Shown piece by piece: positions 1 through 64,000 of a stretch of 64,000 nucleotides of DNA. The notes beneath the pieces are model-generated. The model ran no database searches. It saw only the letters and a list, made by a program, of their open reading frames with translations, and was not told where the DNA came from. The position numbers were made by a program, and so were the translations under genes. The DNA comes from Chloroflexaceae bacterium (GTDB lineage Bacteria > Chloroflexota > Chloroflexia > Chloroflexales > Chloroflexaceae). Every line of letters begins with the position of its first letter. The stretch's first letter is position 1. Where the stretch lies: positions 124,001 through 188,000 of the forward strand of contig JANWYD010000002.1 in assembly GCA_025057155.1 (NCBI GenBank). Reading direction: 5' to 3'.

Positions 1-170
1 CGAGAACCTGGGAGAGTGCGCAGGATGCGGGGACCTTCAACCCATGGCCGACTCTCCGTTCCAATGTGGCATGGTGAGCCTGTGCCGGCCCTGGCAACGA
101 GGGCGAACCCCAAACTCCGCGTTTTTCGCTAACCTTGTCGGGCGGCCAGGCCGCTCCAAACCCGCTGCTA

Positions 171-290
171 ATATGAAGATTAGAAATCAAATCCGGTATA
201 GCCTGCGAAGGCGGGCTTCGCATCGGTAGCCCGCGGCTTCAGCCGCCGGGCTACAGGGCGAATACCGGTTTATATTCTTAATATTCATAT
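171..290 (+). repeat. MITE-like dispersed repeat, copy 1
   Basis: This element of about 120 bp has imperfect terminal inverted repeats: it begins ATATGAAGATTA and ends with the complement of ATATGAATATTA. A strong internal palindrome (GTAGCCCGCGGC against GCCGCCGGGCTAC) lies in the middle. A second copy lies at 40183-40302 in the opposite orientation with roughly 85 percent identity by eye. No coding capacity is seen. The structure resembles a miniature inverted-repeat element that would be moved in trans. Confidence 0.75.
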
Positions 291-508
291 ATTACAACAA
301 GAGCTGTCATTCCGAGCGAAGCGAGGAATCCTGGCTGTGATGCCATGCCGAAACCCTTCGCTCCGGCTGCGTCTCCGCTCAGGGTGACATGTATACGGCT
401 TACTGATGCGGCACAGGGCAAAAATTCGTTGTAATGCTAAAGACGAACCTTGCATCAGCCCTGCGTCTCCATATAGCAGTCCTACGCCAGATCTACACAG
501 CGGCCGGG

Positions 509-538
509 CGTAAGGACGCAGCGCGCTGCGTCCTTACG
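509..538. repeat. 30-bp perfect palindrome
   Basis: CGTAAGGACGCAGCG is followed at once by its exact reverse complement, with no loop. It could form a cruciform or RNA hairpin. No poly-T follows, so it is not a typical terminator. Confidence 0.7.
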
Positions 539-762
539 GGTACGTCTGCTACGCCGGGCTTCACAACCTGAAGAGGACCGCTATAGCGAGAACCGGGATG
601 GTACAATGAAGACCGGGTTTAACCCCCGGGTTGCCGATCGGAGGCATGCGTGCGGGTGGGCCCTGCAATCCTTGTTCCCCGTGCGGCCTCAGGATCGTCC
701 TTGCTGCGCCGGGGCGCGCGCCCGCCGCGGGTAGGACAAACAGATCGCGAAGGAAGAACGCT

Positions 763-1467
763 GTGTCAACGATTTCGGCAAGCCAGACGCTATCCTTTGC
801 AATCGTCGTCGTCTTGCTTTGCTTCACCGTGCTGCTTGCCCTGCTCTTCGCACCCCTGTATATGAAACAACGGCTGCTCGATCACGCGTTCGCTGATCTG
901 AAACGCCGGTACCAGGCCGCGATCGCGCCGACGCTTTTCGAGGCAGGCTTCAGGCGACCCGCATTCTGGAGCCTGTACCGCCGACATTTTGAATACATAG
1001 CGCCCAGAAGTCAGCATTGGATTGGGATTGCTTTCCCTGCTGAATTGAAGAGCGATGGTTCATGGCTCGTTTTCTTATCTATGACCATTCGAGTTCCACA
1101 CCACCTGAGGTTTTTGCTCTACACCCCGCCTCTTGCTTCGACCGCCGCGCGGTCGCTGCACGATGATGCGATTTTATCACGGCCTCAGAACAGGCTGGAC
1201 ATCTTGCGTCCACTCGGCCTGGAGCTGGTCTGCGCTCCTCAATACGTCTCCGAGCTGACCCGGCGCGCGCAGGACGCAGCGTTTCGCCAGACCGTCGAAT
1301 CGCTGCTTCAGTCAGGTGAAAGTTTTATTGTCGAGGGTTACAACGACGTGGTGATGGACTTCCAAATCGCCCTTCAGCAGCCAACGCCGGAACGGGCGCG
1401 CGTCTGGTTGCAGGCGGCTGAGCGCATGGCCCGCGCCTTATCCGACAATCCACAATCCAAAATCTAA
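763..1467 (+). CDS. Hypothetical membrane-anchored protein
   Basis: The product has 234 residues when started at the GTG at 763, which has an AAGGAAG ribosome-binding site 6-7 bases upstream; the upstream ATG at 631 would add 44 low-complexity residues. One hydrophobic segment (about residues 10-32) is followed by a soluble domain of about 200 residues with no motif I recognise, so it is probably a single-span membrane protein with a cytoplasmic or extracytoplasmic domain. The last residues (DNPQSKI) are encoded by a copy of the dispersed AATCCAAAATC repeat, which also supplies the stop codon. It is followed 25 bp later by another small membrane protein. Function unknown. Confidence 0.7.
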   Translation: MSTISASQTLSFAIVVVLLCFTVLLALLFAPLYMKQRLLDHAFADLKRRYQAAIAPTLFEAGFRRPAFWSLYRRHFEYIAPRSQHWIGIAFPAELKSDGSWLVFLSMTIRVPHHLRFLLYTPPLASTAARSLHDDAILSRPQNRLDILRPLGLELVCAPQYVSELTRRAQDAAFRQTVESLLQSGESFIVEGYNDVVMDFQIALQQPTPERARVWLQAAERMARALSDNPQSKI

Positions 1468-1477
1468 AATCCGAAAT
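1446..1477 (+). repeat. AATCCAAAATC dispersed motif, copy 1
   Basis: A run of CAATCC, CAATCCAAAATC and TAAAATCC units overlaps the 3' end of the preceding gene. Related runs are at 24594-24626 (same strand) and 63167-63199 (opposite strand). Confidence 0.6.
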
Positions 1478-1492
1478 GATGCGGGGGCAGCC

Positions 1493-1954
1493 ATGGTCAT
1501 AGCCGTGATCGGATTAATCGTCTCGATCATTATGCTCATCGTGGGCATCGCCGTGATTGCCGCTCGCGGCGAGATGCGCGGCAATACCTACACCAGGGAA
1601 GGCGCGCAGCTCCACATCGGCGCCGAAGACAACTTCGGGCAGAAGCGTGCGGGCGCGCACGTCTTCCACGGCGTTGAGAAAGGCGTCCGGTTCGAGGCGG
1701 AGATGTCCACCGCGGAACTCCTGGCGCTCCTGGCCAACGGCCGGTTGCGGGAGGCATGGCCCTGGGCGCTGGCGGCGCTGGGGTTGCTGCTGATCTTCTT
1801 CTGGGGGCCGCTCTTGATCGGGTTACTGGCCGGTTGGAAGGGGCCGGGTCTCTGGGCCTTCGTCGGGTTCTTCTTCCTGGGCGCGCTGTGGGCCGCCTAC
1901 CCGCGGCGGCGGGGTCCTGACGAAAGCTCAGAAAAGCCGGAGGGTGAGGGATGA
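1493..1954 (+). CDS. Small membrane protein, hypothetical
   Basis: The product has 153 residues. There is an N-terminal transmembrane helix (residues 2-24), a soluble segment of about 60 residues, then two more hydrophobic helices (about residues 87-108 and 113-135) and a charged tail. The start ATG follows a GGGGGC purine stretch. No domain is recognised. Close spacing to the preceding membrane-anchored protein suggests co-transcription. Function unknown. Confidence 0.7.
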   Translation: MVIAVIGLIVSIIMLIVGIAVIAARGEMRGNTYTREGAQLHIGAEDNFGQKRAGAHVFHGVEKGVRFEAEMSTAELLALLANGRLREAWPWALAALGLLLIFFWGPLLIGLLAGWKGPGLWAFVGFFFLGALWAAYPRRRGPDESSEKPEGEG

Positions 1955-2081
1955 GAGAAAGAACGGCGTCTTGACGGCCAATGCCCTGCGCGGATGTTTT
2001 GACAGGATCGGCGGGTAGCTTCACAACGCGATGTGGACGAAGCCGACCGTTAGCCGACTAAAAGAAGAAAGACGCATCGTG

Positions 2082-2753
2082 ATGCGACCAACCCAGCTCG
2101 ACCCCGCTTATATAAACCGCCGTGTGATTCTCCCCTACGGTCTGCAGGTAGAGGAGGTTGAGAAGGCGGTCGCCGAAACATATCGGCTCTTTCACGGATT
2201 AAACGATTTCCTTCAAAACAGCGGTTTCCGTCGGCTAGAGGAATTGATCCTCGGCAACTCGCTGTCGGGCATAATCTCGGAATTCCTCGTCAAGAATATC
2301 GCGCGGGCATCTGATAAACTCGAGGTGAACATGAAAGTCGGAGGACATCCCGATCTTCTTCCAAAAGGTTATTACTCATCGAATCTCGTATTGAAAGGAG
2401 CCGAGGGGATCGAAATCAAATCGTCAATTCAACGGGGAGGTTGGCAAGGTCATAATCCAGAAGAGTGCTGGCTGATGGTGTTTCGCTATGCAATCGGTGA
2501 ACAAGCCGATGGAGAGTCTCTCCCCCTGACATTCATCGAGATCCTCTGTGCCAGACTCGAGCTTTCAGACTGGTCGTTTTCAGGCCGAAAGGGGACATCC
2601 CGCAGAACACCCACGGCGTCGATAACTACGTCTGGAGTTGAGAAACTCAGGCGCAATTTCCTCTACCGTCTTCCCAATGTGGGTGTTGGACCCCCACAGA
2701 CATATTCTGGCAGAGCCGTAAATAACAGGCTCGATGTCATAGTATCACCTTAA
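2082..2753 (+). CDS. Probable type II restriction endonuclease (PD-(D/E)XK type)
   Basis: The product has 223 residues when started at the ATG at 2082, which follows an AAGAAAG site; the in-frame ATG at 2031 is an alternative. The best signature is GGHPD (P90-D91) followed 19 residues later by E111-I-K113, the spacing expected of a PD-(D/E)XK nuclease core, with a possible extra acidic residue in SEFL (E67). The length fits type II enzymes. Its 3' end overlaps the stop codon of a DNA methyltransferase on the other strand, so the pair should be a restriction-modification system in which this protein cuts unmethylated host-specific sites. The recognition sequence cannot be read from the sequence. 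Local composition is less GC-rich than flanking genes, consistent with transfer. Confidence 0.7.
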   Translation: MRPTQLDPAYINRRVILPYGLQVEEVEKAVAETYRLFHGLNDFLQNSGFRRLEELILGNSLSGIISEFLVKNIARASDKLEVNMKVGGHPDLLPKGYYSSNLVLKGAEGIEIKSSIQRGGWQGHNPEECWLMVFRYAIGEQADGESLPLTFIEILCARLELSDWSFSGRKGTSRRTPTASITTSGVEKLRRNFLYRLPNVGVGPPQTYSGRAVNNRLDVIVSP

Positions 2754-4030
2754 TCGAACAGTGTTGGCTGGACGCTCTCCGGTTCGGTTGGCTCTTCCAT
2801 ACGGGTTCCGGGATCGCCGTTTGAAACGATTGCCGCCAGTTTGGGAATGGACTCCTCTGCGATAGCAAAGAAGTTCGGATCACTTTCTATTCCGATGCTT
2901 GCATATCCAACAGCGCACGCAGCAGCGATGGTTGATCCTCCTCCCATAAAGGTGTCAAGGACCACGCCCTCACCCAGTGGAAGGGCAGCGCGCACGATCT
3001 GGCGCATAAACGCTTGCGGTTTGAGGGAGGGGTGGGGAGCAATTTCGCGTTCAACGGCGCGGGTGGGAGAGCTTTTGATGACATCACAAAACGGTTGATC
3101 GTCAGAGACCCTACGAAGTCCTCCCGTCTTCCACTTTCGCAGGTTGTCTTGAACACGACCCTCGCAGGGTTTTCGGAAGAGGCCCCAGGGTTCCCAGCAA
3201 GACCGGGGCATAACTGTGACATCTTTAAACTCGTCGTGCGCGTTTTTAGGACGATCGCCCCCACGGAGCGTTTGAACTAGACGGATAATCTCGCCGCGCT
3301 TTTCGAATCCGGCTTCAATCAGTGCTATGTAGACATGTTGCGAAAGGAGCGGATTCGTGGCGATGAAAACGTGTCCGCCTGGTACGAGGATTCGTAGAGC
3401 GCGTTGGCCCCAATCCCGGAAGTATTCGGTAAGTTGCAGCTTTTCTTCCTTGCTGAGAACGGTGAACCTGGGCAGAGGCTGGCGAATGCTTCCACCGATT
3501 GCGGGTGGGATCCGCCAGACCCCGCCGCGCCCGTTCCGAAGTTTTGCTTGCTCTTTGGGGGTGTACTCTTTCAAGCCATAGGGGGGATCTGTGACGATAG
3601 CATGAACGCTATTCGGTTCACGACGTTCCATCCACTCAAAACAATCCCCCTGAACAAGTTCGTATTGAGCTTTACCAGGTTGGTAGACTTCCCGGGTTTC
3701 AGCAACAATTGCAGGGACGGTAGCGCGATCCTCTCTATAGGCTTCTGAGCGAAAAGCTTTCCTTAGGAGCGCTGTAGCTTCGACGGGATGTTCCCTTAGG
3801 ATCTCTTGAACCTCTCCTGAAAGGTAACCCGCAAGGATCAGTAGCGGCCCAGGATCTGTCCCGCAGATTTCAGCAAGCAGCAGGACGGTTGCTCGTGCTG
3901 GACGCGCCTTGCCTGCTTCAAGGCGAGAAATGTACCCCTTAGAGACCTTTAATCGTTTTGCGATATCATCTTGCGTCAATCCGCGCGCAAGACGGACATC
4001 CCTCAAGTGCTGCCCGAAAAGGAGCATCAT
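2750..4030 (-). CDS. HTH-fused DNA methyltransferase of a restriction-modification system
   Basis: The product has 426 residues. Residues 5-62 form an XRE/Cro-type helix-turn-helix (GLTQDDIAKRLKVSKGYISRLE). The methyltransferase part begins near residue 122. Motif IV DPPYG (148-152) precedes motif I DTFMGGGST (359-367) and IESD (381-384), which is the beta-class order; DPPY favours N6-adenine but N4-cytosine is not excluded. It should protect the sites cut by the neighbouring nuclease. The fused HTH makes it a likely repressor of its own promoter: palindromes at 4073-4094 cover the -10 and spacer. The double ATG start has GAGGG upstream. The stop codons of this gene and of the nuclease share the bases TTAA. 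Confidence 0.85.
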   Translation of the reverse strand: MMLLFGQHLRDVRLARGLTQDDIAKRLKVSKGYISRLEAGKARPARATVLLLAEICGTDPGPLLILAGYLSGEVQEILREHPVEATALLRKAFRSEAYREDRATVPAIVAETREVYQPGKAQYELVQGDCFEWMERREPNSVHAIVTDPPYGLKEYTPKEQAKLRNGRGGVWRIPPAIGGSIRQPLPRFTVLSKEEKLQLTEYFRDWGQRALRILVPGGHVFIATNPLLSQHVYIALIEAGFEKRGEIIRLVQTLRGGDRPKNAHDEFKDVTVMPRSCWEPWGLFRKPCEGRVQDNLRKWKTGGLRRVSDDQPFCDVIKSSPTRAVEREIAPHPSLKPQAFMRQIVRAALPLGEGVVLDTFMGGGSTIAAACAVGYASIGIESDPNFFAIAEESIPKLAAIVSNGDPGTRMEEPTEPESVQPTLFD

Positions 4031-4072
4031 CTAAACCCTCTTATTAAGATGGTCTTTTTGGGCTTACGATGG

Positions 4073-4094
4073 ATAGTCTACTATGGTTTACCAT
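4073..4094. promoter_or_regulatory. Tandem palindromic operator before the methyltransferase
   Basis: Two perfect 12-bp palindromes share two bases: ATAGTCTACTAT (4073-4084) and ATGGTTTACCAT (4083-4094). They lie 43-64 bp upstream of the methyltransferase start, over its predicted -10 element and spacer. This arrangement is typical of operators for HTH controller proteins, and the likely ligand is the HTH domain of the methyltransferase itself. Binding is inferred. Confidence 0.7.
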
Positions 4095-4103
4095 TTTAGT
4101 CAA
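4075..4103 (-). promoter_or_regulatory. Predicted methyltransferase promoter
   Basis: On the minus strand TTGACT (4098-4103), a 17-bp spacer and TAGACT (4075-4080) form a fair sigma70-type promoter directed at the HTH-methyltransferase gene. The tandem palindromes overlap it. Confidence 0.55.
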
Positions 4104-4267
4104 CAGCGTTTTGAAACGCATCAGGAGAGCCTGGAAAGCCCAGCTTCCTTCGAGCGCTGGCTTTGGCAACGCCAGCGCAAAGCGTGAGCGCGGCCTGCCC
4201 TCATACATCTGACAGCTGGTTGGACGAGGTGGGGACGCCAAGTTTCCCTGCACTGGCATGGACAGTA

Positions 4268-4290
4268 GGCGCAACCCTCCAGGTTGCGCC
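4268..4290. repeat. GCAACC/GGTTGC hairpin, copy 1
   Basis: Arms GGCGCAACC and GGTTGCGCC (9 bp, perfect) flank the loop CTCCA. It is one member of a family of short intergenic palindromes also found at 6042-6062, 14453-14485 and 34253-34271. Confidence 0.7.
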
Positions 4291-4325
4291 TCGGGTCCGG
4301 AAGAGCCAGGCCCTCCCAGGCCCAT

Positions 4326-5882
4326 TCACTTCTTCGTGGTCAGATTCCCCAGGATGCCGCGCACCAGCGACTGCCCGCTGCGGCTGGTGAGGAACTTGAA
4401 GGCCCCTCTGGCCATCTGCTCGAGCTGGCGCTGCTGTTCGCGCTGCTGCCGCTCCAGTTCGCGCTGCTGCCGCTCGGCCTCCTTTGCCGCCTCCCTGGCG
4501 GCCCGCTCGGCCTCTTTCGCTTCTTTCTCCGCCAGTTTCCGCGCCTCCTCGGCTTCCTTTTCCGCCTGCTTGCGGGCCGCCTCGGCCTCCGCTGCCGCAG
4601 CCGCCTGCTCCGCGCGGGCCTTCAGGTTCTCGTAGGCCGACTCGCGATCCACCGCTGTGTCGTAGGCCCCCGCCACCAGGCTGGTCCGCATCAGCGCCTG
4701 GCGCTGCTCGGGCGTGATCGGCCCGATCTGGCTCCGCGGCGGGACCACCATGGCCCGCTGCACCACCTCAGGCTGGCCCTTTTCATTCAGGAACGAGATC
4801 AGCGCCTCGCCCACCCCCAGTTCGGTGAGGACAGTCTCAAGGTCCAGATCGGGGTTCTGGCGGAAGCTGCGGGCGGTAGCCTTGATCACCTTCTGGTCGT
4901 TCGGGGTGAAGGCGCGCAGGGCGTGCTGCACCTTGTTGCCCAGTTGCCCGAGCACCGACTCGGGGATGTCGCCGGGGCTCTGGGTGACGAAGTAGATCCC
5001 CACGCCCTTCGAGCGCACCAGGCGCACCACCTGTTCGATCTTCTCGCGCAGGGCCGCGGGCGCGTCGTTGAAGAGCAGGTGAGCCTCATCGAAGAAGAAG
5101 ACCAGTTTCGGCTTTTCGGGATCGCCCACCTCGGGGAGTTGCTCGAACAGCTCCGAGAGCAGCCAGAGCAGGAAGGTGGCGTAGAGTCGCGGGGCATGGA
5201 TGAGTTTGTCGGCGGCCAGGATGTTGACCACCCCGCGCCCCTGGGCGTCGGTCTGCAACAGGTCATCGAGGCTCACTGCCGGCTCGCCGAAGAACGCCGC
5301 CGCGCCCTGCTCCTCCAGCGCCAGCAGATTGCGCTGGATGGCCCCCACACTCGCCGCCGAGATGTTGCCATAGGTGGTGGTAAACTCGCGGGCGTTCTCG
5401 CCGACGAACTGGGCCATGGCCCGCAGGTCCTTCAGATCGAGGAGCAGCATGCCATGGTCGTCGGCGATGCGGAAGAGCAGGGTAAGCACCCCGGCCTGGG
5501 TCTCGTTCAGGTTGAGCAGGCGACCAAGCAGCAACGGACCCATTTCCGAGACCGTCGCGCGCATGGGGTGGCCCTGCTCGCCGAACACGTCCCAGAAGGT
5601 CACCGGGCAGCCCTCCCAGGTGTAGGCGGGCAAGCCGAGCTTCTCGATGCGTTCGAGGATCTTCGGCTTCGCCGCGCCGGGCTGGCTGATGCCCGACAGG
5701 TCGCCCTTAATATCGGCGGCGAAGACGGGCACGCCAATGCGACTGAATTGCTCGGCAAGCACCTGGAGGGTCACCGTCTTGCCGGTGCCCGTGGCCCCGG
5801 CAATGAGGCCGTGCCGGTTGGCCATGGCGGGGAGCAGATGCACGTCCTGCGCGCCCCTGGCGATCAGCAGCGGTTCTGGCAT
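4326..5882 (-). CDS. HerA-like DUF853 ATPase (YjgR family)
   Basis: The product has 518 residues; the ATG at 5882 is preferred because AAAGG lies 8 bases upstream and family homology starts here. Walker A is GATGTGKT (29-36) and Walker [10 protein letters not shown] (260-268), with VTQSPGDIP near 299-307, as in the HerA/FtsK-like DUF853 family. A long charged Ala/Glu/Arg coiled coil (about residues 420-490) precedes a short C-terminal tail rich in basic residues. These are cytoplasmic P-loop ATPases resembling DNA pumps; their substrate is not established. It lies upstream of FtsK on the same strand but separated by a small gene and repeats, so a functional link is only suggestive. Confidence 0.85.
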
Positions 5883-5996
5883 AGGGTAACCTTTCTGATG
5901 TGACAACAGGGGATTTGTGGTCCTCACCCTCCCCCCGGCCCCCTCCTTCTCCACCGTCAGGAGGAAGGACTCCCCAACGCCGGTTGGCGGGATCTA

Positions 5997-6013
5997 GGGA
6001 AACCAGGTTTCCC
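5997..6013. repeat. GGGGAAACC/GGTTTCCCC palindrome
   Basis: GGGAAACC and GGTTTCCC flank a single A. It is one of at least eight intergenic copies of this short palindrome in the window. The same gap (5883-6086) also carries a GCAACC/GGTTGC hairpin at 6042-6062. Confidence 0.6.
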
Positions 6014-6041
6014 CTATCGCTGCCGCCCGGGCCGTCTGGCA

Positions 6042-6062
6042 GGGCAACCGTCGAGGTTGCCC
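6042..6062. repeat. GCAACC/GGTTGC hairpin, copy 2
   Basis: GGGCAACC and GGTTGCCC (8 bp, perfect) flank the loop GTCGA. Confidence 0.65.
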
Positions 6063-6086
6063 CACCGGGGGGGCCTGGTTCCCCCC

Positions 6087-6356
6087 TCAGCGCCACAGAG
6101 CATTCCAGAGGTCCTGCAACGTGGTCTGCACGCCAGCGATGGTCTGGCGCACGGGATCGGGCGACAGGCGGGCATCGAGGCGCGTGCGGGCGTCGTTGAT
6201 CACCTCGTTGAGGAGCGAATGGGCCTCGGCGGCATGGAGCTGAGTGATCAGGTCGGCATACACCTCGATCAGTTCGAAGCGATCAGCCTTGGGAGTCTCG
6301 TTCAACAGATTGTCAAGGATTTGCCGCGTGCGGTCGCGGAACGTTTCGATGGACAT
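6087..6356 (-). CDS. Small conserved-looking hypothetical protein
   Basis: The product has 89 residues, with no signal peptide or transmembrane segment. It appears all-helical, with amphipathic stretches at residues 1-20, 25-55 and 65-88. No motif is recognised. The codon pattern (GC-rich third positions) matches real genes nearby, and it sits between two ATPase genes on the same strand. It could be a small adaptor. Function unknown. Confidence 0.55.
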   Translation of the reverse strand: MSIETFRDRTRQILDNLLNETPKADRFELIEVYADLITQLHAAEAHSLLNEVINDARTRLDARLSPDPVRQTIAGVQTTLQDLWNALWR

Positions 6357-6453
6357 AGGGCGCTTCCCCTTCGCTGCGGAGTACTTCCTTCATTATACGC
6401 CGGAGGGCGGCGAAATGTTGGGTGTCGCAGGGAATGCAGGGTGCGAGTTCCGC

Positions 6454-8949
6454 TCACTCCTCATCGGGCGTAGCGGCGCCGGGGGGCGGGTTGCCGGGCT
6501 GGAGCACCTCGCGCGAGCGCCCGCCCTCGGCGGGGCCGACGATGCCCTGCTGTTCGAGCAGATCGATCAACTGGGCGGCCTTGCTGTAGCCAATGCGCAG
6601 GCGGCGTTGCAGCAGCGAGGCTGAGGCGCGCCGGTGCTGGCGCACCAGGTCAATCGCCTGGGGAAGCAGGGCGTCCTGCTCGTCGGCGCTGAGGAACTCG
6701 GCGGGAGGCTTGAACGCCTCGTCGCCGCCGGGAGCGGCAGGCGCGGCGGGCGCAGCGGGGGCTGTTCCCGGCGCGGCAGGGCGCGGGCCGGGCAGCGTCC
6801 CGCTGAAGGGCGGCCCGTTGACGCCGAGACTGCCGCCGGGCTTCGTTGCATCAGTTTCGGGCGGCGTGGCCTTGCGCCAGAACTCGACGATGCGCTCCAC
6901 CTCGCGGTCGGACACGAAGGTGCCCTGGATGCGCACCAGTTTGGCCGAGTCGGCGGCCATGTAGAGCATATCGCCGCGCCCGAGGAGCATATCCGCGCCG
7001 GGGCCGTCAAGGATGACCCGGCTATCCACCTGCGAGGTCACCGCGAAGGCGATGCGTGAAGGGAAATTGGCCTTGATCAGGCCGGTGATCACGTCCACCG
7101 AGGGACGCTGGGTGGCGATGATCAGGTGGATGCCGGTGGCGCGGGCCATCTGCGCCAGGCGGCAGATGTAGGTCTCGGCCTCATCGGGGGCCAGCATCAT
7201 CAGGTCGGCCAGTTCGTCAATGACGATGAGAATGTAGGGCATCGGCTCCAGGTCGGAGCGTTTGCGGGCCAGTTGCTTGAAGCCCTCCAGATTGCGCACC
7301 CCGTGGCGGGCGAAGATCTTGTAGCGGCGCTCCATTTCGCGGACGGCCCACTTGAGGGTAGGCACCACCCGTTCCAGTTCCGTCACCACCGGGGCCAGCA
7401 GGTGGGGAATGTGGTTGTAGACGGTCAACTCGACCATCTTCGGGTCAACCAGGATCAGCTTCAACTCATCGGGGGTATGCTTGAGCAACAGCCCGCAGAG
7501 AAAGGCGTTGATCGCCACCGACTTGCCCGACCCGGTGGCGCCGGCCACCAGCAGGTGCGGCATGCGGGTCATATCGGCGACGACAGGATTGCCGCTGATG
7601 TCCTTGCCCAGGGGCAGCTTCAGGCGCCCGCGGCTGGTCTCGAACTCTTCGCTATCCACCACCTCGCGCAGGCGCACCACGGCAATCGAGGAGTTGGGGA
7701 TCTCGATCCCCACCGCCGACTTGCCGGGAATGGGCGCCTCGATGCGAATGGAAGGGGCCGCCAGAGCCAGGGCCAGGTCCTTCTCCAGGGCGGTGATCTT
7801 GCTCACCTTTACCCCCACCGCCGGCTGCACCTCGAACTGGGTCACCGCGGGGCCGGGGTTGACATTGACCACCTGAGCCTCGACCTTGAAACTGGCGAGG
7901 GTGTCCTCAATGGTGCGCGAGAGGCGGCGGATCTCATTGTCGCCGATGCGGCTCTCGGGGACGAGCGGGTCGAGCAGGTCGAGGCCGGGCAGGGGCCAGG
8001 CGCGGTAGACCGGAGCGACATCGAAACCCTCCAGGGCCTCCTGGACGATCTCACGGGGTGGCGTGGCAACACCTGCGGGGGCGGCGGGAGGGTCGCACGC
8101 GGGAGGAGGCGGCGCGGGCGGGGGGGCCTGGGCCGCGGGAGACGGCGGCGCTTTGGCCGCTGCGGGCGCGGGCGGCTCGCCGGGGCGCTGGAAGAGGCTG
8201 GCCCGCGTGGGCCGCGCGGCGATGGGCGTAGGCACAATATCATCATCGTCGCCCTGGGGCGGCGGGGTGAAGGGCAGATCGGCGTCGGCCAGGGCGGGGC
8301 GGGGCGCGTCGCGTCCGGCGGCGGAACGGCGCGGCGCGCTCCACAGCACCTCCCAGAAGGCGCCGAGGCGGGCGTACATTCCTCCCAGCAACTCGCGCAG
8401 GGTCAGGTCAAAGGTCAGGAGCACCCCGGCCAGGCCGAGCACCAGGCTCACCAGCACCGCCGCCGGGCGCCCGATGCCGCGGTCAAGCCCCTCGACAATC
8501 CAGAAGCCGAACCAGCCTCCGCCCTCGTGGCCGCGCTCGACCAGGGCGCGGGCGTGGGCCGGAAACTCCAGCAGCGCCAGCACGGCCAGGACGATCATCC
8601 CGATGCCGGCGAAGGTGGCTCCGCTGAGTCTGGCGTCGTGGAACTGCTCCTGGATGAGAATCGCCAGCCCCAGCAGGCCCAGAGTCACCGGCACCACGAT
8701 CGCCCCATTGCCGAAGGCCCGGCGCACCGTCTCGACATACAGCGCTCCCACCCCGCCCGCCACGCCGGTAACGAAAAAAATGATCGTCACCGCGGCCACG
8801 GTGATCAGCGTCAGGGCGAACAGGTCGCGCTGGTGTTCCGGTCGCAGGCTGATGAGGGGCTTCGGCGCAACCCGCGCTCCCCGGCGCCCGGTGCGCCCCT
8901 TGCCTGCCGGCGCCCGGCTGCGTGACCCCTTGTTGCTGCCCTTTGCCAT
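6454..8949 (-). CDS. ftsK: DNA translocase FtsK/SpoIIIE
   Basis: The product has 831 residues with the ATG at 8949; the upstream extension to 9087 is not FtsK-like and would cross the predicted promoter. Four hydrophobic segments lie within residues 40-185. A Pro/Ala-rich linker (about 210-300) leads to the alpha-beta motor with Walker A GATGSGKS (470-477) and Walker B LIVIDELADL, then ATQRPSVDVITG. A winged-helix gamma domain (ASLLQRRLRIGYSKAAQLID) lies near 770-800. The family is a septum-anchored hexameric motor that pumps chromosome DNA toward the terminus through KOPS-type sequences. The linker is short compared with E. coli FtsK, as in SpoIIIE-type proteins. It appears to be transcribed from an extended -10 promoter at 9076-9084. 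Confidence 0.95.
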   Translation of the reverse strand: MAKGSNKGSRSRAPAGKGRTGRRGARVAPKPLISLRPEHQRDLFALTLITVAAVTIIFFVTGVAGGVGALYVETVRRAFGNGAIVVPVTLGLLGLAILIQEQFHDARLSGATFAGIGMIVLAVLALLEFPAHARALVERGHEGGGWFGFWIVEGLDRGIGRPAAVLVSLVLGLAGVLLTFDLTLRELLGGMYARLGAFWEVLWSAPRRSAAGRDAPRPALADADLPFTPPPQGDDDDIVPTPIAARPTRASLFQRPGEPPAPAAAKAPPSPAAQAPPPAPPPPACDPPAAPAGVATPPREIVQEALEGFDVAPVYRAWPLPGLDLLDPLVPESRIGDNEIRRLSRTIEDTLASFKVEAQVVNVNPGPAVTQFEVQPAVGVKVSKITALEKDLALALAAPSIRIEAPIPGKSAVGIEIPNSSIAVVRLREVVDSEEFETSRGRLKLPLGKDISGNPVVADMTRMPHLLVAGATGSGKSVAINAFLCGLLLKHTPDELKLILVDPKMVELTVYNHIPHLLAPVVTELERVVPTLKWAVREMERRYKIFARHGVRNLEGFKQLARKRSDLEPMPYILIVIDELADLMMLAPDEAETYICRLAQMARATGIHLIIATQRPSVDVITGLIKANFPSRIAFAVTSQVDSRVILDGPGADMLLGRGDMLYMAADSAKLVRIQGTFVSDREVERIVEFWRKATPPETDATKPGGSLGVNGPPFSGTLPGPRPAAPGTAPAAPAAPAAPGGDEAFKPPAEFLSADEQDALLPQAIDLVRQHRRASASLLQRRLRIGYSKAAQLIDLLEQQGIVGPAEGGRSREVLQPGNPPPGAATPDEE

Positions 8950-9075
8950 GGTTTCGCTGCGCGGCCTTGCCGGGGCGAAGATCTCTCGCCCTGCCACCGG
9001 GAGGACCGGGATGTTTCTGAAAGGGCGAACCTCTCCTGGACCCTCTCCGCAGAGAACGAGGGCGTCCTGACGCTG

Positions 9076-9084
9076 ATTATAGCA
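9076..9084 (-). promoter_or_regulatory. Extended -10 promoter of ftsK
   Basis: The minus strand reads TGC-TATAAT, a perfect -10 hexamer with a TGN extension, about 127 bp upstream of the ftsK start. No good -35 is visible, which is usual for extended -10 promoters. Confidence 0.5.
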
Positions 9085-9184
9085 CATCTGCGCGAGAGGG
9101 GGCGACCCTGAGCGCCCGCGCCCTCGCTGAGGGTGTGAGCCTCCCCCGCGACTTCACGCAAGCCTAAAAAAGTCGCCAATCCCA

Positions 9185-9213
9185 TTGACAATTTTTGAAA
9201 AAACTCATAAAAT
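9185..9213 (+). promoter_or_regulatory. Strong sigma70-type promoter
   Basis: TTGACA (9185-9190), a 17-bp spacer and TAAAAT (9208-9213) lie in an unusually AT-rich stretch (9165-9280). It would transcribe the DUF2089 cluster after an untranslated leader of about 300 nt that contains the 8-bp tandem repeat. Confidence 0.65.
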
Positions 9214-9350
9214 AACCCAATGAATGGCAATTTGAGCCGAATAAAATGGTGATAATAATCAAATTGTAAAGAAGGAGGCATACCTGTAGAGGTATAGAGG
9301 CAAAGCCCAGACCGTCAAGGCGATGTGCAACGCGCCTTGCCATTCCGCTA

Positions 9351-9425
9351 CACCTCCACACCTCCACACCTCCACACCTCCACACCTCCACACCTCCACA
9401 CCTCCACACCTCCACACCTCCACAC
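9351..9425 (+). repeat. 8-bp tandem repeat (CACCTCCA)n
   Basis: About nine perfect copies of CACCTCCA lie in 75 bp, inside the predicted 5' leader of the DUF2089 gene. Flanking sequences at about 9291-9335 and 9443-9490 resemble one another (AGAGGC followed by AGACCGTCAAG, then GCGCGCC), so the array lies between imperfect direct repeats. The array shows short open frames in several phases; these are not genes. A related sequence occurs at 17618-17704. Confidence 0.85.
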
Positions 9426-9521
9426 GACCCGTCGGCAGAACCGTGGAGGTGCAGAGGCCAGACCGTCAAGCTCGTTTGAAGCGCGCCTACGGATTTCTCT
9501 CGGCTGGAACAGGAGCAAGCG

Positions 9522-9884
9522 ATGCACCGTCTTATCACGCGTGATCCGGTAAGCGGCGGCGAACTGATCGTCACGCGCCTGGAGTGCCCGCAGAGCGGGA
9601 TCGTCATCGAGGGGCAGTTCGGCCTGGGGTGGATCGGCCGCCTCAGTCCGGAACAACTCGATTTCGTCGAGCGCATGGTCAAGAATCGCGGCAACATCCA
9701 GAAGCTCGCCAGCGAGCTGGACATCGCCTACAACACTGCCCGCGCCCGCCTCGACGAGATCGTCGCCGCCCTGGGCGGCGCGCCGGAAAGCGATGGGCGC
9801 GCCGATCGTCGCCAGATCCTCGACCGCCTCGCCGCCCGCGAGATCAGCGTCGAGGAGGCGATGAAGCTGTTGAAGGGCGCGTAG
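9522..9884 (+). CDS. DUF2089 family protein
   Basis: The product has 120 residues. AGGAG (9511-9515) lies 6 bases before the ATG. The first 30 residues hold a zinc-ribbon-like segment reduced to a single cysteine (LECPQSG); residues 40-85 form a helix-turn-helix-like region (LSPEQLDFVERMVKNRGNIQ, then ASELDIAYNTARARLDEI), and the C-terminal 25 residues (ILDRLAAREISVEEAMKLLK) resemble a SHOCT-like helical hairpin. This matches the DUF2089 architecture, commonly next to envelope-stress genes of the YvlB/DUF4097 type. It is probably a regulator or adaptor. It leads a co-directional cluster with the two following genes. Confidence 0.85.
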   Translation: MHRLITRDPVSGGELIVTRLECPQSGIVIEGQFGLGWIGRLSPEQLDFVERMVKNRGNIQKLASELDIAYNTARARLDEIVAALGGAPESDGRADRRQILDRLAAREISVEEAMKLLKGA

Positions 9885-9940
9885 GGCTGAAGCATTGGCT
9901 ACGCCAACGCTTCGGCCCTACGCTGGGATGGATACACCCT

Positions 9941-10303
9941 ATGTTGACCAGTGACGAGCGTGAACGCATCCTGAAGTTGCTTGAAGCGGGCCAGATCTCG
10001 GCCGACGAGGCGGCCCAGTTGCTCGACGCCCTGGCCGGGGACGCTCGCACCGCCGGGCGCGTCCAGTCGCGCCTGGTGCGCATCCGGGTGAGCGATCTGC
10101 ATACCGGTCGTCTCAAGGCCAATGTCACCGTCCCTGTAGGGCTGGTGAATGTCGGTCTGCGCCTGGGCGCGCGGCTGGCGCCGCAGTTCCACGGCTCGGC
10201 CCTCGAAGATCTCCTGCAAGCGATGCAACGCTGCGGCCCCGGGCGGCTGCTGGAGTGGCAGGATCTCGAGGAGGGCGAGCGCGTCGAGCTGCTGGTGGAG
10301 TAG
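9941..10303 (+). CDS. SHOCT-like domain protein
   Basis: The product has 120 residues. The ATG at 9941 is chosen because the N-terminal SHOCT-like hairpin (ERILKLLEAGQISADEAAQL) begins there. A compact beta-rich domain follows (RLVRIRVSDLHTGRLKANVT). This organisation is seen in small proteins accompanying DUF4097/YvlB-type adhesin genes. It lies 56 bp after the DUF2089 gene and 81 bp before the DUF4097-like gene, and all three share the same C- or N-terminal helical hairpin motif. Biochemical role unknown. Confidence 0.75.
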   Translation: MLTSDERERILKLLEAGQISADEAAQLLDALAGDARTAGRVQSRLVRIRVSDLHTGRLKANVTVPVGLVNVGLRLGARLAPQFHGSALEDLLQAMQRCGPGRLLEWQDLEEGERVELLVE

Positions 10304-10384
10304 AGCACTGAGGCGCTGAGGCGCTGAGGCACTGAAATCTTTTCGAGAAACGCTACAGGTGTTTCCCTCCAGAGGAGCGTATCA

Positions 10385-11992
10385 ATGACCGAACAGCGTT
10401 TTCCCGCTGGCCCCGAACCCCGCGTGCGGATCGGCGCGGTTCAGGGCGATCTGCGGGTCGAAGCCTGGGACGAGGACGCCATCCTGGTGCGGGCCGTCGC
10501 GCCAGGGGAAGTGTATCAGGAAAACGATGAAGTGGTGATTGACCGCGCTGGCGATCTGCTGATCCGCGCCCCCGCCCGCGCCGCCATCACCCTCGATGTC
10601 TGCGACGGCGACGCAACCTTCACCGGGGTGCGGCGGGCCGTCATGACCCGCGTGCACGGCGATCTGCGCCTTACGGCGCTTCATACGGCGCAGGTGGAAC
10701 AGGTGGGCGGCGACGCGCGCGTCGCCGGTCTGGGCGAACGTTTCAGCGCCGCCAGCATCGGCGGCGATCTGCGGGTGAGCGCCGCCGCTGAAGCGACGGT
10801 CGCCGTGGGCAGCGTCAGCGGCGACCTGGAGATTGACGGCGCCCTGGGCGCGCTCCAGGCGGGCCAGGTGGGCGGTGACGCCGACCTCGACGGCCCCTGC
10901 GCCCGGGTGGACCTGGGCAACATCGGCGGCGATCTGCGCCTGGTCCAGGTCAATGCACTGCGAGCCGGTTCGGTGGGCGGCGATCTGGAGATCGAACGGG
11001 CTCGCGGCCAGGTCGAGATCGGCAACGTCGGCGGCGACGCCGACCTGGCCTCCCTCGAAGGCACGCTGACTCTCGCCAATGTCGGCGGCGATCTCTCCCT
11101 GCGCGCCAGCTTCGCTCCGACCAACCGCACCCGCACCCTCGTGGGCGGCGACGCCCGGGTGACCCTGCTCGGCGAGCCGGACCTTACCCTGACCGCCGTG
11201 GTGGGGGGCGACATTCGCGGAGTCGCGGTGGGCGAAGGGGATGGGCGCAAGCGCCTCAATCTACGCTACGGCGCCGGGGCCGCCAGCCTCGATCTCACCG
11301 TCAGCGGCGATCTGCGTATTGACGCCTCTCGACCCGCCAGCCGCAGCGCGCGCGTCGAGGCCGGCGTTGGCGCAGAGTTTGAACGCGACTGGGCCGCGCT
11401 CGGACGCGAGCTGGGCGAACTGGGCCGCGAACTGGGGCGCATCGGCGGCCAGATCGGGGCCGAGATCGCCGCCGCCCTCTCCCGCGAAGGGGCGATTGGC
11501 GGCGCGTCCTGGGCCGAGGATCTCGCGCGCGAGGTTGAAGCTAAAGCCCGTGAGTTGCAGCGGCGGGCCGAGCAACACGCCCGCGTCATGGAAGAACGCG
11601 CCCGGCGCGCCGAGGAAAAGGCCCGCGTGCGGGTCAAAATCAACGAGCGTGAGTGGCAATTCGATCCTCAGCGCCTTGAGCGCATTAAGGAACAGGCCCG
11701 CCGCGCCGCCGCCGAAGGGCTGGCCGGGGCTCTCGAAGCAGTCGAGCGCGCCCTCAGCCGTATGCGCGTGCCGCCCGACGCTCCTCCGCCCCCGCCCGGC
11801 GCCCCGCCTCCGCCTGGCGCGCCTCCGCCCCCGCCCCCGCCCGCCACGGGTCAGACAATTCGCATCGAGACGCCGCCGGCGCCTCCCGGGCCCGACAACA
11901 TCGAGCGCGAGCGCGAAGCCATTTTGCGCATGGTTGCCGAGGGCCGGATCTCGCCCGAGGAGGGCGACCTGTTGCTGGAAGCCCTTGGATGA
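10385..11992 (+). CDS. DUF4097-like beta-repeat protein with SHOCT-like tail
   Basis: The product has 535 residues. AGAGGAG (10372-10378) supports the ATG. Residues 15-320 are a repetitive beta structure with about a dozen turns carrying GGD followed by hydrophobic residues, roughly every 20 residues, as in DUF4097/YvlB-type beta-helix proteins. A charged helical region (about 335-455) follows, then a Pro/Gly-rich linker (about 463-490), and a final SHOCT-like hairpin (ILRMVAEGRISPEEGDLLLE). No signal peptide is seen, so it is probably cytoplasmic or membrane-peripheral. Related families respond to cell-envelope stress; that role here is inferred. Confidence 0.75.
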   Translation: MTEQRFPAGPEPRVRIGAVQGDLRVEAWDEDAILVRAVAPGEVYQENDEVVIDRAGDLLIRAPARAAITLDVCDGDATFTGVRRAVMTRVHGDLRLTALHTAQVEQVGGDARVAGLGERFSAASIGGDLRVSAAAEATVAVGSVSGDLEIDGALGALQAGQVGGDADLDGPCARVDLGNIGGDLRLVQVNALRAGSVGGDLEIERARGQVEIGNVGGDADLASLEGTLTLANVGGDLSLRASFAPTNRTRTLVGGDARVTLLGEPDLTLTAVVGGDIRGVAVGEGDGRKRLNLRYGAGAASLDLTVSGDLRIDASRPASRSARVEAGVGAEFERDWAALGRELGELGRELGRIGGQIGAEIAAALSREGAIGGASWAEDLAREVEAKARELQRRAEQHARVMEERARRAEEKARVRVKINEREWQFDPQRLERIKEQARRAAAEGLAGALEAVERALSRMRVPPDAPPPPPGAPPPPGAPPPPPPPATGQTIRIETPPAPPGPDNIEREREAILRMVAEGRISPEEGDLLLEALG

Positions 11993-12179
11993 GCGTCGGG
12001 GCGTCGGAGAACCTCGGCGTCTCGGCACTGATGTGATCGCTTCCGAGAAAGCCCCGAACTCCAGATATGGCGTTCGTTGTGGCGGTGTAGCCGCTACGGC
12101 GAACGCCATGTCGCCATCGGGGACGGCCCGGCTGCCATCGAACCCTTTCCCTGAAGCGAATGTCGCGCCGCTCTTCACC

Positions 12180-13523
12180 TCACAGGGTTTTCCAGAAGAC
12201 CGCCGCCATTACCGCGCGCCCCAGACTGGTGAGGGCGAAGAGACAGGCCAGGCCGGCCAGGGTGATCGGCCCAAGGCTGAAGTGGGCATCGGCGAGCAGC
12301 GTGGCCAGCGCGCCGCCAAGCAACCCGGCCACCAGCGTTCCCAGGCCGGTCGCGGCGCTATAGGCGGCCAGCGCCGCTCCGCGGCAGTCGGCGGGCGCGC
12401 GTTCCATCAACACATTCGCCAGCCCCTGGTTCAACCCCGGCCAGAACACTCCGGAGAAGATCGCTGTTAGCCACAGCGGCGTTATGTTGGTTGGCGTCGA
12501 GAGTACCCAGCCCCAGGGGAGGGGCACGGTGCCGAGCACACAGGCGACCAGCACCACCCGATAGCCGCAGCGGTCCTGTAGCCGTCCGACCAGCGGCCCG
12601 AAGACCAGGGATACGGCGCTGGTGACGATGGCAGTAAGGCTCAGGGTGGCAAAGCTCAGCTTGAGCGTGTTCAGCCCATAGGCGCTGAAGAAGGGTATGG
12701 CAATGCCTGTGACGAGCGCCCACCCCGTTCCGGCGAGCATAAAATGGCGAAAGCCGCGATCGCGCAGGGGCGCGCCGAACAGCGCCGCGGGGTTAACGCG
12801 GGCCGCGGGCCGCAGAGGCGGCTCGGGCTGGCGGGCAATCAGCGCTGCGGCCACCACTGCCGACAGGACCGCCACGCCGAAGATTACCGCATATCCCGGC
12901 GCCTCGTGGCCCCGGGCGCGGAAGACGTCGAGGGTCCACCCGGCAAAAAAGGTGGCGGCCATGGCCGCCAGCGCCGCCACGGTGTTACGCACTCCAAAGT
13001 AGGCCCCGCGTCGCTGTGGCGGCGCCAGATCGCTCATCCAGCTCATCCAGGCGTTGGCGGCGATGCCGTTGAAGGCGTAGGAACAGGCCAGCCCTGCAAA
13101 AAAGATTGCCAGGTGCGCCCCCTGCAGAAAGCTGAGGAAGGGCAGCGCCAGCAGCAGCGCCCAGATCAAGCGCCCTGCCAGCGCGCCATACAGCACCAGC
13201 GCCCGCCGGGTGCCCGTCCGCTCCTCCAGATAGGCCCCGACGAACTGAAACACCTGGCCAATGAAGGGCAGCGCGCCCATCAGGCCGAGCTGGAAACTAT
13301 TTGCGCCCAGCAGTAAGGCATAGCCGGTGAGAAAGACGCTGCCGCCGATCGCGCCGGTGATCGTAATGTGAACGTTGGCGATCGCTCCTTCGAGGATCGA
13401 GATGCGCATCCCGCGGCGCACCTCCGCAGGCGACAGGGGCGCGAGCGTGGGAACGGCGCCGGTGGCCGGCCGGGTGGCGGCAGTGGCGTGCGCAACAGGG
13501 CGCGTGGAGGTTGTCGTGCCCAT
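12180..13523 (-). CDS. MFS transporter
   Basis: The product has 447 residues with about 12 hydrophobic segments. An N-terminal Pro/Thr/Ala-rich stretch of about 35 residues precedes the first helix. Motif A-like loops (GAYLEERTGTRR and VGRLQDRCGYR) follow TM2 and TM8, as expected of a major facilitator. The substrate cannot be predicted. GAGGAG lies 12 bases upstream of the chosen ATG. It is convergent with the DUF4097-like gene; the 188-bp gap between them (11993-12179) shows no gene. Confidence 0.85.
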   Translation of the reverse strand: MGTTTSTRPVAHATAATRPATGAVPTLAPLSPAEVRRGMRISILEGAIANVHITITGAIGGSVFLTGYALLLGANSFQLGLMGALPFIGQVFQFVGAYLEERTGTRRALVLYGALAGRLIWALLLALPFLSFLQGAHLAIFFAGLACSYAFNGIAANAWMSWMSDLAPPQRRGAYFGVRNTVAALAAMAATFFAGWTLDVFRARGHEAPGYAVIFGVAVLSAVVAAALIARQPEPPLRPAARVNPAALFGAPLRDRGFRHFMLAGTGWALVTGIAIPFFSAYGLNTLKLSFATLSLTAIVTSAVSLVFGPLVGRLQDRCGYRVVLVACVLGTVPLPWGWVLSTPTNITPLWLTAIFSGVFWPGLNQGLANVLMERAPADCRGAALAAYSAATGLGTLVAGLLGGALATLLADAHFSLGPITLAGLACLFALTSLGRAVMAAVFWKTL

Positions 13524-13826
13524 CGCTGGTTCTGACTCCTCTTCAACGAAATGCGGCGCCCGGATGCGCCGCCTGCGCCTATCCTACCCTGGATAGTTGA
13601 TTAGTCAAATGTCGTGAGACTGATAGCTGGCTGATGTGAAAATAGCCGATAGCCAATAACAGATAGCCGATAGTCTGCTGCCGGTGTTTTCATCCCGACG
13701 TTGCGGGCGTTGGCGCGCGCCCACGGGCAGGGGGAGGGGGAAACCCGGTTTCCCCATTCCTCTCCGCCGCGCCTCAGGGAAGCCGGCGTGCGCCGGAAAC
13801 TCCACGGTAGTAGATGGGGCCTATGC
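13524..13826. other. Intergenic region between divergent genes
   Basis: About 300 bp between the MFS gene and the CvpA-like gene. It holds a GGGGAAACC/GGTTTCCCC palindrome (13737-13755) and short GATAGCC repeats near 13640-13675. No gene is seen. Confidence 0.5.
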
Positions 13827-13832
13827 TATAAT
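13824..13832 (+). promoter_or_regulatory. Extended -10 promoter of CvpA-like gene
   Basis: TGC-TATAAT matches the extended -10 consensus perfectly, 52 bp upstream of the GTG start. No clear -35 is seen. Confidence 0.5.
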
Positions 13833-13883
13833 CCAATAACGTACCCGCCGGGAGGCGATAGGTGCACCTTGAGGAGGACCGGC

Positions 13884-14435
13884 GTGAATCTGATGGATAT
13901 TCTGCTGATTCTGCTCTTCTTCGGCACGCTGGCAACCGGCTTTTTCCAGGGCGCCATTCGCCTGCTGGTGCTGATGCTGGCATTCTACCTGTCCCTGGTG
14001 CTGGCGAGTCTGTACTATCCGGCCCTGGGCGAGTTTTTTGTGCGCAACTTCGACGCCGACCGCTTCGTCGGCCAGTACCTGGCCTTTTTCCTGGTGCTGT
14101 TCTTCAGTTTTGTCCTGCTCGCCATCGCCGGATTGTACACTTTTCGCTACGTGCGCCTGGCGGGGAGCCTGGAGTATATTGATCGCATTCTTGGCACCAT
14201 TCTCGGCCTGTTTTTTGGCGCGCTGGTGGTAGGCATCGTCGCGTCGCTCCTCTGGAACTTGATGATCCTCCGCGGAGGACGCAATATTGACCTGCCGCTG
14301 TTTCGTCTCCTGGGTAACAGTGTTGCCAACTCCTTCATCTTGCAGTATTTTTCCGCTGTCGTGCTCCCCCTGGCGTACAACTTCCTCGATCCCATTCTTC
14401 CCGAAGGCGCGGATATTGTCTTCGCGGTGCAATAA
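13884..14435 (+). CDS. CvpA family membrane protein
   Basis: The product has 183 residues. The GTG at 13884 is chosen because GAGGAGG (13871-13877) lies 6 bases upstream; the ATG at 13893 is an alternative. Four hydrophobic segments lie at about residues 5-22, 26-46, 68-90 and 105-128, with GFFQGAIR near the start, as in CvpA-type inner-membrane proteins (colicin V production family). In other bacteria these affect envelope integrity and biofilm formation. A 14-bp-arm hairpin separates it from mutS2; the two genes adjoin in several phyla. Confidence 0.8.
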   Translation: MNLMDILLILLFFGTLATGFFQGAIRLLVLMLAFYLSLVLASLYYPALGEFFVRNFDADRFVGQYLAFFLVLFFSFVLLAIAGLYTFRYVRLAGSLEYIDRILGTILGLFFGALVVGIVASLLWNLMILRGGRNIDLPLFRLLGNSVANSFILQYFSAVVLPLAYNFLDPILPEGADIVFAVQ

Positions 14436-14452
14436 ATCGAAGGATGGAAGAC

Positions 14453-14485
14453 TTGTGGGAGCAACCTGGAGGGTTGCTCCCACAA
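14453..14485. repeat. GCAACC/GGTTGC hairpin, copy 3
   Basis: A perfect 14-bp inverted repeat (TTGTGGGAGCAACC and its complement) has the loop TGGAG and lies between the CvpA-like gene and mutS2. It could attenuate readthrough, but no T-tract follows. Confidence 0.7.
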
Positions 14486-14499
14486 CGTGAACAATTCAG

Positions 14500-16953
14500 A
14501 TGACCATTGCTGAACAGACCATCATCACCCTGGAATTTCCCAAAATCCTGGCGCAACTGGCCCGCTACACGGCCTTCTCGGCCTCGCGCGAACTGGCCCT
14601 GGCTCTGCGCCCGTCCACCGAGGTTGCTGAGGTGGAGCGCGCGCTGGCGTTGACCGGCGAGGCGCGGGCGCTCCTCGAAGAGTTGCCCGATCTATCCATC
14701 GGTGCGATGCGCGACATCCGCCGCGCCGCCCAGCATACCGCCCGCGGCGGGGTGATTGACGGCCCCAGTTTGCTGGAGGTGGCCGGGTCGGTGGCGGCGG
14801 CGCGCGCTCTGCGCGCCCGGTTGCTCAAGCTCGACCCGGAACGCTTCCCCCTGTTGATCGAGCAGGCCGGGGCCATGCCCGTGCTGCCTCCACTCGAAAC
14901 GGCGATTGAACGCGCCATCGGCGACGATGGGCAGGTGCTCGACGCCGCCAGTCCCCGCCTCGCCGAACTGCGGCGCGAGGTGCGCCTCGCCTTCGCCCGT
15001 CTGCAGGAAAAGCTGCACCATCTCATCACCTCCAGCGCCTATGCCGGCGCCCTGCAAGAGCCGATTATCACCGTGCGCAACGGGCGCTACGTCGTGCCTG
15101 TCAAGGCCAGCCACCGCAGGGACGTCCGCGGCCTGGTGCACGACCAGTCAAGTAGCGGGGCCACGCTCTACATCGAGCCGATGGCGGTGGTGGAACTCAA
15201 CAACCGCTGGCGCGAGTTGCAGGCCGCCGAGGAGGAGGAGGTGCAACGCATCCTCGCCGCCCTCTCCGACCAGGTGGGCGCGGCCGCTCCGCAATTGATC
15301 GCCACGGTTGAAGCGATGGCGGCGATCGATCTGGCTTTCGCCAGGGCGCGTTACGCCGCCGATCTGCGCGCCGTGGCGCCCTCCATCAGCCCATCGCTGG
15401 CGCCGCTTGCCCCCGGCAGCGGCTCCGAGGCCGCTCCGCTGCTGCTTACCGAGGCCCGCCATCCCTTGCTCGACCCGGCGACGGTCGTGCCGATCACCCT
15501 CTGGCTGGGAGGCGAGTTCCGTATTCTGCTCATCACCGGCCCCAATACCGGCGGCAAAACTGTGGCCCTCAAGACTACCGGCCTGCTCGCGTTAATGGCC
15601 CAGGCCGGCCTGCACATCCCCGCTGCGGCGCCCTCGCGCCTGCCGGTCTTTGCCCACATCTTCGCCGACATCGGCGACGAGCAGAGCATCGAGCAGAGCC
15701 TCTCCACCTTCTCTTCACACATGCGCAACATCGTGCACCTGCTGCGCGCCCTGGAAGCCGAGGAAGCGGAGAGCGCACAGATGGGGGCGGAGCGCCGCCC
15801 GGCCCTGGTGCTGCTCGACGAACTCGGCGCGGGCACCGACCCGGTTGAGGGGTCGGCGCTGGCCCGCGCGATTATCGAACGCCTGCTTGAGCTAGGCGTG
15901 CTCGCCGTGGCCACAACGCACTACGCCGAGCTGAAAGCGTTCGCCTACGCTACCCCCGGCGTGCAGAACGCCTCGGTCGAGTTCGATGTGGAGACCCTCG
16001 CGCCCACCTACCACCTCAGCATCGGCCTGCCCGGGCGCTCCAATGCTCTGGCGATCGCCACCCGTCTGGGGCTTGATGCGGAGCTGGTAGAGCGAGCGCG
16101 GGCGATGATCGATCGCAAAGACGCCCAGGTAGAGGATCTGCTCGCCGGCATTCACCGCGAGCGCGAAGCCGCCGACGCCGCGCTGCGCCGCGCCGAGGAG
16201 TTGCGCGAGGACGCTGAGAAGTACCGTGACCGGCTGGAGCAGGAGTGGCGCGCCTTCAACGAGCGCCGCGAGGCTGAAGCCGAAGCCGCGCGCCAGGAAC
16301 TGGAGGCGGAACTGCGCGAGACGCGCCTGTTGCTCAAGCGCCTGCGCGACGATTTTCGCAGCGTCTCCCTTTCGCGCGAGTGGCTGGAGCAGGCCGAACA
16401 GCGTCTCGCCGCCGCCGCGGAGCAGGTCAAACGGGCCGCGGCGCGGCCTGCCGGCGCGCCGGCGCGGCCTGCCACCCAGGCCCCGCGACCCCTGCAACCC
16501 GGCGATACGGTGCTGGTGCGCTCGGTGGGCCTCAAGGGCGAGATTGTCAGCATTGACCCTGACGATGGCACAGCGCAGGTGCAGGTGGGCGGCTTTCGCA
16601 TGAACGTAGATCTGAAGGATCTCACGCGGGAGAAAGGCGCTCCCGAGGCCGCCCTGCGCCGCGAGTATCGCGCCGAGCGCGACGTCTCGCTGCCTCCCGC
16701 CCCCGACGTCTCGATGACCTTTGACATGCGCGGCTACCGCGCCCACGAGGTCGCCGACCGCCTTGATCGCTATCTGAACGACGCCTACCTGGCCGGGTTG
16801 CACCAGGTGCGCCTGGTCCACGGCAAAGGAACGGGCGCCCTGCGACAGGTGGTGCGCGACGTGCTGCAACGCCATCCCCTGGTGGCCTCGTTCAGCAGCG
16901 GCGGCAGCGATGGCGGCGATGGGGTGACCGTGGCGACTCTGGTGGAGCGGTGA
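14500..16953 (+). CDS. mutS2: Endonuclease/ribosome-rescue protein MutS2
   Basis: The product has 817 residues, the usual MutS2 length. It has a MutS core without the mismatch-recognition domain. Walker A is ITGPNTGGKT (about 345-354), Walker B LVLLDELGAGTDP (about 436-448), followed by ATTHYAELK. A long charged coiled coil (about 530-640) and a KOW-like segment (about 665-705) follow. A C-terminal Smr domain (from about 740) has DMRGYRAHE and HGKGTGALR; the usual LDLRG appears as FDMRG. MutS2 suppresses recombination in some species and splits collided ribosomes in Bacillus. There is no strong ribosome-binding site at the ATG. Confidence 0.95.
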   Translation: MTIAEQTIITLEFPKILAQLARYTAFSASRELALALRPSTEVAEVERALALTGEARALLEELPDLSIGAMRDIRRAAQHTARGGVIDGPSLLEVAGSVAAARALRARLLKLDPERFPLLIEQAGAMPVLPPLETAIERAIGDDGQVLDAASPRLAELRREVRLAFARLQEKLHHLITSSAYAGALQEPIITVRNGRYVVPVKASHRRDVRGLVHDQSSSGATLYIEPMAVVELNNRWRELQAAEEEEVQRILAALSDQVGAAAPQLIATVEAMAAIDLAFARARYAADLRAVAPSISPSLAPLAPGSGSEAAPLLLTEARHPLLDPATVVPITLWLGGEFRILLITGPNTGGKTVALKTTGLLALMAQAGLHIPAAAPSRLPVFAHIFADIGDEQSIEQSLSTFSSHMRNIVHLLRALEAEEAESAQMGAERRPALVLLDELGAGTDPVEGSALARAIIERLLELGVLAVATTHYAELKAFAYATPGVQNASVEFDVETLAPTYHLSIGLPGRSNALAIATRLGLDAELVERARAMIDRKDAQVEDLLAGIHREREAADAALRRAEELREDAEKYRDRLEQEWRAFNERREAEAEAARQELEAELRETRLLLKRLRDDFRSVSLSREWLEQAEQRLAAAAEQVKRAAARPAGAPARPATQAPRPLQPGDTVLVRSVGLKGEIVSIDPDDGTAQVQVGGFRMNVDLKDLTREKGAPEAALRREYRAERDVSLPPAPDVSMTFDMRGYRAHEVADRLDRYLNDAYLAGLHQVRLVHGKGTGALRQVVRDVLQRHPLVASFSSGGSDGGDGVTVATLVER

Positions 16954-16984
16954 TCGCGGACAGACGTGGTACAATACCTCCACT

Positions 16985-17584
16985 ATGCCCGAACCGCTCG
17001 TCTACCTGCTCCTTATCGTCGCTCTCGTGCTGCCGGCGCCGGGCGTCATACTGCTGCGCGTGCTTGGGTCCCGCATCGGCCAGCGGCGGGTCATTATCAG
17101 CGCGGCGGTGATTTTCGCCTCCGCCATTCTCAGCGCGCTCATTCTTGCCCGCAGCGAGGTGCGTGTGTTGCGTATCGGCAGCTACAGCGTATTACTTCCG
17201 GGGACGCAACCCTTCGATGTGGCCGTGCTCATTCCCCCGGAAGAACCGGCAGTTCCCCCTCCGGTCGCGCCGACGGATACGCTGCGCCCCGGCCCTGCGC
17301 CCGCGCCCACTGCCACGCCAGAACCAACCGCCACACGCGAAGCCACCGCGACGGTCGCGCCCACAGCCACGCCGGAACCCACCGCCACCCTTGAGCCGAC
17401 GGCCACTCCCGCGCCGCCTCCGGCGCCTGCTGCCGGTCGGCGCTATGTCGTGCAGGCGGGCGACACCTTTCGCGCCATTGCCGAACGCTTTGGCGTCTCC
17501 GTACCCGATCTGTTGCGGGCCAACAATCTTACGCCTGAACAGGCCGATAACCTCCGCGTGGGTCAGGAGCTGGTGATACCATAA
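16985..17584 (+). CDS. LysM-domain membrane protein
   Basis: The product has 199 residues. Two N-terminal hydrophobic helices (about residues 5-25 and 35-55) lead to a Thr/Pro-rich spacer with repeated TATPEPTAT-like units (about 97-150). A C-terminal LysM module (RYVVQAGDTFRAIAERFGVS through LRVGQELVIP) should bind peptidoglycan or a similar GlcNAc polymer outside the membrane. A TACAAT hexamer at 16970-16975 would give a near-leaderless mRNA. It follows mutS2 by 31 bp. Confidence 0.9.
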   Translation: MPEPLVYLLLIVALVLPAPGVILLRVLGSRIGQRRVIISAAVIFASAILSALILARSEVRVLRIGSYSVLLPGTQPFDVAVLIPPEEPAVPPPVAPTDTLRPGPAPAPTATPEPTATREATATVAPTATPEPTATLEPTATPAPPPAPAAGRRYVVQAGDTFRAIAERFGVSVPDLLRANNLTPEQADNLRVGQELVIP

Positions 17585-17617
17585 GGGTAATTTGATGATC
17601 GTCATGCCTGGTTATGC

Positions 17618-17704
17618 GGAGGTGTCGAGGTGTAGAGGTATGGGATAGGGCGCACCCGCTTACCGTCTGGTCCAGCTCCGACACCTCCACACCTCGACAC
17701 CTCC
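17618..17704. repeat. Long inverted repeat of AGGTGT units
   Basis: A 22-bp arm (17618-17639, GGAGGTGTCGAGGTGTAGAG and on) pairs with 17683-17704 with one mismatch across a 43-bp loop. The units (GGTGT, CACCTCCAC) resemble the 9351-9425 minisatellite. It lies between the LysM gene and the hydrolase gene and inflates the apparent open frame of the latter. Confidence 0.75.
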
Positions 17705-17781
17705 ACAACTCTACAGACCCATGGGGCGACCGTCGAACGAACTACGTCCTGAAACGTATCTCCACCCACAGGGGAGCAATT

Positions 17782-18453
17782 GTGTCCACCGCCATCAAAA
17801 CCATCGAACGCAAGCCACGGGTCGTCAGCGAGGCGCCGGCGCCGCTTCTGCTGCTCCTGCATGGCTATGGCGCCAATGAGTACGACCTGTTCGACCTGGC
17901 TGACTTTGTAGACCCGCGCTTTCACGTGGTCAGCGCCCGCGCGCCCCTGGCGCTGCCGTGGGGCGGCTTCGCCTGGTACCACCTCAGCGGTGCGCCGGGC
18001 CGGCTCATACCCGACCCGCAGACCCGCGCCCAGGCAGCCGACCTGGTAGAGCGCTTCGTCGAGACCCTGCCCGAGAAGATCGGCGCCGATCCGCGGCGCA
18101 CCTATATTCTCGGCTTCAGCCAGGGCGCGGTTATGAGTTTCGCTGTCGCGGTGCGCCGCCCGGAGCTGGTCGCCGGCCTGATTCCCATCAGCGGCTACCT
18201 CGACCCGGCGCTGCTGCCTCCCGGCGGGGTACAGGGCCTTGAACGCATGCCCATTCTGCACATGCACGGAACCTACGACGACATCATCCCTGTTGAAGCC
18301 GCCCATATGACCCGCGACATGCTCCGCCTTAGCGGAGCGCGTTACACTTATCACGAGTATCCCATCGGGCACGGCATCCATCCAGAGGGGCTGCAGCTTG
18401 TCCAGCGGTGGCTCGCTGAGCGCCTGGCCGAGCCGGTGGAGAGAGGAGCCTGA
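17782..18453 (+). CDS. Alpha/beta hydrolase (carboxylesterase/phospholipase family)
   Basis: The product has 223 residues. The GTG at 17782 is chosen because AGGGGAG lies 5 bases upstream and the upstream frame runs through a repeat. Seen are the oxyanion region LLLHGYGANEYD, the nucleophile elbow GFSQGA, an acid in HGTYDDIIPVE and the catalytic His in YPIGHGIHPE. These are the marks of the abhydrolase_2 (YpfH/EstB-like) family of cytoplasmic carboxylesterases, which cleave small acyl esters or lysophospholipids. It is followed 5 bp later by the DegT gene, so the two are probably co-translated. Confidence 0.9.
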   Translation: MSTAIKTIERKPRVVSEAPAPLLLLLHGYGANEYDLFDLADFVDPRFHVVSARAPLALPWGGFAWYHLSGAPGRLIPDPQTRAQAADLVERFVETLPEKIGADPRRTYILGFSQGAVMSFAVAVRRPELVAGLIPISGYLDPALLPPGGVQGLERMPILHMHGTYDDIIPVEAAHMTRDMLRLSGARYTYHEYPIGHGIHPEGLQLVQRWLAERLAEPVERGA

Positions 18454-18458
18454 ATCCT

Positions 18459-19583
18459 ATGAGCGCCAGGCTTCGGGTGCCCTTTGGCGATCTGGCCCGG
18501 CAGGCAGCGGAACTTGATGTCGAGTTGACTGACGCGCTGGCGCGCGTGGCCCGGAGCGGCTGGTACATCCTTGGCAACGAAGTCGCCGCCTTCGAGGCCG
18601 AGTTTGCAGCTTTTTGCGGCGCCGAGGCATGCGTCGGGGTGGCCAGCGGCGCCGAGGCCCTCTATCTGGCCCTCACTGCCCTTGATGTCGGCCCCGGTGA
18701 CGAAGTAATCACCGTCGCCAACGCCTGCGTCTATCAGGTCGCGGCGATTGTGCAGACCGGCGCGCGTCCGGTGTTTGTGGACATTGACCCGGCGACCCAC
18801 ACGCTCGACCCGAGGTTGCTGGAGGCGGCGATCACCCCGCGGACCCGGGTGGTGTTGCCGGTGCATCTCTACGGGCGTACCGCCGATATGGCGGCGATCT
18901 GGTCCATCGCGCGCCTCTACGATCTCCAGGTGGTCGAAGACGCCGCGCAGGCCCACGGCGCCCGCTATCGCGGCCCCGAGGCCGGCGCCATAGTCGGCGG
19001 CGGCGCGAGCGCGATCTGCTGCTTTAGCTTTTATCCTTCCAAGAACCTCGGCGCGCTGGGTGACGGCGGGGCCCTGACGACCGGCGACCCTGACCTGGCG
19101 GCCCGCCTGCGGCGTTTACGCATGTATGGCTGGGGGGAAAAGTATATCGCGGTCGAAGCCAGCGGGCGCAACTCGCGCCTCGATGAACTGCAGGCCGCCG
19201 TGCTGCGGGTGAAGTTGCGCCGGCTGGCGGCGTGGAACCAGGCGCGTCGCGAGCGGGCGGCGTGGTACCGTGAGTTGCTCGCCGACATGCCATTGCAACT
19301 GCCTGCCGACGATCCCGGTCACGTCTATCACCTCTTCGTGGTGGAGTGCGATAGCCGCGATGCCCTGCGCCGCCATCTGCTCGAAGCCGGGATTGGCTGT
19401 GACGTGCACTATCCCGTGCCGGCTCACATGCAGCCGGCCTACGCCGCGCTCGGCCATCGCCAGGGCGCGCTCCCCCACACCGAGCGCGCCGCGACGCGCG
19501 TGCTCTCCCTGCCGCTCTTCCCTGAGTTGACCCGCGCCGAGGTGGAAGAGGTGGCCCGGACGGTGCGGGCCTTCTTTGGATAA
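18459..19583 (+). CDS. DegT/DnrJ/EryC1/StrS family aminotransferase
   Basis: The product has 374 residues, normal for the family. Fold-type-I PLP enzyme: VASGAEALYLAL near residues 62-73, EDAAQAHGA near 160-168, and the PLP lysine in YPSKNLGALGDGG (K195). These enzymes transfer an amino group from glutamate to keto-sugars for surface glycans or antibiotics. The sugar is unknown here, and the polysaccharide locus lies over 20 kb away. It starts 5 bp after the hydrolase gene. Confidence 0.9.
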   Translation: MSARLRVPFGDLARQAAELDVELTDALARVARSGWYILGNEVAAFEAEFAAFCGAEACVGVASGAEALYLALTALDVGPGDEVITVANACVYQVAAIVQTGARPVFVDIDPATHTLDPRLLEAAITPRTRVVLPVHLYGRTADMAAIWSIARLYDLQVVEDAAQAHGARYRGPEAGAIVGGGASAICCFSFYPSKNLGALGDGGALTTGDPDLAARLRRLRMYGWGEKYIAVEASGRNSRLDELQAAVLRVKLRRLAAWNQARRERAAWYRELLADMPLQLPADDPGHVYHLFVVECDSRDALRRHLLEAGIGCDVHYPVPAHMQPAYAALGHRQGALPHTERAATRVLSLPLFPELTRAEVEEVARTVRAFFG

Positions 19584-19590
19584 CATGAGC

Positions 19591-19619
19591 GATGTGGGAG
19601 GGCCTGGCCCTCCCACATC
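19591..19619. repeat. GGGAGGGC/GCCCTCCC palindrome
   Basis: A 13-bp perfect inverted repeat (GATGTGGGAGGGC and its complement) has the loop CTG, directly after the aminotransferase gene. A shorter copy follows at about 19634-19655. Related palindromes lie at 23406-23428 and around 31683-31820. It may act as a terminator or processing site. Confidence 0.65.
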
Positions 19620-19665
19620 ATCCCCATCAGGCAGAAATGAGGGCCTGGCCCTCCCAAACCCTCCG

Positions 19666-20379
19666 ATGGCTGGTAATAGTGGCAATCCAGGCGATCGCTG
19701 CGCCGCCTGCGGCGAGTTGCTCAGCGGCACATACTATGCGCTGGTCGATCGTCCCGAGCGCTACTGCGCGCGCTGCATTGCTACCCGCCCCCGTTGCGCC
19801 GCTTGCGGCGCGCCCCTTGGCGAACAGTACTGGCGCCTCCACGATGGGCGCCTCCACTGCCCCGCCTGCCACCAGGTTGCGATCTATGACCCCGACGTGG
19901 CCCGCGCGGTGTTTGACGAAACTGTTGCGGCTGTTGCGACCCATCTTGGCATGACCCTCAACGTCGGCGTTGCCTTTCGTCTGGTGGACGCGCCTGCCCT
20001 CGCCGCCCTTCGCGCTGAGGGCGAGATTCCCGTGCCCGAGGGCGAACACACGCTTGGTCTGTACCAGCGCCGCGGGCACGTTCGGGTAATCTACGTGCTC
20101 TACGGTCTGCCGCGCCTGACCTTCCGCACCACCGTGGCCCACGAGTACGCCCACGCCTGGCAGGCTGAACGCTGCCCGCTCCTGCGCGACCAGGAGTTGC
20201 GCGAGGGGCACGCTGAGTGGGTGGCCTACCACTACCTGCTCGTGCTCGGTTGCACCCGCGCCGCCGAACGGATGCTCGCCGCTCAGCACCCCTACCGCCC
20301 GGCTCTGGAACGAGTGCTCGCCCTGGAGCGACAACTGGGCGTGCGAGGGGTGATTGCGTATATGACGCGCGCAGAGTAA
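19666..20379 (+). CDS. Bacterial DA1-like zinc peptidase with LIM-like zinc ribbons
   Basis: The product has 237 residues from the ATG at 19666; in-frame ATGs at 19576 and 19585 would run through a palindromic repeat. Residues 12-68 hold four CxxC pairs (C12/C15, C34/C37, C44/C47, C65/C68), a LIM-like double zinc site. The C-terminal part has VLYGLPRLTF followed by HEYAHAW (159-165) and EGHAEWVAYHYL (180-191), i.e. an HExxH peptidase motif with a downstream Glu. Plant DA1 peptidases share the LYGLPRL-HExxH arrangement and the LIM module; they are ubiquitin-activated. A bacterial target is unknown. No signal peptide, so cytoplasmic. Confidence 0.8.
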   Translation: MAGNSGNPGDRCAACGELLSGTYYALVDRPERYCARCIATRPRCAACGAPLGEQYWRLHDGRLHCPACHQVAIYDPDVARAVFDETVAAVATHLGMTLNVGVAFRLVDAPALAALRAEGEIPVPEGEHTLGLYQRRGHVRVIYVLYGLPRLTFRTTVAHEYAHAWQAERCPLLRDQELREGHAEWVAYHYLLVLGCTRAAERMLAAQHPYRPALERVLALERQLGVRGVIAYMTRAE

Positions 20380-20408
20380 GTGACTCTCGGACAACCTGGC
20401 AGGGGTAT

Positions 20409-20427
20409 GGGGAAACCGGGTTTCCCC
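20409..20427. repeat. GGGGAAACC/GGTTTCCCC palindrome
   Basis: GGGGAAACC and GGTTTCCCC, perfect 9-bp arms with a single G between. Other copies: 5997-6013, 13737-13755, 23452-23470, 29981-29999, 35368-35386, 38947-38964, 60642-60660. Confidence 0.7.
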
Positions 20428-20455
20428 GTGCCTCTCCGACCGCCCTGGAGGCGAA

Positions 20456-20506
20456 GGTCCTCACCTTCCCCCCTCGCTGCGCTCGGCGCGGGGGAGGGTG
20501 AGGACC
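20456..20506. repeat. GGTCCTCACC...GGTGAGGACC inverted repeat
   Basis: An imperfect long hairpin just upstream of the helicase gene. Similar sequence occurs at 40349-40393 (perfect 17-bp arms), 5925-5940 (half only) and 60550-60611. Confidence 0.6.
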
Positions 20507-20532
20507 CGCCCGCCTATGTTCAGATTCACACA

Positions 20533-23190
20533 ATGGATCTCACCCCCGAACAACGCGCCGCTATCGAACACGACGGGCACCTCGTCGTCACCGCCGGGGC
20601 CGGCAGCGGCAAGACCCGCGTCCTCGTCGAGCGTTACCTCCGGCTGCTTGATGCTGTTGGCGACCCCGATCCCTTCGGCGCCATCCTGGCCGTTACCTTC
20701 ACCGAAAAGGCGGCCCGCGAAATGCGCGAACGGGTGCGTCTGGCCCTGGAGCAACGCGCCAGCGCCAGCGCGCCCGCCGAGCGCGCTCGCCGGGCAGGCC
20801 TGGCTGCCGCCGTGGAGGGCGCCCGCATCGGCACCCTCCATAGCTTCTGCGCTACCCTGCTGCGCGCCCATCCCGTCGAGACGGGCCTCGACCCGCGCTT
20901 CGCCGTTCTCGATGAGGTGGAGGCCGGTCTCCTGCTCGCCGAGAGTGTGGACGAGGCCCTGCGCGACGCGGTGAACGGACGTGACGCCGGAACGGAAGCG
21001 ACGCCTGCCGTCCTCCCCGGAGGGTTGGAAGTGCTGCTGGAGGAGTTTGGTCCCGCCGAGGTCCGCGCCGCCCTGATAGACTTGCTGCGCGGCGGTGGCG
21101 AGACCCGCGCGGCGCTGCGCGCCCTGCCCTCCGATCCCGCCGCCCTGCTGCGCCGGTGGCATGAACACCTGGCCCTGGCCCGCGCTGAGACCCTCGACGA
21201 GTTGTTCGCCAGCGCGCCATGGCGCGAGGCCGCCGCCACTCTCCTGGCCCTGGCCCCCGGCGCCCCTGCCGACGACCGCATCGGCGCCCAGGCGCGGGCT
21301 GTGGCCGCCTGGCTCAACAGCCTTGACCCTCAAGCGCCCGACTTCGCCATCCTGGACGCGCTGAACCTTCAGGGCGGCAGCAAACGACTGTGGGGCAACG
21401 CCGAAGATCTCGCCAGCGCCAGACGCGCCCTCGGCGCCCTGCGCGAGGCCTACCGCGCCGTGGCCGAGCTCCTGGCATTCGCCCCCGACCCGCGCATCGA
21501 GGAGCGCGCCGCCCTGGCCACCCTGGCCCTGCGCGACCTGTTCCAGATTGCCGACGCGCGCTACGCGCAGCGCAAGGCCGCCCTCGACCGCCTCGATTTC
21601 GACGACCTGGAGCGCCGCGCCCGCGACCTCCTGGAGCGCCATCCCCATGTCCGGGCGCGCTGGCGGGCCGAACTGCGGGCCGTGCTGGTGGATGAGTTCC
21701 AGGACACCAATGACGACCAGCGGGCCATCATCTACGCCCTCGCCGGGCCGTCTGATGACGCCGGGCCGCGGCTCTTTGTCGTGGGAGACGGCAAACAGTC
21801 CATCTACCGCTTCCGCGGCGCCGATGTGAGCGTCTTCCGCGAGGTTGAAAGCGATATTCAGCGATGGGGCGGGCGTCGTCTGGCGCTGCGAACCTCGTTT
21901 CGCGCCCATGCGACCCTGGTCGAACTGATCAACCGCGTCGGCGAACAACTCTTCTGGCGGCCCCGTCCGCAACGCCCCTTCGAAGTGCCCTACGAACCAC
22001 TGGCGGCCCATCGGCCCGCGCCAGGCCATGCCATCACCGCTGAATGGCATGTGCTGCCCGACGCTGGCGAGGCTGTTGAGCGCCGCGCGGCCGAGGCCGC
22101 GCTCCTGGCCGGGCGCCTGACCGACCTGGTGGCCGGGGCCGCCGGGCCTATCGTCTACGACCCGCAACACGGCTGGCGCCCGCCGGGCTACGGTGACATC
22201 GCGCTCCTCTTTCAGGCCTCGACCTCCTTTGAACCCTTCGAGGCCGCGCTGCGCGAAAAGGGCATCCCCTATCTCACCACCGCGGGACAGGGATACTACG
22301 GGCGTCAGGAGGTGCTCGATCTGATCCATCTGCTCCGGGCGCTCGACGACCCGGGCGACGAACTGGCCCTGGTGGGCGCGTTGCGTTCGCCGCTCTTCGC
22401 CGTAGACGATGGCGCGATCATGGCCCTGAAGCTGAGCGGCGCGGCAAGCCTCTGGGAAGCCTTGCTGGCCGCCGCGGAGGACGGTCTCGCCGATGCCGGG
22501 GTGCGCTTCGCCGCCCGGACCCTGGGCGAGTTGCATGCCCTGCGCGGCCGCTCCACGGTGGCGGAACTGCTGCGGGCGGCCCTGGACCGCACCGGCTACC
22601 TGGCGATCATCAGCGCCCTGGAGGATGGCGAACGGCGCCGGGCCAACGTCGAGAAGCTCCTGGCCGCAGCGCGTCTCGCCAGCGCGCGGGGACTGCGAGC
22701 CTTCAGCGAATACCTGGACCTGCTGCTGCGCGTTGAGGCCCGCGAAGGCGACGCGCCCCTGGAAGCGCAGGGCGCCGTTCGTCTGATGACCGTGCATCGC
22801 AGCAAAGGGCTGGAGTTCCCCATCGTCGCCCTGCCCGACCTGGGGCGCGCGCCACCCGCGCCCCGGGAACGCTGGCTGGCGCGGCGGGCCTACGGACTGG
22901 CGCTCCAGGTGCGCGATCCGGCCGACGAGCAGCGGCGTCCTGCCGCCTTTGTGCTCGCCCGCCGCGCCGAGCGGCAGTTCGAGCGGGCCGAGCGCGAGCG
23001 GCTGCTCTACGTGGCCATGACCCGCGCTCGCGACTACCTGATCCTCAGCGGAGCGGCGCAGTCAAAGAGCGATGATGGCTGGCATGCTGCGCTCGCTGCT
23101 GCCCTCGGCTACCCGTGGGAGACTGGCGGGCCGCCCGCCGGGGCCCTCGGGCCGCTCTTGATCGTGCGGCATGATCTGAGCAGTCTATGA
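20533..23190 (+). CDS. UvrD/AddA-like ATP-dependent helicase lacking the nuclease domain
   Basis: The product has 885 residues; the ATG at 20533 begins right at helicase homology (LTPEQRAAI), and the 51-codon extension upstream is repeat-derived. Superfamily 1A motifs are all present: GAGSGKT (22-28), VTFTEKAAREM, LVDEFQDTNDDQ (about 386), VVGDGKQSIYRFRGAD, MTVHRSKGLEFP (about 752) and LLYVAMTRARDYL (about 822). AddA proteins carry a further RecB-like nuclease of about 250-300 residues after motif VI; here only about 45 residues remain. It is likely a 3'-5' DNA helicase for repair or recombination. No AddB is nearby. Confidence 0.85.
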   Translation: MDLTPEQRAAIEHDGHLVVTAGAGSGKTRVLVERYLRLLDAVGDPDPFGAILAVTFTEKAAREMRERVRLALEQRASASAPAERARRAGLAAAVEGARIGTLHSFCATLLRAHPVETGLDPRFAVLDEVEAGLLLAESVDEALRDAVNGRDAGTEATPAVLPGGLEVLLEEFGPAEVRAALIDLLRGGGETRAALRALPSDPAALLRRWHEHLALARAETLDELFASAPWREAAATLLALAPGAPADDRIGAQARAVAAWLNSLDPQAPDFAILDALNLQGGSKRLWGNAEDLASARRALGALREAYRAVAELLAFAPDPRIEERAALATLALRDLFQIADARYAQRKAALDRLDFDDLERRARDLLERHPHVRARWRAELRAVLVDEFQDTNDDQRAIIYALAGPSDDAGPRLFVVGDGKQSIYRFRGADVSVFREVESDIQRWGGRRLALRTSFRAHATLVELINRVGEQLFWRPRPQRPFEVPYEPLAAHRPAPGHAITAEWHVLPDAGEAVERRAAEAALLAGRLTDLVAGAAGPIVYDPQHGWRPPGYGDIALLFQASTSFEPFEAALREKGIPYLTTAGQGYYGRQEVLDLIHLLRALDDPGDELALVGALRSPLFAVDDGAIMALKLSGAASLWEALLAAAEDGLADAGVRFAARTLGELHALRGRSTVAELLRAALDRTGYLAIISALEDGERRRANVEKLLAAARLASARGLRAFSEYLDLLLRVEAREGDAPLEAQGAVRLMTVHRSKGLEFPIVALPDLGRAPPAPRERWLARRAYGLALQVRDPADEQRRPAAFVLARRAERQFERAERERLLYVAMTRARDYLILSGAAQSKSDDGWHAALAAALGYPWETGGPPAGALGPLLIVRHDLSSL

Positions 23191-23474
23191 ACAACGTTTC
23201 CTTGCCTTTCTGGCCTCTCCTCTCCCGCGTGCGGGAGAGGGGCAAGGGGTGAGGGTGAAACGGCGCATCCCAACGCCATGAATCACATCTACGCTCATGC
23301 GTTCTGTCCGCCCCTAAACCCCTAGCGGGGGAGGGTTGAGGAGAGGGTGGAGTTAGCGAACAACTAAGAGCCTGTCCGGATAACCTGGTTATCCGAATCT
23401 ATTTTCTGGGAGGGCTACGCCCTCCCAGCCCCTCCCTGAGGGAAGGGGCGTGGGGAAACCACGTTTCCCCGCCA
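23191..23474. other. Repeat-rich gap between convergent genes
   Basis: Gap of 284 bp. It holds GGGAGAGGGGCAAGGGGTGAGGGTG-type sequence near 23220-23260, a CTGGGAGGGC palindrome (23406-23428), a GGGGAAAC palindrome (23452-23470) and a 100-bp block repeated at 29893-30000. No gene. Confidence 0.6.
23367..23470 (+). repeat. 100-bp dispersed block, copy 1
   Basis: Begins AAGAGCCTGTCCGGATAACC and ends in the GTTTCCCC palindrome. A direct-orientation copy lies at 29893-30000 (AAGAGCCTATCCGCATAACC). Both carry TTCTGGGAG in the middle and CGTGG(G/A)GAAACC near the end. Confidence 0.65.
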
Positions 23475-24266
23475 TCACCGATCCCCCCAGCGGGGCGGGC
23501 GCTTCTCCAGAAAGGCGCAGATCCCCTCCTGTGCGTCGGGGAAGGTGGCGTTGAACGACATCACTTCTCTGGCGTAGGCGTAGGCTTGATGCTGGGGCAT
23601 ATTGATCTGCCGGTAGAAGGCCTGCTTGCCCAGGCCCACCACCGTGCCGCTGGCAGCGGCGATCTTCTCGGCCAGGGCGCGGGTCGCGCTCTCTAGTTCA
23701 GCGGGCGGGACCACCTGGTTCACCAGTCCAAAGTCGCGGGCCTCGGCCGCCGAAATCGGCTCGCCGGTCAGCAGCATCTCCATAGCCTTCTTGGCCGGCA
23801 CGGCGCGGCTCAGCGCCACCATGGGCGTTGAGCAGAACAGCCCGATCTTCACGCCAGGCGTGGCGAACCGGGCGTCCTCGGCGGCCACCACCAGATCGCA
23901 GGTGGCGGCGAGCTGGCAGCCCGCCGCCGTGGCAATACCGTGCACCTGGGCGATCACCGGCTGCGGAATGGCCTGGATGGTCTCCATCAACACCGTGCAA
24001 ACATCGAAGAGCTGGCGATAAAACTCGGGGCTGCGCCCGAGCATCTCGCTCAGGTCGTGGCCCGCGCAGAACGCCGGTCCCGCGCCGCGCAACACCGCCA
24101 CGCCGATGTCGCCCCGTCGGCCCACGGTACGGAAGGCGTCAATCAGTTCCTCCATATGTTCTAGTGAAAGCGCGTTCCGCTTTGCGGGCCGGTTCATCGT
24201 GATGAACGCCAGCCGTTCGTCGAGCTCGAACAGCAGGTGCTGGTAAGATTGGGACACGGTCGTCAT
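23475..24266 (-). CDS. Enoyl-CoA hydratase/isomerase family protein, ECHDC3-like
   Basis: The product has 263 residues, the standard crotonase length. Oxyanion-hole segments FCAGHDLSE (66-74) and HGIATAAGCQLAA (109-121) are intact. The position where hydratases carry the second catalytic Glu reads PGVKIGLFCSTP (137-148), the pattern of the ECHDC3 subfamily, so a normal hydratase mechanism is doubtful. AAGGAG upstream supports the ATG. It is divergent from the queuosine-mannosyltransferase gene. Confidence 0.85.
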   Translation of the reverse strand: MTTVSQSYQHLLFELDERLAFITMNRPAKRNALSLEHMEELIDAFRTVGRRGDIGVAVLRGAGPAFCAGHDLSEMLGRSPEFYRQLFDVCTVLMETIQAIPQPVIAQVHGIATAAGCQLAATCDLVVAAEDARFATPGVKIGLFCSTPMVALSRAVPAKKAMEMLLTGEPISAAEARDFGLVNQVVPPAELESATRALAEKIAAASGTVVGLGKQAFYRQINMPQHQAYAYAREVMSFNATFPDAQEGICAFLEKRPPRWGDR

Positions 24267-24637
24267 TGACGCTTCTCCTTCTACTTCTAAGACACGGTTT
24301 CGCGATGGGGCATGCTCAACGCAGGATCCAACGAAGTCGGCCTGCCACGGCGGAGGTCAGGGCGACCCGGTCGCCCGATGGGGTGTATCTTTCGTTGGCC
24401 TGGGCAGAGCAGTGGCCCAGACCAGAAAAATCCGGAGTTCGGGGCTTGCCGCTGCCTCAGCCCTGCCCTTGCGGGGGCGGGAACGTAGAGAAATGGTACA
24501 ATCACCCGCCAGGAATAGCAAGTCATGCCAGACTCCTGGTGAGCATAGCGCAGGTGTATCACGGCCAGATCGCATCGGCGCGCCATGTACGGCAAACTAA
24601 AATCCAAAATCGACAATCCAAAATAACGGGAGGCGCC
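24267..24637. other. Intergenic gap of about 370 bp
   Basis: An open frame crosses it but shows no protein homology. It contains a TACAAT hexamer (24497-24502) and the AATCCAAAATC repeat (24594-24626) immediately before the ribosome-binding site of the next gene. Confidence 0.5.
24594..24626 (+). repeat. AATCCAAAATC dispersed motif, copy 2
   Basis: CTAAAATCCAAAATCGACAA followed by TCCAAAATAA, related to 1446-1477 and, in reverse, 63167-63199. Confidence 0.6.
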
Positions 24638-25735
24638 ATGCGCATCCTGTGGATCGACCCCTTTCACGGCGGCTCGCACGCCGCGGTCGCGGCGGGCTAT
24701 GCGGCGCGCGCCGCCCATCAGGTAACGTTGCTGACCCTTTCGCAGGCGGGCGGCTGGCGCTGGCGCATGCGCGGCGGCGCCATCACCCTGGCGCGCATGG
24801 CTCGCGCCCTCGGCGAGCGCCCCGCCCTGATCGTCGCCAGCGACATGCTTGACCTGGCCACCTTTCGCGCTCTGACCGCCGATTGCCTGGGGGGCGCGCC
24901 TGCAGCGGTCTACTTTCACGAGAATCAGTTGACCTATCCTCTGCCGCCGGCGCGCCGGCGCGATCTGGGCCTGGCCTGGATCAACTACACCTCGGCGCTC
25001 GTCGCCGACGCGGTGATCTTCAACTCCGACTTTCATCGGCGCGATTTTCTGGGCGCCCTGGGCGATCTGCTGCGTCGCCATCACGATCACCAGGAACTGG
25101 AGAACGTCGAAGCCATCGCCGCGAAGAGTCACGTGCTGCCGCCCGGGATCGATCTGGCGTCCCTCGATGTGGCGGCGGAGGATCGGACGCCTCCGGAGGA
25201 AGGTCCGCTGACCATCCTCTGGAACTCGCGCTGGGAGTACGACAAGCAGCCCGGGGCCTTCTTCGCCGGCCTGGAAGCCCTGGAGGCCCGCGGGGCCGAC
25301 TTTCGCCTGATCGTAGCCGGCGAGCACATTGATCCGCGCGCGCCCGCCTTCGTCGCCGCTCGCGAGCGCTGGCGCCAGCGCATCGTGCACTGGGGCTACG
25401 CGCCCACCCGCAGCGCCTACGCTGCTCTGCTACATCGCGCCGACGTCGTAGTCAGCACCGCGCTCCAGGAGTATTTTGGCATCGCGGTCGTTGAGGCCCT
25501 CTACTGCGGCTGCGCCCCGGTGTTGCCCCGGCGCCTGAACTACCCTGACCTGCTTCCGGCGTCGTTGCACGCCGCCTGCCTTTATGACGATCACAACCGC
25601 ATGGTGGATCTGCTCCTGGCCCATTGCCGGGCCCGGCAACGGCCCGACCGCGCCACGTGGCGGGCCATCGCCGCGCCCTATGACTGGCGCCACCTGGCGC
25701 CCCGCTATGACCGGTTGTTTTCCTCTTTGACATAA
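24638..25735 (+). CDS. tRNA-queuosine alpha-mannosyltransferase-like protein (DUF3524)
   Basis: The product has 365 residues. GGGAGG sits 4-5 bases upstream of the ATG. The N-terminal domain starts RILWIDPFHGGSH and contains YFHENQLTYPLP near residues 92-103, both hallmarks of the DUF3524/GTDC1 family. The C-terminal GT4-like half has ILWNSRWEYDKQP, LIVAGEH and EYFGIAVVEALYCGCAPVLP. The animal homologue attaches mannose to queuosine in the wobble position of tRNA-Asp. A bacterial version would require queuosine in the tRNA; that substrate is inferred. Confidence 0.85.
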   Translation: MRILWIDPFHGGSHAAVAAGYAARAAHQVTLLTLSQAGGWRWRMRGGAITLARMARALGERPALIVASDMLDLATFRALTADCLGGAPAAVYFHENQLTYPLPPARRRDLGLAWINYTSALVADAVIFNSDFHRRDFLGALGDLLRRHHDHQELENVEAIAAKSHVLPPGIDLASLDVAAEDRTPPEEGPLTILWNSRWEYDKQPGAFFAGLEALEARGADFRLIVAGEHIDPRAPAFVAARERWRQRIVHWGYAPTRSAYAALLHRADVVVSTALQEYFGIAVVEALYCGCAPVLPRRLNYPDLLPASLHAACLYDDHNRMVDLLLAHCRARQRPDRATWRAIAAPYDWRHLAPRYDRLFSSLT

Positions 25736-26116
25736 ACTGGCAACTCTCCGAGTCGCCCTGGTTGCTGATAAAGAAACTGTCACCTTTACGTTACGAAACC
25801 GCCCGTAATATATGGCACGGGAAAGCCGTGGCCGCCTACTACGCCCAACAATACTGTCATTGACAGAAGCCGTCTCGGAGTTGTAGTCTGTAGATGCCCG
25901 ACAGCTATGCCAGTATAAGCATCATTCTGTCGGTGTGCATGTGTCACGCCGCCGCATCAAAATCCCGCGCTTTCGGCGCGCCTCGGTTCTGCGATCATCG
26001 TTCGCAGGCGCACGGCATTTCGTCTTTTCGTTGTCAATCCGTTTCTCGAACCCGTAGCACGTTCCACGAACTTTTGTGCCAATCAAGACGCAAAGCTGCC
26101 CCGTAGCAGCAAGGGA
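25736..26116. other. Intergenic region before the subtilase gene
   Basis: About 380 bp with lower GC and no gene. It carries the palindrome CTGTCATTGACAG (25854-25866) overlapping a candidate promoter. Confidence 0.5.
25854..25889 (+). promoter_or_regulatory. Candidate promoter with overlapping palindrome
   Basis: TTGACA at 25860-25865, 18-bp spacer and TAGTCT (25884-25889) make a possible promoter for the subtilase. The -35 lies in the perfect palindrome CTGTCA-T-TGACAG (25854-25866), a possible operator. The distance to the start (about 230 bp) makes it tentative. Confidence 0.35.
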
Positions 26117-29100
26117 GTGACCGTGACTTCGCGCACTTTCAGAGTGGGTGTCACCCTCGGTCTGATCGCCATCGGCGTAAGTTTGATCCTGACCCGTGGC
26201 GCATTGACGCCCGCGGCGGCCCAGGGCGATCTTTCGCTCCCGGCGTTTCGCGCTCTGGTGCGAGCCACGGATAGGGTTAGTTGGGCGGGGGGCGAGGCGT
26301 TCGTCTCCGGCGCGCAGGTGGGGGTTCTGGTGCAGTTGGAGACGCCGCCGCTGGCCCTGGTGGGCCACGCATGGCGCCACGAGGAACGGCAACGCTACCT
26401 GGCGCGCCTGCGCGCGGAACAGGATCAGGTGGCCGCGCAGGTGCAGGCCCTCGGCGGCAGCGTTCTGGCCCGCTTTGGCCACGCCGCGGCGGGTCTGGCG
26501 GTTGCTATTGACGCCGGCGCGGTGGCCACGCTGCGCGACCTGCCGGGGGTCGAGGGGGTGGTGCGGGTAAAGGACTACCCGGTAGATCAGGGGGCCGGCG
26601 ATGGCGTACCACTCACTCTGACCGAATTGTCGGCGCTGATCGGCGCTGATGCGGTCCGCGCCCGCCGCAGCGACGGCGCGGGGATTGATATTGCCATTAT
26701 TGACTCGGGAATCGACTACACCCACGTGAAACTGGGTGGCAGGGGCAACCCGGCTGATTATCGCCGCGCGGCCTGCGGCAATGCCGCCCTGGCTCCGGGC
26801 CAGCCCGGGTGCGATCCAAGCCTCGACCCTCCCGCCGATCTCTTTCCCAATGCCAAGGTGCGCGGCGGCTATGACTACATCGGCGACATCTGGCCGAACC
26901 CCGACCCGCGCTGCGGCGCCCAGCAGGTCTGTATCTTCTTCGACGCCAACCCGATTGACCTTGCTGGTCACGGCACCCAGGTGGCTGACATCGCCGCCGG
27001 GTTGCCGACAAGCCCCGACGGCGCCGACAGCGGCGTCGCCCCCGGAGCGAACCTCTGGGCCTTCAAGGCCTGCAACGGCGAGATAGAGCTGTGCAACGGC
27101 GTTGCTCTGCTCCGCGCCCTCGACGCGGCCCTTGACCTCGACGGATCCGACCGTGGTCTCTGCACCCCCGGCGTCACGCCGGGGTGCCTGGCCTATGATC
27201 CCGCCGATATTATTAACCTCTCCGTCAGCTTCAGCTACGGCCAGCCTGAAGACGCCCTCACCCTGTTCGCCGACCTCGCCGGCTACTACGGGTCGCTGGT
27301 GGTGGCTTCGGCGGGGAACGACGGCAACCGGCCCTATATCGTCGGCGCGCCTGCCGCAGCCGACGCCGCCCTGGCTGTCGCCGAGAGCCGCGTGCTCGCC
27401 GACGGCAGTGAGCGCATCGCCTCCACCGCCAGCCGTGGGCCTCGTATCGCTGACAATCGCGCCAAACCCGATCTGGCCGCGCCGGGGGCCATTCTGGCGG
27501 CACGGGCCGGCGGCGGCAGCGCCCTGGCCCCCCTTGGCGGCTCGTCAGGATCGGCGCCGGTGGCCGCCGGAGCCGCTGCGCTGATGATCCAGCAACTTGA
27601 GCGCCTCGGCATCCTCAATCCCAATCCTGGCCTGGGCGACGCGCCCGACGTCCCGCTCTCGCTGGCGCCCTATGTCAAAACCCTGCTGATGAACCACGGC
27701 CAGAGCCTGCGCGCCGCCACAGGGGTCGAGCCGGCGCCCGTCACCCTGCAGGGCAGCGGGCGCCTTGATGCTCTGAACGCCTTCCGCTCACGAACCCTGG
27801 CCTGGGACGCAACCGAACTCGCTGCGCGCCTGGCCGAAGATCCCGCCCTTCGAAGGTGTACGTTCACCCCACTGCTCGATTTGCTTAACTACCTGTTCTT
27901 CCGCATCTTGCCCCCCTGCGCTGGCAGTTACCCCTTCGGCGACCCTCTCTTCCGCGCCTGGAACGCTCAGACCGGAAGCGTCTCCTTTGGCTACCAGCCG
28001 CTTGCCGCGCCGCAGACGCTGCAACGCCAGGTGGTGGTGTTGAATTACTCAATGTCGCCCCGCAGCTACACGCTCAGCACGAACCTGCGCTCCGGCGGGC
28101 GCGGCGTCAGCCTGAGCGTCAGTCCGGAGCGTGTGGAACTGCCGGCGCGCAGCGTTACGGTGGTGACAGTAACGGCAACGATTGACCCGGCTCGCCTGCG
28201 CGCCTGGCGCCTCGAAGACGCCGCCGCTCCGACCTGCGCCTCGGACAGGCGCGCTGCGGAATGCGATGCCTCTGTCCCCCTGGAGGTTGACGGAATGCTT
28301 GTGATTGACGGCGGCGTCAATAACCGCGTCAGCCTGCCGATCCATCTGCTGCCGCGCCGCGTGGCTCAGGTGAGGGTAACGCAACAGGCCGGCGATCGGC
28401 TCGAACTGGCCAATCCCGCGCCATTTGCCGCCGGGGTGGTCGAGAACTTCGCCCTGGTGGCAATCAGCCCCAACCAGTGTGACACGCTCGATACGTCGGC
28501 GCCCCCGTGCGCCACGCCCGACTACGTCATTGGCTCGCGCCCTGGCAGCGGTGCAAGCCCGGTGGACCTCTCTGGCGTCGGGCTACGTAGCTACAGCGTT
28601 CCGGGGTTGAATGCCACCCTTGGGTTGCCGCCCGCCCCCGCAGGCGCTATGCCCGACGAAGTGGTCGAATTCGCCCTGACTGTCTACGACCAGCCCTTCC
28701 GCGCCTCGCCCGATGTCCCGACGCGGTTCGAGGTGCATATTGACGCCAACCGCGACGGCGCCACCGACTACGTGGCGTACAACGCCGCCGCTGACGGGCG
28801 CAACGGGCGCAATGCCGTCTTTGTACGCCCTGCGGGCAGCGTGGTCCCCCCGAGAAGCTATTTCTTCCTCGTGGCTGACTTTAACACCCAGAACTACGTT
28901 TTGCCCGTGCCGGCCGCCGCGGTTGGCCTGCGCAGCGACCGGCCCTTCAACTACTTTGTCCTGGCCTACGACGCCTACTTCCTGAACCGGGGCGCGCCGC
29001 AACTCTGGGACTGCTCGCCCGACCCCGCCCCGACCTGCGGCGCTACGGCCCATACCATGCAAACCGGGCAATTGCGTTTCCGCCCTGCCGTACCGGAGTT

Positions 29101-29299
29101 GACCATCCCCCCCGGAGGCAACGTAACCCTGACCTTCAGCGCCGACCCCAACGGCGCCGCGGGCTCACCATCGCAACAGGGGTTGCTGCTCCTCTTCCGC
29201 GACGCCCTGCCCGGCCAGGGATCGGCGGCGGTAACGCTGCGTGAGAATGTGGGAGGGCGCAGCCTTAATAACAACGCTGTTCTTTTTGTTGCACAGTAA
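26117..29299 (+). CDS. Secreted subtilisin-like serine protease (S8)
   Basis: The product has 1060 residues. The start is GTG at 26117, or GTG at 26123, which is better spaced from the AAGGGAG site. A signal peptide (about residues 1-36, ending PAAAQ) is followed by a prodomain of about 130 residues. The catalytic domain has D196 (IIDSGID), H285 (GHGTQVAD), N401 (SAGNDGN) and S477 in GGSSGSAPVAAG; the usual GTSMA is GSSGS but the nucleophile aligns. Several Cys pairs suggest disulphides. About 570 residues of beta-rich, cysteine-containing sequence follow the catalytic domain; no sortase or membrane anchor is seen. It should be released or surface-retained. Confidence 0.9.
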   Translation: MTVTSRTFRVGVTLGLIAIGVSLILTRGALTPAAAQGDLSLPAFRALVRATDRVSWAGGEAFVSGAQVGVLVQLETPPLALVGHAWRHEERQRYLARLRAEQDQVAAQVQALGGSVLARFGHAAAGLAVAIDAGAVATLRDLPGVEGVVRVKDYPVDQGAGDGVPLTLTELSALIGADAVRARRSDGAGIDIAIIDSGIDYTHVKLGGRGNPADYRRAACGNAALAPGQPGCDPSLDPPADLFPNAKVRGGYDYIGDIWPNPDPRCGAQQVCIFFDANPIDLAGHGTQVADIAAGLPTSPDGADSGVAPGANLWAFKACNGEIELCNGVALLRALDAALDLDGSDRGLCTPGVTPGCLAYDPADIINLSVSFSYGQPEDALTLFADLAGYYGSLVVASAGNDGNRPYIVGAPAAADAALAVAESRVLADGSERIASTASRGPRIADNRAKPDLAAPGAILAARAGGGSALAPLGGSSGSAPVAAGAAALMIQQLERLGILNPNPGLGDAPDVPLSLAPYVKTLLMNHGQSLRAATGVEPAPVTLQGSGRLDALNAFRSRTLAWDATELAARLAEDPALRRCTFTPLLDLLNYLFFRILPPCAGSYPFGDPLFRAWNAQTGSVSFGYQPLAAPQTLQRQVVVLNYSMSPRSYTLSTNLRSGGRGVSLSVSPERVELPARSVTVVTVTATIDPARLRAWRLEDAAAPTCASDRRAAECDASVPLEVDGMLVIDGGVNNRVSLPIHLLPRRVAQVRVTQQAGDRLELANPAPFAAGVVENFALVAISPNQCDTLDTSAPPCATPDYVIGSRPGSGASPVDLSGVGLRSYSVPGLNATLGLPPAPAGAMPDEVVEFALTVYDQPFRASPDVPTRFEVHIDANRDGATDYVAYNAAADGRNGRNAVFVRPAGSVVPPRSYFFLVADFNTQNYVLPVPAAAVGLRSDRPFNYFVLAYDAYFLNRGAPQLWDCSPDPAPTCGATAHTMQTGQLRFRPAVPELTIPPGGNVTLTFSADPNGAAGSPSQQGLLLLFRDALPGQGSAAVTLRENVGGRSLNNNAVLFVAQ

Positions 29300-29344
29300 C
29301 AGCGCACGGGGCCAAAAAACGGGGGGTGCGCCGTTTGCCCTGCG

Positions 29345-29373
29345 GGTTCGGAAGGACTAACCCCTTCCGAACC
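29345..29373. terminator. Bidirectional hairpin between convergent genes
   Basis: Perfect 11-bp arms GGTTCGGAAGG and CCTTCCGAACC with a 7-base loop lie between the stop codons of the subtilase and bcp. There is no clear T-tract on either side. Confidence 0.5.
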
Positions 29374-29413
29374 TTCTCCTATGGAGATCTCGGACAATCG
29401 GCTTGCTCCAGAA

Positions 29414-29884
<471 letters not shown>

Positions 29885-30409
29885 TACACTCCTTACAAGA
29901 GCCTATCCGCATAACCAGGGTATCCCATTACGTTCTGGGAGACCTTTCCCCGCCCTGCCCTTTCCCTCGAGCATGGACGTGGAGAAACCGGATTTCCCCG
30001 TCCTTATTCCAGACGACCAGGGAAAGAACGTTTCCGGGAGAGCTTCGCCTGCCCTGCCCCTACCGAAGCGTTTGTCTGGATAGACTCAAAAACTAGAACC
30101 ATCACTCTTTGATTCTACCTGAAATCTGGCCGAAGCGGCTGTTTATGTGTACATCCCCTCCCAGCTTGCGGGTAATCCATAGCGCCCGCGGAAAATGAGG
30201 AGAGGATGCGGGTGAAGTAGCGTACCCAGGGCCATAAATCCCGCCGGCGCTCATGTGTTCTTGCGCCCCTGACACCTGGCGGGAAGGGTCGGAGCGGGAG
30301 CAGAGCGCTGCGCTCCGGGAACGAAGGCGCTGCGCTCCCGACCCGGTCGTGCGATTGCACCGAGGAGAGCAGGCAGCACGGTCCGTCATCTCCGGTCAAT
30401 CTGCCTGCC
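29885..30409. other. Repeat-rich intergenic region
   Basis: About 525 bp upstream of both bcp and the rRNA methyltransferase gene. It holds the second 100-bp block (29893-30000), a partial further copy around 30015-30080, and an imperfect GGGTCGGAGCG / CGCTCCCGACCC inverted repeat (30286-30345). No convincing gene. Confidence 0.55.
29893..30000 (+). repeat. 100-bp dispersed block, copy 2
   Basis: Direct-orientation relative of 23367-23470, starting AAGAGCCTATCCGCATAACC and ending with a degenerate GGAGAAACC/GGATTTCCCC palindrome. Confidence 0.6.
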
Positions 30410-30438
30410 TTGACCCGGTTACACCCCTCTGCTACACT
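30410..30438 (+). promoter_or_regulatory. Predicted promoter of the rRNA methyltransferase gene
   Basis: TTGACC (30410-30415), 17-bp spacer, TACACT (30433-30438). The ATG at 30469 is 31 bp downstream of the -10. Confidence 0.6.
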
Positions 30439-30468
30439 GTGCTCCCATAGGCAGTCGTAGGGTTGCTT

Positions 30469-31674
30469 ATGGCACAGATCGTCCTCAAGGCCGGGCGCGA
30501 GCGGCCTATCCAGCAGCGGCACCCGTGGATTTTCTCCGGGGCGATTGCGGCGGTTCGCGGCAACCCTGCCAACGGTGCAGTGGTCGATGTTCTCGGCCCG
30601 GATGGCGCCTGGCTCGCCCGCGGCTTCTGGAGCAGCCGGTCGCAGATCCGCCTGCGCGTCGCCACCTGGGAGGCTGCTCAGGCCCTCGATGACCACTGGC
30701 TGCGCGCGGCCATCGCCCGCGCCGTGCGCGGGCGCGCTGCCCTGATTGGCGACGAGGAGACCGCCTGCCGGCTGGTCTTTAGCGAAGCCGATGGTCTCCC
30801 TGGCCTGATCGTGGATCGCTATGGCCCCTATCTGGTGATTCAATTGCTCACCCAGGGCATGGCCATGCGCACCGATTCGGTGATCGCCGCTCTAGTCGCC
30901 TTACTGCAGCCGCGCGGCATCTACGAACGCAGCGACCCTGAGATCCGCGAGAAGGAGGGCCTGCCGATCCACGAAGGGCAGCGTTGGGGCGAAGCGCCGC
31001 CTGAGCGCCTGACCATGCGCCCGATCATCCTCCCCGGTATGTGTGACCAGCGACCGGCCCTGCTCGCCGACCTGCGCGGCGGCCAGAAGACCGGCTTCTA
31101 CCTCGACCAGGCCATCAACCGCGCCCGCGTGGGCGCCTACTGCCAGGGTGCCGAGGTGCTTGACGGTTTCGCCTACACTGGCGGCTTCAGCGTCTACGCC
31201 GCGCGCGCCGGGGCTGCTGCGCTGACCCTGATCGACTCCTCGGGGCCCGCCCTGGCCCTGGCCCGCGCCAATCTCGACTTGAACGGCCTCGCTACGCCCG
31301 CCGAATTGATCGCGGGTGATGTCTTCCGCGTCCTGCGCCAATATCGCGACGCCGGGCGGCGCTTCGACGTGATTATCCTCGACCCGCCGAAGTTCGCCCA
31401 TAGCCAGGCCCAGGTCGAACGCGCCGCGCGCGGCTATAAAGACATCAACTTGCTCGCCCTGCAACTCTTGCGCCCTGGCGGCTTGCTGGCAACCTTCAGT
31501 TGTTCAGGGTTAGTATCGGCGGACCTGTTTCAAAAGATCGTCTTCGGCGCGGCTCTCGACGCACGCCGCGATGTCCAGATCATCGAGCGTTTCGTCCAGG
31601 CGCCCGATCATCCGGTGTTATTGAGCTTTCCCGAAAGCGAATACCTGAAGGGATTGCTCTGTCGCGTCTGGTGA
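30469..31674 (+). CDS. RlmI-like class I SAM-dependent rRNA methyltransferase
   Basis: The product has 401 residues with the ATG at 30469. An N-terminal PUA domain (about residues 1-75, HPWIFSGAIA) is followed by a Rossmann methyltransferase: RGGQKTGFYLDQAINR, LDGFAYTGGFSVYAARAGA (SAM site), IILDPPKFAHS and a catalytic-type Cys in FSCSG. This is the RlmI/RlmK-like architecture that makes 5-methylcytosine in 23S rRNA (C1962 in E. coli). The exact target here is inferred. Confidence 0.9.
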   Translation: MAQIVLKAGRERPIQQRHPWIFSGAIAAVRGNPANGAVVDVLGPDGAWLARGFWSSRSQIRLRVATWEAAQALDDHWLRAAIARAVRGRAALIGDEETACRLVFSEADGLPGLIVDRYGPYLVIQLLTQGMAMRTDSVIAALVALLQPRGIYERSDPEIREKEGLPIHEGQRWGEAPPERLTMRPIILPGMCDQRPALLADLRGGQKTGFYLDQAINRARVGAYCQGAEVLDGFAYTGGFSVYAARAGAAALTLIDSSGPALALARANLDLNGLATPAELIAGDVFRVLRQYRDAGRRFDVIILDPPKFAHSQAQVERAARGYKDINLLALQLLRPGGLLATFSCSGLVSADLFQKIVFGAALDARRDVQIIERFVQAPDHPVLLSFPESEYLKGLLCRVW

Positions 31675-31883
31675 GGCATGTCCTCGTGGGAGGGCGTCTG
31701 GTCACCCGGCGCCGGTTGGAAGAGCACAGGAACGCCCGGGTTTTCCCGCGTTCCTGCCCGTCTCGAAAATAGCCTGACCATCCGAGTTGCGCGCAGGGGC
31801 TGGAAGGGTACAGCCCTCCCAGGAACATTTGTACGCGGCGAAGCCGCACAGGACGTCTGAGCAGCGGATTCCAACGACAAACA

Positions 31884-33080
31884 ATGAACTACGCCATTTT
31901 CGAAGACGGTCACATCGCCAGCCCGCAGGGCTTCCGCGCCACGGGCGTCTCCTGCGGGCTGAAAGACGGCAGCAAGGCTCGTGACCTGGCGCTGGTCTAC
32001 TCAATACACCCATGTCGGGTTGGCGCGCTGTTCACTACCAATCTTATTCAGGCCGCGCCGGTGTTCTTGAGCCAGGCCATCCTCTCCAGGAACCGTGAGG
32101 CCATCCGCGCCGTATTGATCAACGCCGGGCAGGCCAACGCCGGCACGGGCCAGTCAGGGCTGAACGACGCGGTGGAATGCGCCAAACTGGTAGCTGATGA
32201 ACTGGAGATCCCCCGCGATGCGGTGTTGCTGATGTCAACCGGCATTATCGGCGTGCCTCTGCCAATGAAACGCATGCGCGAAGGAATTCGGCGCGCGGTC
32301 AGCGAACTCGACAGCGGCGGCGGACGCCGGGCGGCTCTGGCAATGCTCACCACCGACTCGCGTCCCAAGGAGCGAGTCTATCGGGTTCAGATACGTGAGG
32401 GCCAGCGTATTACGCTGGCCGGCATGGCCAAGGGCACGCGCCTGATCCATCCCCGCCTGGCCACCCTTCTCTGTCTGATCACCAGCGATGTCGCCATCGA
32501 GCAACGTCTGCTCCAGCAGGCCCTGACCCAGAGCGTTGCCCGCACTTTCAACCGCCTCAACCTCAACGGCGATAGCAGCCCCAACGATACGGTTTTGATC
32601 CTGGCTAACGGCGCCGCCGCGACGCCAATCATCAGCGATGCTCGCTCGCCGGAGTTTGACATTTTTCAACAGGCCCTGACCGCCCTCTGCGCGGATCTTA
32701 CCCAGCAGATCGTGCGCGATGCCGCAGAGAATGGTAAGATCATCCATGTGCGGGTACGAGGCGCCGCTGGTGAGACAATGGCGCGGCAGGTGGCCGACGC
32801 TATCGCCGCCTCATCTGCGGTGCGCTCCGCCTTGCATCGCGGCTCGCCTGATTGGGGGCCGTTTCTGGCGGCCATTGGCAGCAGTTGCGCTAATCTGCGT
32901 CCGGAACTGCTGGCGCTGCGCCTCGGCCCGGTGCTGGTGTTCAATGACGGCGCCGCTGTGCCTTTTGAAAGCGCAACTATGCTGCAGATCCTCTCGGCGC
33001 CTGAGATCGAGGTGACCGTGGATCTCAACGTTGGTCCTGTTGATCTGAACCTGTGGACCTGTACTTGGCACGAAGAGTAG
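31884..33080 (+). CDS. argJ: ArgJ: glutamate N-acetyltransferase, divergent and C-terminally short
   Basis: The product has 398 residues. ArgJ transfers acetyl from N-acetylornithine to glutamate in arginine synthesis and self-cleaves before a Thr nucleophile. Seen: INAGQANAGTG (80-90), oxyanion STGIIG (118-123), TTDSRPKE (156-163), cleavage site A193-T194 in HPRLATLLC, and GDSSPNDT. Two departures stand out: the usual KGxGMI before the site is KGTRLI, and the protein ends WTCTWHEE where most ArgJ proteins continue through a DYVxINAxYR(T/S) tail. That tail carries the Asn and terminal Ser/Thr that contact substrate in the M. tuberculosis enzyme. It may be less active or altered. Confidence 0.85.
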   Translation: MNYAIFEDGHIASPQGFRATGVSCGLKDGSKARDLALVYSIHPCRVGALFTTNLIQAAPVFLSQAILSRNREAIRAVLINAGQANAGTGQSGLNDAVECAKLVADELEIPRDAVLLMSTGIIGVPLPMKRMREGIRRAVSELDSGGGRRAALAMLTTDSRPKERVYRVQIREGQRITLAGMAKGTRLIHPRLATLLCLITSDVAIEQRLLQQALTQSVARTFNRLNLNGDSSPNDTVLILANGAAATPIISDARSPEFDIFQQALTALCADLTQQIVRDAAENGKIIHVRVRGAAGETMARQVADAIAASSAVRSALHRGSPDWGPFLAAIGSSCANLRPELLALRLGPVLVFNDGAAVPFESATMLQILSAPEIEVTVDLNVGPVDLNLWTCTWHEE

Positions 33081-33195
33081 CGCCGCTCCGCCCCTGACAC
33101 CGGAGCGACCTTGCGGACCGGCGCATAGCTGTGCCGGGTGAAGGGTTCTGGCCCCGCGGAAGGGTCTGCCCGCCATTCGGCGCCAGGGAGATAGA

Positions 33196-33858
33196 ATGTC
33201 TCGCCAGTTGCCGCTCTTTCCCCTGGGAACGGTGCTGTTTCCAGGCGCAACGCTCAATCTGCATATCTTCGAGGAGCGCTATCGCCTGATGATCGGGCGC
33301 TGCCTCGAGGAACGCAGTCCGTTCGGCGTCGTGTTGATCCGCGAGGGCGATGAAGTGGAAGAGGGTCGCCCCGATGCGCGCCCCGCCGAGCCATACGCGA
33401 TTGGAACCATCGCCCAGATCAGCGCCGATATGCGTCTGGACGACGGGCGCTACTTGCTGACCGCGGTCGGCGCCAGGCGCTTCCGCATCCAGGCCATTGT
33501 CCAGCGCCTTCCGTATCTCATCGCTTCGGTGGTTGAACTGCCCGAAAATGTCACTCCTGCCGCCGCTGTCGCCGCCGATGACCTGCGGGCCACCTACGAC
33601 CGCTACTGGCAGGCCGTCGCCGGCGCCACCGGCATGGAGGTGGAGGTCGAGGACCTGCCGCGCGATCCCCTTCGGCTTGGCTACTACCTGGCCGACCGCC
33701 TCCAGGTCACCATGGAGCTGAAACAACACTGGCTGGAGTGCGATCCGCTCACGCGCCTGCGCGAGATTGCCGCCAATCTGCGCGCCGAACTGGCCCTGCT
33801 GCCCTACGGTCGCCGCGATGCCAGAGAGGGGCCATCGGGTCTGGGCAGCCTGAATTGA
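33196..33858 (+). CDS. Lon N-terminal-like (LON substrate-binding) domain protein
   Basis: The product has 220 residues. AGGGAGA precedes the ATG. It starts LPLFPLGTVLFPGATLNLHI and continues EERYRLMI, the signature of the LON substrate-binding domain, with a helical C-terminal part but no AAA+ or protease domain. Stand-alone versions are common; their role is not firmly known. Followed 16 bp later by DUF503. Confidence 0.9.
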   Translation: MSRQLPLFPLGTVLFPGATLNLHIFEERYRLMIGRCLEERSPFGVVLIREGDEVEEGRPDARPAEPYAIGTIAQISADMRLDDGRYLLTAVGARRFRIQAIVQRLPYLIASVVELPENVTPAAAVAADDLRATYDRYWQAVAGATGMEVEVEDLPRDPLRLGYYLADRLQVTMELKQHWLECDPLTRLREIAANLRAELALLPYGRRDAREGPSGLGSLN

Positions 33859-33874
33859 TGCGCCACGTGCGGTT

Positions 33875-34159
33875 ATGGTTATCGGTCTGTGCACCATTTC
33901 CCTGTCCATCCCTATGGCGTCTTCTTTAAAGGAGAAACGCCAGGTGGTCAAGTCGTTGATTACCCGCATTCGCAACGAGTTCAACGTGTCGGTTATCGAG
34001 GCCGATGATCATGATCTCTGGCAGAGCGCCGTCCTTGCTATCGCCTGCGTCGCCACGTCGGCGAGTTATGCCCACGGGCAACTCGAAGCGGTGGTGAAGT
34101 TTATTGACCGGCAACGCCCCGATTGCCCGATCGGCGCCTACGACATTGAAATGTTGTAG
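33875..34159 (+). CDS. DUF503 family protein (YlxP-like)
   Basis: The product has 94 residues. MVIGLCTISLSIPMASSLKE, KRQVVKSLITRIRNEFNVS and DLWQSAVLAIACV are the conserved DUF503/YlxP blocks. In Firmicutes the gene sits beside rbfA and infB; here it follows a Lon-N protein. Small ferredoxin-like fold; function unknown. Confidence 0.9.
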   Translation: MVIGLCTISLSIPMASSLKEKRQVVKSLITRIRNEFNVSVIEADDHDLWQSAVLAIACVATSASYAHGQLEAVVKFIDRQRPDCPIGAYDIEML

Positions 34160-34252
34160 CGCCGCGCCAGCGCAGGGGAATGGGGAATTCCCAGGGTTTC
34201 CCATTCCCCTGTCTGGCCCGGCCTTTAACCCTCCGGGTCGCGTGCCGGCTCA

Positions 34253-34271
34253 CGCAACCTTCCAGGTTGCG
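34253..34271. repeat. GCAACC/GGTTGC hairpin, copy 4
   Basis: CGCAACC and GGTTGCG flank TTCCA, 36 bp before the next start codon. The same gap (34160-34306) contains a GGGGAATTCCC-type palindrome near 34176-34208. Confidence 0.65.
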
Positions 34272-34306
34272 AACCGGATCCGGAGTGTCTACCAGCACAT
34301 CCAGAC

Positions 34307-35344
34307 ATGGACGAACTGCTCCCGTTCCCCTTCCTGGCGCTGGTCGGCCAGGCTGAACTGAAAACCGCCCTGCTCCTGGGGCTCATCAATCCGGGCATCG
34401 GCGGCGTGCTGCTCAGCGGGCCGTATGGCGTCGGCAAGACCTCCGCCGTGCGCGGATTGCTCGACATCCTGCCCACGGTCGAAGTCGAGGGTGAGGAAGA
34501 GGGCGCGGAACGGCGGCGCGAGCGCATCCGCCTGATTGAACTGCCGCTCAACGCGCGTCTGGAAGACGTCGTGGGGGGCATCAACGAGCGGGTGGCGCTG
34601 GAACAGGGCGCGGTGCTGCTGGAGCCGGGCATCCTCGCCCGCGCTCACGGCAATGTGCTCTACGTTGACGAAGTGAACCTCCTCGACCCGGCTGTGGTAG
34701 ACGCCATCCTCGACGCGGCGGCCCAGGGCCGCACCTTCGTGCGCCGCGGTCCCATGACGCGCCTTTACCCCTCGCGCTTTGTCCTTGTCGGCTCGATGAA
34801 CCCCGAAGAAGGGGCGCTGCGACCGCAGATCCTCGACCGCTTCGGCCTGCGGGTCTGGGTGGCGCCGCTCGATGACCCCCGCCAGCGCCTGGAGGTCTAT
34901 CGCCGCGCCCGCGCCTTTCGCGCCGACCCGGCCGCTTTTCGCGCTGCCTATGCTGCCCAGACTGCCGCCCTGGCCGAAGAGGTGGAAACTGCGCGGGCCA
35001 TCCTCCCCCACGTGAGTGTGCCGCCGGCCCTGGAAGAAGCCGCCCTGGCCCTGGTGCAGGAGTTGCGGATCCCCTCCCATCGCGCCGAGATCGCCCTCCT
35101 CGAAGGCGCCCGCGCTCGCGCCGCCGCCGACTTTCGCAATCAGGTCAGCGCCGAGGACCTGCGGCGCGTGGCCCCTCTGGCCCTGCGCATGCGCCACAGC
35201 CCCCGGCTTGATGAGCACGCCCGCCGCTCCGCCGAGGAACGCGCCACCATCGAGGCCGCCCTGGAACGCCTGCTGCCCCGGCCAGCGCTGGCGGCCAGGG
35301 GCCGCCACAGCGCCGTCAGGCAGCTTGAGGACGATACGGGGTGA
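34307..35344 (+). CDS. Magnesium-chelatase subunit I-like AAA+ ATPase
   Basis: The product has 345 residues, the length of BchI/ChlI. Walker A is SGPYGVGKT (about 37-45), Walker B GNVLYVDEVNLLD (about 118-130), sensor-1 region LVGSMNPEEGALRPQILDRF, then a C-terminal helical lid with RIPSHRAEIAL. BchI hexamers drive Mg insertion into protoporphyrin IX for bacteriochlorophyll. Its presence fits a phototrophic Chloroflexota, but BchD and BchH are not in the window, so a non-photosynthetic MoxR/chelatase-like role remains possible. Confidence 0.8.
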   Translation: MDELLPFPFLALVGQAELKTALLLGLINPGIGGVLLSGPYGVGKTSAVRGLLDILPTVEVEGEEEGAERRRERIRLIELPLNARLEDVVGGINERVALEQGAVLLEPGILARAHGNVLYVDEVNLLDPAVVDAILDAAAQGRTFVRRGPMTRLYPSRFVLVGSMNPEEGALRPQILDRFGLRVWVAPLDDPRQRLEVYRRARAFRADPAAFRAAYAAQTAALAEEVETARAILPHVSVPPALEEAALALVQELRIPSHRAEIALLEGARARAAADFRNQVSAEDLRRVAPLALRMRHSPRLDEHARRSAEERATIEAALERLLPRPALAARGRHSAVRQLEDDTG

Positions 35345-35520
35345 CATCTGCCCGGCAGACAGAGGATGGGGAAACCGAATTTCTCCATCGGCCATCATCA
35401 CGTCCGTTGCCAACTGGCGTTGGAGGCGGCCCCCGATCCCGGCGACGGCCCGCCCCCCGCGGACGCGACGGCCCGCCGGGCCGTCGCTACGGCACCCTCC
35501 TGGCCGATGAAACGAAATCC

Positions 35521-36771
35521 ATGTTAATCCCTACCGATGGCATGTGTATCATCGCCGACACCGTCCTGGCCCCCGGCGTCTATCATCTGCCCCGCGGCCT
35601 GACCATCGCCGCCCCGGGGGTGACCCTCGACGGCAATGGCGCCTTGCTGGTCGGCGCGGGCGGCGGGCGAGGCCTCACTATCGCCGGGCGCGATGGGGTG
35701 CGGATTAAGAACCTGCGCCTCCTTGCCTACTACCACGGCATCTATGCCGAACACTGCGCCGGACTGACCGTCGTCAACTGCTCGTCTCGCGCCAGCGTCG
35801 AAGAACCGCCTAACACCCTCTTCCTCGACATCTGGCGTCCCGCCGCGCGGGCCTACGGCGCCGGGGTGATGCTTACCGGAGTGCGCGAGGCCCTGATCAG
35901 CGCATGCGACCTGCAACACCAGCAGAACGGCCTGCTCTGCTATGATTGCCTGCGGCTGACCGTGCGCGACAACATCGCCAACCACTGTAGCGGCTTCGGC
36001 TTCCACTTCTTCGCCACCAGCGATAGCCTGATCGAAGGCAACTATGCCGACTTCTGCTGCCGCTACCATCCGCGCGGTTCTGGCCAGGGGCACCTGGGCG
36101 CCGACGCCGCAGGCTTTCTGATCGTCCACGGCTCCTGCCGCAACCGCTTCCGGCGCAACAAGGCCCGCATGGGCGGCGATGGCTTCTTCCTGGCCGGCCT
36201 GCGCCCCGACTGGATACCGGCGCCCTGCAATGACAACCTCTTTGAAGAGAATGACGGCTCGTACAGTCCAAACATCGCCTTCGAGGCCACCTTCAGCCGG
36301 GGCAACATCTTCCGGCGCAACCGCGCCGATGGCTGCAACTACGGCTTCTGGCTGGGCTTTTCCCGCGACAACCTGCTGGAGGAGAACCAGATTCACCACA
36401 ATCGCCGGGCAGGGGTGGCGGTGGAAAATGGCCTCGGCTTCATCGTGCGCGACAACGACCTGGCCTGGAACACCCACGGCATCCTGCTCTGGTCGCGGTT
36501 CGTCGCCGACTTTGCCCGCGCTCACCCCGAGAACGACACCAGCCGCGACTGGCTGATCGAAGCCAACCGCTTCAGCGGCAATCGCGTCGCCGTGCGCATC
36601 GCCGCCGACCAGGACCACGGCGTGCGCCCGCTGCCGCCGCTCACCCCGCGCTGCCCCAGGCCCCGCAACCATACCCTGCGCGCCAACACCTTCCGCGATA
36701 ACCTGCTCGATCTAGAACTGATCGATGCCGAGGATCCGCGCCTGGAGGATAACGATTTTCAGGATGCGTAG
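35521..36771 (+). CDS. Right-handed parallel beta-helix repeat protein
   Basis: The product has 416 residues with the ATG at 35521. Repeated 22-25-residue coils contain NxxxxN patterns (LRLTVRDNIANHCSGFGFHF, LLEENQIHHNRRAGVAVENG, FRRNRADGCNYGFWLG), as in the NosD/pectate-lyase-like beta-helix superfamily. No signal peptide is evident. Such folds bind or cleave polysaccharides, but no lyase active site can be assigned. The upstream frame (from 35341) crosses repeats and is excluded. It stands just before the polysaccharide locus. Confidence 0.75.
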   Translation: MLIPTDGMCIIADTVLAPGVYHLPRGLTIAAPGVTLDGNGALLVGAGGGRGLTIAGRDGVRIKNLRLLAYYHGIYAEHCAGLTVVNCSSRASVEEPPNTLFLDIWRPAARAYGAGVMLTGVREALISACDLQHQQNGLLCYDCLRLTVRDNIANHCSGFGFHFFATSDSLIEGNYADFCCRYHPRGSGQGHLGADAAGFLIVHGSCRNRFRRNKARMGGDGFFLAGLRPDWIPAPCNDNLFEENDGSYSPNIAFEATFSRGNIFRRNRADGCNYGFWLGFSRDNLLEENQIHHNRRAGVAVENGLGFIVRDNDLAWNTHGILLWSRFVADFARAHPENDTSRDWLIEANRFSGNRVAVRIAADQDHGVRPLPPLTPRCPRPRNHTLRANTFRDNLLDLELIDAEDPRLEDNDFQDA

Positions 36772-36976
36772 GGGCCGCGCGTTTGGCCCACCGGACAGGG
36801 CGTGGGATGCCACGGGTCCTCCCAACCGGTGTTGGGTCGCCGCCCGCGCCCGGGACCGGGGCGGGGACAAACCCGGGTTCCCTTCCTTCTTTGGGACGCC
36901 TGTCGCCCCGATGACGGAGCGTAACGAAAAAAAATACGATATACTATGCGCGCAGCATCGTCGTAGGAGATACATT

Positions 36977-38980
36977 ATGCCCCTGCGGTTTCTCCTCCTT
37001 CCCTTGTTAACTATACCGGCGCTGCTCGCTTCCGCCACGCTCGTCGGTACGCAATCCACGCCTCAGCCTGCAGCGCCGATCTGTTTTCCCGACGTCCCCG
37101 GCATCGAAGATTGTATTCACCCGCTCTTCGCCGCCTTCTGGCAGACCAATGGCGGGTTGCCGGTGTTCGGCTACCCGATCGGCCCGGCCGAGCAGCGCAC
37201 CCTTGAAGACGGGACCGTTATCACCACCCAGTGGCTGGAACGCACCCGGCTTGAGTATCATCCCCAGAACCCACCGGCCTACCGGGTGCAACTGGGTCGC
37301 ATCGGGGTTGAGCGCCTGGCGCAACTGGGCCGCGACTGGCGCGCCGAAGCCCGCGAGGCCGGCCCGCGACCTGGCTGCCTCTGGTTCGCCGAGACTGGCC
37401 ACAATGTCTGCGACCAGGCGCCAGATGCGGGCTTCAAGAGCTACTGGGAGCGCAACGGGCTGCGTATTCGCGGGCTGCGCCCCTACCAGCAGTCCCTGGC
37501 CCTCTTTGGCCTGCCGTTGACCAGGGCCAACCCCGAGCCTGGCCCGAATGGCGAACCGGTGCTTACCCAGTGGTTCGAGCGCGCCCGTTTTGAGTGGCAT
37601 CCCGAACAGCCGCAACCATCGCGGGTGCTGCTCGGTCTGCTCGGCAACGAGACACGAGCGCAAGTGATGACGCCGGCTGCTCCGGCGGGGCCGATCTTCG
37701 GCGTCCAGATCAGCCGGGGCGCTGTCGGCGCCTCCATCGGCGCGCTGGCCGGCATCGGCGGCAGGCTGGTGCGCTTCGACATGCTCCAGTGGGACCAGAT
37801 CGAACCCCGGCGGGGCGAGCGGAACTGGCAGGCCCTCGCCGGCCTGGAAGCCGAACTTGCGACCATCAGCGCCGCGGGTGGCATGCCGATGGTTATTATC
37901 CGTGGCGCCCCGCCCTGGGCGCAGGCGGTGCAGGGCAAAGCCTGCGGCCCCATTCGCGGCGACGCCCTGGAAGCGTTTGCCAGTTTCGTTAGCGAGGCAG
38001 TGCGGCGGTACAGCGGCCCGCCCTACAACGTGCGCTACTGGGAGTTCGGCAATGAACCCGACGCCGCCTATCAACTCCTCTCCGGCGACGCCGGCTTCGG
38101 ATGCTGGGGCGACCAGAACGACCCGCTCTACGGTGGCGCGGCCTACGCCGACATGCTTAAAGCTGTTTACCCTGCCGTCAAGGCCGCCAACCCGGAAGCC
38201 CGGGTGGTCATCGGCGGACTGTTGCTCGACTGCGACCCCGGCGGGCCGCAACCCTGCACAGCGGGGCGCTTCATCGAGGGCGTCCTGGCCAACGGCGGCG
38301 GGACCGCCTTCGACATCCTGGCCTATCATAGTTATGCCTACTGGGGGCCAGTGACTCAAGACTGGGATCTGATCTTTCCAAAATGGAGCCATCGCGGCGG
38401 TATTCTCCTGGGCAAGGCCGCGTTCCTGCGGGAGACCATGCAGCGGTATGGGATAGATAAGCCCCTACTTATGAACGAGGGCGCCTTTCTCTGTTACCGC
38501 AACGATCCCAACTGCGCGCTGCAGGGTTTCGAGGAGGCCAAGGCCAACTACGCTGCGCGGCTCTTTGTCCGCGCTCATCAGCTCGGGCTGTACGGGGTGC
38601 TCTGGTACACGCTGGAAGGACCGGGCTGGCAGGAGAGCGGCCTGCTCGACGCCAACCAGCAACCACGGCCAGCCTATACCACCCTTTCGTTTCTCCAGCG
38701 GACCCTCGGCGGCGCCGCCTATGCCGGAGTCACACGCGATGGCGCCCTCGAAATCCATCGCTTCCGCAAAGGGAATCTGCTCTATGACATCGCCTGGACC
38801 AACGATGGCTCGACCCGTGAGCTGCCGATGCCCGAAGGCGCCCGCGCGCGCTATACGCCGGCGGGGGTGGCCCGTTCGCCCGGTGAGAAACTGGTCATCG
38901 GCTTCGAGCCGGTAATGGTTGAAATACGCATACCCCAGGGGCGCCCAGGAAACCGAGTTTCCCCGCGTCTTGCCTGGTGA
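36977..38980 (+). CDS. Secreted clan-A glycoside hydrolase-like protein with two N-terminal Chloroflexota modules
   Basis: The product has 667 residues. GGAGA lies 7-8 bases before the ATG; the signal peptide ends near residue 25. Two related modules of about 80-90 residues (about 35-112 and 133-222) share YW/FWxxNGG/L, GxPI and QWxERxRxExHP. The TIM-barrel domain (240-610) has the acid/base E360 in YWEFGNEPD and the nucleophile candidate E501 in KPLLMNEGAF. It resembles GH5/GH39-like enzymes. It is paralogous to the genes at 40424 and 61502 (RRYSxPPYNVRYWExGNEPD is shared). The last 12 residues are encoded by the GGAAACC/GTTTCCCC palindrome. Confidence 0.8.
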   Translation: MPLRFLLLPLLTIPALLASATLVGTQSTPQPAAPICFPDVPGIEDCIHPLFAAFWQTNGGLPVFGYPIGPAEQRTLEDGTVITTQWLERTRLEYHPQNPPAYRVQLGRIGVERLAQLGRDWRAEAREAGPRPGCLWFAETGHNVCDQAPDAGFKSYWERNGLRIRGLRPYQQSLALFGLPLTRANPEPGPNGEPVLTQWFERARFEWHPEQPQPSRVLLGLLGNETRAQVMTPAAPAGPIFGVQISRGAVGASIGALAGIGGRLVRFDMLQWDQIEPRRGERNWQALAGLEAELATISAAGGMPMVIIRGAPPWAQAVQGKACGPIRGDALEAFASFVSEAVRRYSGPPYNVRYWEFGNEPDAAYQLLSGDAGFGCWGDQNDPLYGGAAYADMLKAVYPAVKAANPEARVVIGGLLLDCDPGGPQPCTAGRFIEGVLANGGGTAFDILAYHSYAYWGPVTQDWDLIFPKWSHRGGILLGKAAFLRETMQRYGIDKPLLMNEGAFLCYRNDPNCALQGFEEAKANYAARLFVRAHQLGLYGVLWYTLEGPGWQESGLLDANQQPRPAYTTLSFLQRTLGGAAYAGVTRDGALEIHRFRKGNLLYDIAWTNDGSTRELPMPEGARARYTPAGVARSPGEKLVIGFEPVMVEIRIPQGRPGNRVSPRLAW

Positions 38981-40302
<1,322 letters not shown>

Positions 40303-40348
40303 GTGAACGGTGAACCCGGGTTTCTCCAACCGGCAGTGGATTGCCGAC

Positions 40349-40393
40349 CCTCACCCTCCCCCGCCGAGCGTAGCGAGGCGGGGGAGGGTGAGG
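40349..40393. repeat. CCTCACCCTCCCCCGCC hairpin
   Basis: Perfect 17-bp arms with the 11-base loop GAGCGTAGCGA, 30 bp before the next gene. Same family as 20456-20506. Confidence 0.7.
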
Positions 40394-40423
40394 ACTACGG
40401 CCCCATCCTTGTGAGCCAGACCT

Positions 40424-41800
40424 ATGCCCGATCATCCCCGTTTCTTGCTCATCGCAGCCATCCTGGTCCTCTGGTTGTTTGCCACCATCCCCTTACGCGC
40501 GCAAGACCCGGCGCGGATCTACCTGCCGCTGCTCCGACAGTCCCACGATGTGGTCCCGCATGTCTTTGGCATTGAAATGTCTCAGCTTACCACTGAACGC
40601 GGCCTGCGACTGATGAGCGTATCGGGCACGGCCTGGGTACGCCGGAACGGCCTGGAATGGAAGCACATCGAGCCGCGGCCCGGCGGGGGGTACATCTGGG
40701 ATCACTCAACCACCAGGATCATCGAGCAGGATATGGTCACCGCCAGCCAGCTCGGGATCAACCTGATTGTCGTTGTCCGCGCCAGCCCCCGCTGGGCCAC
40801 GGCCCCGTACAGCGTCGATTGCGCGCCGATCAATCCGCAACGCTACCAGGACTTTGCCCGCTTCATGGCCGAAGTCGTGCGGCGCTACAGCCAGCCGCCC
40901 TACAACGTGCGCTACTGGGAGATCGGCAACGAACCCGACGCCCCGGTGTTTCAGGATGACTCGGTCTTTGGCTGCTGGGGAATACCGGACGATCCTTACT
41001 ACGGCGGGCGGGCCTACGGCGAGATGCTTAAGATCGTGTATCCTGCCATCAAGGCCGCCAACCCCGATGCAATCGTGCTGAACGGCGGGTTGCTCCTCGA
41101 CCGGCCCTATCGCCCCGAGGACCCGGCCAGCGCGATGGGCCGCTTCTTCGAGGGCATGCTTGTGGCCGGGGCGGGGCGGGCATTTGACACGCTTTCGTTT
41201 CACGCCTATACTTTCTGGCGCATTCCAGGGCAGCCCGAACTGGGATCACGGGTAGACTGGCGCCTGGCCTATCTCCGAGGATTGCTGGCGCGCTACGGGG
41301 CTCCGGCGAAGCCCCTGATCCGCACCGAGGGCGCATTGCTCTGCCCGGGCGAGATCACCCCGGAGTGCCGCTGGGCGCAGGCCGACTACCTGTCACGGGT
41401 TTTCACCCGTTCGCTACGCGACGGGCTGACGGCCGAGATCTGGTACATTTACGACAGCGACTCATACCACAATACCGCGCTGATCGAGCCGGGCGACGTG
41501 CTCGTGCCCCGGCCTGGCTACTTCGCCTACCGGCACGCCAGCCGCACCCTGACCGGAGCGCGCTACCTTGGGCCTCTGGCGGGGGTGCCGGATAGCGTTG
41601 AAGGCTATGTTCTGCGGCGTGATGCCACCCACATCGTGGTGCTGTGGAGCGACCAGCCGCAAGTGGTGAATATTCCTCTACCGGCAAACGGCTCCGTTCG
41701 CTGCACCAACCGCGATGGCGGTCCAATCAGTTGCCCTGTGGAAGATGCAAAGGTCCGGGTCGAGGCGCAGACGGGGGCAACCTATGTAGTAGTGGATTGA
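40424..41800 (+). CDS. Secreted clan-A glycoside hydrolase-like protein (paralogue 2)
   Basis: The product has 458 residues. A signal peptide (about 1-26) ends near LRAQ. TIM barrel with acid/base candidate E170 (YWEIGNEPD) and nucleophile candidate E302 (KPLIRTEGAL); it shares DPYYGGRAYGEMLK, VYPAIKAANP and GGLLLDRPY with the 61502 paralogue and lacks the N-terminal modules of the 36977 protein. A small C-terminal beta domain follows. It probably acts outside the cell on glycan, perhaps the polymer made by this locus (inference). Confidence 0.8.
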   Translation: MPDHPRFLLIAAILVLWLFATIPLRAQDPARIYLPLLRQSHDVVPHVFGIEMSQLTTERGLRLMSVSGTAWVRRNGLEWKHIEPRPGGGYIWDHSTTRIIEQDMVTASQLGINLIVVVRASPRWATAPYSVDCAPINPQRYQDFARFMAEVVRRYSQPPYNVRYWEIGNEPDAPVFQDDSVFGCWGIPDDPYYGGRAYGEMLKIVYPAIKAANPDAIVLNGGLLLDRPYRPEDPASAMGRFFEGMLVAGAGRAFDTLSFHAYTFWRIPGQPELGSRVDWRLAYLRGLLARYGAPAKPLIRTEGALLCPGEITPECRWAQADYLSRVFTRSLRDGLTAEIWYIYDSDSYHNTALIEPGDVLVPRPGYFAYRHASRTLTGARYLGPLAGVPDSVEGYVLRRDATHIVVLWSDQPQVVNIPLPANGSVRCTNRDGGPISCPVEDAKVRVEAQTGATYVVVD

Positions 41801-42278
41801 TCCCCAACCAGGCGAAGCGGCGTTCACCGGTCCAGCACGTGGCGTCATCGCAGGTTGCAGCCAGGCAATGTTGGCGTCTTTTTTCCTTCCCGCCAGCATA
41901 ACGCGATCAGATTAATCTCTGCAACCGCCAGCTCGGTGTCCTGGTGGGGCGCTGTCGTCAGTGCAGTCGCCAACCATGCCAAGGGTTCGAGATCGCATTG
42001 ACGCACTGTGCAGCGATCGTCTCTAACACGGACGACCGCATGTGGTCGAGCAGATCCCGCTGTGGACGGCGACGGGCGGACCTACGGGCTTCGTGTCTCC
42101 GCCCTGCCTGCTCGTTCTCACCCAGCCGCTCCGTTATCCCCACTGCGAAGGCGCTGGCGATAAAGTATACGAAGCAGTCGCGTTCGCCTCGCTCGCCAGC
42201 GTCACCCTTCAGTTACGCCGTCGGCCTGAAAGAACCGGCGCCACCGGCCTTTTGCCGCGCCAGTAGCCGGCGAGGCAT
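41801..42278. other. Unexplained gap, possible gene remnant
   Basis: About 480 bp with no convincing gene. A minus-strand frame (42143-41958) reads HMRSSVLETIAAQCVNAISN and could be a decayed protein, but nothing recognisable survives. It marks the transition from GC-rich to AT-richer sequence. Confidence 0.45.
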
Positions 42279-42307
42279 TTGACAAATTAAGGTTTCGCTC
42301 CTACACT
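42279..42307 (+). promoter_or_regulatory. Promoter of the polysaccharide cluster
   Basis: TTGACA (42279-42284), 17-bp spacer, TACACT (42302-42307), near consensus. It gives a leader of about 100 nt before the flippase gene. Confidence 0.65.
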
Positions 42308-42415
42308 TCGTTGCGCGTTCCGGATTGCTAATACTGTGCCGATCAAGTCAGATAAAAGCTTTCCGCTCCCAAAGCCGTCTAATAACATAATAACAATAGA
42401 CACCCGGTCGTCATT

Positions 42416-43771
42416 ATGCATAATGTTTGGAATGTTTTGCCCGCCTTTATTGTGTCCAGATTGAAAGGACACCCCCTTCTCCAGCGGATCCTCAAAAACA
42501 TCGGCTGGCTTCTGATTGAAAAGATCCTACGAATAAGCGCCAGTGTTGCTGTGCTGTCATATCTTGCACGGTATCTTGGTCCCGGGCAGTTTGGCTTGTT
42601 AAACTATGCGACTGCATTCGTTGCTTTGTTTAGCGCCTTTGCTTCGTTAGGTCTCGATACGATTGTTGTTCGTGAGCTATCTCGAAAGCCTGAGGCGAGA
42701 GATGTATTGCTAGGCACGACATGCGTGTTGAAACTGCTAGGCGGTCTCGTTGCAGGAGTGTTATGCCTGACTGCGCTCGCATTCATTCGCCCCGAGCAAC
42801 AAGTGATGTACTGGCTGGTGGGCATTATGGCGCTGGGTTTTTTATTTCAGGCATTTGATGTTATTGATTTATGGTTCCAGTCGCAGATACAAGCTTCTTA
42901 CTCGGTCGTTGCCCGCAGCAGCGCCTTCTTCCTCATGGTTTTCGCAAAGATGGCTATGATATACCTCGGTGCATCGCTGATGGCCTTTGCCTGGGCGATG
43001 TCGCTCGAATTGCTACTGGTGAGTGTGGGCCTGATAGCGGCGTATCTCATCACTGGAAAAAGGTTGACTGACTGGATTGCGAGCATCGAGCAAGCCATCC
43101 ATTTATTACGTGACAGTTGGCCCTTGATCTTGTCTGGCCTGTTCGTCATGATTTATATGCGCATTGATCAAGTTATGCTTGCAGAGTTGTTTGGTGAAAA
43201 AGAGGTTGGCATATACTCTGTGGCGATGCGTTTGTTGGAGGTCTGGTACTTTATCCCGATGATCGTTGCATCTTCCACCTATCCGAGCATTGTTTCAGCG
43301 GTGAGCGAAGCGGAGATCTTTTATCAACGCTTGCAGCGATTGTATAACGTGATGGCTCTGCTTGGATACGCGGCAATTATCACCACCATCCTGATGGGAT
43401 CCTGGTTCATTGTGGCGCTTTTTGGAGAGGAATATCAAGCCGCCGGCCCGATGCTCAATATTTTAATCTGGTCTGGTCTTTTTACCAATCTTGGAGTTGC
43501 CCGCAGTTCATTCTTAATGGCCAAAAACTGGGCGCACCTGCACACGCTTTCGGTCTTCTTTGGATGTATTATCAACATTGTTCTCAATTACATGCTAATC
43601 CCTTCATATGGAGGCATCGGCGCAGCGATTGCGACCTGTGTCTCATACTGGTTTGCAGCGCATGGATTTTGCTATATTTACGGTCCGTTATTTAAGACAG
43701 GAAATATGGTTACTCGTGCGCTCATCTTTCCGTTTGGGCGAATCCGCCTTGAGCACGGAGCCAACGGATGA
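42416..43771 (+). CDS. Oligosaccharide flippase (Wzx-type)
   Basis: The product has 451 residues and about 12-14 hydrophobic segments; LKNIGWLLIEKILRI, YLARYLGPGQFGLLNYA and IDQVMLAELFGEKEVGIYSV are typical of the polysaccharide-synthase/MVF-type flippase family. It moves lipid-linked repeat units across the cytoplasmic membrane. Composition is clearly less GC-rich than the housekeeping genes. Translation is coupled to the next gene by an ATGA overlap. Confidence 0.9.
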   Translation: MHNVWNVLPAFIVSRLKGHPLLQRILKNIGWLLIEKILRISASVAVLSYLARYLGPGQFGLLNYATAFVALFSAFASLGLDTIVVRELSRKPEARDVLLGTTCVLKLLGGLVAGVLCLTALAFIRPEQQVMYWLVGIMALGFLFQAFDVIDLWFQSQIQASYSVVARSSAFFLMVFAKMAMIYLGASLMAFAWAMSLELLLVSVGLIAAYLITGKRLTDWIASIEQAIHLLRDSWPLILSGLFVMIYMRIDQVMLAELFGEKEVGIYSVAMRLLEVWYFIPMIVASSTYPSIVSAVSEAEIFYQRLQRLYNVMALLGYAAIITTILMGSWFIVALFGEEYQAAGPMLNILIWSGLFTNLGVARSSFLMAKNWAHLHTLSVFFGCIINIVLNYMLIPSYGGIGAAIATCVSYWFAAHGFCYIYGPLFKTGNMVTRALIFPFGRIRLEHGANG

Positions 43772-44643
43772 CTGATTGCATCCCTGTAGTGCTATTCGCC
43801 TATAATCGTCCCGAGCACTTACGGCGAACGCTGGAATGTCTCCGGGCCGAACAAGTCCCGCTACTGTATGCATTCAGTGACGGAGCGCGCCGGGTTGAGC
43901 ACGAGCCCGCGGTTGCCGAGGTCCGCAGGATTCTACGCTCAATCGACTGGTGTGAACTGGTGCTGGTTGAGCGGAGTGAAAATCTGGGACTGGGCGTATC
44001 CATTCGCACCGGAGTTAGTGAGGTGCTTCGACGCCATTCTGCCGTTATTGTCTTCGAGGACGATCTGATCGCCGTGCCGGGAACCTATGCCTATCTGTGT
44101 GCAGCGCTGCGTCACTATCAGGACGCTGAGCAAGTGATGAGCGTGGCCGGATGGACGCATCCGCGGGTGACCCCTCCCGATGTCGGCGACAATCCCTATT
44201 TTGATGGCCGCGGCGAATGTTGGGTGTGGGGAACCTGGGCGCGCGCCTGGCAAGGGATGGACCGTACTGCGCTGGAGCTTATGTACGCATGTCAGGCGCA
44301 AGGGATCGATATAGCGCGCTACGGTAATGATCTGCCGAAGATGGCATACGAGGAGCAACATCGGAATATCTGGGCGGTGCGATGGCTGTACCTGCATCTC
44401 CTGCGTGGTGCGCTGTGCCTGCGCCCGCCGCGCAGTCTCGTCGAGCACATCGGCTTCGACGCTCAGGCCACAAATGCGAAGCACGGCTCTATCTGGGTGA
44501 ATCCGCCGCTGCCAGCCAGTGCGCCGATGCCACAGCAGTGGCCGGCGCCGGTCGAGCACCCTGCCGTAGCTAAGCTCTGGCGCAGAGCGATAGCCGCGCA
44601 GTACCACCCGCTAAAGCGGATCATATCCTGGTTCCAGTTTTGA
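43768..44643 (+). CDS. Glycosyltransferase (GT2/GNT-I-like)
   Basis: The product has 291 residues. GT-A start IPVVLFAYNRPEHLRRTLEC, acidic metal-binding motif VFEDDLIAVPGTY, and GRGECWVWGTWARAW near 150-164. Similar proteins sit in capsule and O-antigen loci. Donor and acceptor unknown. The start overlaps the flippase stop (ATGA). Confidence 0.82.
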   Translation: MTDCIPVVLFAYNRPEHLRRTLECLRAEQVPLLYAFSDGARRVEHEPAVAEVRRILRSIDWCELVLVERSENLGLGVSIRTGVSEVLRRHSAVIVFEDDLIAVPGTYAYLCAALRHYQDAEQVMSVAGWTHPRVTPPDVGDNPYFDGRGECWVWGTWARAWQGMDRTALELMYACQAQGIDIARYGNDLPKMAYEEQHRNIWAVRWLYLHLLRGALCLRPPRSLVEHIGFDAQATNAKHGSIWVNPPLPASAPMPQQWPAPVEHPAVAKLWRRAIAAQYHPLKRIISWFQF

Positions 44644-44653
44644 GGTCGGTAGT

Positions 44654-45505
44654 ATGAGCATCCAGCGCCTGGCACAGCAGTTTGTGCCTCCGATTGTCGT
44701 ACAAGGATTGAAGCGTCTGAAGATGCAGTTTGTGTCTCCCCCCTGGGAGTACCTCCCTGAAGGGTGGTCGCATCACGATCCGAAGATCACGGGGTGGAAC
44801 GTCGCCAGCGTTCTTGCCGCGCAGAAAGCGCGCTGGCCAGAATTCGTCCGCATGATCCAGGCGCCCGGAGTGTTAGGGATTGCCAATGAGGGCGCCGTGT
44901 CCTCTGCTGCCAGTTATATCACCCATAACACCTATATGACCTACGCCTATGTGTTGGCATTGACCGCTCATCATCGCGATACGGTGTCAATCCTTGATTG
45001 GGGCGGTGGGATCGGTCACTACGGAGTGATAAGCCGTGAGTTGCTGCCTTCAGTGACCATAGACTATCATTGTAAAGAAGTTCCATTACTCTGTCAGGGA
45101 GGGCGAGAAGTCCTGCCTGACGCCCATTTTTATGAAGATGAAGCAGCTTGTTTTCAGCGCAAATATGATCTGGTGTTAGTGAGCGGCTCGCTGCAATATG
45201 CAGAAGACTGGCGGAGCCTGGCGCAACGGCTCTTACAGGCGACTGAAGGGTATCTCTACATCACCCGCTTGCCAGTCGTGCAGCGATCGGCTTCATTTGT
45301 CGTGGTGCAACGACCGTACCAGTTCGGATATTCTACTGAATATAAGGGCTGGTTTTTCAACCGCGCCGACTTTCTTGCGACCATGCGTTCATTTGGCGCT
45401 GAACTCATGCGCGAGTTTCTCATCGAGCCATCTGCATACGTTTTCAAGGCCCCAGAACAGGGCGATTATCGCGGTTTTCTCTTCCGGCCCTCAGCGCTTC
45501 GTTAG
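44654..45505 (+). CDS. TIGR04325-family methyltransferase
   Basis: The product has 283 residues; GAGGT lies 8 bases before the ATG. WEYLPEGW near the start and SILDWGGGIGHYG (SAM site, about 115-127), then LVLVSGSLQYAEDW, are the family hallmarks. These SAM-dependent enzymes occur in polysaccharide loci and probably methylate a sugar. Target unknown. Confidence 0.85.
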   Translation: MSIQRLAQQFVPPIVVQGLKRLKMQFVSPPWEYLPEGWSHHDPKITGWNVASVLAAQKARWPEFVRMIQAPGVLGIANEGAVSSAASYITHNTYMTYAYVLALTAHHRDTVSILDWGGGIGHYGVISRELLPSVTIDYHCKEVPLLCQGGREVLPDAHFYEDEAACFQRKYDLVLVSGSLQYAEDWRSLAQRLLQATEGYLYITRLPVVQRSASFVVVQRPYQFGYSTEYKGWFFNRADFLATMRSFGAELMREFLIEPSAYVFKAPEQGDYRGFLFRPSALR

Positions 45506-45667
45506 CTCTCCTGTGCAGGGGGTTTCGAAAGGGACGCCCCTCAACAAGCAGGGGCCTGTTCTGCCTTTAGTGGCGCTCCGACCAACCAACGAAGCAGAGA
45601 ACCAGCCGCGTGGGTGGCGCTCTCGTCTTGGCGAATAGGCTTCAGGTTGCACTGAGATCGGGCGACT

Positions 45668-46395
45668 ATGACCGAAAAAAACTACAAGCGTGATATTAAA
45701 ACTATGTCCGTAAGGTTGTTGGCTTCTTCCCGGGGGGATTATGGCTGATCGGATGGTTTGATCCATTGCATCTCGCAAGGAAGCTGCTTTATCAATCCGT
45801 AGCAGAGCGGGCGCATTATGCTCGCGGGAAGATGCTGGACGTCGGTTGTGGTTCAAAGCCCTATAAATTGCTGTTTTCAAATGTTGAGCTTTATGTTGGC
45901 CTTGACATGCCTTCGGTTCTAAGTGCGGATATCTATGCCGATGGTCAGTTCTTGCCGTTTTGCAGTGAGTCCTTTGACACCGTTCTTTGCAATCAGGTGC
46001 TTGAGCACGTTCCTGAACCGGCTCAGTTGATGCGCGAAGTGGCGCGCGTGCTTCGTCCAGATGGCGTCTTGATACTGACCACTCCTCAAACCTGGGGCTT
46101 GCATCTGGAGCCGTATGATTTTTACCGCTACACCAGGTATGGCCTGGGCTACCTGGCTGCCCAGGCCGGTCTCGCGGTGATTGAAATCTCTCCAACCTGT
46201 GGTCTCTGGGCGACGCTTGCTCAGCGGCTTGCTGATACGTTGGCGCATACTTATACACACTTTCAAAGACCAGGGTATCTCGCGGTGAGAATAATCGCAG
46301 CTCCGCTGCTCCTTTCCGGTTATCTGCTGGATCGGATCTTTGGGCCGCGGGGTGATACTCTTGATAATATACTCGTCGCTCGCAAGCCGGTATAA
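45668..46395 (+). pseudogene. SAM methyltransferase, apparent frameshift in a G6 run
   Basis: From 45739 the frame encodes a class I methyltransferase: KMLDVGCGSKPYK, FDTVLCNQVLEHV, LRPDGVLILTTPQ and EPYDFYRYT. In this frame the only start is TTG at 45766, but homologous-looking residues (GLWLIGWFDPL) continue upstream of it to a stop at 45697-45699. A better start, ATG at 45668, opens the neighbouring frame and runs to the run of six G at 45732-45737; a one-base slip there joins the two into about 240 residues, the length of the paralogue at 51102. It is a real frameshift, a sequencing error or programmed slippage; otherwise a short 209-residue protein starts at TTG 45766. Confidence 0.6.
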
Positions 46396-46398
46396 GAT

Positions 46399-47415
46399 AT
46401 GTACGCGTTCTGTACGTATTTTGATCAGCGGTATCTTGCCCGCGGATTGGCGTTGCATGAGTCGCTTCGACGGCATTGCGCTGATTTTCGCCTCTGGATA
46501 TTATGCATGGACCAGGAATGCTACGAAGATCTGGCGCGGCGCCAGTTGGCGAATGTATGCCTGATTGCGTTAGAGGATTTTGAACGTGATGACGCCGCCT
46601 TAGTTGCGGTAAAATCAGAACGCTCATTAGCAGAGTACTATTTTACATGCACTCCCTCCTTGCCTCTGTATATCTTTCGGCATTTTCCCGAGCAGAACAT
46701 TATCACATATCTTGACGCCGATCTCTTCTTCTTGAGCGATCCAGGCCCGCTGTTTGATGAGTTAGGGCCGGGTTCGATTGGAATTATTGAGCACCGATTG
46801 CCCGCGGCATTGCGCCACCTTGAGATGTATGGGATCTATAATGTTGGCTGGATTACGTTTCGTCGTGATGAGCAGGGTCTTGCATGTCTGCAGTGGTGGC
46901 GCGAGCGTTGTATCGAATGGTGCTACGATCGGGTCGAACCGGGGCGGTTTGCCGACCAGAAGTATCTTGATCACTGGCCAGCGTTGTTTCCAGGCGTCAG
47001 AGTATTGCAACACAAAGGCGCCAATGTCGCTCCGTGGAACGTCAGCAGGTATAAACTGACCGTCAGGGGCAGGCAGATATTTGTTGATGATCAGCCGCTG
47101 CTTTTTTATCATTTCCATGGCTTAAATCAGGTTCGTCCATGGCTCTATAATCCTCGCCTTTCATACTACCAACTCCAGATGTCTGATGTGTTGCTAAAAG
47201 TATACGAGATGTATATTCAGATTTTGCAGCAGAATGTCCATGAAGATGCAACACCAGCGAGCATCCGAATTCCTCAACGTTCGATGTGGAAAACGTATCT
47301 GGATGTGCTTCTGGGCCGCTATATTTACGTTGCTGATGGACGGTGCCACCGGACGAACAGCATCGGACCCATGGTGCGCGCTTTGCAACTACTGGCGGCT
47401 TCACCTGCTCCATAG
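46399..47415 (+). CDS. Glycosyltransferase, GT8-like
   Basis: The product has 338 residues. The N-terminus (MYAFCTYFDQRYLARGLALH) and the metal-binding IITYLDADLFFLSDP resemble the GT8/nucleotide-diphospho-sugar transferase fold; a C-terminal HFHGLNQVRPW follows. It is cytoplasmic. Sugar specificity is not predictable. It begins 3 bp after the methyltransferase stop. Confidence 0.8.
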   Translation: MYAFCTYFDQRYLARGLALHESLRRHCADFRLWILCMDQECYEDLARRQLANVCLIALEDFERDDAALVAVKSERSLAEYYFTCTPSLPLYIFRHFPEQNIITYLDADLFFLSDPGPLFDELGPGSIGIIEHRLPAALRHLEMYGIYNVGWITFRRDEQGLACLQWWRERCIEWCYDRVEPGRFADQKYLDHWPALFPGVRVLQHKGANVAPWNVSRYKLTVRGRQIFVDDQPLLFYHFHGLNQVRPWLYNPRLSYYQLQMSDVLLKVYEMYIQILQQNVHEDATPASIRIPQRSMWKTYLDVLLGRYIYVADGRCHRTNSIGPMVRALQLLAASPAP

Positions 47416-47456
47416 TTTGTGAATCGCTCCGGCAAGCCACGTTCCTTGGGGGAAGT

Positions 47457-48371
47457 ATGACCAACCAGGGTTGCGAACCGCTCGTTAGCATCGTCACCCC
47501 ATCGTATAATCAGGGACGCTTTATTCGCGCCACTATTGAGAGCGTGCTAAGCCAGGACTATCCGCACATCGAGTACTGGGTCATAGATGGGGGAAGTACC
47601 GATGAGACCCTGAATGTCCTGCGCAGTTTTGAGGGCGATCCGCGCTTTCACTGGATCAGCGAGCCGGATCGCGGCCAGTCACATGCGATCAATAAAGGTC
47701 TGGCCCGCTGCCGGGGTGAGATCTTCAACTGGCTTTGTTCTGATGACTGTCTGACCCCCGGAGCGCTGCGCCGCGTTGCCGATGCATGGTGCGCCAACGG
47801 ACCGTCGCTCATCTACGGTTACACGCGCTACATTGACGCTGAGGGCAGAGATCTCGGCCGGTATTCAAAAGGAAAACCAAAAGTCTCTGGCGTCTATTGC
47901 ATGCCGCAGCCATCGGTGTTTTTGCCGCAAAAAGCGGTGAAGGACGTGGGCGGTGTTGATGAGTCGCTTTATTATACAATGGACCTTGATCTCTGGTTGC
48001 GATTAATGGGCATGTATCAAGCGGTGCTTTTGCCATATGATCTGTCGCTGTACCGGTTGCACGACACTTCCAAAACCGTTTCCCAGACCTTGGGGTTTTT
48101 GAGAGATTTTGAACGCGTTGCCATTCGCGCAGTGCGCCTGGGTCAGGTTAGTTCAATTGAGGCTCAGTGTGAGGTGGATTTGCTTGCATCCGTCATCTAT
48201 ACCACTTCAAAGCAGAAGGATTTACGCAAAGCCTTTCGGCATGCTTTTCGGTCGGTTGCGCGTAACCCGTTGACGTTGCCCGATGTTTTCGCCATTCTCA
48301 CCAAAGGGGTGGCGCGTCATCTCACAGGTGAGCAGAACTGGACGGTCCTGCGACGGCATCTGGTTGTGTGA
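47457..48371 (+). CDS. Glycosyltransferase family 2
   Basis: The product has 304 residues with the ATG at 47457 after GGGGGAAG. GT-A motifs: VSIVTPSYNQGRFIRATIES, YWVIDGGSTDETL, WISEPDRGQSHAINKGL and NWLCSDD. It adds one sugar to the lipid-linked repeat unit. Specificity unknown. Confidence 0.9.
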   Translation: MTNQGCEPLVSIVTPSYNQGRFIRATIESVLSQDYPHIEYWVIDGGSTDETLNVLRSFEGDPRFHWISEPDRGQSHAINKGLARCRGEIFNWLCSDDCLTPGALRRVADAWCANGPSLIYGYTRYIDAEGRDLGRYSKGKPKVSGVYCMPQPSVFLPQKAVKDVGGVDESLYYTMDLDLWLRLMGMYQAVLLPYDLSLYRLHDTSKTVSQTLGFLRDFERVAIRAVRLGQVSSIEAQCEVDLLASVIYTTSKQKDLRKAFRHAFRSVARNPLTLPDVFAILTKGVARHLTGEQNWTVLRRHLVV

Positions 48372-48389
48372 CGCCGCCTATGGTTGCGC

Positions 48390-49496
48390 ATGGGTGCATT
48401 CTCTTCACGCTCTACGTCGCCACGAGCGCGTATGCTCCCCTCATTCAGGGAGAATCGTGCAGGATGCCTCCTGATTGGCGTCTGCGTGCTCGTCGGGTTG
48501 GTGGCGCTCTATGCCGCGGCGCCCAGGCTGGCGGGCATGTTTTTTATACAGCGCGGCGCAGCGCTGCTGGCCACGGATCCCGCCGGACAAAACGCCGCCA
48601 TACTGACGGAATCGCTAAGCAATTTCCAGCGCGCGGCCGATTTACTGCCTGACGATCCCCTGCCGCTACGCTATATGGCCCGGGTCTATCAACTCGACGG
48701 ACGCGTTGATGAAGCGCTCACGGTTCTTGAAAAGGCTTTGAGTCTCAGACCCGATAGCGTCTTGATCCAGACCGACCTGCTGCGCGCCTATGTTCTTACC
48801 GGGCATCCAGATCATGCCCTGGAATTGAGTGCGGCGCTTGGGTATACCCCTGATCGCTTCGTGGTCGTTGGCGATGAGTATCGTCGCAGCGGCGATTATG
48901 CTCAGGCGCTGCGCTGGTTTGACGTGGCGGCGTATGCTGATGCCGCCCTGGCTTCGCACATCGTGTTCCATCGCCTGGTGTCGGCGGCGCTTGCGCGTGA
49001 CCCACAGGCATTTGAGGTGCTGCATGAGGCGCAAACGGAACTGCCCGACCTGCAGGCGCCACAGGTAGGTGTAGCGCCCGTTGCGGTGCCGGGAGCAGCG
49101 TTCCGTCGGGTCGAAGCGCTCTCGCAACCGCCGTTTGTCAGTGGCACGCCGTTGAACCACCCTTATGGCGGATCCACGGGCGTCTTCTGGGGCAACGGTC
49201 AGGCGACGCTGCTGGTACAGGTTGCGCGATCTGGCGCATATGTGGTTCGAGTAACGGTTGTGAATACTGTTCCCCCCCCGATCCAACTGGCGTTTGGCGC
49301 AAATGGCCTTCCACTGCATCAGGTGTCGCTTGTCGCGGGTGATAATACGCAATCTGTGGTGGAGTTTCCAGTCATGCTTACAACACCCCTGTCCACAGTT
49401 GATATCTGGTTCTTAAACGACGCGAATGTTCAAGGTCTTGACCGTAATGCATACATTGAGCAGGTAGAGATCCTGCCTGCGCCATCCTCGCAGTAG
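48390..49496 (+). CDS. Membrane-anchored TPR protein
   Basis: The product has 368 residues from the ATG at 48390 (TTG 48384 and ATG 48432 are alternatives). An N-terminal helix (GCLLIGVCVLVGLVALYAAA) is followed by about three TPR-like units (about residues 75-200; MARVYQLDGRVDEALTVLEK). The C-terminal 120 residues form a beta-rich domain reminiscent of carbohydrate-binding jelly rolls. It may be an assembly scaffold for the polymerase encoded next. Function inferred only from context. Confidence 0.65.
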   Translation: MGAFSSRSTSPRARMLPSFRENRAGCLLIGVCVLVGLVALYAAAPRLAGMFFIQRGAALLATDPAGQNAAILTESLSNFQRAADLLPDDPLPLRYMARVYQLDGRVDEALTVLEKALSLRPDSVLIQTDLLRAYVLTGHPDHALELSAALGYTPDRFVVVGDEYRRSGDYAQALRWFDVAAYADAALASHIVFHRLVSAALARDPQAFEVLHEAQTELPDLQAPQVGVAPVAVPGAAFRRVEALSQPPFVSGTPLNHPYGGSTGVFWGNGQATLLVQVARSGAYVVRVTVVNTVPPPIQLAFGANGLPLHQVSLVAGDNTQSVVEFPVMLTTPLSTVDIWFLNDANVQGLDRNAYIEQVEILPAPSSQ

Positions 49497-49656
49497 CGCA
49501 TGCTATGGAGCGCCTCTGTTTTATCGGTTCGAGGGTGTTGCTGGAAGGAGAAATGGTAATAACTCGAGGTCTCAGGCGTCCGAACCCGGGCTTGCGGCGA
49601 CGCTCCCGTGAACTCACAACCCGGCGCCGGCCACGTTTCATTGAATTGACGGAGTT

Positions 49657-51105
49657 ATGGCAACACCCGCTAACCCTCCCTTGAGCCAGCGTGAACGTCG
49701 TTTCGTACACGTGTTTATTCTCACGTTGGCGATCTGTTATTCTCCGTTCAAAGCGCTGGCCATGCTGGCCCCTTTTATCTTGATTGCCGGGCTGATTTTT
49801 TATGTGCAGGCAAGCCCGATCAATCATCTGCTCAAGTACATTATGGCTCTGCTGACTTTCGCCGGCATCAGCGCATTCTATGCGCTGATAACGCCAGCTT
49901 TCGATGTGTTCAATGCACTGCTCTTCCTGGTCACCGCGTCGTCGTTTCTGGTGCTGCTCTACGATCTGCGAACCATCGCCACGCCTGCGTTGCTGCAGCG
50001 TCTGGTTGTCGTTGTGGTCGTTGTGGTGTGGATCGAGGCATTGCTTGGCATGGCGCAGGGGTTGGCAGGTTTCGCGCGCGCACGAACATTTGACGTGGGC
50101 GTTGGCGATATTGTGCGCGGAACAATTGATCCCTTTGTGCTGGCGCCGCCCGCTGCCAGTAATGCGATGTTCGCCATCCTGCTCTCTACCTTGCTGATCT
50201 TCCTCGTAGGCTTCTCACCTGCGCGTCTCTCGTTGCCCCGCCTTGTCGCGCTCGGAATCGGGCTAACCGCGTGGGTGATGGCATCCGTGCTGCATACGCT
50301 GATCTTCTTCGCTACCGCCGCCTTGCTAAGCGTCCTGCTGCTGGCGCCTCTGGCTATTCCGAAACGCTGGTCGCGCGGGCGATCATCGGGGTGTCTTATT
50401 CTTGCCGGCATTCTGCTGCTCACTACGGGGCTGACCGTTACGCTGCTGCCGGCTAACGTGCGTTCCGCTAGAGAGTTTCTTCGTTTAACATTCGTGTTCA
50501 GACCTGATGCCCCTTCGGAAAAGACACGTGCAACGTACAACACCCTCGTGCGCTTGCCTGAGCATGTGCCATGGCAACCACTTATTGGCCTCGGACCGGG
50601 TCAATATTCCAGTCGCGCCAGTCTGATTCGCAGCGGTCAGTATTTGCAAGGCGGAAGGTTGCCATTGCCAGATCACGCTCATCCTCTCGCCGAGCGCTAT
50701 ATCTTGAGTGAGTGGAGAGCATTTATTGATAGCGCCCGAACAGGCTCAACCTTTTTTCCTTTCTATAGCTGGCTCACAGTTTACGGCGAATTTGGATTGA
50801 TAGGGTTAACGACAGTTATTCTGTTGATCCTGCTAGCATTGGGGTGCTTCCGCCAGGCGCGCTCGACCGAATTTCCACGCCTGCACCTGGCAATGACCAT
50901 TTTGTTGCTCTATGTGGCGCTGCTTGGATTTCAGGACAACTACTGGGAGCTTACCCAGGCGATTCTGCCGGCTATGCTGACCTTACGCATTGGATACAGC
51001 TACCTGGCCCGCTGTCAGCGTGGATTAGAGTATCCGGCGCGTACACAGAGACCCGAACGCAGCGTTGTAGGCCAGGGTGGCCTTGCCCAGACGGGAAAGC
51101 CATGA
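49657..51105 (+). CDS. O-antigen ligase/polymerase-like membrane protein (Wzy-type)
   Basis: The product has 482 residues with 10-12 hydrophobic segments, including the unusually Val-rich RLVVVVVVVVWIEALLG. A large external loop (about 270-365) contains RATYNTLVRLPEHVPWQPL, GLGPGQY and DHAHPLAERYIL, followed by FYSWLTVYGEFGLIGL, the layout of O-antigen ligase/Wzy proteins. It would polymerise repeat units on the outer face of the membrane. The stop overlaps the next start (ATGA). Confidence 0.8.
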   Translation: MATPANPPLSQRERRFVHVFILTLAICYSPFKALAMLAPFILIAGLIFYVQASPINHLLKYIMALLTFAGISAFYALITPAFDVFNALLFLVTASSFLVLLYDLRTIATPALLQRLVVVVVVVVWIEALLGMAQGLAGFARARTFDVGVGDIVRGTIDPFVLAPPAASNAMFAILLSTLLIFLVGFSPARLSLPRLVALGIGLTAWVMASVLHTLIFFATAALLSVLLLAPLAIPKRWSRGRSSGCLILAGILLLTTGLTVTLLPANVRSAREFLRLTFVFRPDAPSEKTRATYNTLVRLPEHVPWQPLIGLGPGQYSSRASLIRSGQYLQGGRLPLPDHAHPLAERYILSEWRAFIDSARTGSTFFPFYSWLTVYGEFGLIGLTTVILLILLALGCFRQARSTEFPRLHLAMTILLLYVALLGFQDNYWELTQAILPAMLTLRIGYSYLARCQRGLEYPARTQRPERSVVGQGGLAQTGKP

Positions 51106-51851
51106 TTGCCAGTGTCAATCTTTGCTCACAATGGCTCTTCACCACCGGTTTAACACGTACATTGCGCTATTCATTTGTCCATCCACGCGCTATTGCCCAT
51201 CGTGCGCTGTACCGCGCGTTGGTGCGCCTTGCTCCTGCTGCGCATGGCACGCTGCTCGACGTGGGCTGCGGATCCCGGCCCTATGCGGCCCTTTTCGCTC
51301 CCTATGTTACACGCCATATCGGGGTGGACGTGCCAACGTCAATGCACAGCAATACGGCTGTAGATGTCATGGGCACCGCTCTTCGGCTCCCGCTGCAATC
51401 TGGATCGTGCAACACGGTGCTGGCCACCGAGGTGATGGAACACGTTTCCGACCCTCGAGGGATGCTGATGGAGATCCGTCGCGTGCTTGCTCCGGGCGGG
51501 GTTTTGATCCTGAGCGTTCCTCTGCACGAACCGCTCCACGAATTGCCGTATGACTACTATCGGTATACGGATGTAGCCCTGCGCCATCTCTTGACCGAGC
51601 AAGGGTTCCTTATAGAGCGGATCGAGCGGCGTGGCGGCCCGATCGCCGTGGTGACGTACCTGTTCTGCGCGTTCCTCTATCGCGCCTATGGCGCCGACGG
51701 CTATCCCGCCCGAATGCGCATGCGCCCGCTAGCCGGACCGCCGGTCGTCGCGTTGTGCGCCATCCTTCAGATGATTGCCGCCGGGTTGGATCCGCTGATC
51801 CTGGACGACTTCGATACCCTCGGCTTCGTCGTGCTGGCGCGAAAAGCATAG
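51102..51851 (+). CDS. Class I SAM-dependent methyltransferase
   Basis: The product has 249 residues. GTLLDVGCGSRPYAALFAPY, VLATEVMEHVSDP, LAPGGVLILSVPL and LPYDYYRYTD. It is a close paralogue of the frameshifted methyltransferase at 45668-46395. It probably methylates a sugar or lipid intermediate. Its start overlaps the polymerase stop and the next gene starts directly after its stop codon, so these three are translationally coupled. Confidence 0.85.
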   Translation: MIASVNLCSQWLFTTGLTRTLRYSFVHPRAIAHRALYRALVRLAPAAHGTLLDVGCGSRPYAALFAPYVTRHIGVDVPTSMHSNTAVDVMGTALRLPLQSGSCNTVLATEVMEHVSDPRGMLMEIRRVLAPGGVLILSVPLHEPLHELPYDYYRYTDVALRHLLTEQGFLIERIERRGGPIAVVTYLFCAFLYRAYGADGYPARMRMRPLAGPPVVALCAILQMIAAGLDPLILDDFDTLGFVVLARKA

Positions 51852-53042
51852 ATGAACGTATCCGACACAGGCATGCTCAACCGGAAGTTTAACCTGAATA
51901 GCGCCTCGCGACCCGTCGAGGTTGTTTGCGTCGGGCAAGTTCCGCCACCTTATCATGGGCAGGCAGTGATGATAGCCGCCCTTCTGGAAGGAAGCTATCG
52001 CGCAATCCGACTCCACCACGTCCCGCTGACGTTCTCGCGGGTGATGGACGAGGTGGGGCGCTTCAGATTGTCCAAACTTATTCATCTGCCCTTCGTTGTC
52101 GGGCGGATCTGGCATATCCGGGTCCGGTATGGCGCCCAGGTGCTCTATTACCCTCCGGCGGGCCCCCACATCGTCCCGATCATGCGCGATATCGGCATCC
52201 TGCTGCCGACCCGCCCTCTGTTTCCCGCCACGGTCTTTCATTTCCACGCTGGCGGTCTGGGCGCCTTTTTACCCCACTTGCCCGCTCCACTCCGCCTGCT
52301 GGCTCGCGTCGCCTACCGGCAACCCGACCTGGCCATCCGCAACTCAACGGCGGCGCCCGATGATGGCGCGGCGCTTGGTGCACGCGCCGAAGCGGTCATT
52401 CCCTGTGGCATTAATGATGCGATACCCGAGGGTCCTCCGCTGCGTCCGCCATTAGAGGGACGGCCGGCACGACTGCTGTTCATCGGTGCGCTGCGTCCAT
52501 CGAAAGGAGTGCTGGTGCTGGTTGAGGCCATTCGGCAATTAGTAAGGGCAGGCTACAACGTGAGCGCGGATCTGGCAGGCGCTCCTATCTCCCCCGGGTT
52601 CGAGGCCCGGTTGCGCGAGGTTATTGTCGCTTCTGGCCTGAGCGAACATGTGCGACTCCGCGGTGTGCTCACCGGTCCGGCCAAAGATGCCGTCTACCGC
52701 GCCGCCGATATTTTTTGCTTCCCGACCTTCTACGAGGCTGAGACCCTCGGCGTGGTCGTTCTTGAGGCGATGCAGTATGGGTTGCCAGTTGTAGCTACCC
52801 GCTGGCGGGGAGTGGTTGATCTGGTCAGGCCCGGCGTCAATGGGCTCCTGGTGCCACCGTGCGATCCCCACGCTCTCGCCGGCGCCGTCGCGGAACTGTT
52901 GGACAACCCGGCGGAGATGCGGCGCATGGGCGCCGCCGGTCGGGCCATCTACCTGGAACGGTTTACGCTGGAGAGGTACCGCGCCGATATCGAGGCGGCA
53001 CTGGTAAACGCCTGGAATATGGCGCAGAAGGTGATTCGATGA
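51852..53042 (+). CDS. Glycosyltransferase family 4
   Basis: The product has 396 residues. GT-B fold: VGQVPPPYHGQAVMIAALLE, RLLFIGALRPSKGVLVLVEA, FCFPTFYEAETLGVVVLEAM and GLPVVATRWRG, the last including the EX7E-like donor site. It is a retaining transferase of the polysaccharide pathway. Start codon directly abuts the upstream stop. Confidence 0.9.
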   Translation: MNVSDTGMLNRKFNLNSASRPVEVVCVGQVPPPYHGQAVMIAALLEGSYRAIRLHHVPLTFSRVMDEVGRFRLSKLIHLPFVVGRIWHIRVRYGAQVLYYPPAGPHIVPIMRDIGILLPTRPLFPATVFHFHAGGLGAFLPHLPAPLRLLARVAYRQPDLAIRNSTAAPDDGAALGARAEAVIPCGINDAIPEGPPLRPPLEGRPARLLFIGALRPSKGVLVLVEAIRQLVRAGYNVSADLAGAPISPGFEARLREVIVASGLSEHVRLRGVLTGPAKDAVYRAADIFCFPTFYEAETLGVVVLEAMQYGLPVVATRWRGVVDLVRPGVNGLLVPPCDPHALAGAVAELLDNPAEMRRMGAAGRAIYLERFTLERYRADIEAALVNAWNMAQKVIR

Positions 53043-53152
53043 TGCAACCACATCTGCGACCGAGTTGCTTACAGCGGGGACGCGGCGCCGTGACTGACAG
53101 GTTCGGGCCTATATGCGACGTGCGGCATAGCTGCAACTCTTCTGGATGAACC

Positions 53153-54016
53153 ATGAACACCTGGAATCCTTCCCCACAATATCAAAAAATTGCCAGAGCA
53201 AACCAGCAGTATTATGCAAAGACGGCGCATCTCTATGATCAAACCGAAACCTGCGCCACAAATGTGATTTTGCAACAACATCTTGAGCGTGATCTTGATG
53301 ACGTTCTCAGATTGATCGGGAAACCATATCATACCATTGAGGCTCTTGATGCATGCGGCGGATCGGGCAACGTTTCAATTAAACTGCTGCGTCGCGGCGT
53401 TACGACGATCACCTGCGACATTTCAATCGAAATGCTCAAAATCTGTCGGGATCGCTGCATCGCTGAGGACTTGCCCTTTAGAGTCGTCTGCGCTGAAATT
53501 GCAGGCTTTCTGGAAGCCACGCCCAGAAGGTTTGATCTGATCGTGTTCTCTTCGGCGCTCCATCATCTCGAAGACATTGATGGGGTCCTGAATCTGGCGA
53601 TCCGTAGCCTCAAGCCCGGAGGTGTTATCTTTTCCACCTTTGATCCATCGGCCCATCTTCCGCGCTACGTCCATTGGATTACCTGGCTTGACTACGTGTG
53701 GTTCAAGATCTTCTGTCAACCCACTGACGTGAAAGCTGCTGTCATCCGTCGTCTACGGCGCACCCTGGGACAAGTCTCATCCAAGGATCAGGCTGATCTG
53801 GCCGATGAGAACCTGGGATACCTCGCTGAGTATCACGTTGAGCATGGGATCGATGATCGGGCGCTGGTCGAGCGCCTTCGAGCGCGAGGGGTTGAGATCG
53901 TGCGGCACGAACGTGAAGCTGGCGCTCGCTTTGCACTTACCCGAGCCATGCTCCGAGCGCTTGGGGTGACTACAACGTTTAAAATGGTTCTACGCGTTCC
54001 TGAACAGGGGCGGTAG
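53153..54016 (+). CDS. Class I SAM-dependent methyltransferase
   Basis: The product has 287 residues. [20 protein letters not shown] (SAM-binding motif I), [12 protein letters not shown] and [16 protein letters not shown]. It belongs to the small-molecule methyltransferase group and lies between a GT4 and a CDP-sugar epimerase-like gene. Acceptor unknown. Confidence 0.85.
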
Positions 54017-54062
54017 ACCTGGCGCGTGTTCCGGGAACGTTGTCAAGTTAGGAGCGACTAGT

Positions 54063-55124
54063 GTGAGCGTTGCGATTATTACGGGATCTGCCGGTTTAAT
54101 CGGCTCCGAGGCTGTCGCGTACTTTGCGGCCCGAGGTCTGGAGATCGCCGGGATCGACAATGATATGCGGCGCTACTTTTTCGGCAATGAGGCTTCGACG
54201 CGCTGGAACCAGCAACGTCTGCAGCGGGAGGTGCGCGGGTATACCCACTACGATGTTGACATTCGTGATCGGGAGGCGGTTGAACGGATCTTCGCGCGGT
54301 ACGGGAGGCAAATCGCGCTGGTGATCCACGCCGCGGCCCAGCCTAGCCACGACTGGGCCGCTCGCGAGCCGCTTACCGATTTCGCCGTGAATGCTACCGG
54401 GACGCTTCACCTCCTCGAAGCCACTCGCCGTTACGCTCCTGAGGCGGTCTTTATCTTCACCTCGACGAACAAGGTGTACGGTGATGCGCCAAACCGCTTG
54501 CCCCTGGTGGAGCAGGAACTGCGCTGGGAGATTGATCCCGCCCATCCCTACGCCGGTGGAATCAGCGAAGATATGTCAATTGATCAGAGCCTGCACAGTC
54601 TCTTCGGCGCCTCGAAGGTTGCCGCCGATGTGCTCGTGCAGGAGTACGGCCGCTATTTCGGGATGCGCACCGCCTGTTTTCGCGGCGGGTGTCTCACCGG
54701 CCCCAACCATGCCGGGGCCCAGCTTCATGGCTTCCTGGCCTACCTGATGCGCTGCACAATGACCGGGACGCCCTACACGGTTTTTGGTTACAAAGGCAAG
54801 CAGGTGCGCGACAATATTCATAGCGCCGACCTGATCCGAGCCTTTGATGCGTTCTTCCGGCAGCCAAGGGTTGCCGAGGTCTATAACATCGGCGGCGGAC
54901 GCGAGAGTAACTGCTCGATGCTTGAAGCCATCCAGATCTGCGAGCGTATTACCGGCAAGACCTTGCGCTGGAGTTACTCGGAGACGAACCGGGTCGGCGA
55001 CCATATCTGGTGGATCAGTGATTTGCGCCGGTTTAAGTCGCACTACCCCGAGTGGCGCCTGGAGTACGACGTGCCGGCGATTTTGCGCGAGATCTATGAA
55101 GTCAATCGCGAGCGCTGGCGCTAA
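54063..55124 (+). CDS. NAD-dependent epimerase, CDP-paratose 2-epimerase-like
   Basis: The product has 353 residues; GTG start with AGGAG upstream. SDR motif [47 protein letters not shown] in place of a plain YxxxK start, [10 protein letters not shown], and [13 protein letters not shown]. This set matches the RfbE/CDP-tyvelose epimerase group, which inverts C2 of CDP-paratose. No CDP-glucose genes are in the window, so the nucleotide sugar is tentative. Confidence 0.8.
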
Positions 55125-55141
55125 GAAGGCGGGGATCCACG

Positions 55142-55948
55142 ATGATCGATCAAGGAAAGCGTAATCTCCTCGGAGTCCTGATAGATGCTGTAGACTATGA
55201 GGCGGCGGTGGAGCGCGTGCTCGCCGCGGCACGGGCGCGACGATCCTTTGCCCTGTCCGCCCTGGCGGTCCATGGGGTAATGACCGGCGTTCTTGATGCC
55301 ACCCATCGCTACCGTCTGAACCGACTCGATCTGGTGGCGCCCGATGGCCAGCCGGTGCGCTGGGCCTTGAATGTATTGCATCATGCGCGGTTGCCTGACC
55401 GGGTATACGGGCCGACGCTGACCTTAATGGTCTGCGAAAGGGCGGCCGCTGAAGAACTGCCGGTCTACTTCTACGGCAGCCGCGCTGAAGTGCTGGAACG
55501 CTTGACGCAGCGCCTGCAGGCGCGGTTCCCCGGGCTGATCATTGCTGGCGCGCAACCCTCCCGCTTCCGCCAGGTAACGCCCGATGAGCAGCGCGCTATC
55601 GCGGCCGCCATCGCCGCGAGCGGCGCGGCGATTACCTTCGTCGGTCTTGGATGCCCGCGCCAGGAGGTGTGGGCATATGAACACCGCGAACTGCTTTCTA
55701 TGCCGGTGCTTGCCGTGGGAGCAGCCTTCGATTTTCATGCCGGCACGCTGCCGCAGGCACCGGCCATCCTGCAACGCGTCGGTCTAGAATGGGCCTTTCG
55801 CCTGGCGCAAGAACCCCGCCGTCTCTGGCAACGCTACCTCTATCTCAACCCGTTGTACCTCTGGATGGTTCTGTTGCAGGCAACGGGGATCACCCGGTTT
55901 GATCCTGACCGCGCCATAGCGCCCGAGGCGCCGCTGTGTTACGGATAA
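55142..55948 (+). CDS. WecB/TagA/CpsF family glycosyltransferase
   Basis: The product has 268 residues. [56 protein letters not shown] and [16 protein letters not shown] are the family blocks (GT26). Such enzymes add the second sugar (often ManNAc-type) to a polyprenyl-linked sugar. It precedes the initiating transferase. Confidence 0.92.
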
Positions 55949-55985
55949 CGCCACGTTTTTCATCGCAGGGCCGCCGCTCGCTTCA

Positions 55986-56014
55986 TTGCCTGATACGCAT
56001 AACCGTGGTACACT
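55986..56014 (+). promoter_or_regulatory. Predicted promoter of the initiating transferase
   Basis: TTGCCT (55986-55991), 17-bp spacer, TACACT (56009-56014). Confidence 0.5.
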
Positions 56015-56111
56015 ATCGCGGCTTGATGAGCGAGTTGTCATCTGATCCACAACGCTGTGCGATCGGACCACGTATTTCGTCGATCGCTGTCACAGGACAC
56101 CAGGTGGCCCT

Positions 56112-57512
56112 ATGCTCGAACGGTTACGTTATCGGGTCATCGGAAGCGTTCTCGCCTGGGATCTGGCGCTCACGCTCTTCACCCTCTATATCGCTTCGCA
56201 CATTCGTATAACCCTCGAATTCGGCCTGGATCTGCCTGCCGAGGCGGCCCAGTTGCCCTGGCAGATCTACCTCGCTGTAGCCCTGATCTGGCTGGTGGTC
56301 TTTCTCTTGCTTACACCGCAACGGGCGCTGTTCACCCGCAGCCTCCTGGAAGCGATTGGCCGTCTGATAGGCGCAGTGGTCCTTGCTTCGGCCAGTTTCG
56401 CCGGGTTGCTCTATCTCTCGCTGCGCGAGGTCTCGCGGTTGCAGTTCCTCTACTTCGTTGCGCTAAACCTTAGCGTCTTGCTCATCTTTCACCTTGGCGT
56501 GCGAGCCTACGCCTATTCGCGCAACCGCCTGCATACTCGACGCCGAGCGCTGGTAGTGGGCGATGTCAGCACGGCTGAACGCCTCGCCGATGAGTTTAGT
56601 CGCCGCCCCTGGACAGGGGTGACCGTTGTGGGCTATACCAGTGACGCGCTGGATGCGCCGGGGCGCGTGCCGCGTCTGGGGTCCGTGGAAGAGACCCTCC
56701 GGTTGATCCATCAGCATCAAGTAGATGAAGTGATCTTCGCCCTGCCCTACCAGCAGCAGGAACGGGTGGCCCGGCTCTCGCTCAGCCTGCTGCAGGAGCC
56801 GGTCATGGTGCATATGGTCCCCAGCGTGCTGGACCTAATCTTCGCCCGCACGCCTGTGGAAACCGTCGGCGGTATTCCGCTGATCAGTCTGCGCGAGTCG
56901 GCCCTTACCGAGCCGCAGCGGATCCTCAAACGCCTCTTCGATATCTTCGCCAGCGCCACATTGCTGCTCCTCCTGTCACCCTTGATGCTGCTGATCGCCC
57001 TGTTGATCAAGCTGGAATCGCCCGGTCCGGTCTTTTTCATGCAAGAGCGGATCGGTGAGCAAGGGCGCCGATTCAAGATGATCAAGTTTCGTAGCATGTA
57101 TCAGGATGCCGAGCGTCGCTGGCACGAGGTGGCCAGACGTGATGAACAGGGCAATCTGATCCATAAGATGGAGGATGACCCGCGCGTTACCCGCATCGGG
57201 CGCAAGTTGCGCCGCACCAGTCTTGATGAGTTGCCGCAGTTGATCAATGTGCTGCGGGGTGAGATGAGCCTCGTTGGCCCGCGGCCAGAGATGCCCTACG
57301 TCGCCGCCGAGTACCAGCCCTGGCAGTGGCAGCGTTTCCGCGTCCCTCCGGGCATCACCGGCTGGTGGCAGGTCAACGGGCGAAGCGATAAACCAATGCA
57401 CCTGCACACGGAGGACGATCTGTACTATATTCAGAACTATTCTTTCTGGCTCGATCTGCGAATCCTCTTCAAGACGCTGATTGTGGTCTGGCGAGGCGAG
57501 GGAGCCTACTGA
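56112..57512 (+). CDS. Polyprenyl-phosphate sugar-1-phosphate transferase (WbaP/WcaJ family)
   Basis: The product has 466 residues. Four N-terminal helices, a Rossmann-like CoA-binding-type domain (about 145-260), a re-entrant helix ([20 protein letters not shown]) and the catalytic domain: [50 protein letters not shown] and [13 protein letters not shown]. It starts the repeat unit by moving sugar-1-phosphate to undecaprenyl phosphate. A good promoter lies 98 bp upstream. Confidence 0.93.
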
Positions 57513-57513
57513 C

Positions 57514-59115
57514 ATGAAACGCGGATGGCCTGGAATGGGGCGTAGACCGATTCCTGGCATAGTGCGTCTTGCTGATGATCGCTCGCGTACGACCGGCGCG
57601 ACCAGGGAGAGCAACAGGCCCCTTGAACCAGGCTGCCAGCTGGCGGATTGGGAGGCGGAACAACTTGCACCCGAGGTGAGCGCCCCGGCCACGTTGCCGC
57701 GCTCCGGAGTGAACCGCCCCTTTTCAAGCGTGACCATTGCTCTCATTGGGCAGACTCTCCTGCGCTGGCTGCTGCCGCTGGCGCTCATACACGGGTTGCT
57801 GTACCTGTTGATGGTTCCACCCTGGCAGCACTATGACGAGCCGAGCCACTTTGAGTACGCGATGCAGATCGCCCTCGGTGAAGGCGCAGCACCGGGCGGC
57901 AAGTCGGTCCAGCTCAGCCATGAAATCGCCGACTCGATGTATCGCCACCGCTTCTGGCCGCCAGGAGTGCGCCCGGACCTGCTGGGACCGGAGCCGGCGC
58001 CCGTGGGGGAAAATCAGCGCATTCACCCGCCTCTGTACTATACGCTGATTGCCTTCCCCCTTCACCAGATACGCTATCTGGCGGTGGAAGCTCAGCTCTA
58101 CCTCGCACGGGCCATCAGTGTTCTGTTCTATACCCTGACCGTTCTTGCCGCCTGGCGTATAGCCGTTACCGTCACACCGGACGAGCCGGCGCTCCAGATT
58201 GCGCTTCCCCTCCTGGTGCTGCTGACCCCGACGTTTGCCGATCTTATGACGGCGGTGAACAACGACGTCCTTGTCAATATGGCTGCAACAGCGGCCATCC
58301 TCGGCACAGTGCAGTTAATCCGTGACGGCCCGCGTCCGTCGGCTCTGGCCCTGGCCGTTCTCGGGTTGATTGTAGCTGTGCTTGCCAAGCGCATCGGTCT
58401 GGTCCTGGTCCCGCTGATTGGATTTGCGCTGCTATCGTCGCTGCACCGCCGTCCCGTGCGGCGCCGCCTGGTTGCCGGCATCGGCCTGGTAATGCTCGCC
58501 GTTGCCGGCATTGCCGCATTCCGGCCCGTGACCGTTGAGGGCCCCAGCGGCCCGCACCTTGTCCTCGCTGCTCGTTCCTGGCTTGCCGCGCTCGATGCAG
58601 CCTATCTGCGGCTGGATATAGACAACTGGATTCGCTCAGTGAGCGATCCCGATCTGATTGGCGAACGCTACCGGTACCTGATCTACGTTGCCTTCACCAG
58701 TTTCTGGGCGCGCTTTTCCTGGGGGCAGGCGTCGGCGGGACCCGTCTGGGACTGGGTGTTTGCCTTCCTGGCGCTGGCCGCGATGCTCGGTCTGGCGCGG
58801 GGCTTCCTGACGGCGCGCCGGGCATTGCCACTATGGCAACAGCGCTGCATGTGGCTGTTCTTCGGCGCGGTCACCCTCGGCTGGATGGCTCTCTTCGCCC
58901 GGCTGCATCCCTTGCCGCCGCTGGAATTTGAGGTGTATATTCCACGAGGACGCTACATGTTCTGGGCCATCGTTCCAACCCTCTGGCTGCTACTGGTAGG
59001 CCTGCGTCTCCTGCTTCCCGCTGGCTGGCGCATTGCTGGAACCTGGCTTCTGGTGGCGTTGTTCGTCATCTTCGATCTGGTTGCCCTTGTGACAATCGCC
59101 ACGACCTTGCGTTGA
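57514..59115 (+). CDS. GT39/DUF2142-like membrane glycosyltransferase
   Basis: The product has 533 residues with the ATG at 57514, one base after the preceding stop. A hydrophilic N-terminal region of about 75 residues precedes at least nine membrane helices. PPWQHYDEPSHFEYAM carries the acidic DEPSHFEY first-loop motif, as in polyprenyl-phosphate-sugar-dependent GT-C enzymes of the DUF2142/ArnT group; ENQRIHPPLYYTL follows. It is likely to transfer a sugar outside the membrane. Acceptor unknown. Confidence 0.78.
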   Translation: MKRGWPGMGRRPIPGIVRLADDRSRTTGATRESNRPLEPGCQLADWEAEQLAPEVSAPATLPRSGVNRPFSSVTIALIGQTLLRWLLPLALIHGLLYLLMVPPWQHYDEPSHFEYAMQIALGEGAAPGGKSVQLSHEIADSMYRHRFWPPGVRPDLLGPEPAPVGENQRIHPPLYYTLIAFPLHQIRYLAVEAQLYLARAISVLFYTLTVLAAWRIAVTVTPDEPALQIALPLLVLLTPTFADLMTAVNNDVLVNMAATAAILGTVQLIRDGPRPSALALAVLGLIVAVLAKRIGLVLVPLIGFALLSSLHRRPVRRRLVAGIGLVMLAVAGIAAFRPVTVEGPSGPHLVLAARSWLAALDAAYLRLDIDNWIRSVSDPDLIGERYRYLIYVAFTSFWARFSWGQASAGPVWDWVFAFLALAAMLGLARGFLTARRALPLWQQRCMWLFFGAVTLGWMALFARLHPLPPLEFEVYIPRGRYMFWAIVPTLWLLLVGLRLLLPAGWRIAGTWLLVALFVIFDLVALVTIATTLR

Positions 59116-59140
59116 CGCCTCGCAACCCATCTGCTACAAT
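59112..59140 (+). promoter_or_regulatory. Predicted promoter of the chain-length gene
   Basis: TTGACG (59112-59117), 17-bp spacer, TACAAT (59135-59140). It begins within the last codons of the upstream gene. Confidence 0.6.
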
Positions 59141-59182
59141 CCCCCGGCGTGTGCGCCTGGATTAACCATTTCGGCACTGTCT

Positions 59183-60541
59183 ATGGAACAAGAGATCGAT
59201 CTCCGCCCCTACGCGCAGGCCGTGCTGCGCCGCTGGCGCTGGATCGCCCTCGCGGTGCTGGCAGCCGTGGTGGTTGCGGCAATCATAACCATGACCCAGC
59301 CACGCCTGAGCCGCGCCCGCGCCTCCGTGTTGATTGATCCGGTTATCTCGCAGGTGGTGCTGGATGGACGCTTTACCGAGCGTGATACGGGCATGTTCAC
59401 GAACGCGAGCACCCGCCGCCAGGCCTTGATCGATCTGGCCTCCAGTCCGGTGCTGGAGGCGCGAGTTCTGGAACAGCTCGGGCAGCCGGATCTCCAATCG
59501 GGCGATCTGTTGCCCCGGGTGGAAGTGCGCGCCACCAGCGACCTGCTGACTATCACAGCCACCGGTACAGACGCCGCTGAAGCCGGACGGCTTGCGCAGC
59601 TCTGGGGCCAGACGTATGAAGCCCTGGTCAGGGAGTTGTACGGTGGAGGATCGCTCGGCGTTGAGCGGATTGACCAGGAGCTGAACGACGCCCGCGCGCG
59701 CCACGCCGAGGCCCGGCGCGCCATTGACGCCTTCCTCAGCCAGGGTGAGCTCACCCGCACCTCTCAGGAAGTGGCACGACTGCGGGAATTGCTGGCCGCA
59801 TCTCGCCAGGCGCAGCAGGAACTCTACCGTGCCTACCTCTCGCGTATCCAGCAACTGAGCCTGGTGCTCGAAGATGCGCGCATCCTGCGCGCCCAGATTG
59901 AGCGTGGCGAGGGTGCGCCCGCCGACGCGCTGGCCGCCCTGGTGGTGCGCCTCCGCGCTGCTGGCGGCGAAAACCTTCCGGTGGATCTGACGATCAGCAG
60001 TCCTGAGACGCTCACGAGCGGTCGTGAGGCTGCTCTGAGCGACCTCGAACGCCTGACTGCGGTGATTGAGAGCGAGCGCGACCGCCTGGTGCGTGAGACA
60101 GAACAAGTCGCTGCGGCCATCGTCGCTGGCGACGCCTCCGCAGTGGGACTGGATGCCGAGACTCGCTCGCGCTATGAGCGCGAACTGGCTGCCGCTGAGG
60201 GTCGGCTGGCTGATCTAATGTCCGAGCAGCGCGTCTTGAGCCAGACGCTCGATCTGGCGCTGAATACCCTCTCGGTGTTGCAGGCCAAACGCGATGAGCA
60301 GGTGATTGCTCAGGCGACTTCCAGCGTCTCGGTGCGTTATCTGGGCGATGCTCCGGTGTCCCCGTCTTCACGCGCCGTTCTGCTGGCACGCAATGGGCTG
60401 ATCGCCGCGGTGCTGGCGGGCTTTCTGGTGATCACCCTCATTCTCGTTCTGGAGATTGCGCGCCAGGTGCGGCAGGCGCCCGCACCCCCACCCGCACCGC
60501 GCGGCGAACCCGCTCCCGAGCAGCCATCGGCTTCGGATTGA
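59183..60541 (+). CDS. Wzz/GumC-type chain-length determinant protein
   Basis: The product has 452 residues. TM1 (about 17-38, IALAVLAAVVVAAIITM), a long external coiled coil (about 155-375), TM2 (about 402-428) and a Pro-rich tail, preceded by the proximal VSVRYLGDAPVSPSSR segment (PxxPxxP-like region). No kinase domain, unlike Wzc. It controls polymer length or links to export. Confidence 0.88.
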   Translation: MEQEIDLRPYAQAVLRRWRWIALAVLAAVVVAAIITMTQPRLSRARASVLIDPVISQVVLDGRFTERDTGMFTNASTRRQALIDLASSPVLEARVLEQLGQPDLQSGDLLPRVEVRATSDLLTITATGTDAAEAGRLAQLWGQTYEALVRELYGGGSLGVERIDQELNDARARHAEARRAIDAFLSQGELTRTSQEVARLRELLAASRQAQQELYRAYLSRIQQLSLVLEDARILRAQIERGEGAPADALAALVVRLRAAGGENLPVDLTISSPETLTSGREAALSDLERLTAVIESERDRLVRETEQVAAAIVAGDASAVGLDAETRSRYERELAAAEGRLADLMSEQRVLSQTLDLALNTLSVLQAKRDEQVIAQATSSVSVRYLGDAPVSPSSRAVLLARNGLIAAVLAGFLVITLILVLEIARQVRQAPAPPPAPRGEPAPEQPSASD

Positions 60542-60736
60542 TGGTTTGTGGTTCTCACCCTCCCTCTCCACCAACGGTGGAGAGGGAAGGGGGCAGGGGA
60601 AGGGTGAGGAGCAATCCCCCCCCTGACGGTTGAAGGAGTTTGGAGAAAGCCGGTTTCCCCATTCTCCTGCCTGGCGGGGCGAAAAACCTTATCTCCCTAC
60701 GCAGGCGATTACTGTGAACCTCGGTGATACGCCGCT
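60542..60736. other. Repeat-containing gap
   Basis: Holds GGTTCTCACCCTCCCTCTCC...GGGTGAGGAGC (60550-60611) and a GGAGAAAGCC/GGTTTCCCC palindrome (60642-60660). No gene. Confidence 0.5.
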
Positions 60737-61432
60737 ATGAACGATCGTCCCCTCCTCTCCATTATTATGCCCTGCTACAATGAGGCAGCCACGCTGCCCC
60801 AGATCCTGGACCGCGTGTACGCAGTGGATCTGGATAAAGAAGTCATCGCCGTTGATGACCATTCCGCTGACGCCACGCTCGAAGTGCTGCGCGCCGAGGC
60901 CGCGCGCCGTCCACGTCTGACAGTGATCAGTCATCCCCGGAACCGCGGCAAGGGCGCGGCCGTGCGCAGCGGCCTGGCCCATGCCCGTGGGCAGATCACT
61001 ATCATCCAGGACGCTGATCTGGAGTACGATCCGGATGACTACTACGCTCTCGTGAAGCCTATCGTTGACCGGCGCGTGGATGTGGTCTTTGGCAGCCGCT
61101 TTCTAGGCAGCCACACGGGGATGTACTTCTGGAACGCGATTGGCAACAAAGGGCTTACCTTCCTGACTAACTTTCTCTTCAACTGCTGGATCTCGGATAT
61201 GGAAACGTGCTACAAAGTGATGCGCACGGAGATTATCCGCGAGTTGAACCTGGAGAGCAACGATTTTCGTCTCGAGCCGGAGATTACCGCCAAGGTGCTC
61301 AAGCGCGGTCATCGCATCCTCGAAGTGCCGATCACTTACATCGGTCGCACCTATGAGGAGGGCAAGAAAATGAAACCCAGCCAGGGCTTTTATGCTATTC
61401 TGGCCCTCTTCCGGTACCGGTTCACCGATTAA
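60737..61432 (+). CDS. Glycosyltransferase family 2, polyprenyl/dolichyl-phosphate type
   Basis: The product has 231 residues. LLSIIMPCYNEAATLPQILD, VIAVDDHSADATLEV, NRGKGAAVRSGLAHARG, IIQDADLEYDPDDY and DMETCYKVMR are those of the DPM1/GtrB-like subgroup without C-terminal helices. It probably makes a polyprenyl-phosphate sugar that could feed the GT39-like enzyme at 57514 (inference). Confidence 0.9.
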   Translation: MNDRPLLSIIMPCYNEAATLPQILDRVYAVDLDKEVIAVDDHSADATLEVLRAEAARRPRLTVISHPRNRGKGAAVRSGLAHARGQITIIQDADLEYDPDDYYALVKPIVDRRVDVVFGSRFLGSHTGMYFWNAIGNKGLTFLTNFLFNCWISDMETCYKVMRTEIIRELNLESNDFRLEPEITAKVLKRGHRILEVPITYIGRTYEEGKKMKPSQGFYAILALFRYRFTD

Positions 61433-61501
61433 CTGAAAAAACGCCGCTGGCGAGCGCCGTCACTCGACCGACCGGCACGGCCTGTCAACCATCTTTGGTC
61501 T

Positions 61502-62884
61502 ATGCATGCACGCACCACATTCCTCCACCTGGCGCTCTTCACTATGCTGCTGGCGGCGTTCTTTGCTCCGGACAGCAATGCGCCCACTGCAGTGAGACCA
61601 TCATATCGGGTCTATGCGCCCCAGATCTGGGGAACCGATGCGCGGAGCGTTCTTGGCCTGGAAGTGGCGAGCGTCCCCGCCGGGGACAGGCTGCGAGCTC
61701 TGGCGGGCCTGCGACCGAACTGGATTCGTCCGCGTGCGTTGAGGTGGAAAGATGTGGAACCTACGCGCGGCGGCGGCTACCGCTGGGACGCTCCCGCCGT
61801 GCGCGCTCTGGAGGAGGAGCTGGTTCGCGCCAGCCAGGCCGGGTTGCCCGTGATCCTGGTGCTCCACGGCAGCCCTGCCTGGGCCGTGGTCCCGTACCAG
61901 GCCGATTGTGCTCCGATTGCCCCCGAGTTTCATCCAGATTTCGCTCGCTTTGCAGCCGAGGCGGCGCGGCGCTACAGCGCGCCGCCGTTCAACGTGCGCT
62001 TCTGGGAGATCGGCAATGAGCCTGATGCTTTCATCTTTGCCTCGGATTCTCCTTACGGCTGCTGGGGGCGAGTTGATGAACCACTCTACGGCGGACAGGC
62101 CTTCGGAGCTTTGCTGAACGCGGTCTATCCGGCCATCAAGGGCGTCAATCCGGAGTTGCAGGTCATTCACGGCGGACTGCTGCTCGACCGGCCCTACAAT
62201 TCGAGCACTGACCAGGGCCGTTCCGCCCGCTTCCTGGAAGGGGTGCTTGAGGCCGGTGGCGGACGGTCCTTCGATATCCTGGCTTTCCATAGCTACAGTT
62301 ACTACAATGGCACGCCCGATGGCACGGCAGGACCCGAGGATTGGAAGCCCGCCTATCTGCGCGGCCTGCTGGCGCGCTATGGTCTCACGAAACCGTTGAT
62401 CAAGACCGAAAGCGCCCTGCTCTGCCTGGCAGCCAGTCCAGAGTGCGCGCAGGCTCAGGCAGACGCCATCCCTCGCCTCGCGGTGCGCGCGCTCCGCGAC
62501 GATCTGCTGAGCTCCGTCTGGTACATCTACGACTCGGATAGTTTCCACCGCACGGCCCTGCTGGAGCCAACCAGCCCGGACGTGCTGCGGCCAGCTTATA
62601 CCGCCTTTGCCTACGCGGCGCGGGCGCTGGGCGGGTATCGCTACGACGCGCCGGTCCCCGATCTGGCGCTGGCTGAAGGTCACCGTCTGAGACGGGGACG
62701 GGAGGCGCTCATCGTAGTCTGGGCAAACGCGCCCCGGCAGGTGAGCCTGCTCCTGGGCCAGGCAACCAGTCTGCACTGCGCCGAGGCCGATGGCAGGCTG
62801 TTTCCCTGTGTCGCCGAGCGGGGGCGCCTCATGCTTATGGCTGCGCCGGCGCCGCGCTATATCTCATTTTTGGCCTCGAACTAA
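61502..62884 (+). CDS. Secreted clan-A glycoside hydrolase-like protein (paralogue 3)
   Basis: The product has 460 residues. Signal peptide (about 1-23). TIM barrel with acid/base candidate E173 (FWEIGNEPD) and nucleophile candidate E303 (KPLIKTESAL). About half of residues match the 40424 paralogue by eye, including DCAPI, RRYSAPPFNVR, GGLLLDRPY and WYIYDSDSFH. No N-terminal Chloroflexota modules. It lies at the far end of the glycan cluster. Confidence 0.8.
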   Translation: MHARTTFLHLALFTMLLAAFFAPDSNAPTAVRPSYRVYAPQIWGTDARSVLGLEVASVPAGDRLRALAGLRPNWIRPRALRWKDVEPTRGGGYRWDAPAVRALEEELVRASQAGLPVILVLHGSPAWAVVPYQADCAPIAPEFHPDFARFAAEAARRYSAPPFNVRFWEIGNEPDAFIFASDSPYGCWGRVDEPLYGGQAFGALLNAVYPAIKGVNPELQVIHGGLLLDRPYNSSTDQGRSARFLEGVLEAGGGRSFDILAFHSYSYYNGTPDGTAGPEDWKPAYLRGLLARYGLTKPLIKTESALLCLAASPECAQAQADAIPRLAVRALRDDLLSSVWYIYDSDSFHRTALLEPTSPDVLRPAYTAFAYAARALGGYRYDAPVPDLALAEGHRLRRGREALIVVWANAPRQVSLLLGQATSLHCAEADGRLFPCVAERGRLMLMAAPAPRYISFLASN

Positions 62885-62996
62885 TGTAGAGTAAGTTTCC
62901 TGGCCTTTCCGCCCCCCTCCCAGCCTCCCCCTGCCAGGGGAAGGCGGCAGACGCCCTCCTCCCTACTCCGGGGGTATGTATAAACCAAGGCCTGAG

Positions 62997-63025
62997 TTGT
63001 GCGATTGCTCTACTGATGGTATAAC
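62997..63025 (+). promoter_or_regulatory. Predicted promoter of candidate small RNA
   Basis: TTGTGC (62997-63002), 17-bp spacer, TATAAC (63020-63025). Confidence 0.45.
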
Positions 63026-63031
63026 AGAACA

Positions 63032-63140
63032 GCAGCGATACACCCGTAGCCCATGAGCAGCCAAGGCTGTCCTGGGCAGAGAAAAGCCTCGATGGCGGGC
63101 GGAAGGGACGCACTGGCAGCCGTCCTTTCCGCCCCTTTTT
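63032..63140 (+). ncRNA. Candidate small RNA or leader
   Basis: About 109 nt between a predicted start site and a strong terminator. An internal hairpin pairs GCCCA/TGGGC (63049-63053 with 63073-63077) and CAGCC/GGCTG (63058-63062 with 63065-63069). No start codon with a coding frame. It resembles no RNA family I can name; it may instead be only the terminator of the upstream gene. Confidence 0.4.
63097..63140 (+). terminator. Rho-independent terminator
   Basis: GGGCGGAAGGGACG and CGTCCTTTCCGCCC (14 bp, one G-T mismatch) flank a 10-base loop and are followed by CTTTTT. Confidence 0.75.
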
Positions 63141-63166
63141 GCGCCGCTCCGGCCTTATGTGATGGC

Positions 63167-63199
63167 GGATTGTGGATTTTGGATTTGCGATTGCGATCC
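63167..63199 (-). repeat. AATCCAAAATC dispersed motif, copy 3
   Basis: GGATTGTGGATTTTGGATTT and on, the reverse complement of the motif at 1446-1477. Confidence 0.6.
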
Positions 63200-63376
63200 A
63201 GCTAGTCCCGGTGATCAGACCGGGCGATGATGCAGATCACAGTCTTCAACAGGAATTGGCATAAATCTCGGCGGACGCGACGGGAGGGGACGTGGGAGGA
63301 TGCCAGACCTCTCCTGTCACAAGCAGAGCGTCGAGACACAAGCAGGCAAGGGCTTGTATCACCAAGGAGAGCACTG

Positions 63377-64000
63377 GTGCGCATTGCAATGATCAGCGTG
63401 CACAGCAGCCCGCTGGCGCGCCTGGGGAGCAAGGAAGCCGGTGGCATGAACGTCTATGTGCGCGAACTGGCCCGCGAGCTGGGCAGTCGCGGCATTCCAG
63501 TAGATATTTTCACCCGCAGTCAGGAAGCGGCTTGCCCAACGGTGGAGGCGCTAAGTTGCGGGGTGCGGGTGATCAACCTGCACACCGGTCCAGCGGCGCC
63601 GTATGACAAAAATTGGGTGCTCACCTATCTGCCTGAGTTCGTCAGCCGGATGCGCTGCTTCGCCGAGGGCGAGGATCTGACCTATGATCTGATCCACAGC
63701 CACTACTGGCTTTCAGGTGAGGCGGCGCTGCGGTTGCGCTGTAGCTGGGGTGTGCCAGTCGTGCACATGTTTCACACCCTCGGAGCCATGAAAAACCAGG
63801 TGGCCCGAAGCAGCGACGAGAGCGAAAGCGGGCAGCGCATCGCCATCGAGCGGCGCCTGCTGCACGAGGTTGATGCGGTGGTCGCCGCGACGCCCCTCGA
63901 CCGGGCGCAGATGGTCTGGCACTACGGCGCCGACCCGCGGCGCATCCACGTCGTCCCCTGCGGCGTGGATCTGCGGCGTTTTCGGCCCCGGCCACAGGCC
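63377..64000 (+). CDS. Glycosyltransferase family 4, partial at window edge
   Basis: 208 codons are visible with no stop before the edge. GTG start with AAGGAGA 6 bases upstream. The N-terminal GT-B domain reads RIAMISVHSSPLARLGSKEA, then GGMNVYVRELARELG, YDLIHSHYWLSGEAALRL, VVHMFHTLGAMKNQ, ERRLLHEVDAVVAATPLD and VVPCGVDLRRF. This is the MshA/sucrose-phosphate-synthase-like group of GT4. Product unknown without the C-terminal half. Confidence 0.88.
   Translation, partial: MRIAMISVHSSPLARLGSKEAGGMNVYVRELARELGSRGIPVDIFTRSQEAACPTVEALSCGVRVINLHTGPAAPYDKNWVLTYLPEFVSRMRCFAEGEDLTYDLIHSHYWLSGEAALRLRCSWGVPVVHMFHTLGAMKNQVARSSDESESGQRIAIERRLLHEVDAVVAATPLDRAQMVWHYGADPRRIHVVPCGVDLRRFRPRPQA

What the first reader, a model, noticed from the sequence alone, without database searches (positions are those of the whole stretch)
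4073..4103. Self-regulated restriction-modification system: HTH-fused methyltransferase with tandem palindromic operator over its promoter
The sequence shows an XRE-type HTH (residues 5-62) fused to a beta-class methyltransferase, and upstream two perfect 12-bp palindromes sharing two bases, lying across TTGACT-17-TAGACT. In many type II systems a separate controller (C) protein binds such boxes; M.SsoII and M.EcoRII use an N-terminal HTH. A fused XRE domain in a DPPY methyltransferase with a ready-made operator suggests an unusual controller-plus-methylase single-protein timer.
Basis: partly seen in the sequence, partly recalled or inferred. Interest (0 to 1): 0.7.

Follow-up and report, generated by a model that had tools for sequence, protein, structure and literature searches.

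The report
Methyltransferase that controls its own gene
A bacterial restriction-modification system whose protective DNA-marking enzyme carries a built-in DNA-binding switch that probably sits on its own promoter; the relatives examined with a different front domain carry a different promoter site, and those with neither domain lack both sites.

Summary
The gene at 2750-4030 (-) is a beta-class N6/N4 DNA methyltransferase with an N-terminal XRE helix-turn-helix; C.AhdI is its closest solved structure by sequence. Its unreported partner is a convergent restriction endonuclease at 2082-2753 (+): PD...ExK is invariant in 19 of 19 aligned homologues, and all 50 listed structural re-alignment rows are restriction enzymes. 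The two 5+2+5 palindromes are real and rare, but absent in 3 of 3 orthologues. What is conserved is an overlapping 19-bp inverted repeat, GTTGACT-N5-rGTHAAC, on the -35 box; it occurs once per genome in 4 of 4 genomes, always at this promoter. In 71 family loci examined the promoter element tracks the N-terminal domain: XRE, 4 of 4 have this repeat (motif derived from them); a different, winged-helix-like domain, 25 of 25 have exact GACGTC-NN-GACGTC (14 outside the discovery set); neither domain, 0 of 42 have either motif. So the methyltransferase most likely represses its own gene, a known mechanism (EcoRII, SsoII, Ecl18kI). New here: an amino-methyltransferase with a C-protein-like XRE domain, convergent gene order, and regulatory domains with matching promoter elements. 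No binding or expression was tested.

The parts
2750..4030 (-). methyltransferase gene (426 aa): XRE HTH fused to beta-class N6/N4 amino-methyltransferase
   Evidence: Pfam; PADLOC MTase_II E 5e-115; best sequence-based solved-structure hits CcrM and, for the HTH, C.AhdI; orthologues 72-80% identical
3845..4018 (-). XRE helix-turn-helix domain, residues 5-62
   Evidence: Pfam HTH_31 E 5.5e-16; Foldseek C.AhdI 1y7y, 62 columns, rmsd 1.2, 31% identity
2852..3607 (-). methyltransferase domain, residues 142-393, DPPY motif at 148-151 before the FxGxG motif at 361-365 (beta order)
   Evidence: Pfam N6_N4_Mtase E 2.1e-16; alignment of 13 sequences
4086..4104 (-). inferred operator: 19-bp inverted repeat GTTGACT-N5-GGTAAAC over the -35 box and the first part of the spacer
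   Evidence: conserved in 4 of 4 XRE loci while the flanks vary; once per genome in 4 of 4 genomes
4098..4103 (-). -35 box TTGACT
   Evidence: identical in 4 of 4 loci
4075..4080 (-). -10 box TAGACT, 17-nt spacing
   Evidence: TATATT, TATATT, TATGCT in the orthologues
   Evidence: not conserved in 3 of 3 orthologues
   Evidence: not conserved in 3 of 3 orthologues
4036..4041 (-). Shine-Dalgarno-like AGAGGG five bases before the ATG at 4030; the three orthologues instead have an in-frame ATG 7 nt after the -10 box
   Evidence: sequence read by eye and promoter comparison
2082..2753 (+). restriction endonuclease gene (223 aa), convergent, its last four bases overlapping the end of the methyltransferase gene
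   Evidence: convergent homologue in 53 of 71 family loci; PD91...E111xK113 invariant in 19 of 19; PADLOC REase_II E 2.6e-7 over residues 22-96; model pLDDT 81.8; all 50 rows of pdb_via are restriction endonucleases, NaeI Z 9.4
2049..2055 (+). GTTAGCC, the end of the DNA similarity shared with L006 and L007 on the endonuclease side
   Evidence: blastn boundaries

Best explanation
A type II restriction-modification pair in which the methyltransferase is its own transcriptional regulator. Shown by sequence: an XRE domain is fused to the methyltransferase; the methyltransferase promoter carries a 19-bp inverted repeat on its -35 box that is conserved in the four XRE-type systems found and is unique in each of their genomes; in the family loci examined the promoter element changes or is absent when the N-terminal domain changes or is absent. 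Inferred: a dimer of the XRE domains binds the repeat, excludes RNA polymerase and represses the methyltransferase gene once enough enzyme has accumulated. Inferred more weakly: because the endonuclease gene is convergent, early unrestrained methyltransferase transcription may hold the endonuclease down (antisense or collision), and autorepression then releases it, giving protection before attack on entry into a new host.
For: XRE and methyltransferase domains; HTH closest to C.AhdI by sequence and matched to it by Foldseek. Right arm of the repeat 81% pairwise identical across the four loci, against 27% in the rest of the spacer, 43% in the centre and 36% in the 60 nt upstream. All 5 invariant spacer columns fall in the 7 arm columns (P 0.003, uncorrected and with related sequences). 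One exact site per genome in 4 of 4 genomes, 0 control matches. Partition of 71 loci: XRE 4/4 own motif (by construction) and 0/4 GACGTC pair; winged-helix-like 25/25 exact GACGTC-NN-GACGTC and 0/25 XRE repeat; neither domain 0/42 either. 11 of the 25 were the discovery set; 14 of 14 others agree. Exact GACGTC pairs in the first 50 loci: 23 observed, 0.05 expected. XRE systems are one clade in the methyltransferase and endonuclease trees. No second XRE-like match near any of the four systems. The mechanism exists in other systems (PMC3874152 section 17, PMC12707154 section 11, read).
Against: Only four XRE-type loci were found and the XRE motif was derived from those four, so there is no independent XRE test set. 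The left arm is also the -35 box and would be conserved anyway. The repeat is imperfect: 5 or 6 of 7 arm pairs, and in the window three other stretches of the same 200 nt reach 6 of 7. Domain class and motif are both inherited along the tree, so the 25 and 42 loci are not independent events. For the winged-helix class the GACGTC pair could be the system's own recognition site (methylation-dependent control) instead of an operator, since its aligned endonucleases are only 29-37% identical to the window's. The HTH also resembles ordinary XRE repressors such as DdrO. No binding, repression or activity data. The window's methyltransferase has T where the P of motif I (position 360) is kept in the other 12 of 13 aligned, so it may be weak or dead.
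Confidence: 0.75

Rival explanations
1. The operator is the pair of 5+2+5 palindromes, two dimers binding side by side over the -35/-10 region.
For: The pair is rare (0.06 expected; 0.07 expected) and lies exactly on the promoter. The second palindrome contains GTAGACT, close to the GTTGACT arm of the conserved site (read by eye), so a window-specific second site is possible.
Against: Absent in 3 of 3 orthologues with 72-80% identical protein and identical HTH residues V29 to E38, whereas the overlapping repeat persists.
Confidence: 0.12
2. The conserved promoter element is the recognition site of the restriction-modification system itself, and promoter methylation controls expression, as in CfrBI or AhdI; the HTH has another role.
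For: All eight half sites in the four loci fit GTNNAC (read by eye), and the winged-helix class carries two GACGTC (a six-base palindrome). Control by promoter methylation exists (PMC12707154, passage, AhdI in section 11; CfrBI seen only as a reference title).
Against: The element tracks the N-terminal domain rather than the methyltransferase domain; the closest relatives without the domain, L027 and L036, lack the XRE motif. The whole 19-bp element occurs once per genome, which is not how a recognition site behaves.
Confidence: 0.12
3. The XRE domain is mainly a DNA-targeting or dimerisation aid for methylation, and the conserved spacer bases are ordinary promoter features.
For: XRE domains occur in many contexts; the left arm coincides with the -35 box; binding is unproven.
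Against: Spacer conservation is confined to the mirrored arm; the site is unique per genome; motif and domain co-vary.
Confidence: 0.1

Closest known systems
Dual-function methyltransferase repressors: M.EcoRII, M.SsoII, M.Ecl18kI, also MspI and ScrFI (PMC3874152 section 17 read, MspI and ScrFI from its reference titles; PMC12707154 section 11 read)
   Same: methyltransferase with an N-terminal HTH and an operator overlapping its own promoter; expected to repress its own gene
   Different: those are cytosine-C5 enzymes (recalled); this is a beta-class DPPY amino-methyltransferase with an XRE domain, and the endonuclease gene is convergent, not divergent as described for Ecl18kI
C-protein-controlled systems: AhdI, Esp1396I, PvuII, Csp231I (PMC3115060 and PMC4041747, passages)
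   Same: XRE HTH close to C.AhdI; inverted repeat containing GACT; A/T-rich N5 between the arms as in C.Csp231I (CTAAG-N5-CTTAG)
   Different: no separate C gene found, one conserved operator rather than two, GACT-N5-rGTH instead of GACT-N3-AGTC, expected target the methyltransferase gene
C-endonuclease fusions such as NsoJS138I (PMC3850674, passages)
   Same: a controller domain fused to a restriction-modification enzyme
   Different: there the fused enzyme is the endonuclease; here it is the methyltransferase

Membership tests
Type II restriction-modification system | methyltransferase and endonuclease genes side by side, conserved as a pair | tested here: met
   convergent endonuclease homologue in 53 of 71 family loci (41 of 50, 9 of 12, 3 of 9)
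Type II restriction-modification system | endonuclease with a nuclease fold and catalytic residues | tested here: met
   PD91...E111xK113 in 19 of 19; PADLOC REase_II E 2.6e-7; all 50 pdb_via rows are restriction endonucleases, best NaeI Z 9.4, rmsd 3.7, 144 aligned. Foldseek itself is weak: best E 0.007 (EcoRV), with unrelated flavin enzymes from rank 9
Type II restriction-modification system | both enzymes active on the same recognition site | not testable with these tools
   needs biochemistry or methylome data
Dual-function methyltransferase repressor | DNA-binding HTH at the N-terminus of the methyltransferase | tested here: met
Dual-function methyltransferase repressor | operator overlapping its own promoter | tested here: inconclusive
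   by sequence conservation only: 19-bp repeat on the -35 box in 4 of 4 loci; binding not shown
Dual-function methyltransferase repressor | repression of its own gene shown | not testable with these tools
   no expression or binding data
SsoII/EcoRII-like subfamily | cytosine-C5 methyltransferase domain | tested here: not met
   Pfam N6_N4_Mtase with DPPY; that the known members are C5 enzymes is recalled
Ecl18kI-type promoter competition | divergent genes with overlapping promoters | tested here: not met
   genes are convergent
C-protein-controlled system | separate small controller gene | tested here: not met
   tblastn with this XRE domain at E 0.1 finds only the fused copy in the first 8 kb of the window and in L005-L007; a very different controller would be missed
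C-protein-controlled system | two operators of the form GACT-N3-AGTC | tested here: not met
   one conserved repeat with N5 spacing; usual form of C-boxes from PMC3115060 passages, where C.Csp231I is given as an exception with N5

The most novel reading that the evidence does not exclude
A family of convergent type II restriction-modification systems in which the methyltransferase acquires interchangeable N-terminal DNA-binding domains (a C-protein-like XRE domain once, an undescribed winged-helix-like domain in another lineage), each arriving with its own matching operator on the methyltransferase promoter. Because the two genes converge, self-repression of the methyltransferase doubles as the delayed release of the endonuclease: a one-protein timer without a C gene.
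Probability: 0.35. Interest if true: 0.65.

Novelty: new variant of a known kind. Interest (0 to 1): 0.5.

Why it matters
Restriction-modification systems must make the methyltransferase before the endonuclease when they enter a new cell. This family offers a natural experiment: related enzymes with an XRE regulator, with a different N-terminal domain, and with neither, the promoter site changing accordingly. It makes the question whether a methyltransferase can itself be the timer directly testable by swapping domain and operator in a laboratory strain. The GACGTC-NN-GACGTC element with its N-terminal domain unknown to Pfam (25 of 25 loci) was not in the finding and may be the larger result.

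Tried and rejected
Palindromes as the conserved operator: rejected, 0 of 3 orthologues.

More XRE-type relatives: three found, no more. Genome contigs with the single protein gave those 3 (finds close relatives only). Viral contigs with A2 gave 3 whose matches begin at residue 99 or 121 (only L027 was examined), with A1 and A3 none. Plasmids and phages: 51 and 104 records matched, 0 covering 80% of the query (2 and 1 records were fetched). Genome samples: 400 of the window's phylum (up to 4 candidates scored per genome, list cut), 158 of its class, 392 of the phylum of L007's genome, 2 of that of L005, and with the endonuclease only 57 of that of L006 and 294 of that of L007; beyond the genomes of the window and of L005-L007 no listed strong match reached the XRE domain. 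Samples overlap.

Shared operator for the endonuclease: a window search with up to 2 mismatches found no copy near its start; reading its upstream DNA in four loci showed no shared promoter (by eye).

Empty insertion site in sister genomes: inconclusive. The neighbour protein is 92-94% identical in two relatives, but apart from short matches their DNA on the other side does not match the window's.

Name for the winged-helix-like domain: no Pfam match above its cut-off in 4 of 4 proteins scanned (one sub-threshold DUF2161 hit, E 0.021). 'Winged-helix-like' is my reading of the sequence; no structure was predicted for it. Pfam/NCBIfam name for the endonuclease: none. Structure of the full methyltransferase: poor model (pLDDT 59.6); only the HTH and core matches were used. 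In one search the endonuclease query was translated one base out of frame; redone. In one search three orthologue scans were empty because alignment rows overwrote locus names; redone. In one search the L006 slice is 3 nt short, so its distance prints 42 instead of 45.

Literature: 9 searches (67 was on integrons, 77 on C.AhdI) listed no XRE-amino-methyltransferase fusion with an operator in titles or abstracts shown; PMC2632904 (catalogue of C-protein sites) is not held, so its motif classes were not compared.

Full report
What is there. On the - strand, 2750-4030 encodes a 426-residue protein with an XRE helix-turn-helix at residues 5-62 and an N6/N4 amino-methyltransferase domain at 142-393 (PADLOC MTase_II E 5e-115). 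The DPPY motif precedes the FxGxG motif, the beta order. By sequence the methyltransferase part is nearest CcrM and the HTH nearest the controller protein C.AhdI; DdrO and other XRE repressors follow. The predicted model is poor overall (pLDDT 59.6) but its HTH matches C.AhdI over 62 columns at 1.2 A. On the + strand, ending in the last bases of the methyltransferase gene, 2082-2753 encodes a 223-residue protein without Pfam or NCBIfam match but with a PADLOC REase_II match (E 2.6e-7). Its aligned relatives share PD91...E111xK113 in 19 of 19. Its model (pLDDT 81.8) gives only restriction endonucleases in the 50 listed rows of the structural re-alignment (NaeI Z 9.4, SwaI 7.4, EcoRV 6.6); Foldseek alone is weak (best E 0.007, EcoRV, with unrelated enzymes from rank 9). 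So this is a convergent type II restriction-modification pair.

Observation. The palindromes exist at 4073-4084 and 4083-4094 and are improbable (0.06 expected; 0.07 expected for a pair at this spacing). They are 5+2+5 repeats with an unpaired centre. They lie over TTGACT-17-TAGACT.

Conservation. Three orthologous pairs were found, in genomes titled Nitrospinae (L005), Desulfobacterota (L006) and Candidatus Brocadiia (L007), 72-80% identical in the methyltransferase and 82-83% over 202 residues of the endonuclease. L006 is decaying: its methyltransferase frame is shifted near residue 101 and its endonuclease has an internal stop. None of the three carries either palindrome. All four loci carry GTTGACT-N5-rGTHAAC, then a -10 box at 17 nt. 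Mean pairwise identity is 100% in the left arm, 81% in the right arm, 43% in the centre, 27% in the rest of the spacer, 72% in the -10 box and 36% in the 60 nt upstream. The left arm contains the -35 box; the right arm has no promoter reason to be conserved. Between the window and L005 the DNA similarity starts exactly at this element. The element occurs once in each of the four genomes (5.1, 3.7, 3.8 and 2.3 Mb), only here, with no match to the reversed control pattern.

The domain and the promoter element go together. I classified family loci by what precedes the methyltransferase domain (tblastn with XRE and winged-helix probes) and scanned up to 650 nt upstream. First set, 50 loci including the window (L001-L004, L028-L032 and L039-L044 left out as duplicates, weak non-family hits or flanking DNA): XRE 4, of which 4 have the XRE repeat (by construction) and 0 the GACGTC pair; a different, winged-helix-like domain (APGRVRD...SSVRSYLRLN) 23, of which 23 have exact GACGTC-NN-GACGTC and 0 the XRE repeat; neither 23, of which 0 have either motif. 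I had seen the GACGTC pair in 11 loci first; the other 12 are independent. Second set, 12 new loci: winged-helix-like 2 of 2 with the exact pair, neither domain 0 of 10 with either motif (one, L065, had only 284 nt to scan). Third set, the 9 remaining strong but mostly fragmentary matches: neither domain in 9 of 9, either motif 0 of 9. In all 4 of 4, 25 of 25 and 0 of 42. 'Neither' means not detected by these probes. Further plasmid and phage matches were not fetched. Chance expectation of the exact pair over the first 50 loci is 0.05 against 23 found. In 14 of the 23 a TTGAC lies just before the pair, so that it fills the promoter spacer; for six of the rest the strand printed is unsure. An endonuclease homologue lies convergent in 41 of 50, 9 of 12 and 3 of 9 loci.

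Descent. Trees of 50 methyltransferase and 36 endonuclease rows put the XRE systems in one clade (support 100/97 and 98/97), next to L027 and L036, which lack the domain. The tool warns of long branches, and roots are midpoints, so a single gain of the XRE domain on a domain-less enzyme is the simpler reading, not shown; a remnant of an XRE first helix in L036 (by eye) would instead suggest loss there. Because domain and motif are inherited together, the counts are not independent events.

Mechanism. Most likely the XRE domains of two methyltransferase molecules bind the 19-bp repeat and block RNA polymerase, so the enzyme limits its own synthesis. This is inference from sequence. The genes converge and overlap at their ends, and the consensus scan found no terminator-like site at the junction (2 elsewhere, 2.7 expected), so methyltransferase transcription may run antisense into the endonuclease gene; autorepression would then free the endonuclease later. 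That step is speculative. In the three orthologues an in-frame ATG follows the -10 box by 7 nt with a 15-codon extension, suggesting leaderless mRNA; the window lacks that ATG and has a Shine-Dalgarno-like AGAGGG instead.

Known or new. Methyltransferases that repress their own gene through an N-terminal HTH are established (PMC3874152 section 17; PMC12707154 section 11, read). C proteins fused to endonucleases are known (PMC3850674, passages). C-boxes are usually GACTtatAGTC in two operators (PMC3115060, passages). Here the class of enzyme, the XRE domain, the single N5 repeat and the convergent order differ. My nine literature searches did not list this combination, but the main catalogue of C-protein sites was not held. 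I rate it a new variant of a known kind.

Limits. Four XRE loci, no independent XRE test set, no experiment. The window's methyltransferase has T at position 360 where the other 12 of 13 aligned have P in motif I, and the endonuclease's last ~20 residues differ from its orthologues, so activity in this strain is uncertain. For the winged-helix class the GACGTC pair may be the recognition site rather than an operator.

Noticed in passing
L008-L015, L017-L019, L021-L026, L033, L034, L037, L038, L045, L046, L066, L084, upstream of the methyltransferase gene: 25 of 25 relatives with a winged-helix-like N-terminal domain carry exact GACGTC-NN-GACGTC upstream of the gene; the domain has no Pfam match above cut-off in 4 of 4 scanned.
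   Followed up: yes
L006:1-480 and 2434-2600; window 2049-2055: In L006 the pair looks like an integron gene cassette: attC-like stretches (GCCTAAC...GTTAGCC, single-strand DNA fold z -3.84) are seen by eye on both sides, and the shared DNA of window, L006 and L007 ends at GTTAGCC on the endonuclease side. No integrase or attC model was searched; none is obvious in the window.
   Followed up: partly
L005:3956-4000, L006:431-475, L007:3956-4000: An in-frame ATG lies exactly 7 nt after the -10 box, with a 15-codon extension (MKRTK..., MQRSK...), suggesting leaderless mRNA; absent in the window.
   Followed up: partly
window 2951-2953 (codon 360, - strand): Motif I reads DTF instead of DPF, which the other 12 of 13 aligned relatives keep; possible loss of activity.
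   Followed up: no
window 2690-2753: The endonuclease's last ~20 residues differ from its orthologues, which by eye resemble another frame of the same DNA; beyond the last conserved residue.
   Followed up: no
L027:2941-4500: Viral-contig relative (66% identical methyltransferase) without an N-terminal domain; no homologue of this endonuclease found beside it, and another open frame follows on the same strand.
   Followed up: no
L036:2950-3579: By eye: the methyltransferase start resembles only the first helix of an XRE domain (FGDRLRKEIEA), a transposase-like frame lies just upstream, and a CAGTGT-N5-ACACTG inverted repeat precedes the gene.
   Followed up: no
window 9259-9660: Repetitive stretch seen as repeated CGGVEVWR in the ORF list.
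   Followed up: no
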